A stretch of 37,688 nt of DNA from Thioalkalivibrio sp. (GTDB lineage: Bacteria; Pseudomonadota; Gammaproteobacteria; SpSt-1174), in the NCBI GenBank assembly GCA_011046015.1, contig DSBO01000048.1:1-37688 (forward strand), written 5' to 3'. The translations under genes and the position numbers were made by a program. This document shows positions 1 to 37,688 of this stretch, piece by piece; position 1 is the stretch's first letter; every line of letters starts with the position of its first letter. Below the pieces are notes generated by a model. It did not search any database, had not been told where the DNA came from, and saw only the letters and a program-made list of their open reading frames with translations.

Positions 1-2532
1 ATCGAGGACATCCAGGACCAGGTGGAGCTGGCGTTGATGCGCAACGGCCACCACAAGGTGGCGCGCGCCTACGTGCTCTACCGCGAACAGCGTGCCCTGG
101 AGCGCGCGGCCACGCGTGCCGACACCGCATCCGGCGGCGAGACGCCGACGTTGCACGTCCGGCTGGCGGACGGCGCCACGCGCCCGGTGGACCTGGCCCA
201 TATCGAGGTCCTGGTGGCCGAGGCCTGCGAAGGGCTCGATGGCGCGGACCGTGCGCGGCTGCTGGAGGAATGCCGCCGCAACCTGTTCGACGGCATGAGC
301 GAGGCCGACCTGGGCAATGCCCTGGTGATGAGCGCGCGGGTGCTCATCGAGCAGGACCCGCACTACTCACAGGCGGCGGCCCGTCTGCTGCTGAACCACC
401 TGCGCCACGAGGCGCTCGGTTTCCTGTCCGGCCATGCGGCCGACGGCACGCGGGCGGCCATGGCCGAGGCCTATCCCGAGTACTTCATGCGTTACCTCGC
501 ACGCGGTGTCGAGCTCGAGCTGCTCGACCCCGAACTGCGGCGCTTCGATCTCGCGCGCCTGGGACAGGCGCTGCGACCCGAACGCGACGAACAGTTCACC
601 TACCTCGGCCTGCAGACGCTCTATGACCGGTACTTCCTGCACAGCCGGGGTGGGCGCTTCGAGCTGCCCCAGGCCTTCTTCATGCGTGTGGCCATGGGCC
701 TGGCCATGCACGAGATCGATCGCGAGGCCCGTGCCATCGAGTTCTACGAGCTGCTCTCGTCCTTCGACTTCATGTGCTCCACGCCGACCCTGTTCAACGC
801 CGGCACCCTGCGGCCGCAGCTGTCGTCCTGCTATCTCACCACCGTGCCCGACGACCTGGAGGGCATCTACAACGCCATCCGCGACAATGCGCTGCTGTCC
901 AAGTTCGCCGGCGGGCTGGGTAACGACTGGACGCGGGTGCGCGGTCTGGGCGCCCACATCAAGGGTACCAACGGCAGCTCGCAGGGGGTGGTGCCGTTCA
1001 TGAAGGTCGCCAGCGACACGGCCGTGGCCGTGAACCAGGGTGGCAAGCGCAAGGGCGCGGTCTGTGCCTACCTGGAGACCTGGCACATCGACATCGAGGA
1101 GTTCCTCGAGCTGCGCAAGAACACGGGCGACGAGCGTCGCCGCACCCACGACATGAACACCGCCAACTGGATCCCCGACCTGTTCATGAAGCGCGTGGCC
1201 GAGGAGGGCGAGTGGAGTCTGTTCTCGCCCGACGAGGTGCCGGACCTGCACGACCTGTACGGTGCGGCATTCGAGGCGCGCTACTGCGAGTACGAGGACC
1301 GGGCCGCGCGCGGCGAGCTGCGGGTACACAAGCGGGTCAGGGCCGTGGACCTGTGGCGCAAGATGCTCGGCATGCTGTTCGAGACCGGGCATCCCTGGAT
1401 CACCTTCAAGGATCCCTGCAACCTGCGCTCGCCGCAGGGCCATGCAGGCGTCGTGCATTCGTCGAACCTGTGCACCGAGATCACCCTCAACACCGCCGAT
1501 GACGAGATTGCCGTGTGCAACCTCGGCAGCATCAACCTGGTGCGCCACATGAGCGACGGCGCACTCGATCACGACAAGCTGCGGCGCACCGTGCGCACCG
1601 CCATGCGCATGCTCGACAACGTCATCGACTACAACTTCTACAGCGTGCCGCAGGCGCGCCGCTCCAACCTGCGCCATCGCCCGGTGGGGCTGGGCCTGAT
1701 GGGATTCCAGGACGCGCTCTACCTCGCGCGCCTGCCCTATGCCTCCGAGGCGGCCGTGGACTTCGCCGACGCGTCCATGGAGGCCATCAGCTACTACGCC
1801 ATCGAGGCCTCCAGCGACCTGGCCGCCGAGCGCGGGCGCTACGCGAGCTTCGAGGGATCACTCTGGAGCCAGGGCGTGTTGCCCATCGATTCCATCGCGC
1901 GCCTGGCGGCAGAGCGCGGCGGCTACCTCGACGTGGACCGGGAGACGCGCCTGGACTGGGAGGCGCTGCGTGACCGTGTACGCAGCCAGGGTATGCGCAA
2001 TTCCAACACCATGGCCATCGCGCCCACCGCCACCATCGCCAACATCTGCGGCGTGTCGCAGTCCATCGAGCCCACGTACCAGAACCTGTTCGTCAAATCG
2101 AACCTCTCCGGCGAGTTCACCGTGGTCAACCCCTACCTGGTGCGCGACCTCAAGGCGCTCGGTCGCTGGGACGAGGTCATGATCAACGACCTCAAGTACT
2201 ACGACGGGTCGGTCGCCGCGATCGGCGCCGTGCCCGAAGAACTGCGTGCGCTCTATGCCACCGCCTTCGAGCTCGATCCGCGCTGGCTGGTCGAGGCCGC
2301 AGCGCGGCGGCAGAAGTGGCTGGACCAGGCCCAGTCCCTCAACCTCTACCTGGCCGAACCCTCGGGTCGCAAGCTCGACGCGCTGTACAAGCTCGCCTGG
2401 GTGCGTGGTCTGAAGACCACCTACTACCTGCGTTCCATGGGCGCGACCCACGTGGAAAAAACGGCCGGGCCCGTTGCCGAGGCGCCGACGGCCTGCTCGA
2501 TACTCGATCCCGATTGCGAGGCCTGCCAGTGA
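1..2532 (+). CDS. nrdA: Ribonucleoside-diphosphate reductase alpha subunit, class Ia (5' truncated by window edge)
   Basis: Frame open from base 1 (IEDIQDQVELALMRNGHHKVARAYVLYREQRA, ATP-cone-like); R1 motifs (STPTLFNAGT, SSCYL, NLCTEITLNT, CNLGSINL) and redox-active C-terminal Cys tail (DPDCEACQ). Confidence 0.97.
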   Translation: MEDIQDQVELALMRNGHHKVARAYVLYREQRALERAATRADTASGGETPTLHVRLADGATRPVDLAHIEVLVAEACEGLDGADRARLLEECRRNLFDGMSEADLGNALVMSARVLIEQDPHYSQAAARLLLNHLRHEALGFLSGHAADGTRAAMAEAYPEYFMRYLARGVELELLDPELRRFDLARLGQALRPERDEQFTYLGLQTLYDRYFLHSRGGRFELPQAFFMRVAMGLAMHEIDREARAIEFYELLSSFDFMCSTPTLFNAGTLRPQLSSCYLTTVPDDLEGIYNAIRDNALLSKFAGGLGNDWTRVRGLGAHIKGTNGSSQGVVPFMKVASDTAVAVNQGGKRKGAVCAYLETWHIDIEEFLELRKNTGDERRRTHDMNTANWIPDLFMKRVAEEGEWSLFSPDEVPDLHDLYGAAFEARYCEYEDRAARGELRVHKRVRAVDLWRKMLGMLFETGHPWITFKDPCNLRSPQGHAGVVHSSNLCTEITLNTADDEIAVCNLGSINLVRHMSDGALDHDKLRRTVRTAMRMLDNVIDYNFYSVPQARRSNLRHRPVGLGLMGFQDALYLARLPYASEAAVDFADASMEAISYYAIEASSDLAAERGRYASFEGSLWSQGVLPIDSIARLAAERGGYLDVDRETRLDWEALRDRVRSQGMRNSNTMAIAPTATIANICGVSQSIEPTYQNLFVKSNLSGEFTVVNPYLVRDLKALGRWDEVMINDLKYYDGSVAAIGAVPEELRALYATAFELDPRWLVEAAARRQKWLDQAQSLNLYLAEPSGRKLDALYKLAWVRGLKTTYYLRSMGATHVEKTAGPVAEAPTACSILDPDCEACQ

Positions 2533-2560
2533 AGCCCCAACCGAACACGGAGACGCGAAC

Positions 2561-3679
2561 ATGCTGAACTGGGACGATCCGATCGCGGCCGTCACCGGCC
2601 GCGCGACACGGGAACCCCCGGCGACCGCTGCCGAGGACGACGGCCGGGCCACGGAGCCGACCGCCGAGGGGAGCCCGCGGCCGGTGAACGCCGAGGACAA
2701 GCGCGTGGTCAACGGCCTGACCGACATCAACCAGCTCGCGCCCTTCAAGTACCCGTGGGCGTGGAACTACTTCATCAATGCCAATCGCAACCACTGGACG
2801 CCGCTCGACATCAACATGGCCTCCGACGTGCACGACTATCACCATCGCCTGACGCTGGAGGAGCGGCACGTGTACGAGAACGTGCTCGCCTATCTCACCA
2901 CTTCCGACATCCTGGCCATGCGCAACATCGGCCTGGCGGTGATGGAGAAGATGAGTGCGCCGGAGCTGCAGATCTATCAGGCACGCCAGGTCTACGAGGA
3001 ATCCCTGCACACCTGGACCTACCAGCACTGCATCGAAACCCTCGGTCTGGACCAGCAGGAGATCTACAACCGCTACCGCGTGGTGCCCGAGATCCACGGC
3101 AAGATCCGCATCGCCAACCGCCGCCTGGAGTCGGTGATGCGCCCGGACATCGATCTCACCCGGCGCGACGACCTGATGGACTTCCTGCTGGCCTACATCT
3201 TCTTCGCCGGCGTGTTCGAGGGCTGCTGGTTCTACAACGGGTTCACGCCCATCTTCGCCCTGCAGCGCCGGGGGCTGATGAAGGGGAGCGCCGAGCAACT
3301 GCAGTACATCATGCGCGACGAGGTCATGCACGTGAGCTTCGGCATCCGGGTGGCGAAGCAGATCATGCTGGAGGAAAACATCCGGCCGGAGGCGCGCGCC
3401 ATGGAAGCGATGTGGGCGGAGGCCGAGGCGGCCGAGGCGGCCTATGCGCGTTACCTGCTGCCCGATCCGATCCTCGGCTACAGCGCCGACATGCACAGTG
3501 CTCAGTTCCGCTTCGTGGCCAACCGGCGTGCCCGCCAGCTCGGCCTGGACGAGCCGTTCCCGGGCGCCGAGAACGTGCTGCCCTGGCTGGACGAGCAGTC
3601 GAACCTGAGAAAGGAGAAGAACTTCTTCGAGACGCGGGTCACCGAGTACCAGGCCGGCGGGGCGCTCAGCTGGGACTAG
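2561..3679 (+). CDS. nrdB: Ribonucleoside-diphosphate reductase beta subunit, class Ia
   Basis: Downstream of nrdA; R2 ligand motif with radical Tyr spacing (EESLHTWTY), DEVMH motif; start chosen at ATG 2561 (MLNWDDPIAAV). Confidence 0.95.
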   Translation: MLNWDDPIAAVTGRATREPPATAAEDDGRATEPTAEGSPRPVNAEDKRVVNGLTDINQLAPFKYPWAWNYFINANRNHWTPLDINMASDVHDYHHRLTLEERHVYENVLAYLTTSDILAMRNIGLAVMEKMSAPELQIYQARQVYEESLHTWTYQHCIETLGLDQQEIYNRYRVVPEIHGKIRIANRRLESVMRPDIDLTRRDDLMDFLLAYIFFAGVFEGCWFYNGFTPIFALQRRGLMKGSAEQLQYIMRDEVMHVSFGIRVAKQIMLEENIRPEARAMEAMWAEAEAAEAAYARYLLPDPILGYSADMHSAQFRFVANRRARQLGLDEPFPGAENVLPWLDEQSNLRKEKNFFETRVTEYQAGGALSWD

Positions 3680-4959
3680 ACCGGGTGGATGTCCGGCAGG
3701 TCCTGCTCCTCGCCTTCCTCGCGGGGGCGTGGCAGGGCCTCACGGCGCGGGGCCGTCAGGCGGGGCGGCTCGGTGTGGCCGGTGACGGCCAGCTCCAGCC
3801 CGGCGCGGTAGTAAGCGTCGGCGTGCTCGGGCTCCTTGAGCGTGGCCGACAGGCGCGCAAGCTCGTAATAGGTCTCGGCCTGAGGGCCGATGGCCAGGCT
3901 CGCGTCGAGGTAGGCGCGGGCCTTGCCCCAGAGCTGGGCCTGCAGGGCAAGCCGGCCGAGTGTAAGCAGCAGCGTGGCATCCTCGCCGTGCCGCTGTACC
4001 CAGCCTTCCGCCTCGCGCAGGGTACGGTCGGGGCGGTCGAACTGCACGCGCCCGTAGAGGCGCACCAGTTCGTCGTCCCAGCCCTTCGCGAGCGTGGACT
4101 TGAGCACGTTGCCGGCGGCCTCGTGATCCTCCAGCTCGATCAGGGCGCGGGCATAATGGGCGATAAGGTCCGGACGCTGGCGGGAGTCGCGCGGCAGCTG
4201 TTTCCAGATATTGACCAGCGTGGCGCGGTTGCCGTCGTGGGCGGCGGCCAGCAGTTCGGCCTCGACGGCCACCGTCTCGAAGCGCTCGAGTTCCTGCTCC
4301 TCGAACAGCTTGCGTCGACGCAGGGTGGGCAGCAGCTCCATCAGTCCCTGCCAGTCCTCGAGCTTGAGATAGAGCCGGGCCAGCAGGCGCAGGGCGTAGC
4401 CGTGGCGTGGCGCCACGTGCTTGAGGTGATTCAGCGTGGCGAGTGCCGGTTCGAGCTGGTCGTGGGCGAGTTGCAGCTCGGCCTGGGTGAGGCTCACGGC
4501 GACGTCGGCCCTGGCGTCGCTCTCGATCGCCCAGCGCAGGTAGTCATCGCGTCGGTCATAGGCGCCCTGGAGCTGCGCGGCGCGGGCGGCGGATAGGTAG
4601 TTGAGCAGGGGGGTGTCGCTACGCCGGGCACTGCGGATGAGCAGGCGTTCGGCCTTGGCGAAACGCCCTTCGGCCATCTCGATGAGGCCTCGTACCAGGC
4701 CCTTGCGGTCACGATCAGCCAGACGGCGCCGGTTCATCTCGCGCAGCTGGCCGGGTAGCTGCCACAGGCTGACGAGGAAGCGCACCAGCACGTACAGGGC
4801 GACCAGACCCGCCACCGTGAGCGGCAGGAAATACTGCATCGGCATCTCGACGCTGCGGTTGCCGTAGGCGAAGAGCACGAAGCCCTGTTCGGTCAGGAAG
4901 GCGTGCGTGAACACGGCTGTGGCCAGCGCCAGCAGCAGGGCGATGAACAGCGCCTTCAT
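3676..4959 (-). CDS. hemY: Heme biosynthesis protein HemY (TPR, inner membrane)
   Basis: N-terminal two-TM HemY-like sequence (MKALFIALLLALATAVFTHAFL...GYVLFAYGN-like) followed by TPR-like region; last in hemC-D-X-Y order. Confidence 0.9.
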   Translation of the reverse strand: MKALFIALLLALATAVFTHAFLTEQGFVLFAYGNRSVEMPMQYFLPLTVAGLVALYVLVRFLVSLWQLPGQLREMNRRRLADRDRKGLVRGLIEMAEGRFAKAERLLIRSARRSDTPLLNYLSAARAAQLQGAYDRRDDYLRWAIESDARADVAVSLTQAELQLAHDQLEPALATLNHLKHVAPRHGYALRLLARLYLKLEDWQGLMELLPTLRRRKLFEEQELERFETVAVEAELLAAAHDGNRATLVNIWKQLPRDSRQRPDLIAHYARALIELEDHEAAGNVLKSTLAKGWDDELVRLYGRVQFDRPDRTLREAEGWVQRHGEDATLLLTLGRLALQAQLWGKARAYLDASLAIGPQAETYYELARLSATLKEPEHADAYYRAGLELAVTGHTEPPRLTAPRREALPRPREEGEEQDLPDIHPV

Positions 4960-6134
4960 TGCGCGGGCACCTCGTCAGCCGGCTTCGGGGCGCCCGGGCG
5001 GCGGTTGAGTTCATGCAGCTTGTCGAGCGAGGCCGTCAGTTCCGGCAGTGCGGGACGCAGGTTGACGGCGTCCAGTGCCTCGAGTTCGGCGGCCAGCGTG
5101 GCGGCGTGCTCGCCGTCGAACTTCGCAGTGAGCCACTCGCGCGCAGCGCGGAGCTGGCGGTGGTATTCGGCGTCGTCCTGGCGCAGCACGGCGATGCGGG
5201 CGGCCTCCAGGCGCAGCCGCAGCAGCTGGTTGAGGTGCAGCTCGGTCTCGGTGTCCGGCAGGGCCTTCACCGGATCCGGGTACTCGCGATAGGTGATGTG
5301 CTCGCTGAAGGCGTTCCACACGTGTCGGGCAAGCCCGGCAGCGGTCTTCTGCTCCTCCTCGGGTACCTCCACGGTGAGCTCGCGCGCCACCGTTTCCTGC
5401 TCGGGCAGCTGCAGCGGCATGGGTTTCAGGTGCGTGGCCATACGGTCCAGGCGCAGGGCGACGCCCACGAGATCGGGCCGTTCGAAGTCCTTGAGCATCT
5501 GGACCTCGTCGGCCAGCAGCTCGCGCACGGGCAGCAGCTTGGGATCGGCCAGGTCGCGCACGCGCCGGTCGGCGGCCTCGAGTGCGGCGATGGCGCCGTC
5601 GAAGTCGCGCATCAGGCGCAGCCGCTGGTTGGCGATCTGTATGAGGTACTCGATCTCGGCGATCATCCAGTCACGCTGATCGCGCATGGATACCTCGTGC
5701 AGGGTGCCGACGGTGTCCTTGAGGTGTTCGATCTCGCGGCCGCGGGCGTCGCCGGCGCTTCGCAGGGCGCGGCCCTGTTCGGCGAGTTCCCGGCGCAGCG
5801 CGGCCACCTGGGCGGAGGCGTCGAGGCCGGCGATACGCTCCTCGAGGGCGGCGAGGGCGTCGGCCTGGCGCGTGTCCTCCGTGCGTTGCTGCTGCCAGGC
5901 CCACCAGCCCGCGCCGATGCCGCCGCCCCCGGTGGCCAGTGCGAGCAGTGCGATTGCCCAGGCGCCAACAATGGCGGCGTTCCGGCTTCTTGCCGGGGCC
6001 ACGTCACGCTCCTCCACCGGCTCGGCGATGACTTCCTCGACCTCAACCTCCTCGGTACCGGTCGTGTTGTCGGCGGTCCCGGCGTCGGTCGAGGCCTCCC
6101 CGGGGTTCTCGTCGCGCTTGTCGTCGTTATTCAT
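4956..6134 (-). CDS. hemX: HemX-family protein (uroporphyrinogen-III C-methyltransferase-like annotation, probably non-catalytic)
   Basis: Acidic N-terminus, single TM helix, coiled coil, 'RDWMIAEIEYLIQIANQRLRLMRD' characteristic of HemX; overlaps hemY by 4 bp and hemD by 8 bp. Confidence 0.88.
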   Translation of the reverse strand: MNNDDKRDENPGEASTDAGTADNTTGTEEVEVEEVIAEPVEERDVAPARSRNAAIVGAWAIALLALATGGGGIGAGWWAWQQQRTEDTRQADALAALEERIAGLDASAQVAALRRELAEQGRALRSAGDARGREIEHLKDTVGTLHEVSMRDQRDWMIAEIEYLIQIANQRLRLMRDFDGAIAALEAADRRVRDLADPKLLPVRELLADEVQMLKDFERPDLVGVALRLDRMATHLKPMPLQLPEQETVARELTVEVPEEEQKTAAGLARHVWNAFSEHITYREYPDPVKALPDTETELHLNQLLRLRLEAARIAVLRQDDAEYHRQLRAAREWLTAKFDGEHAATLAAELEALDAVNLRPALPELTASLDKLHELNRRPGAPKPADEVPAQ

Positions 6135-6939
6135 GCTCGGCTTTCCGGTTGCGCGCCCAGTGAAGCAGCGCCTCCATCATGGCTTCGTCGCTGGGGTCGG
6201 CCGCGACTTCGGGTTCGACCTTGAAGCCCAGCTCGTGCGCCGTCTCCAGCATGCGCTCGCCGCCCACGATCAGCGGCGTGCTGCGCAGCCACATCTGTCC
6301 CAGTTTTCCTACCATATCAAACAGGTTGCGCAAGCCCTCGGAACTGGTCACCAGAATGACATCGAGCTCGTTGCGCGACCAGAGGTAGAGGATCTCGCCA
6401 TTGTCGGTATCGGGCCGGCCCCGTCGGTAGGCGTTGGCGTACTCGACGATGGCGCCTCGCGCCCTGAGGGTGTCGCCCAGCATCTCGCGCCCGCCGTCGC
6501 CGCGGAAGATCACGACCCGCTTGCCGCCCACGTCCTGCATCTCGGGCAGCTCGAGCAGGGCCTCGCTGTCGAAGCGCTTGTTGGGGTAAATGTCAGCGAT
6601 GCGACCGAAGCCCTTTAGCTCCTGTGCCGATTTGCGCCCAATTGCCGCGATCTTCGTCGACTCGGGGAACGCCCGACGCGAGCGAATCAGGTTCATTGCC
6701 TTGCGCACGGCGTTGGGACTGATGAACACGGCGATGTCGAACTCCTCCAGCCGGTCGATGAGTTCCAGCAGGGGCTTGCTGTCATTGGGCTCGAGGATCT
6801 CCAGCACCGGAAAGCGCACCGCCCGCCCGCCGGCCGCCTCGATCTGGGCGCAGAGGGCATCGGCCTGGTGGGCAGGGCGGGTGATCACCACCTTGAGGTG
6901 GCTCAGCGCCAGTTCGTCGGTGCGGGTTTCGGGCTGCAT
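6127..6939 (-). CDS. hemD: Uroporphyrinogen-III synthase
   Basis: VVITRPAHQADALCAQIEAAGG; VFISPNAVRKA; IGRKSAQELKGFG; located after hemC. Confidence 0.92.
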   Translation of the reverse strand: MQPETRTDELALSHLKVVITRPAHQADALCAQIEAAGGRAVRFPVLEILEPNDSKPLLELIDRLEEFDIAVFISPNAVRKAMNLIRSRRAFPESTKIAAIGRKSAQELKGFGRIADIYPNKRFDSEALLELPEMQDVGGKRVVIFRGDGGREMLGDTLRARGAIVEYANAYRRGRPDTDNGEILYLWSRNELDVILVTSSEGLRNLFDMVGKLGQMWLRSTPLIVGGERMLETAHELGFKVEPEVAADPSDEAMMEALLHWARNRKAEHE

Positions 6940-6988
6940 GGGATTATTCTAGTGACTGTAGTCGACAATGCGTGGGGTATGGGTGCCG

Positions 6989-7927
6989 TCAGGCATCCGG
7001 GCCCAGGCCCAGGGCCCTGAGGACGTCATGGGCGCCCTGCGAAAGCAGGTCTTCAGCCACCGTCAGCCCAATGGCCGCGGCGTCGGCGCGCGCGCCGCGT
7101 GCCTCGGCACGGAAGATCTGCCTGCCATCGGGCGAGCCGACGAGGCCGCGCAGCCACAGGTCGTCACCGTCCAGCAGGGCGTAGCCGGCGATGGGCACCT
7201 GGCAGCCGCCGTTGAGGCGGTGGTTCATGGCCCGCTCGGCCGTCACGCGGTCGGTCGTGTCGGCGTCGCCCAGCGGCGCGAGCAGGTCCTTCACCCGGTT
7301 GTCATCGTCGCGGCATTCGATGCCAATGGCACCCTGGCCCACGGCCGGCAGGCTTTCTTCCGGGGTGAGGATGGCGGTGATGCGCTCGTGGAACTCCAGG
7401 CGCTTGAGGCCGGCGGCGGCGAGGATGATGGCGCCGTATTCTCCCTCGTCCAGTTTGCGCAGGCGGGTGTTCACGTTACCGCGCAGGAAGCGGATCTCGA
7501 GGTGCGGGTAGCGCGCCATGAGCTGGCACTGTCGGCGCAGGCTGGAGGTGCCGACCACCGCGCCCTCCGGCAGGTCCTCGGGCCGGGCGTAGCGGTTGGA
7601 GACATAGGCGTCGTGCGGATCCTCGCGCTCCATGATGACCGGCAGCGCGAAGCCCGCGGGCAGCTCCATGGGCACGTCCTTCATCGAGTGCACGGCGATG
7701 TCGGCGCGCCCCTCGATCATGCCCTGCTCCAGTTCTTTCACGAACAGGCCCTTGCCGCCGATCTTCGACAGCGGGCTGTCCAGCAACTGATCGCCCCGGG
7801 TGGTCATGCTCACCAGTTCGACCTCCAGGCCCGCGTGCAAGGCCCTGAGCCGGCGCGCGACCTCCTCGGCCTGCCAGACGGCCAGTGGGCTGCTGCGGGT
7901 GGCGATGCGGAGGATCTGCTGGGACAT
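6989..7927 (-). CDS. hemC: Porphobilinogen deaminase (hydroxymethylbilane synthase)
   Basis: [57 protein letters not shown] (cofactor Cys). Confidence 0.98.
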
Positions 7928-8025
7928 GTGACTCCCGGTCGGGCTGTTGTGAGTGAAGGCAGAACTTTACGGGAAATGGCGCTGGATGGCCACTTGCGCC
8001 CGCCCCCCCGGGCCCTGTCGACGGC

Positions 8026-8544
8026 CTAGTAACGCACCTCGTTGACCCGGTACACGCGGTCCGGCGGGCCGAGCACGTCGATCAGCTGTTCGCGGGTCAG
8101 CGGCAGCGTGTAGAAGCGCTGTCCGTCGGCGGAACCGATCACCGGAAAGCTCCGCCCGCCGCAGTGCGAACAGAGGCTCAGGCGGGTCAGGCGCCCGTTG
8201 CCAAAGGCCAGGAAATAGCCACCACCTGCGTAGGCGTTGGCCATCAGCGCCTGGCGGTTGAGGCGTTCGGGCCATTGCGGTGGGGGTGCGAAGGCGGGCA
8301 GGCGTGGCGCCACGACGGCGGGGGTCAGTTCATCCAGTGCCAGGGCCCGATCCCCGAGTCGGATGTGAAAGTTGGCCGGTGGTGGTACATCGTCTTCCAA
8401 GTCGAGGCGCAGCAGGTAGTACTGGTAGGTCTCTTCGCCCTCCAGGCGTTCCCCGAAGGCCACTGCCGCCCCTTTTTCGAAGCGGCTGACGTCGGCGCAG
8501 CCGCCAAGCGCTGCCAGCATCACCAGCAACAGGAGAGGGCGCAC
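8026..8544 (-). CDS. Predicted lipoprotein of unknown function
   Basis: Signal peptide with lipobox (MRPLLLLVMLAALGGCAD); sits between algR-like gene and hemC in the same orientation; contains CSHCG motif. Confidence 0.7.
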   Translation of the reverse strand: MRPLLLLVMLAALGGCADVSRFEKGAAVAFGERLEGEETYQYYLLRLDLEDDVPPPANFHIRLGDRALALDELTPAVVAPRLPAFAPPPQWPERLNRQALMANAYAGGGYFLAFGNGRLTRLSLCSHCGGRSFPVIGSADGQRFYTLPLTREQLIDVLGPPDRVYRVNEVRY

Positions 8545-8549
8545 GGGCT

Positions 8550-9284
8550 TTAGCGGGACTTGAGGAAGCGCCGTACCTCGGCGACGTGGCGGCGGCTGAT
8601 CTCGAGACGATCGTCGATGCCCTTCATGGCGATCATGAAGCGGCCCTCGGGTGACTTTTCCATGCCGCCGGCGAAGCGGCGCTGTACCAGGGCGTTGCGG
8701 TGTACGCGCAGGAAGCGCTCGCCGAACTCTTCCTCCAGCGACTTGAGCGGCTCCTCGATGATGACCTCGCCATCGGTGTGGCGCACGGTGACGTACTTCT
8801 GGTCGGCCAGGAAGTAGATGATGTTGTCCACCGGAATGAGTTCGAGGTTGCCGCGAAAGCGCGCGCAGATGTGGGTGCGGGCCTGATCCTCCTCGACCTC
8901 CTCGCCCAGGGCGGCGAGCTGGGCACGGGTGGGCGTGCGGGCGGCCGCCAGGGCATCGAGCAGGTGCTGCTTGCGGATAGGCTTGACCAGGTAGCCGGCG
9001 GCATGGGCCCGGAAAGCCTCCAGGGCGTGCTCCTCGAAGGCAGTGGTGAAGATAACGGCGGGCGGCGCCTCCAGGCCGGCGAGGTGGCGCGCCGCCTCGA
9101 TACCGTCCATGCCGGGCATGCGCACGTCCATGAGTACGATGTCCGGGTGCGCATGGTCGGCCTCGCGCAGGGCCTCGGTGCCGTTGGCGGCCTCGGCACA
9201 GACGCCGAAGTCCGGCAGTTCGTCGATCAGGCTGCGCAGCCGGTCGCGCGCGGGTTTCTCGTCGTCGACAATCAGGACCTTCAT
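8550..9284 (-). CDS. algR: LytTR-type response regulator, AlgR-like
   Basis: MKVLIVDDEKPARDRLRSLI receiver, C-terminal LytTR domain; pairs with the LytS-like kinase immediately upstream; start set at CAT 9282-9284. Confidence 0.88.
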   Translation of the reverse strand: MKVLIVDDEKPARDRLRSLIDELPDFGVCAEAANGTEALREADHAHPDIVLMDVRMPGMDGIEAARHLAGLEAPPAVIFTTAFEEHALEAFRAHAAGYLVKPIRKQHLLDALAAARTPTRAQLAALGEEVEEDQARTHICARFRGNLELIPVDNIIYFLADQKYVTVRHTDGEVIIEEPLKSLEEEFGERFLRVHRNALVQRRFAGGMEKSPEGRFMIAMKGIDDRLEISRRHVAEVRRFLKSR

Positions 9285-9288
9285 GGTC

Positions 9289-10347
9289 TCATTCCCCGGG
9301 GATCGTGAAGCATACAGTATACGTATCTTCACTCTGCTCGATGTGCAACTCGCTTTGCTCGCCATAGGCGAGTGCGAGGCGCTGGCGGATGTTGTCCTGC
9401 GCCATGTGGTTGCCCTGGCTCCGGCGTGTTTCCTGGCCCAGCGGGTTGCTGACCAGCACGCGCAGGCCCTGCGGCGCGCCCTCGATACGGATCTGCACGA
9501 TACCGCCCTGCGTGAGCGGTTCGATGCCGTGATAGATGGCGTTCTCCACCAGAGGCTGGATCACCAGCGCGGGCACGGTGATGCCGCGCGGTAGATGCTC
9601 GTCGATGTGCCACTCGATGGTGAGCCGTTCATCCAGCCGCAGTTGTTCGATGGCGAGATAGCGGCGGGTGATCTCGATCTCCTCGTCCAGCCCGATGCGT
9701 TCGCGCTTGTCCAGTGTGGCGCGGAACATGTCGGCCAGGTCGTGCACTGCCTCCTCAGCCTGGTCCGGGTGAGTGCGGGTGAGACTGGCAATGGTGTTCA
9801 TGCTGTTGAACAGGAAATGCGGCCGGATCCGCGCCGTGAGTGCCTGCACCCGCGCGCGGGCCTCAGCCTCGACGTTCTGCGCCCACTGGTGATGCACGTA
9901 GAAGTAGCGGAAGACGATGGTGGCGACAATCGTGGTGATGGCGAGATTGCGCAGCACGAACAGGGTCGGGGAGAGCTCGGAGCTCACGGCCTGCGCGCCG
10001 GCGTAGCGCTCGATGGCCAGCGTGAGCAGGGAGACGCCCAGCGCCATGCCGAGCGTGGTGCCGTAGCCTACCATGGCGGCCACGCGCGGGTCGGGTAGTG
10101 GCCGGTAGCGCCGGATCACGCACAGGGCGCCCGCCGAGCCCAGCGCCACCCACTGCACGAACAGGCTGATCAGCCCCAGGTCGGTCCACAGGTTGCCGGT
10201 ATGGGTGGCCGAGACCAGCGCCAGCATGCAGGCCAGCAGCTCGGCGATGAGCACGACCAGGAATACCGCGCGTGCGGTGCAGAAGTTTGGCAGGAAGCAG
10301 TCGCGCGACTCGGTAGCCACATCGCGACCGGGGGTGGTGGTTCGCAT
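9289..10347 (-). CDS. algZ: LytS/AlgZ (FimS)-like sensor histidine kinase
   Basis: Several TM segments then His-kinase motif RIRPHFLFNSMNTIASL and QPLVENAIYHGIEPL; start at CAT 10345-10347 rather than the longer ORF, which runs antisense into argH. Confidence 0.85.
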   Translation of the reverse strand: MRTTTPGRDVATESRDCFLPNFCTARAVFLVVLIAELLACMLALVSATHTGNLWTDLGLISLFVQWVALGSAGALCVIRRYRPLPDPRVAAMVGYGTTLGMALGVSLLTLAIERYAGAQAVSSELSPTLFVLRNLAITTIVATIVFRYFYVHHQWAQNVEAEARARVQALTARIRPHFLFNSMNTIASLTRTHPDQAEEAVHDLADMFRATLDKRERIGLDEEIEITRRYLAIEQLRLDERLTIEWHIDEHLPRGITVPALVIQPLVENAIYHGIEPLTQGGIVQIRIEGAPQGLRVLVSNPLGQETRRSQGNHMAQDNIRQRLALAYGEQSELHIEQSEDTYTVCFTIPGE

Positions 10348-10434
10348 GGACCAAGTGTTGCCGCTGGAGCGCCTCAAGGCAAGCGGCGCGATGGTATACT
10401 GCGCCACTTCAAGACCAGCCAGTGATGACACGCC

Positions 10435-11826
10435 ATGACCGATCAGCAACAGGACGACAAACTCTGGGGTGGCCGCTTCACCGAGGCGACCGATGCCTTC
10501 GTCGAGGCCTTTACCGCCTCGGTGGACTTTGACCGTCGGCTCTACCGCCACGACATCGAGGGCTCCAGGGCCCACGCGCGCATGCTCGCGAAGGTCGGGG
10601 TGCTCACCGAGGCGGAGTGCGCGGCGATCCTCGAGGGGCTGGACGAGGTGCTGCACGACATCGAGCGCGGCGACTTCGCCTGGTCGGTATCGCTCGAGGA
10701 CGTGCACATGAACATCGAGGCACGCCTCACCGACCGCATCGGCGTGGCCGGCAAGAAGCTGCACACCGGGCGCTCGCGCAACGACCAGGTCGCCACCGAC
10801 ATCCGCCTGTACCTGCGCGACGAAATCGACTTCCTGCTCGGCGAGATCCGTCGCGCCCAGCACGCGCTGCTCGACCTGGCCGAGCGCGAGGCGGACACCA
10901 TCCTCCCGGGATTCACCCACCTGCAGGTGGCGATGCCGGTTACCTTCGGCCACCACATGCTGGCCTGGTTCGAGATGCTGGATCGCGACTTCGACCGCCT
11001 GGCCGACTGCCGCAAGCGCGTGAACGTGATGCCGCTGGGTGCAGCGGCCCTGGCGGGCACCACCTATCCCATCGACCGCGACTACACGGCCGACCTGCTC
11101 GGCTTTGCGCGTCCGGCAAACAATTCGCTGGATGCCGTCTCCGATCGTGACTTCGCCATCGAATTCTGCGCCGCCGGCGCGCTGATCATGACGCACCTGT
11201 CGCGCTTCGCCGAGGAGCTGGTCCTCTGGGCCTCCGCGCAGTTCGATTTCGTCGACCTGCCGGATCGTTTCTGCACCGGCTCATCCATCATGCCGCAGAA
11301 GAAGAACCCGGACGTCCCCGAGCTGCTGCGCGGCAAGAGCGGGCGCACCAACGGCAACCTCATCAGCCTGCTCACGCTGATGAAGGGCCAGCCGCTGGCC
11401 TACAACAAGGACAACCAGGAAGACAAGGAGCCGCTGTTCGACACAGTCGACACGCTCAGGGGCAGCCTGCGTGCCTTCGCCGACATGGTTCCGCACCTCA
11501 AGGTGAAGGCCGAGCGCATGCGTGCTGCCGCCCGCCAGGGCTACTCCACCGCGACCGATCTGGCGGACTACCTGGTGCGCAAGGGCGTGGCCTTCCGCGA
11601 CGCCCACGAGATCGTCGGCAAGTCCGTGCGCTACGGCATCGAGCAGGGTCGCGACCTGGCCGACCTCGCGCTGGACGAACTGCGGCAGTTCTCGGATGCC
11701 ATTGAAGATGACGTGTTCGAGGTGCTCACGCTGGAAGGCTCGGTGGCCGCGCGCAACCACCTCGGCGGTACCGCGCCCGAGCAGGTGCGCAAGCAGGTTC
11801 AAGGCGCGAGGGGGCGGTTGGGGTAG
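10435..11826 (+). CDS. argH: Argininosuccinate lyase
   Basis: [57 protein letters not shown] signature. Confidence 0.98.
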
Positions 11827-11845
11827 TAAGTGGCAGGGACGGTGT

Positions 11846-11976
11846 TTGCCACCGAGGGCACAGAGATCACAGAGTTTCAGGCTGCACGCTTTAAGCAGGG
11901 GTGACGGAATTCACGACTGTCATCGCCTGTCACGACACCGCTTTATCCCTCTGTGTACTCTCTGCCCTCTGTGGCT
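11846..11976. repeat. Imperfect inverted repeat (CACAGAG-type) downstream of argH
   Basis: Left arm 'gccaccgagggcacagagatcacagag' (~11848-11874); right arm 'ctctgtgtactctctgccctctgtggc' (~11950-11976), whose reverse complement closely matches the left arm. Confidence 0.75.
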
Positions 11977-11983
11977 AGCTAAC

Positions 11984-12361
11984 CTAGCGCCGCCCCATGT
12001 AGGCCCGCTGGTCGGGCGCCACCAGCAAGGCCTCCGGGACGTGCAGCTTGATCACGGCGGGCAGCTCGAGCGTGATGCCGGGCACGGGGCGCACCGTGAC
12101 CCAGAGGGTGTTGAGCCTGAGGTTCATGTCGGCGAATACCACCACCTTGCCGTAGCGTTCCAGCACACGCTGGATGTGGCCGAGCTTGGTGCGGATGACG
12201 TCGGCCGGCTGGCGGCTGAGCCTGGGGATGATCATGAGAAAGTCACTCAGGGGCCGGCCGCTCTCGTCGCGCCCCGGGGCGCGCTTCCACAGGGGTTCGC
12301 AGGGTTCCAGTCCGATGCTGTGGCGCAGGGCCCGGGTGTCGTCGATCTGTAAGCCATTCAT
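11984..12361 (-). CDS. Conserved hypothetical protein
   Basis: 125-aa ORF MNGLQIDDTRALRHSIGLEPCEPLWKRAPGRDESGRPLSDFLMIIPRL... in a gap between well-identified genes. Confidence 0.65.
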   Translation of the reverse strand: MNGLQIDDTRALRHSIGLEPCEPLWKRAPGRDESGRPLSDFLMIIPRLSRQPADVIRTKLGHIQRVLERYGKVVVFADMNLRLNTLWVTVRPVPGITLELPAVIKLHVPEALLVAPDQRAYMGRR

Positions 12362-12403
12362 GAATCGAGCATAGCCTGCGGCGGCCGTTTTGCCAGTGGC
12401 CGC

Positions 12404-13072
12404 CTAGCCGAGCCGTGCCCGCAGCCAGTGGGAGACGGCCGCGATCTCCTCGGCGCAGACGCTGTGCCCCATCGGGTAGTCGTGCGCCTCCAGCGCAAAT
12501 CCCCTGTCCTTCAGCCAGTTGCGCGCCTGGTGCCCGATGCTGATGGGGATGATCTCGTCGTGATGGCCATGTGCCATGAACACGGGCAGGCCGCGACTGG
12601 CAAGGCCCATGCGCGCCTCCAGCTCCTCGGCCAGGGGCAGATAGGTCGAAAGTGCCAGCACGCCGCCGAGCCGTTCCCGATAGCCGATGCCTGCGTGCAG
12701 CGCGATCACTCCGCCCTGCGAGAAGCCCGCCACGATGATACGTTCGGCCTGAATACCCCCCTCGCGCTGTGCGTCGATGAGGGCGGTCACGCGCTCCGTG
12801 GAGGCGCGGATGTGCTCCGCGTTTTCTCCCAGTCCGAAGTCCAGGCTCTCGAAGTCATACCAGGCGCGCATGGCCAGACCGCCGTTGATGGTCACCGGCA
12901 TGACGGGGGCATGGGGGAACAGGAAGCGGACGGACAGGTCGGGCGGCAGGTCGAGCTCGGGCACGATGGGTTCGAAGTCGTGGCCGTCCGCACCCAGCCC
13001 ATGCAGCCAGACGATACAGGCGGTCGGCTGTGTGCCGGTGTCGACGGTGAGAAATTCGAGTGATTCGGTCAT
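12404..13072 (-). CDS. Carboxylesterase / phospholipase (alpha/beta hydrolase)
   Basis: VWLHGLGADGHDFEPIVPEL; nucleophile elbow GFSQGG; C-terminal HGHHDEIIPI and YPMGHSV. Confidence 0.92.
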   Translation of the reverse strand: MTESLEFLTVDTGTQPTACIVWLHGLGADGHDFEPIVPELDLPPDLSVRFLFPHAPVMPVTINGGLAMRAWYDFESLDFGLGENAEHIRASTERVTALIDAQREGGIQAERIIVAGFSQGGVIALHAGIGYRERLGGVLALSTYLPLAEELEARMGLASRGLPVFMAHGHHDEIIPISIGHQARNWLKDRGFALEAHDYPMGHSVCAEEIAAVSHWLRARLG

Positions 13073-13141
13073 GGCGGAAGCACGGAGATGACGAGATATC
13101 CAGCTTACCGCGTTCCCGGAACGGGATGATAGGAGGTGGGT

Positions 13142-13169
13142 AAAAAAGGGAAAGCGCGTCCGTGCGCTT
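13142..13169 (-). terminator. Candidate Rho-independent terminator for soxYZ
   Basis: Minus strand reads AAGCGC-ACGGAC-GCGCTT-TCCC-TTTTTT: 6-bp stem with a nearby T run, ~130 bp downstream of the soxZ stop. Confidence 0.5.
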
Positions 13170-13295
13170 CAAGTCACTGCCAAAGGAAACTCGCTGAAAC
13201 GGTGTGCATCCACAGACTCGGAAACGTTCCGGGGCGAGACTTTCAATATGGGGTTTCCCTGCCCCCAAGCCACTGCCAAAGGATTCTTTGCGTAA

Positions 13296-13607
13296 TCAGG
13301 AAACCTTGGTTTCCACGGAATCGGTGTTGCCCTCGTTGTCGGTCCAGCTGATCTTCAGCGTATCGCCGGCCTTGGCACCGGAAAACTTGAACGACAGGTA
13401 GGGGTTCTTGGAGATGGCCGGGCCCCACAGGGCGGTGAGCACGTTGTTGCCGTTGTGCTCGGCATTCACTTCCTGGATGAAGTGGGCCGGGATCATCTTG
13501 CCGGTCTTGCTGTCTTTGCGCTGACCGGTTTCCATCGGGTGGCTGATCAGGCACTTCACGGTGGTGGACTCACCGGCGGCCTGCGCACGAACTTTAATCG
13601 AAGACAT
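13296..13607 (-). CDS. soxZ: Thiosulfate oxidation carrier complex protein SoxZ
   Basis: MSSIKVRAQAAGESTTVKCLISHPMETGQRKDSKTGKMIPAHFIQEV; FKFSGAKAGDTLKISWTDN; adjacent to soxY. Confidence 0.95.
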   Translation of the reverse strand: MSSIKVRAQAAGESTTVKCLISHPMETGQRKDSKTGKMIPAHFIQEVNAEHNGNNVLTALWGPAISKNPYLSFKFSGAKAGDTLKISWTDNEGNTDSVETKVS

Positions 13608-13635
13608 GTCTGGTACTCCTCTGAATTCTCAGCGA

Positions 13636-14097
13636 TTAACCGCCGCAGCCACCGATGGTGACCTTGACTTCCTTGCGCGAGCTGTACAGCTTGCCATTGG
13701 CCTTGACCATGGCGATCACGTCGGAGGTCTTGCCCATCTTGATGCGCGTGGAGACGAACGGATCGGTGTTGGCGCCGAGCATGTAGCTCGAGGTCAGCGG
13801 ATTACCATTTTCGGCGGCCAGAATGCTGATCGACTCGACACCGGAGATGCCGGTGGAGACGGTCACGGGCACGACGGCGCCGTTCTCGGCGATGTCGGGG
13901 GCCTTGATTTCGATCTCGCCATCGGCGGCCTGGTCACTGCCGGCGATGCCCTTCATGGCAGCGCTGATGGAATCGGCTTCGAAGGCTTCTTTCGGCCAGG
14001 CGGCCAGAACGGCGCGCGGGGCCACGAGACCGGCGGCAACGGCCATACCGACGGTGCCGGCGGCCAGGGTGCCTTTGAGCAGGGTTCTACGCTTCAT
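13636..14097 (-). CDS. soxY: Thiosulfate oxidation carrier protein SoxY
   Basis: Tat-like signal (MKRRTLLKGTLAAG); ends in the sulfur-carrying swinging-arm GGCGG motif (VTIGGCGG). Confidence 0.96.
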   Translation of the reverse strand: MKRRTLLKGTLAAGTVGMAVAAGLVAPRAVLAAWPKEAFEADSISAAMKGIAGSDQAADGEIEIKAPDIAENGAVVPVTVSTGISGVESISILAAENGNPLTSSYMLGANTDPFVSTRIKMGKTSDVIAMVKANGKLYSSRKEVKVTIGGCGG

Positions 14098-14146
14098 TTC
14101 TCAACTCCTCGATCATTGCTACTTTGGTGTAGCTGTAGGATGACTA

Positions 14147-14163
14147 TACAAACACCGTGCCAA
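14147..14163 (-). promoter_or_regulatory. Candidate sigma-54 (-24/-12) promoter for soxYZ
   Basis: Minus strand TTGGCACG-GTGT-TTGTA compared with consensus YTGGCACGrNNNTTGCW; one mismatch (C to T in the -12 GC); ~50 bp upstream of soxY ATG. Confidence 0.75.
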
Positions 14164-14180
14164 CAGAGGCGACCTTGTAA

Positions 14181-14193
14181 AATCAACAGGTTG
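14181..14193. promoter_or_regulatory. Candidate IHF binding site
   Basis: AATCAACAGGTTG matches WATCAANNNNTTR at every specified position; lies between the palindrome and the -24/-12 promoter. Confidence 0.6.
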
Positions 14194-14227
14194 TGACCGA
14201 GGCGCGTGGAGATGGCGGCGCGTTGGT

Positions 14228-14261
14228 TGCAAATTGCAACGGGCGCCCGTTGCAATTTGCA
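14228..14261. promoter_or_regulatory. Perfect 34-bp palindrome, candidate enhancer (UAS) for the NtrC-family regulator
   Basis: tgcaaattgcaacgggc|gcccgttgcaatttgca is exactly self-reverse-complementary; each arm contains two TTGCAA-like units spaced by one base. Confidence 0.65.
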
Positions 14262-14272
14262 GGCGGGGTGGC

Positions 14273-15617
<1,345 letters not shown>

Positions 15618-15625
<8 letters not shown>

Positions 15626-17564
15626 TCGATTCTCCCGGGGTCTGCGGCCTGGGCGGCAGCACGATGGAAACGGTCAGGCCGCCGCGCTCGTTGTTGGCAA
15701 GTTTTATCGTACCACCATGGTGCTCGATGATGCCGAGACTCACCGACAGGCCAAGCCCGCTGCCCTTGCCCACCGGCTTGGTAGTGAAGAAGGGATCGAA
15801 CAGCTTGTCGATGATCTCGGGCGCGACGCCCGCGCCCTGGTCGCAGACGCAGATGCGGACCTTCTGTTCCTCGTCCACGCCTGCCTCGATGCGCACCTCG
15901 TCACCCGCGCCGCTCGCCTGTACCGCGTTGAGCAGCAGGTTGATCAGCACCTGCTGCAGTTGATGCGGGTCGCATTCGATGACCAGGTCGGGATCCATCT
16001 CCGACACGAATTCCACCCCCTGGTCGCGGGCCGCCTGGCTCACCAGCTGCAGTGACTGCTCGACCAGCGACTGAACGTGCGTGCGCTCGTAGTGCGGGGG
16101 CACCTGGCGAGAGAAATTGAGGATGCCGCGCACGATGCGTGAGGCGCGGTGAGCCTCGTCGACCAGCGCGCGCAGGTCTTCACGCGTTGCCCTGTCGTCC
16201 GGTGGCAGGGAACGATCGATCAGCTTGGCCAGCGTCAGGATGTTGTGCAGGGGGTTGTTGATCTCGTGCCCGATGCCCGCCGCCATCTCGCCGATGGAGG
16301 CGAGCTTGGCCGACTGCAGCAGCATGGATTCGGCCTGGTCGCGCTCCTCGCGCGCGCGTTCCAGGGTATCCGCCATGTAGTCGAAGGCGACCAGCAGTTC
16401 GTTGATCTCCTGCGTGGAGCGTACCGGCGCCAGCCGGCGGCGACGGCCGCGCGCGTAGTCGCGCAGCTGGCGCGTGAGCTGGGTGATCGGCCGGGCGATG
16501 CGACGCGCGCCGACCTGGGCCAGGACCAGGCTGGCGCCGATCGCGACCACGGCGAACAGCAGCATCCCGGCGCGTATGCGATTGAACGGCGCAGTGATGG
16601 CCGCCATGTCGACGCGTGTGGCGATCACCCAGCTCACCAGCTGGTTGGGGTAGGGGTAGTATTCGGCGTAGTAGACGCGGGTGCGTCCATCCGGCGCGTC
16701 GAAGGCCCCGTAGGGGGCGCTGCGCACGGCCTCCGTCAGGCGTCCGCCGAACTGCCCGTGAAGGTTGTCGGCCGGGGTCTTGGCCGTGCTGAAGAGCCGC
16801 CCGACCGTCTCGTCGTACAGGATCATGCCGTCGCGCTCGGGTACCTCCGGGTTCAGTTCCGCGATCAGCAGCCGCCCGTCGTAGAGTCGCGGCGAGAGTT
16901 CCAGGATCCGGTCGATCTGCACGCCCGTGGCGTTCACCGTGAGATAACCGATGGGCAGCAGCTCCGATTCGCCCGTTAGCGGCACCGCCACATCCAGCAT
17001 GGGCACGTGCCCGGAGTCGCCGTACTCGGTGTGCGAGGGCGGCTGCAGCAGGTAGTTCACCTCGCCCGGGTTCAGCGTCTGCAGCACGTACAGGAATTCG
17101 GGGTCGTCCAGCTCCTCTTCCGCATAGGGGTAGGGATCGAGTCCCATGAACGATGGCGGGGTCTCCTCGCCGTCGCGCACCTTCGCCAGCGTATTCCCGC
17201 GGTAGTCGAGCAGGCGGACGGTGCCCACGTCCTTGAGGATCAGCTGCACCTCGCCGAGAAAACCGGCCAGGTACCGGGTGCGTTGCTGGTGTTCGGCGTG
17301 CTGGTGACCGGTGAGTACGGCCCGCAGGACCGGCAGCACCTGATCCACCGAGGGCGACTGCGCCAGCGCGGCGATGACCTCGCGCTCGAAACTCAGGCGC
17401 CGGTCGAACTCCGCCACCGCGAAACTCAGGTTCGCCTGCAGGCGCTCGTCCACGTCCTTGCGGTGCAGCTGCTCGCTGTAGCCCGTGACCAGCAGCACGA
17501 TGGCCATCAGCGGCACCACGGTGGCCAGCGAGACCCAGAGAAAGATGTTGGTACGAAGGTGCAC
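15618..17564 (-). CDS. Transmembrane sensor histidine kinase (large periplasmic, Cache-like sensor; HAMP; HisKA/HATPase)
   Basis: N-terminal TM, ~270-aa extracytoplasmic region, second TM, HAMP-like linker, H-box GIGHEINNPL, HATPase motifs (NLLLNAVQA, DQGAGV, GKGSGLGLS); 8-bp overlap with the response-regulator gene. Confidence 0.93.
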
Positions 17565-17826
17565 GGCGTATCGGTCAGGTCAACGGCTCGGCGACCACTC
17601 AGGGGATGACACGAGCATTGTACACGCCTGGCGGCCGTGCTCGCGCCACGGGCCTGCGCTGGCCCGGCGGGACCAAAGGCTCACCGCTCCCGCCGATGAT
17701 CCGTTACCCGGGGCATCTGCCGGCCTCCCTCATGCACAAGCCCCCCGGCGAGGCGAGTCGCGCGTCGCCAAGGCCGATGCATGCGGCTATACTGCGCCCA
17801 ACACGCACACCAACATATCGCTCATC

Positions 17827-17976
17827 ATGTTTCCCTGTCGCGCCCAACTCGCCTTTATCCTGCTCGTGGTACTGCTCGGCTCGCTCGGCATGCTCCAGTC
17901 CTGCGGCCAGACCGGCGACCTGTACCTGCCGACCCCCGAGCCCACTCAGCCCGACAACACCCGCGGAGACGCCTGA
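17827..17976 (+). CDS. lptM: LPS translocon maturation chaperone LptM (YifL-type small lipoprotein)
   Basis: 49 aa, lipobox LQSCGQTGDLYLP, immediately upstream of lysA. Confidence 0.88.
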   Translation: MFPCRAQLAFILLVVLLGSLGMLQSCGQTGDLYLPTPEPTQPDNTRGDA

Positions 17977-17978
17977 CG

Positions 17979-19226
17979 GTGGACTTCTTCAACTATCGCA
18001 ACGGCGAGCTCTACGCCGAGGACCTGTCTGTCGCCCGGCTGGCCGAACAGTACGGCACGCCGCTCTATGTCTACTCGCGCGCCACCATCGAGCGTCACTG
18101 GCACGCCTTCAACGACGCCTTCGGCGATCACCCGCACCTGGTCTGCTACGCGGTGAAGGCCAACTCCAATCTCGCCGTGCTCAACCTGATGGCGCGCATG
18201 GGCTCCGGATTCGACATCGTCTCGGTGGGCGAGCTCGAGCGCGTGCTGAAGGCTGGCGGCGACCCGGGCAAGGTGGTGTTCTCGGGCGTGGGCAAGAAGG
18301 CCGACGAAATGCGCCGCGCGCTGGAGGTCGGCATCCGCTGTTTCAACGTGGAGTCCGAGGCCGAGCTCCAGCGCCTCAACGCGGTGGCTGGCGAGATGGG
18401 CCGGGTTGCACCGGTGTCGATCCGCGTGAACCCGGACGTGGACGCGAAGACCCATCCCTACATCTCCACCGGCCTGAAGGAGAACAAGTTCGGCATCGAT
18501 ATCGACGAGGCCGAGCGCGTATACCGGGAGGCCGCCGCGTTGCCGCACCTCGAGGTGGCCGGCATCGACTGTCACATCGGCTCGCAGCTCACCCGGGTCG
18601 AGCCCTTCCTCGATGCGCTGGATCGTGTCATCGCCCTGGCCGACCGGCTCAAGGCCGCCGGCATCGCGATCCATCACCTGGACCTGGGGGGCGGACTCGG
18701 CATTCGCTACCGCGACGAGACGCCGCCCGAGCCGGACGACTACGTGAAGGCCATGTTCGCGCGCTGCAAGGGCTGCGACTACGAGATCCTGCTCGAGCCG
18801 GGCCGCGCCATCATGGGCAACGCCGGGATCCTGGTCACGCGCGTGGAATACCTCAAGCCCACCGCACACAAGGGTTTCGCCGTGGTGGATGCGGCGATGA
18901 ACGACCTCATGCGTCCCGCGCTGTACCAGGCCTGGCAGGCCATCGTGCCGGTGGTCGAGGGCGGACGGGGCGAGGCGCGCGTGTACGACGTGGTCGGCCC
19001 CGTCTGCGAGACCGGCGACTTCATCGGCAAGGACCGTGAGCTCGCCATCCAGCCGGGCGACCTGCTCGCCGTGCGTTCTTCCGGCGCCTATGGTTTCTCC
19101 ATGAGCTCCAATTACAACACGCGCCCGCGCGCCGCCGAGGTCATGGTCGACGGTGACGCCGCACACGTCGTGCGCGAACGCGAGACCATCGACGTGCTGC
19201 TGGCCGGCGAGCGAATGCTGCCATAA
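17979..19226 (+). CDS. lysA: Diaminopimelate decarboxylase
   Basis: PLYVYSRATIERHW; YAVKANSNLAVL (PLP Lys); HIGSQLT; GAYGFSMSSNYNTRPRAAEV; GTG start at 17979 after lptM. Confidence 0.97.
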   Translation: MDFFNYRNGELYAEDLSVARLAEQYGTPLYVYSRATIERHWHAFNDAFGDHPHLVCYAVKANSNLAVLNLMARMGSGFDIVSVGELERVLKAGGDPGKVVFSGVGKKADEMRRALEVGIRCFNVESEAELQRLNAVAGEMGRVAPVSIRVNPDVDAKTHPYISTGLKENKFGIDIDEAERVYREAAALPHLEVAGIDCHIGSQLTRVEPFLDALDRVIALADRLKAAGIAIHHLDLGGGLGIRYRDETPPEPDDYVKAMFARCKGCDYEILLEPGRAIMGNAGILVTRVEYLKPTAHKGFAVVDAAMNDLMRPALYQAWQAIVPVVEGGRGEARVYDVVGPVCETGDFIGKDRELAIQPGDLLAVRSSGAYGFSMSSNYNTRPRAAEVMVDGDAAHVVRERETIDVLLAGERMLP

Positions 19227-19239
19227 TCGGGGCCCCGGG

Positions 19240-19425
19240 GTGAGTGGCATCAGCACGCCCTGCGTCCAGGTCTGCGAGCTCGGACCTGACGATCGCTGCG
19301 TCGGCTGCGGGCGCAGCCGCGACGAGATCGCCGCCTGGACGCGCCTGCCGGAGTCCGCGCGGCGCGCGGTGATGGAACGCCTGCGGGCCGAGGGCTATCC
19401 GCGTCGCGCCACCGAATCGACCTAA
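19240..19425 (+). CDS. DUF1289 small Cys-rich protein
   Basis: GTG start: (V)SGISTPCVQVCELGPDDRCVGCGRSRDEIAAWTRLPESARRAVMERL, typical DUF1289. Confidence 0.85.
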   Translation: MSGISTPCVQVCELGPDDRCVGCGRSRDEIAAWTRLPESARRAVMERLRAEGYPRRATEST

Positions 19426-19577
19426 ACGCCGGCCCGGTACGCCGCCAGTGGCGATGCGTGCCGGTACACTCGCGCGGGTCTTTAACGCCGGGATCGAGTT
19501 CATCTCGCCCGGGTGCTTCTCCTGGGGCCGACCGGGATGGACCGCGTCATCAACCGCCTCAGATTCACGTCCACCAG

Positions 19578-19907
19578 ATGTCGAGCCGCGATAGCCTCAT
19601 GGAAATCCAGACATACGCCACCGTTACCCGCAAGGTCATCGCCGAGGAAGGCTTTGCGCATTTTCATCCCACCGCGTGCTTTCCGGCGCGCCGGCTCATC
19701 AAGGCGCTGGAGGGTGTGCCGCCGGATGCCGAACCCGAGCGCATCGAGGCTGGGGTGCTGTTATGGGCCGAGCGACAGGCCGAGCCCGGCGAGGAATTTC
19801 TGGTTGCCTTCAAGATCGGCCCCACGCAGTTCAAGATCGTGCGCCGCGTGGGCGACCAGGCCGAGTCCGCCGTCTTCAATGCGCAGGACGAAACGCCCGC
19901 TTCCTGA
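19578..19907 (+). CDS. Conserved hypothetical protein
   Basis: MSSRDSLMEIQTYATVTRKVIAEEGFAHFHPTACFPARRLIKALEGVPPD...; start could also be ATG 19599. Confidence 0.6.
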   Translation: MSSRDSLMEIQTYATVTRKVIAEEGFAHFHPTACFPARRLIKALEGVPPDAEPERIEAGVLLWAERQAEPGEEFLVAFKIGPTQFKIVRRVGDQAESAVFNAQDETPAS

Positions 19908-19925
19908 ATCGGAGGGCTTGCCCAC

Positions 19926-20354
19926 ATGAAACCGCGCATCAGTTTCATCACCCTCGGCGTGGATGACCTCGAACGCGCCCTGCGCTTTTACCGCGACGGC
20001 CTCGGTTTGCCCACCGAGGGCATTATTGGCACCGAGTTCGACCACGGCGCCGTCGTTTTCATCGAGCTGCAGCCCGGCCTCAGGCTTGCGCTGTGGCCGC
20101 GCGCGAGCATCGCGCACGAGACCGGTCTGCCGGTGTCGCCGCCCGCGCCGACCGATGGCCTGCTCGCGCACAACGTCGGCTCCCGGGAGGAGGTCGACGC
20201 CGTCCTGGCACAGGCCGAGGCCGCCGGCGCCGTGCTCGTCAAGCCGCCACAGGACACCTTCTGGGGTGGCTACGCGGGCCACTTCCAGGATCCCGATCGG
20301 CACCTCTGGGAGGTGGTCTGGAATCCGGCGTTCGAGTTGACGGACGCGGGATAG
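19926..20354 (+). CDS. VOC / glyoxalase-like family protein
   Basis: MKPRISFITLGVDDLERALRFYRDGLGLPT; GGYAGHFQDPDRHLWEVVWNP. Confidence 0.92.
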   Translation: MKPRISFITLGVDDLERALRFYRDGLGLPTEGIIGTEFDHGAVVFIELQPGLRLALWPRASIAHETGLPVSPPAPTDGLLAHNVGSREEVDAVLAQAEAAGAVLVKPPQDTFWGGYAGHFQDPDRHLWEVVWNPAFELTDAG

Positions 20355-20461
20355 ACACTCGGCAGGCGGCGGGGCCAAGTCCCTGCGGGCGCTGACGGAT
20401 TTCGCCACGTTCCGTGGATGTGCATTACACTCGATTACGCCCCTTCCGTTCGGAGCCCCGC

Positions 20462-21841
20462 ATGTTTATCAGCGTTCTCGAACTCTTCAAGATAGGCATC
20501 GGCCCGTCGAGCTCGCACACCATGGGGCCGATGGTTGCCGCTCGCCGCTTCGTCCAGCAAGTGCAGCGCCACCAGCTGGGAGGCGATGCCACGCCGGATG
20601 TCGGCATCCGTTGCATCCTCAAGGGTTCGCTCGCCTATACGGGCAAGGGCCACGCCACCGACCGTGCTATCACCCTGGGCCTGCACGGCCACACGCCCGA
20701 GGGCGTGGCCGAGCACGACGTCGATGCCCTGGTGCGCGACATCTGGCAGCGCGACGCGCTCGCCCTGGACGGCGACCGGCAGGTCGGCTTCTCGCCCGAT
20801 CGCGATATCATCTTCGATCGTGGCCAGCCGCTGCCCGAGCACCCCAATGGCATGATCTTCGAACTGGTCACGCCCGCCGGCGAAATCCTGCTCACCGAGA
20901 CGGTGTTCTCCATCGGCGGCGGATTCATCGCCTCGGCCGAGGAGATCGGCCAGCTTGCCGCGCCGCTCAAGTCCTCCGAAGGCGGACAGTGCCCTTTCGG
21001 CTTTGCCACGGCCAGGGCCATGCTCGAGATGGCCGAGGCCACCGGGCTTTCCATCGCGGCCATGAAGCGCGCCAACGAGATGGAGTGTCGTGCGGTGGAG
21101 GCCCTGGATGCGAAACTCGATGCGGTGTGGGGTGCCATGCACAGCTGCGTGGAAAATGGCCTCTCCGCCGAGGGCATCCTGCCCGGCGGGCTCGACATCC
21201 CGCGCCGCGCCCGGCATTTGTTCGACGAACTGCGTGCGCATCCGGAAGGGGTGACGGTCAACGACTGGCTCTGCGCCTACGCCATGGCGGTCAACGAGGA
21301 GAATGCTGCCGGCCACCTGGTGGTCACGGCGCCCACCAACGGCGCCGCCGGCGTGATCCCCGCCGTGCTCTACCACCTGGTCGAACACGAGGGCGGGACG
21401 GCGGAACAGGTGCGCGACTTCCTGCTCACCGCCGCCGCCATCGGCGGCATCATCAAGCACAACAGCTCCATCTCCGGTGCCGAGGTCGGCTGTCAGGGCG
21501 AGGTCGGTTCCGCCGCCGCCATGGCCGCGGCCGGCCTGTGCGCGGCGCGTGGCGGCAGCGCGCCGCAGATCGAGAAGGCCGCCGAGATGGCGCTGGAGCA
21601 TCACCTCGGCATGACCTGCGACCCGGTAAAGGGCCTGGTGCAGGTGCCCTGCATCGAGCGCAACGGCTTCGGTGCGATCAAGGCCTACGCCGCCGCCTCG
21701 TTGGCCCTGCGCGAGACCGGCCAGCACTTCATGCCGCTGGACAACTGCATCGCCGCCATGAAACGCACCGGCCAGGAGATGTCGGCCAAGTACAAGGAGA
21801 CCTCGCTGGGCGGGCTGGCGGTGAGCATCACCGAATGCTGA
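20462..21841 (+). CDS. sdaA: L-serine ammonia-lyase (single chain)
   Basis: [59 protein letters not shown]. Confidence 0.97.
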
Positions 21842-21849
21842 GGCATCAT

Positions 21850-21962
21850 CCGTAAGCGCCGCAAGGCGCGATCAGGGGGTGGCGCTTAGCGAGAGAGGCG
21901 TGAGGCATGAGGCGCGATGATGTCTGATCCACGACAGGTCGCGCCTTGCGGCGCTCCTACGG
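21850..21962. repeat. REP-like inverted pair (GTAGGAGCGCCGCAAGGCGCGA family)
   Basis: Left arm 'cgtaagcgccgcaaggcgcgatc' (21851-21873); right arm 'ggtcgcgccttgcggcgctcctacgg' (~21938-21962) is its near reverse complement. Confidence 0.85.
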
Positions 21963-22019
21963 TGCATCGCTGTGCTCCCTGTGGCAGATTGTGATTTTCC
22001 GAAAAATTATCGACCAGCC

Positions 22020-22682
22020 ATGCAACGCATTCCCGAACCCGAGCTCATGCTCGATCCCGAACAGGCGATCGCCTACGCGCAGGCGGATTTCGAGGCGCCG
22101 CACAACCGGTTCATCGCGCTGTTTCGCGAACGCTTCCCCGAACCGGTGACGGGCGACGTGCTGGACCTCGGCTGCGGGCCGGGCGATATCGCCGTGCGTT
22201 TCGCCCGGGCCTTTCCCGGGACCTTCGTCGACGGCGTGGACGGGGCGGCGGCGATGCTGGACGCCGGGCGCGAACAGGTCGCGGCCTCGGGTGTGGCACA
22301 CCGGCTGAACCTGGTACAGGCCTGCCTGCCGCAGGACCCGGCACCCAAGCCGGCCTATCCCACCATCATCTCCAACAGCCTGCTGCATCACCTGCACGCC
22401 CCATCCGTGATGTGGGAGGCGGTGAAGCGGCATGCCGCGCCTGGGGCGCGGGTATTCGTGATGGACCTGATGCGGCCGGCCAGCCCGGCCGAGGCGGCGC
22501 GGCTGGTGGCGTTCTATGCGCAGGACGAACCCGAGGTGTTGCGGCGCGATTTCTACCACTCGCTGTGCGCGGCCTTCACGCCCGCGGAGGTGCAGGGGCA
22601 GCTGGCCGAGGCCGGGCTGGCCGGGCTCACGGTCGAGGCCGTGAGCGACCGGCATCTCATCGTTTACGGGGTACTGTCCTGA
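22020..22682 (+). CDS. Class I SAM-dependent methyltransferase
   Basis: [22 protein letters not shown] motif I; start at ATG 22020 ([15 protein letters not shown]). Confidence 0.85.
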
Positions 22683-24348
22683 CGCCGCGTTGCCCATCGA
22701 GGGCGGCGATGAGCATGGCGAGGATGCCGGCCGCACCCAGCGCCCAGGAAAACACCGGGGCGCCGCCTACCGTGGGCATGTCGGACAGGCCGAGGGTGAG
22801 GAAGCCGCCGAGCGCCAGGGCGGCGCCGGCGATGACGGCGATGCTGCGGCGGTTGGCACGGCTGATCTCCCCGCGCAGCTGTTCGAGCTGTTCGCTCTGC
22901 CATTGCAACTGCAGTTCGCCGTTGTTGGTGCGCGTGATGAGCTCGTGCACTTGGTCCGGCATGGAGGGCAGCTGTTCGAGGAACTTCGGCAGGTGTTTCT
23001 TCACGCCACCGATGAGCGCGCGCACGCCGACCTGTTCGTCCATCCAGCGTTCGAGGAAGGGCTTGGCGGTCTTCCACAGGTCGAGATCGGGGTAGAGCTG
23101 GCGGCCGAGGCCCTCGATGTTGAGCAGGGTCTTTTGCAGCAGCACGAGCTGCGGCTGTACCTCCATGTGGAAGCGGCGCGCGGTCTGGAACAGGCGCAGC
23201 AGCAGCTGGCCGAAGGAGATGTCCCTGAGCGGGCGCTGGAAGATTGGTTCGCAGACGGTGCGTATCGCGCTCTCGAACTCGTCCACCCGCGTGTCGGCCG
23301 GCACCCAGCCGGACTCGACGTGCAGTTCAGCGACGCGGCGGTAGTCGCGGTTGAAAAAGGCGTGAAAGTTCTCGGCCAGGTAGCGCTTGTCCTCCGGCGC
23401 GAGCGTGCCGACGATGCCGAAGTCCACCGCCAGGTAGCGCGGATTGTCGGTCTCGTCGTGGGCAACGAAGATGTTGCCCGGGTGCATGTCGGCGTGGAAG
23501 AAGTTGTGACGAAACACCTGGGTGAAGAAGATCTCCACGCCGCGCTCGGCCAGTTTCTTCAGGTTCACGCCGCGCGCGACCAGGGTGTCGATGTCGCTGA
23601 TCGGCGTGCCGTGGATCCGCTCCATCACCATCACGCGCGGCGTGCTGTACTCCCAGTAGATCTCGGGGATGTACAACTTCGACGAGCCTTCGAAGTTGCG
23701 GCGCAGCTGCGAGGCGTTGGCCGCCTCGCGCACCAGGTCGAGCTCGTCGAAGATGGTCTTCTCGTATTCGCGCACCACCTCCACCGGCCGCAGGCGCCGG
23801 CCTTCGGGCCAGTAGCGCTCGGCCAGCTCGGCGCCGATGTAGAGCAGATCCACGTCGCGGCGGATCACCGTCTTGATGTTCGGCCGCACTACCTTCACCA
23901 CCACGTCGGTGCCGTCCTTGAGCGTGGCGGCGTGCACCTGGGCGATGGAGGCCGAGGCCAGTGGCGTCTCGTCGAAGTGGGCGAAGACCTCGCTGGCCGG
24001 GCGGCCGTAGGCCTTTTCGATCCGCGCGCGCACGTCCTCGATGGGGAAGGGTGGCACCGCGTCCTGCAGGCGCGTGAGCTCGACGGCGATGTCGTCCGGC
24101 AGCAGGTCGCGGCGGGTGGAGAGCATCTGCCCGAACTTCACGAACACGGGGCCGAGGTCTTCCAGCGCACGGCGGATGCGTTCGCCGCGCGGGGCGCGCT
24201 TGCGGCGGAACCAGTTCCACGGCAGCAGGAACAGCAGCCAGCGCACCGGCCGGAACAGGTGGATGGCGAACACCACCTCGTCCAGGCCGTGGCGGACCAG
24301 CACGAAGTTGATGTAGAGCAGTCGCAGCAGCTGTGCCGGTCGGATCAT
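22657..24348 (-). CDS. ubiB: Ubiquinone biosynthesis atypical kinase/ATPase UbiB
   Basis: [16 protein letters not shown] (KxGQ motif); [22 protein letters not shown]; two C-terminal TM helices; in ubiE-ubiJ-ubiB order. Confidence 0.97.
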
Positions 24349-24365
24349 GTGATAGGGGCCGTGGG

Positions 24366-24992
24366 TTACTGTTGGTCCGGGTCGCCGAGGCCACGGGCGG
24401 CGCGCGCCACACGCGCGGCCAGGCGTTCGACCCCGTCGCGCAGGTCGTCCACGCCGTTGGCGAAGTCCTCGATCTCGTAGCGCGTGGGCAGGTCGCGGGA
24501 TTCTTCCTGCAGGTACTCGGTGACGTCCATGCGCAGCGCACCGGCCGACCGCCTGGCCCAGCCGCCGAGGCCGCGCAGCGCGTTGCCGATCTGGTGCGCG
24601 GCGATGTCGCCCACGGCCTTGGAGAGCAGCTCCTCCCAGTCGAGTTCGACGGATGCCAGCGCCTCGCGGAACACGCGCCCGGCGTGGGTGTTGCCGTCGA
24701 TACTCACGTCACCCGACAGCACCACGCGGTTGGGGTCCTCCGCGAGCGAGAGGCGCGCCAGCGCCATGGGCGTACCGCGAATCACCGTGTCGGGGCGGTC
24801 GCCGTAGCGTCCCAGCACCTGCAGGCCGGTCGCGCCCGGCACGAAGTAGAGCGTCAGATCCAGTCCGGTGATCTCCAGCGCGACGACCTTTCCCTCGATC
24901 TCGGCGAGCCGCGCACGGGCCCGTTCGTCGAGCGCGAAGTAGCCGTTCAGGGCGTTCTCGATCACGGCGGTGAGGAGGACGGGGGCGTCCAT
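24366..24992 (-). CDS. ubiJ: Ubiquinone biosynthesis accessory factor UbiJ (SCP2 domain)
   Basis: [41 protein letters not shown]; located between ubiE and ubiB; start at CAT 24990-24992. Confidence 0.92.
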
Positions 24993-24994
24993 GA

Positions 24995-25744
24995 CTAGAG
25001 CCTGTAGCCCGAGTGCAGGGCGACGATGCCGCCGGTGAGGTTGAAGTACTCGCAGCGCTCGAAGCCGGCCTCCTGCATCATGGCCTTGAGCGTCTCCTGG
25101 TCCGGGTGCATGCGGATGGACTCGGCGAGGTAGCGGTAGCTCTCGGCGTCGTTGGCCACCAGCTTGCCCATGAACGGCAGCAGCCGGAAGGAGTAGAGGT
25201 CGTACACCGGCGAGAGGCCGGGGGCCACGGGTTTGGAGAACTCCAGTACCAGCAGGCGGCCGCCGGGCTTGAGCACGCGGTACATGGAGCGCAGTGCGGC
25301 GTCCTTGTCCGTGACGTTGCGCAGGCCGAAGGCGATGGTGATGAGGTCGAAGTGATTGTCCGGGAACGGCAGCGCCTCGGCATTGGCCTGCACGTACTCG
25401 ATGTTGCCGGCCACGCCCTCGTCGGTGAGCCGCTCGCGGCCGCGCGCCAGCATGGAGGCGTTGATGTCGGACAGCACCACCTGCCCGTCCGGGCCCACCA
25501 GGCGTGAGAAGCGCAGGGCCAGGTCGCCGGTGCCGCCGGCCAGGTCCAGCACGCGCTGGCCCTTCTTCACGGCCGCCTGCTCGATGGTGAAGCGTTTCCA
25601 AAGGCGGTGGATGCCCATGGACATGAGGTCGTTCATCACGTCGTACTTGTCGGCGACGGAATGGAAGACGCCAGCGACCTTGCGCGCCTTTTCCTCGATC
25701 GGGACTTCCTGGTACCCGAAGTGGGTCGTCTTCTTCTCGCTCAT
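24995..25744 (-). CDS. ubiE: Demethylmenaquinone/ubiquinone C-methyltransferase UbiE
   Basis: [58 protein letters not shown]. Confidence 0.98.
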
Positions 25745-25776
25745 GTGCGCGGACCTTGTGCGTTGCGGTGTGGTGT

Positions 25777-26136
25777 TCAGTCGGCCGGCTTGCGCTGGTA
25801 ACCAGCCTCTGCCAGGCGCTCGAGGTAGTTCTGCCAGTAGGCGTCGTGGTTCAGGCCGAGGTCGTAGAGGTAGTTCCAGTCGTAGATGCCGGTGTCGTGA
25901 CCGTCGGAGAACACGAACTTGACGGCATAGTTGCCGATCGGCTCGATCCCGGTGATGTTCACGTCTTCCTTGCCGGTCTGCAACACGTCCTGGCCCGGGC
26001 CGTGGCCGCGTACCTCCGCGGACGGTGAGTAGACGCGCAGGTATTCGGAGGGCAGCTTGAAGCGCGTGCCGTCTTCGTAGGCGAGTTCCAGGATGCGGGA
26101 CTTCTGGTGCAGGTGGATCTCGGTCGGGCGTGTCAT
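25777..26136 (-). CDS. DUF971 (gamma-butyrobetaine hydroxylase-like N-terminal domain) protein
   Basis: [58 protein letters not shown]. Confidence 0.92.
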
Positions 26137-26155
26137 GTCACTCTCCGCTGGGCGT

Positions 26156-26776
26156 TCAGGCGCGTTTCTCGAACCGGCAGTATACGAAAGCCTGCTCGAT
26201 GCCGGCAGGCGTGCTGTGCATTTCGCGCCGTGTTTCGATCAATGTGTAGTTCGGGCCGAGGATGGCGGCCAGGGTTTGTTCGTCGTACTGCCGCACGGGC
26301 AGGCCGCTGCATTTGTCTGGCCCGTCCGGGGCGAAGGCGGCGATGATGGCCTGGCCACCGACCTTGAGAAAGCGGCCCAGGCGCTCGAGATAGGCCTCGC
26401 GGTCGGCGTCTTCCATGAGGAAGTGGAACACGGCGCGATCGTGCCAGATGTCGTATTGTCTGGGTAGCTCGACCTCGGTGGCGTCGGCCGTAATCCAGTT
26501 GATGCGCTCGGCGCGTTCGCCCAGGCGGGCGCGGGCCTGGGCCAGCGCGGCCTCGGCGATGTCCACTACGGTCACGTCGACGAAGCCCGCCGCCACCAGG
26601 TCGTCCACCAGGCGCGAGGCGCCAGCCCCCATGTCGATGACCGCCGCGTTGGGGATGCCGGCGGCGGCGATCAGGTCCAGCGAGATGCCGGCGCGGGGCT
26701 GGAACCAGGCCAGCTCGTGGGCGGCCTTGCCGCGGTACACGTCTTCCCAGTGTGTCTTGCGGTCGCTCATCGTCAA
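26156..26776 (-). CDS. Class I SAM-dependent methyltransferase
   Basis: HWEDVYRGKAAHELAWFQPRAGISLDLI; VIDMGAGASRLVDDL motif I. Confidence 0.88.
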   Translation of the reverse strand: MTMSDRKTHWEDVYRGKAAHELAWFQPRAGISLDLIAAAGIPNAAVIDMGAGASRLVDDLVAAGFVDVTVVDIAEAALAQARARLGERAERINWITADATEVELPRQYDIWHDRAVFHFLMEDADREAYLERLGRFLKVGGQAIIAAFAPDGPDKCSGLPVRQYDEQTLAAILGPNYTLIETRREMHSTPAGIEQAFVYCRFEKRA

Positions 26777-26783
26777 CCCGTCC

Positions 26784-28115
26784 CTAGAGTATGTAGCGGC
26801 TCAGGTCCTCGTCCTGCACCAGCTCGCCGAGGTAGCGGTCCACGTAGGCCGCGTCCACGGTGACCGACTTCGCCCCGTCCGGCGCCTCGAAGGAGACGGT
26901 CTCGAGCAGGCGCTCCATCACCGTGTGCAGGCGGCGCGCGCCGATGTTCTCGGTACGGGCGTTGACCTCGAAGGCCACCTCGGCGATGCGTTTCACGCCG
27001 TCGGCGGTGAAGTCCACTGTCACGCCCTCGGTGCGCAGCAGCTCCCGGTACTGCTCGCTGAGGCTCGCGCTGGGCTCGGTGAGGATGCGCACGAAATCCT
27101 CGGCGGAGAGTGCGTCCAGTTCCACGCGGATGGGCAGGCGGCCCTGCAGCTCGGGGATCATGTCCGAGGGCTTGGACAGGTGAAACGCGCCGGAAGCGAT
27201 GAACAGGATGTGGTCGGTGCGCACCATGCCGTACTTGGTGTTGATGGTGCAGCCCTCGATCAGCGGCAGCAGGTCGCGTTGCACGCCCTCGCGCGAGACG
27301 TCCGCTCCGCCGGTCTCGCCGCGCTTGGCCACCTTGTCGATCTCGTCGATGAAGACGATGCCGTTCTGCTCGACCATGGCCAGCGCGCGCGCCTTGAGTT
27401 CCTCCTCGTTGATCATCTTGTACGCCTCCTCGTCCGTGAGGACCTTCATGGCGTCTTTGATCTTCATCTTGCGCGTCTGCTTGCGCCCGCCGCCCAGGTT
27501 CTGGAACAGGCCTTGCAACTGACTGGCCATCTCCTCCATCCCGGGCGGGGTCATGATCTCCACGCCCGCCGGCGAGGCGCTGACCTCGATCTCGATCTCG
27601 CGGTCGTCGAGCTCGCCCTCGCGCAGTTTCTTGCGGAATTTCTGGCGCGTGCCGGAGTCCTCGGTCGGCGCCGGCTCGTTGAGGAAGCCGGGGTTGCGCG
27701 GCTGCGGCAGCAGGGCGTCGAGGATGCGCTCCTCGGCGGCATCCTCGGCGCGGTGGCGCAGGCGGGAGGCCTCCTGCTCACGCATCTGCTTGATGGCCAC
27801 GTCCACCAGGTCGCGGATGATGGAGTCCACCTCGCGGCCGACGTAACCGACTTCGGTGAACTTGGTTGCCTCCACCTTGATGAACGGGGCGTTGGCCAGG
27901 CGCGCCAGGCGGCGGGCGATCTCGGTCTTGCCCACCCCGGTGGGGCCGATCATGAGGATGTTCTTGGGCGTGACTTCCTGGCGCAGCGCCTCGGGCAGCT
28001 GCTGCCGGCGCCAGCGGTTACGCAGGGCGATGGCGACGGCGCGCTTGGCGTCCTGCTGGCCGACGATGTGCTTGTCCAGTTCCTGGACGATTTCCCGCGG
28101 AGTCATCTCGGTCAT
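26784..28115 (-). CDS. hslU: ATP-dependent protease ATPase subunit HslU
   Basis: [50 protein letters not shown]-terminal EDLSRYIL. Confidence 0.99.
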
Positions 28116-28174
28116 GGGATAGACGGTCTCTGTGTCGCTTGAAGAAGGGGTAACCCTGAGAGTTGCGGGTGACC

Positions 28175-28708
28175 CTAGAGTTCTTCAATGGTCAGGTTGT
28201 GATTCGTGTAGATGCAGATGTCGGCCGCGATGTTCAGGCCCTTCTCCACGATCTCGCGGGCGGAGAGCTCGGTGTTCTCCAGCAGGGCGCGCGCGGCCGA
28301 CTGCGCGTAGGGGCCGCCGGAGCCGATGGCGATGAGGCTCTCCTCGGGTTCGATCACGTCGCCGTTGCCGGAGATGATGAGCGAGGCGGTGTCGTCGGCC
28401 ACGGCCAGCAGGGCCTCCAGGCGGCGCAGCATGCGGTCGGTGCGCCAGTCCTTGGCCAGTTCCACGGCGGCGCGGGTGAGGTTGCCCCCGTGCTCCTGCA
28501 GCTTGGCCTCGAAGCGCTCGAACAGGGTGAAGGCGTCGGCCGTGCCGCCGGCGAAGCCCGCGATCACACGGTCATCATACAGTCGCCGAACCTTGCGCGC
28601 GTTGCCCTTCATGATGGTGTTGCCCAGCGAGACCTGACCGTCGCCGCCGATCACGACCTTGCCGTTGCGGCGGACGGACAGGATGGTGGTGCCTCGGTAC
28701 TGTTCCAC
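28175..28708 (-). CDS. hslV: ATP-dependent protease peptidase subunit HslV
   Basis: (V)[33 protein letters not shown]; likely GTG start, giving the usual EQYRGTTI N-terminus. Confidence 0.97.
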
Positions 28709-28783
28709 GCGGGGTCTCCGAAGATTCAGGGGTCGGACATTGTACACCAGGGGCCGGCCGGCTTCCCCTCGGCGGGCGGCGGG

Positions 28784-29704
28784 TTATTCGCTGCCGCGCC
28801 GCTTGCGGGCCCGCGGGTGGGCCGCGTCGTAGACCTTCGCCAGGTGCTGGAAGTCCAGGTGGGTGTAGATCTGGGTGGTACCGATGTCGGCGTGGCCGAG
28901 CAGCTCCTGCACGGCGCGCAGGTCGCCCGAGGACTCGAGCAGGTGGCTGGCGAAGGAGTGGCGCAGCATGTGCGGGTGAACGCCGCGCTCCAGGCCCGCG
29001 GTGATGCCGTGTTCACGGAAGCGCTTTTGCACGGCGCGTGGCGAGAGGCGGCCGCCGCGCTGGGTGACGAACAGGGCCGGTTCGTCGGGCGCGGCCAGGC
29101 CTGGCCGCGCCCGCAACCAGTCGGTCAGGGCGCGCAGGGCGTGACGCCCCACGGGCAGGTCGCGTTGCTTGCTGCCCTTGCCGGTCACGCGCAGCAGGGC
29201 ATCACTGCGGTCCACGTCGTCCAGGTTCAGCCCCACCAGTTCGGCCAGGCGCAGGCCGGAGGAATACATCAGCTCCAGCATGGCGGCGTCCCGCAACGCC
29301 AGCGGGTCGTCGCCCGCGGGCTGCAGCAGCCGGTTCATCTCGTCCACGTCCAGGGCCTTGGGCAGCCGGCGGGGCGATTTCGGGGCGGGGATGTCGAGCG
29401 CGGGATTGGCCGTGGCCAGTCCCTCGCGCACCAGGTAGTGGTAGAAGCGGCGCACGGCCGAGAGCTGGCGCCTGAGGCTGCGCCCGCCGAGGCCCTGGCG
29501 GTGCAGCTCGGCGACGAAGCGGCGCAGGTGGTGGCCGGTGAGCCGTGTCCAGTCGCCGATGGCCTCGCGCTCGCACCAGGCGACCAGGCGATCGAGGTCG
29601 TGGGTGTAGCCCTTGAGGGTGTGTGGCGAGTAGCGCTTCTCTTCCCGCAGGTGGCGGATAAAGGCCTCGAGCGGGGCGTGCGAGGGGGTATTCACGGCAG
29701 GCAC
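28784..29704 (-). CDS. xerC: Tyrosine recombinase XerC
   Basis: [71 protein letters not shown]; next to DUF484 and dapF. Confidence 0.97.
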
Positions 29705-29715
29705 CGCACCGGGGC

Positions 29716-30417
29716 TCAGGCGCCCCGGCCGCCCTGCACGGCGGCGGAGACCAGCTCGCCAAGGTAGCCCAGGAACAGCGTACCCATGCCAGGATGAAAG
29801 CGTGCCTCCTCGCGGCTGCCCAGGCCGAGTACGCCGAGGCGCCCGGCATTGAACAGCGGCACGGCCACGGCCGAGGCGACCTCGTCGGCATGTTCGTCGA
29901 AGAGGAAGGCCAGCTGGTGCTTGTCCAGACGCCCGCAGGCTGGTCGCCTGGACTCGAACAGTTCCTCGAAGGCGGCCAGCCCGGCATGGTCGGGTGGGAC
30001 ATGGTGCGGCGAGTCGGCCGCTTCCTGCTCACTGACGAGTCGCACCACCACGTGGTCGGCCTTGAACTCCGAGCGCAGCAGCTCCTGGGTGGTGGCGAGC
30101 ACGCCGTCAAGGCCGTCGGCCTCCATCAGGGCCAGTGCCAGCCGGTGCAGGCGGCTGCTCAGGTGCTCGTTGTCGCGCGCCACCTGCACCAGATCCATGA
30201 GCTTGCGCTCGAGCTGGCGGTTCTTCTCGCGCAGCAGGCCCACTTGGCGCTCCACCAGCGATACCGCGCCACCACCCACCTGATGGGGCAGGTGCATGAG
30301 CGCCAGCAGTCCGGTGTGGCGGTCGAAAAAATCCGGGTGGGCCTTCAGGTAGTCTTCCACGGCCTCGTCGGAGAGGGTCGGTGCCGCGCTGTCTCGCTCG
30401 GTCTGGGTGGTGGTCAT
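29716..30417 (-). CDS. DUF484 family protein
   Basis: [51 protein letters not shown]; between dapF and xerC, overlapping dapF by 4 bp. Confidence 0.95.
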
Positions 30418-31244
30418 AAATCGATGGTCCCCTCGAATACTCGTTCCGCCGGGCCGGTCATGAGCACCGGCGAGTCGTCCCCCGGCCAGCTTATCATAAG
30501 ACGCCCACCCGGCAGGTCCACGGCCACCAGCTCGTCGAGCAGTCCCTGGATGCGCCCGGCCACCACCGCCGCGCAGGCGCCAGTGCCGCAGGCCAGGGTC
30601 TCGCCCGCGCCGCGTTCGTAGACGCGCAGGCGGATGTGGTTGCGGTCCACCACCTGCATGAAACCGACGTTTACGTGATTCGGGAATCGCGGATGGGCCT
30701 CGATCGCGGGTCCGAGGCGCGCCACCGGTGCGGTCTGGACATTGTCTACGCGCAGCACGGCATGCGGGTTGCCCATGGAAACCGCGCCGATCTCCACGGT
30801 CTCGCCGTCCACGTCCAGCAGGTAGGCGGTGTTTACCACCCCGGCCTCGAAGGGGATGTCGGCCGGGTTCAGCCGCGGCGGGCCCATGTCCACGGTCACC
30901 TGACCGTCAGGCTGCACCTTGAGCAGAATACGCCCGCCGCTGGTGAGCACCGGGATCTCCGTCTTGTCGGTCAGTCCGCGGTCGCGCACGAAGCGCGCGA
31001 AGCAGCGCGCGCCATTGCCGCACTGTTCCACCTCGTTACCGTCGGCATTGAAAATACGGTAGCGGAAGTCGGCATCGGCCACCGGCGAGCGCTCCACCAG
31101 CAGCACCTGGTCGCAACCCACGCCGAGGCGCCGGTTGGCGAGAAAGCGCACGCGCTCTGGCGTCAGGTCGACGGCCTGGCTGATGGCATCGATCACGACG
31201 AAGTCGTTGCCAAGGCCGTGCATCTTGGTGAACTGGAGTTTCAT
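30414..31244 (-). CDS. dapF: Diaminopimelate epimerase
   Basis: [45 protein letters not shown]. Confidence 0.98.
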
Positions 31245-31471
31245 ATGACTGCGGAGCATACCGCTAACCGCCCGATTTTCCACCTGTTTTTATTGTTATA
31301 GCCCTATCTAGGACGGGTATATCAAAGAATTGTGAAATAAGCCGGGTCTATGGTAAGGTGCAGCCTCTTCGGGCCCGCACATGCGCTTGCAGCGCGGTTT
31401 AACCGAGAAATAAAGCTTTATTCAGACGACCCTGTCTCTCACTGCTGACTACATAACGAACGGGAGGTCCC

Positions 31472-31702
31472 ATGACTGACTTCGCTTCCGAACTCGACGC
31501 TCGCGGCCTGAACTGCCCGCTGCCGATCCTGCGCACCAAGAAGGCCATCGCCGAACTGAACTCCGGTGACGTGCTGAAGGTTGTCGCCACCGACCCGGGT
31601 GCCGTGAAGGACTTCGAAGCCTTCTGCAAGCAGACCGGTAACGAGCTGGTCGAACACAGCGAAGCCGGCGGCGAATTCACCTTCTTCATCAAGAAGGGCT
31701 AA
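31472..31702 (+). CDS. tusA: TusA-family sulfurtransferase
   Basis: LDARGLNCPLPILRTKKAIAELNSGDVLKVVATDPGAVKDF (CPxP active site); good RBS (gggagg). Confidence 0.95.
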   Translation: MTDFASELDARGLNCPLPILRTKKAIAELNSGDVLKVVATDPGAVKDFEAFCKQTGNELVEHSEAGGEFTFFIKKG

Positions 31703-31738
31703 GCACCGCCAGCTTCGAACCGGAGACCTCCGGTTCCG

Positions 31739-31773
31739 AAAAAAGCCGACCGGGAGACCGGTCGGCTTTTTTT
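31739..31773 (+). terminator. Rho-independent terminator after tusA
   Basis: aaaaaagccgaccgggagaccggtcggcttttttt: GC-rich stem AGCCGACCGG/CCGGTCGGCT followed by T7; A tract on the other side. Confidence 0.92.
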
Positions 31774-31889
31774 GTGGCATCCTGAATGGCACTGCGCCAC
31801 CGCTACCCTAGCGGGCTGCTTGTCGGGGCCTGCGACGCGTTATCGCGCAGAAAGTCAGTTGCAGTCGATAACACCCTGAGGAGAGATCG

Positions 31890-32429
31890 ATGAAAAAGTG
31901 GGCGATGTATTTGCTGTTGGCGGCACTGCCTGCCGCCAGTTCAGCGGCAGATATCTACCTGACCCTGGGTGCTGGTGCAAGCGAGTTTCGTGATGCAGGG
32001 GACATGGCGCCTGGCGCCAATGTCGACGATGAGTCGACGGCCCTGATGATCGGGGTGGGGGGCGATGTTGGAAAAGGACTGATGGTGGAAGGCGGCTACC
32101 TGAGTCTCGGTAAGGCAGAGGAAAGTGCCACCAACCTGGAATTCAAGGCACGAGCCGTCACTGCGACGGCATTGCCCTACCTGCAGGCAGGTGATGCCAG
32201 GGCCTTCGTGCGCGTTGGCGCCGCCTATTGGCAGGCTGGCAACGACTTGGTGAAGGATAGAAATGGCTGGGCACCGGTCGGGGGACTCGGCATCGAATAC
32301 ATGATATCTGAGGCGACATACCGCTGGTCGGTGCGCGCGGAGTGGATGCGTATCCTGGATATAGGCACGGATCATATCGGCAAGACAGATGTAGACGCCG
32401 CCATGTTGGGTCTAGTGTTACGCCATTAA
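31890..32429 (+). CDS. Predicted outer-membrane beta-barrel protein
   Basis: Signal peptide (MKKWAMYLLLAALPAASSAA), alternating beta-strand pattern, C-terminal MLGLVLRH; RBS gaggagaga. Confidence 0.7.
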   Translation: MKKWAMYLLLAALPAASSAADIYLTLGAGASEFRDAGDMAPGANVDDESTALMIGVGGDVGKGLMVEGGYLSLGKAEESATNLEFKARAVTATALPYLQAGDARAFVRVGAAYWQAGNDLVKDRNGWAPVGGLGIEYMISEATYRWSVRAEWMRILDIGTDHIGKTDVDAAMLGLVLRH

Positions 32430-32684
32430 AGATCAATCAAGTCGACACATGTCCTCGACGAGGCATATCCTCTTCATCACATCCGATCCACACGATGATA
32501 GACGCGTTCAATGGGCTGAGTTGGCTGTTGTCGTGCAGATATGATGGTCGATCAACGGAGCGGTCTAGCTATCACCTCCTTCCATATGTCGCTCGTCAGG
32601 GTTGACATGTATACGGCATTGAATCGCCACCCGCCCGGTTGAAAGTTTGACTGAAATTTGCCTGCCGCCGAGAAAGCGGGGTTT

Positions 32685-32841
32685 ACCCGGAAAACAAGAC
32701 ACGGGGTCAGGCCTTTCATCTTGCCTCAACGGGCATACGTACTAACCTCTCCCCATGGCGAGGCCGTTGCGGATTGAGTTTCGTGGTGCCCTTTACCATC
32801 TCATCTCACGAGGGGAAGCTTACGTCCTGAGCGTTGCCTAG
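32685..32841 (+). pseudogene. Truncated REP-associated tyrosine transposase (RAYT / Y1_Tnp) remnant with upstream flanking motif
   Basis: ATG 32755 translates to MARPLRIEFRGALYHLISRG-EAYVLSVA*, the conserved N-terminus of RAYT proteins, then stops; preceded by 'gacacggggtcaggcctttcatcttgcc', a motif often seen near such genes. Confidence 0.75.
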
Positions 32842-33086
32842 TTTTCGCGGTCGATACGCGCGAGTTCGCGGTCGAAGGCGATGTGCGTCCATGCGACCGC
32901 GAACCAGACGATTGGGCCGCAGATGAACAGCACGATGATCGATGTAGGCATGTTCTGGTCGAGAAAGGCCTCGCACTGGGGCAGCTTGGATACCACGCAG
33001 CACAGCAGCCAGGCGAGGAGCATGCCGCCGACCAGCCAGGCTGCCAGGGCGATGAGCCAGGGATAGATATCAGCGGTCGGTGACAT
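32838..33086 (-). CDS. Small predicted membrane protein
   Basis: 82 aa with two clear TM segments (YPWLIALAAWLVGGMLLAWLLCCVV; SIIVLFICGPIVWFAVAWTHI). Confidence 0.6.
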   Translation of the reverse strand: MSPTADIYPWLIALAAWLVGGMLLAWLLCCVVSKLPQCEAFLDQNMPTSIIVLFICGPIVWFAVAWTHIAFDRELARIDREN

Positions 33087-33168
33087 GTGAGCCTCCTTGA
33101 TTAAACAGGTCAGGCTTGTCGTCCGTTACTGCTCCTCCGTGACCCGGGGTGCCGAAAAAGCCGGGGCT

Positions 33169-34617
33169 TCATCCCTGGCGTTTCCTTCCCGTCGCCATGT
33201 GAATCGCGCGTTGTCCCACCGCCAGCGCCGCCTCGTGCACTGCCTCCGACAGAGTCGGATGCGCGAACACCGTTCGCGCGAGGTCCTCGGCGGAGGCCTG
33301 GAACGCCATCGCGATGGTGGCCTCGCTGATGAGCTCCGATGCGCCGGGGCCCACGATGTGTGCGCCGAGGATGCGGTCGGTCTCGGCGCTGGCCAGCAGC
33401 TTGACGAAGCCATCAGTCTCGCCGCGGGCCTGGGCGCGGCCGCTGGCGGCCAGCGGAAACACACCCTTGTGGTAGGCCTCGCCGGCGGTCTTCAGGTCTT
33501 CCTCGGTGCGACCGACCCAGGCGATCTCTGGCTGAGTGTAGATCACCGACGGAACACAGCCGTAATCGAGCGTGGTCGACTGGCCGGCGATGCGCTCGAC
33601 CACCATGCACCCTTCCTCCGAGCCCTTGTGCGCGAGCATGGCGCCGCGTACCACGTCACCGACGGCGTACACGCCGGGCAGGTTGGTCTCGCAGAACTCG
33701 TTCACGTGGATGTAACCACGTTCGTCGAGGAGCAGGCCGCTTTCCTGAGTATAGACGTCATCCGACAGGGGGCGGCGCCCCACCGCGACGACGACGCGAT
33801 CGGCCTTGAAGGTGTGGGATTTCCCTTCGCCGTCGGTGTAGTCCAGCGTGGCCTCCGCCTTGCCGACGCGGGTCGTCATCAGCCGGCAGCCGAGCCGAAT
33901 GTCGAGCCCCTGATCACGAAGGAGCCGGAGCGCGGCCTGGGCGACCTCGCCGTCGGTGACGGGCAGGAAGCGGTCCTGTGCCTCCAGCATCACCACCTCG
34001 GCTCCCAGGCGTCGCCAGACACTGCCGAGTTCCAGTCCGATGACGCCGGCGCCGATCACCGCCAGCCGTTTGGGGACCTCGTCGAAGGCGAGCGCTCCGG
34101 TGGAATCGACCACGACCGTGCCATCCAGTGGCGCTCCGCCCAGCTCGATGGGCGTGGAGCCGGTCGCGATAATGACGTGATCGCTGGCAAGCTCTTCTGG
34201 CCGGCTCTTGCCATGGGCGGTAAAGGCCACCTTGCCCGGGCCGAGCAGCTTGCCCTCGCCCTGCAGCCAGGTGATGCCGTTGCCCTTGAACAGGCGCTCG
34301 ATGCCCCGGGTAAGTCGGTCGACCACACCCTGCTTGCGTGCATGCATGGCGGCGAGATCCAGTTCGAGCTTGCCGATGCGGATGCCGTGACCCGCGAAGC
34401 CGTTGGCCGCCAGCTCGTATTGTTCGGTCGATTCGAGCAGGGCCTTGGAGGGGATGCAGCCGGCATTGAGGCAGGTACCCCCCAGCGCGGGCTTGCCGTC
34501 CGCGGCGAGCCAGCGGTCGATGCAGGCCGTCTTCATGCCGAGCTGGGCGGCGCGGATGGCGGCCACGTAGCCGGCCGGGCCCGCGCCGATGATGATGATG
34601 TCGTAGTCTGCGCTCAT
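33169..34617 (-). CDS. lpd: Dihydrolipoamide dehydrogenase (E3)
   Basis: YDIIIIGAGPAGYVAAIRAAQLG; GGTCLNAGCIPSKALLESTE redox disulfide; downstream of sucA-sucB. Confidence 0.97.
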   Translation of the reverse strand: MSADYDIIIIGAGPAGYVAAIRAAQLGMKTACIDRWLAADGKPALGGTCLNAGCIPSKALLESTEQYELAANGFAGHGIRIGKLELDLAAMHARKQGVVDRLTRGIERLFKGNGITWLQGEGKLLGPGKVAFTAHGKSRPEELASDHVIIATGSTPIELGGAPLDGTVVVDSTGALAFDEVPKRLAVIGAGVIGLELGSVWRRLGAEVVMLEAQDRFLPVTDGEVAQAALRLLRDQGLDIRLGCRLMTTRVGKAEATLDYTDGEGKSHTFKADRVVVAVGRRPLSDDVYTQESGLLLDERGYIHVNEFCETNLPGVYAVGDVVRGAMLAHKGSEEGCMVVERIAGQSTTLDYGCVPSVIYTQPEIAWVGRTEEDLKTAGEAYHKGVFPLAASGRAQARGETDGFVKLLASAETDRILGAHIVGPGASELISEATIAMAFQASAEDLARTVFAHPTLSEAVHEAALAVGQRAIHMATGRKRQG

Positions 34618-34654
34618 GATGTCCGTGTCACTGTCGCGATGGGTTGGGCGCGGA

Positions 34655-35866
34655 TCAGACTTCCAGCAGCAACCGCGCGGGATCTTCCAGCATGTCCTTG
34701 ATCGTGACCAGGAAGCGCACCGCGCTGCTGCCGTCGATCAGGCGGTGATCGTAGGACAGCGCGAGGTACATCATGGGCCGGATCACGATCTCGCCGTGCT
34801 CCACCACCGGTCGCTCCTCGATCTTGTGCATGCCGAGGATGGCGCTTTGCGGCGGGTTGAGGATGGGCGTGGACAGCAGCGAACCGAATACGCCGCCGTT
34901 GGAAAGGGTGAAGGTGCCGCCGGTGAGCTCCTCCATGTCGAGCTTTCCGTCCTGCGCGCGCTGGCTGAGGTCGGCAATCTGCTTTTCGATCCCGGCGAAG
35001 CCCAGCTGGTCGGCGTCGCGCAGGATGGGTACCACCAGCCCCCGCGGCGAGGAGACGGCCACGCCGATGTCGAAGAAGCCGTGGTAGACGATGTCATCGC
35101 CGTCGATGGAGGCGTTGACCTCGGGAAAGCGGCGCAGCGCCTCGATGCAGGCCTTGACGAAGAAGGACATGAAGCCGAGCCGCACGCCGTGGGTCTTCTC
35201 GAAACGCTCGCGATGTGTCTTGCGCAGCGCCATCACCGGGGCCATGTTGACCTCGTTGAAGGTGGTGAGCATGGCGGCGGTCTGCTGGGCCTCGAGCAGA
35301 CGCTCGGCGATGCGCTTGCGCAGGCGCGTCATGGTGACCCGTTTCTCCGGGCGCTCGCCGCTATCCAGTGCCAGCGGTGGCCGACGGGCCGGGGGGCGCG
35401 TCTCCGCAGCCGGCTGCCGGGCCGCCGGCCGAGGCTCCTCCTCGGCCGGTTTGGACTTCAGCGATTCTAGATAGGCCAGAACGTCCTCCTTGAGCACGCG
35501 ACCATCCTTGCCGCTGCCCGGGATCTGCGCCGGGTCGAGGTCATGCTCGTGCACCAGCTTGCGCACCGCGGGGCTCAGTGCAGGCGCATGACGCGCGGCC
35601 GTCCTGTCATCGTTCTTCGCTTCCTTCGCCCCTTCGTCCAGCAGTCCGATGAGCTGGCCGGCGGTGACCGTCACCCCTGCGTCCTGTTCGATCCGGCTCA
35701 GTACGCCGGCCGCGGGGGCGGGTACCTCGAGCACGACCTTGTCCGTCTCGATGTCGACGAGGTTCTCGTCCTGTTCGACGCGCTCACCCGGTTGCTTGTG
35801 CCAGGTGACGATGGTGGCGTCGGCCACCGACTCGGGTAGTGGCGGGATTCGGATCTCAGTGCTCAT
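34655..35866 (-). CDS. sucB: 2-oxoglutarate dehydrogenase E2 (dihydrolipoyllysine succinyltransferase)
   Basis: Lipoyl domain ([18 protein letters not shown]), E3/E1-binding domain, catalytic [16 protein letters not shown]. Confidence 0.97.
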
Positions 35867-35896
35867 GTTGTTCTCGCGTCTTGTTCGGTGAGCGGG

Positions 35897-37688
35897 TCAT
35901 TCGCATTCATGGCTGGCCGGGATGAGGCCCAGCGCCTCGTCCACCAGATGTTTTTGCTGCTCCACGTGCACCCCGTGATAGCCGACGGCGGGTGAGGCCG
36001 AGTCGGGCCGCGTCACATGATGCAGGTAGTGATGTGGGCCGAGCAGGTTGCGGATGTGGTGCTGCGTGCTGTACCAGGCGCCCTGGTTGAGGGGTTCCTC
36101 CTGGCACCAGATGTAGCAGTCGGTCTTCGCATAGCGCGCGAGCACTGCCTGCAGGTCGTCCTGCGGGAACGGGTAGAGCTGTTCCAGACGGATGATCGCA
36201 ATGTCCTCACGCTCCAGTTCGCGACGGCGTTCCAGCAGGTCGTAGTACACCTTGCCACTGCACAGCACGACGCGCTCGATGCCCCTGGGGTCGAGGCCGT
36301 CGATCTCGTCGATGACGGTCTGAAACCCGCCGGCGGTGAGGTCTTCCAGGGCGTTGACCGCGAGCTTGTGTCGCAGCAGGCTCTTGGGCGACATGACCAC
36401 CAGCGGCTTGCGGTAGGCGCGCAGCATCTGCCGGCGGAGCATGTGGAAGACCTGTGCCGGGGTGCTCGGTACACAGACCTGCATGTTGTGCTGGGCGCAG
36501 AGCTGCAGGTAACGCTCCAGGCGGGCCGAGGAGTGCTCGGGGCCCTGGCCCTCGTAGCCATGGGGCAGCAGCATGGTGAGCCCGCACCGCCGCCCCCATT
36601 TCTGCTCGCCGGAGCTGATGAACTGGTCGATGACCACCTGCGCGCCGTTCGCAAAGTCGCCGAACTGTGCCTCCCAGATCACCAGCGTGTCGGGCGCGGC
36701 GGTCGCATAGCCGTACTCGAAGCCGAGCACGCCTTCTTCGGAGAGCAGCGAGTCGATGACGAGGAAGCCGGCCTGGTCTTCGGCCAGGTTGCGTAGCGGT
36801 ACATAGGTGCCGTAGCGTTTCTGGTTGTGCAGCACCGCATGGCGGTGGAAGAAGGTGCCGCGCCCCGAGTCCTGGCCCGAGAGGCGCACGGCGTATCCCT
36901 CGGTGACCAGGGTCGCGTAGGCCATGTTCTCGGCAAAGCCCCAGTCCAGCGGCAGGGCACCCTGCGCCATCTTGCGCCGGTCGTCGAGGATCTTGGCGAC
37001 CCGCGGGTTGATCTCGAAGCCCTCGGGCAGGGCCAGCATTCTTTCGGCAAGCTCGCGGATGCGCTGCTGCGTCACGGCCGTGTTGGCCGGCTCCGTCCAC
37101 TCGCGGCCGGCATAGCGCGACCAGTCCACCAGGAAGCCGCGCTCGGCCTGCTCGGTGGGCACCCACTCGGCCACCATGCAGTCGCCGGCCTCCAGGCAGG
37201 CGCGCACCTGCTGCTGTATCCCCTCGGCCTCTTCGGGCGCGAGCACCCCGTCTGTGGCCAGCCGCTCGGCATACAGCGCGCGCGTAGTGGGCAGGGCGCG
37301 GATGCGCTGGTACATCATCGGCTGGGTGGCCGCCGGCTCGTCGGCCTCGTTGTGGCCGTGGCGACGGTAGCAGAACAGGTCGATGACCACGTCCTTGCGG
37401 AAGGCCATGCGGAAGTCGAGCGCGAGCCGGGTGACGAAGGCCACGGCCTCCGGGTCGTCGCCGTTCACGTGAAAGATGGGCGCGTTGACCATCTTTACCA
37501 CGTCGGTGCAATAGTAGGTGGAGCGCGCGTCCTTCTGCGTACTGGTGGTGAAACCGATCTGGTTGTTGATGACGATGTGCACCGTGCCCTTGGTGGCGAA
37601 GCCGCGCGTCTGCGACATGTTCAGCGTCTCCATCACCACGCCCTGGGCGGCGAAGGCGGCATCGCCATGGATGAGCACGGGCAGCACC
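35897..37688 (-). CDS. sucA: 2-oxoglutarate dehydrogenase E1 (5' part outside the window)
   Basis: LIHGDAAFAAQGVVMETLNMSQTRGFATKGTVHIVINNQIGFTTS; HGYEGQGPEHSSARLERYLQL; frame open to window end. Confidence 0.97.
   Translation of the reverse strand, partial: VLPVLIHGDAAFAAQGVVMETLNMSQTRGFATKGTVHIVINNQIGFTTSTQKDARSTYYCTDVVKMVNAPIFHVNGDDPEAVAFVTRLALDFRMAFRKDVVIDLFCYRRHGHNEADEPAATQPMMYQRIRALPTTRALYAERLATDGVLAPEEAEGIQQQVRACLEAGDCMVAEWVPTEQAERGFLVDWSRYAGREWTEPANTAVTQQRIRELAERMLALPEGFEINPRVAKILDDRRKMAQGALPLDWGFAENMAYATLVTEGYAVRLSGQDSGRGTFFHRHAVLHNQKRYGTYVPLRNLAEDQAGFLVIDSLLSEEGVLGFEYGYATAAPDTLVIWEAQFGDFANGAQVVIDQFISSGEQKWGRRCGLTMLLPHGYEGQGPEHSSARLERYLQLCAQHNMQVCVPSTPAQVFHMLRRQMLRAYRKPLVVMSPKSLLRHKLAVNALEDLTAGGFQTVIDEIDGLDPRGIERVVLCSGKVYYDLLERRRELEREDIAIIRLEQLYPFPQDDLQAVLARYAKTDCYIWCQEEPLNQGAWYSTQHHIRNLLGPHHYLHHVTRPDSASPAVGYHGVHVEQQKHLVDEALGLIPASHECE

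Follow-up and report, generated by a model that had tools for sequence, protein, structure and literature searches.

At the sox-II locus of Acidithiobacillus caldus, the sigma-54 two-component system TspS/TspR operates with the enhancer TGTCCCAAATGGGACA (PMC6335251). In the literature that we found, sigma-54 control of thiosulfate oxidation is described only for TspS/TspR of Acidithiobacillus. A comparable operator arrangement is known from Vibrio, where the site of LuxO was defined as TTGCA-N3-TGCAA (PMC3352281); the consensus has also been given as TTGCAWWWTGCAA (PMC10162802), and ttgcaatttgcaa emerged from ChIP-seq in Vibrio cholerae (PMC10328515). LuxO sites lie at -119 and -89 at qrr1 of V. 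fluvialis (PMC11443567), and in Vibrio fischeri LuxO and SypG use common boxes (PMC10162802).

The locus described here lies in a 37,688-nucleotide stretch of DNA from Thioalkalivibrio sp. (contig DSBO01000048.1, assembly GCA_011046015.1), which was analysed as a whole and is referred to as the window. Like that of TspS/TspR (PMC6335251), the locus combines genes for a sigma-54 two-component system with a dyad enhancer and sox genes downstream; with LuxO at the Vibrio qrr promoters it shares the 13-bp consensus, a response-regulator-type enhancer-binding protein (bEBP) and a sigma-54 promoter preceded, at about -90 to -120, by a single box or a pair (PMC3352281, PMC10162802, PMC10328515, PMC11443567). 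However, the TspR enhancer differs from the TTGCA-N3-TGCAA boxes of the window, and the target of LuxO is a small RNA, whereas that of the window would be soxYZ within a kinase-regulator-sox locus. Proteins of the NtrC, AtoC and ZraR type likewise combine the REC-AAA+(GAFTGA)-HTH_8 architecture with paired dyads upstream of -24/-12 promoters, while the sequence of the NtrC site differs from the window dyad. We propose, with a probability of roughly 0.92, that a 34-bp palindrome at this locus is a two-box sigma-54 enhancer for soxYZ, bound by the response regulator encoded next to it. Together with its relatives, the locus defines a separate regulator family, widespread in the class, with an explicit operator and promoter geometry and a directly testable regulon; soxYZ and genes encoding secreted DsrE-like proteins are its predicted targets, and soxB is probably another.

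A pair of boxes and a predicted sigma-54 promoter precede soxYZ

The palindrome, TGCAAATTGCAACGGGC|GCCCGTTGCAATTTGCA, is exactly self-complementary, as a sequence-only reading of this DNA had observed. No other perfect palindrome in the window is as long, the next two measuring 28 bp and 20 bp, and a random match between 17-bp arms is expected at about 4^-17 per position, or about 2e-6 over the window. The 28-bp palindrome, CGGGCGCGGCCAGGCCTGGCCGCGCCCG, occupies positions 29086-29113 within the reading frame of a XerC-like recombinase (28784-29704, minus strand).

The 34-bp element resolves into two 11-13-bp boxes of the form TTGCA-N3-TGCAA, whose starts lie 23 bp apart and whose 11-bp dyads are TGCAAATTGCA and TGCAATTTGCA (Table 1); the conserved dyad unit in its extended form is RTTGCA-N3-TGCAAY. 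On the minus strand, CTGCAAATTGCAA departs from the LuxO consensus at a single position, the outer T, whereas TTGCAATTTGCAA matches it exactly. The remaining symmetry is supplied by the symmetric spacer CGGGCGCCCG, which is not conserved. Of 17 arm positions, all are symmetric here and 14 in the same-genus genome G001, and the corresponding figures elsewhere are 9-13 of 16-17; perfect 34-bp symmetry is, on this comparison, specific to the present genome, and we reject the full palindrome as the conserved element. Since two dyad copies alone give most of the symmetry, full palindromy is for the most part a by-product of the two dyads. The sequence-only reading had described tandem TTGCAA dyads with nested symmetry. 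Two dyads are indeed present, but the conserved unit is TGCA-N3-TGCA rather than TTGCAANTTGCAA itself, and the symmetry of the whole element had been given too much weight.

Table 1 Features of the soxYZ locus and its predicted control elements, in window coordinates
Feature	Coordinates	Strand	Remarks
Putative cognate sensor histidine kinase	15618..17564	minus	HAMP, HisKA, HATPase_c; overlaps regulator gene upstream
Response regulator / enhancer-binding protein, likely binder	14273..15625	minus	from domains and family tree
34-bp perfect palindrome	14228..14261	.	two boxes plus symmetric spacer; 17/17 symmetry
Candidate distal enhancer (UAS) box TGCAAATTGCA	14251..14261	minus	centre 14256, ~-119 from predicted soxYZ start
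Candidate proximal enhancer (UAS) box TGCAATTTGCA	14228..14238	minus	centre 14233, ~-96
Predicted soxYZ sigma-54 (-24/-12) promoter TGGCACGGTGTTTGTA	14162-14147	minus	TGGCACG-GTGT-TTGTA; 11/12 consensus positions
soxY, predicted target	13636..14097	minus	true SoxY, GGCGG end
soxZ, predicted target	13296..13607	minus	–

The coding strand here is the minus strand, along which the order is kinase, regulator, boxes, sigma-54 promoter and soxYZ. The -12 element of the predicted promoter reads GT instead of GC, and the predicted start, at about 14137, was placed from this element. A sigma-54 promoter is predicted at the same position in relatives, and rpoN was found in the genome of the window. The proximal box starts 76 bp before the -24 element, the modal distance in the soxY-adjacent clade of the regulator family. 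The dyad pair recognized from the letters alone is real; that account had mentioned neither the sigma-54 promoter nor the identity of the boxes with the LuxO site. In the regulator, a receiver domain (Asp54) is combined with a GAFTGA-bearing sigma-54 AAA+ domain and an HTH_8 domain of the Fis type, and no NCBIfam equivalog passes its own cutoff on it.

Elsewhere in the genome, TGCAAATTGCA recurs exactly only once, about as often as expected by chance, at C1:37618-37628 (L186:2119-2129) upstream of a rimO-like gene, where no sigma-54 promoter is visible. Tandem heptad arrays (TTGCGAC / TTGCAAC) occur in the same assembly on contig C26 at about 3440-3590 (L040:1411-1535), at C11:3094, at C169:1538 and at other places, where they imitate a single box. 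TGCAACT heptad arrays fit the single-box pattern, yet they were rejected as boxes for being simple tandem repeats.

The box accompanies a regulator family and keeps a fixed distance to the promoter

Strong matches to the regulator family were found in 52 of 369 sampled genomes of the class. In 68 DNA regions downstream of relatives of the window regulator, we counted without bias every dyad word of 4 bases with a gap between 0 and 15 (4096 words). TGCA-N3-TGCA ranked first, with 43 of the 68 regions, loci within one family being not independent; the second-ranked word, in 20 regions, was for the most part this box read out of register. Across 20 dinucleotide-shuffle sets, the top-scoring word, whichever it was, occurred in 4-7 regions and TGCA-N3-TGCA in 0-3, and the latter was present in none of 17 regions downstream of other sigma-54 regulators that were 35-42% identical. 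Position counts over 57 sites yielded TTGCA-N3-TGCAA with an A/T-rich middle.

The exact box precedes 26 of 35 regulator-adjacent soxY genes, compared with 2 of 40 soxY upstream regions in genomes without a strong regulator match (Fisher p 2e-10, uncorrected for kinship). Among the other nine regulator-adjacent members, some have versions with one or two mismatches and others none. The two box-bearing genomes of the comparison group hold a partial (62% identical) and a divergent (46%) family member, respectively, and, of six other genomes checked that have no box, one likewise contained divergent matches (41-44%) with comparable E-values.

Within the soxY-adjacent clade, the proximal box starts 64-81 bp before the -24 element across 18 families (median 76, s.d. 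4.1), and at 75-78 bp in 12 of them, whereas its distance from the regulator stop codon ranges from 17 to 203 bp (s.d. 44). With the distance to the promoter fixed and that to the stop codon variable, the element goes with the promoter that follows it rather than with the end of the gene before it. Spacings within pairs fall into two clusters, of 20-24 and 31-34 bp, equivalent to two or three turns of the helix, and none of 20,000 random draws was equally phased; the 23-bp spacing of the window recurs in G001. At such spacings both boxes face roughly the same way on the DNA helix, an arrangement compatible with cooperative dimers. Comparison between genomes thus bears out the boxes, their phasing, the fixed promoter distance and the tie to the regulator family. 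Helical phasing between box and promoter was weak when both clades were pooled (R 0.41 at 10.5 bp, p 0.007; the fit was better at 12), and for this reason we do not claim it.

In the second, sister clade of the family, the regulator gene is followed by one for a secreted DsrE-like protein, often lipoprotein-like, and the TGCA-N3-TGCA box is more distant, in many cases 97-120 bp from the -24 element. Members of this DsrE-adjacent clade include L014, L162, L165, L166, L169, L174-L183 and others.

Boxes occur at unlinked soxY genes and before a soxB gene

Six soxY copies that are unlinked to the regulator, in regulator-bearing genomes, have a box 74-79 bp from the -24 element of a sigma-54 promoter (L202, 77 bp; L218, 76 bp; L232, 77 bp; L235, 77 bp; L211, 79 bp, with one mismatch; L234, 74 bp). 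In G001, a box pair occupies the soxA-soxB interval of a second sox cluster, soxXYZA-soxB (L220:2076-2108, contig C19), where it follows a terminator-like hairpin and precedes soxB; no clear sigma-54 promoter accompanies this pair. No soxB match was found in the window's own assembly, which is 76% complete.

The regulator is distinct from TspR

The TspR enhancer TGTCCCAAATGGGACA is absent from the window's assembly and from G001. It was found in G028 and G173, where the adjoining proteins, L190 and L191, are 37-43% identical to the window regulator and fall outside the clade of its family in the tree (support 100/99). The recognition helix of these TspR-type proteins reads GISRKQLRTKM, as against GINKSTLWRKL in the present family, and both genomes additionally carry a DsrE-clade family member with boxes of its own. 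We therefore rejected the identification of the regulator as TspR on enhancer sequence, tree and recognition helix, and these same three differences mark the window locus as a separate sox-associated sigma-54 system.

Proposed mechanism and alternative readings of the palindrome

Two dimers of the adjacent response regulator, likely the protein that binds the boxes, would occupy the TTGCA-N3-TGCAA sites on roughly the same helix face, 23 bp apart, and nucleate the AAA+ hexamer of the regulator. By DNA looping, this hexamer would reach the RNA polymerase with sigma-54, located 76 bp downstream at the -24/-12 promoter, and ATP hydrolysis would open the promoter for transcription of soxYZ. A reduced sulfur compound is presumably the signal on which the sensor kinase, whose gene lies upstream, phosphorylates Asp54. 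We infer binding, hexamer assembly, looping, phosphorylation and signal from established bEBP biology. Cooperative binding of two regulator dimers, as the sequence-only reading had envisaged, is supported by the phased dyad pair, the fixed distance to the sigma-54 promoter, the association with the regulator and the other soxY copies.

An improbable alternative is an RNA hairpin that would terminate or protect the mRNA of the kinase and regulator genes, as a terminator lacking a U-tract or as a 3' stabiliser. The sequence-only reading had raised a hairpin as a possibility, and the transcribed strand is indeed predicted to fold, with a 14-15-bp stem at -27.9 kcal/mol (z -3.7); the diverged G001 element folds too (-20.3 kcal/mol, z -4.3). 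The hairpin begins 11 bp past the regulator stop codon, with 14262-14272 lying between, just as had been noted. However, two tandem dyads always fold, so the RNA fold is a by-product. The same reading had argued against a simple intrinsic terminator, and rightly: no T tract follows the palindrome on either strand, and the element is absent from the terminator-scan list. Its place is set by the downstream promoter rather than by the upstream stop codon, and boxes also lie upstream of unlinked soxY genes that no regulator gene precedes. Still less credible is a palindrome arising by chance or of the REP type, without function. Perfect palindromy is unique to this genome, and a second perfect palindrome, of 28 bp, sits in coding sequence of the same window. 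Against this, the exact pattern TTGCAA-N10-TTGCAA has a single copy in the 2.2-Mb assembly, the palindrome itself, not the many dispersed copies of a REP-type element or the random scatter that the sequence-only reading had named as refuting its proposal; moreover, box content, phasing and promoter distance are kept across some 20 families, and these comparative data already contradict a chance or REP origin. The terminator, 3' hairpin and REP readings were thus rejected on position, the missing T tract and copy number.

The boxes could also be real enhancers whose main binder is a different enhancer-binding protein, for instance a LuxO-like one, a reading that we consider about as improbable as the hairpin or slightly more so. 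The window box equals the LuxO consensus TTGCA-N3-TGCAA (PMC3352281, PMC10162802), LuxO and SypG bind common boxes in Vibrio fischeri (PMC10162802), and some LuxO-like genes of this class have boxes nearby. However, no match to the LuxO model at E<1e-150 was obtained in the window's assembly, G001 or G002, and the presence of the box tracks the neighbouring regulator family, with none of the 17 loci of other bEBPs having a box downstream.

Relation to the LuxO operator

The window regulator is 34-38% identical to LuxO-like proteins of this class, and its identification as LuxO was rejected, its score being 366 bits against an 800-bit cutoff of the LuxO model (NCBIfam). The regulator family and the LuxO-like proteins of the class have in common a recognition-helix core, S-T-I/L-Y/W-R-K, which may explain their common operator; the explanation is only suggestive, since the core is also found in at least one regulator without a box downstream, L016. 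If the proposed enhancer is correct, the LuxO operator sequence would be in use outside quorum sensing. A broader idea, which we regard as doubtful, is that TTGCA-N3-TGCAA is an old operator common to distinct sigma-54 regulators (LuxO, SypG and the present family); in genomes with both a LuxO-like protein and a member of this family, sulfur oxidation and another signalling circuit could then act on the same promoters.

As a separate observation, several LuxO-like regulators of this class outside Vibrio (L294, L295, L297, L298 and L300) have boxes of the TTGCA-N3-TGCAA type just upstream of their own genes.
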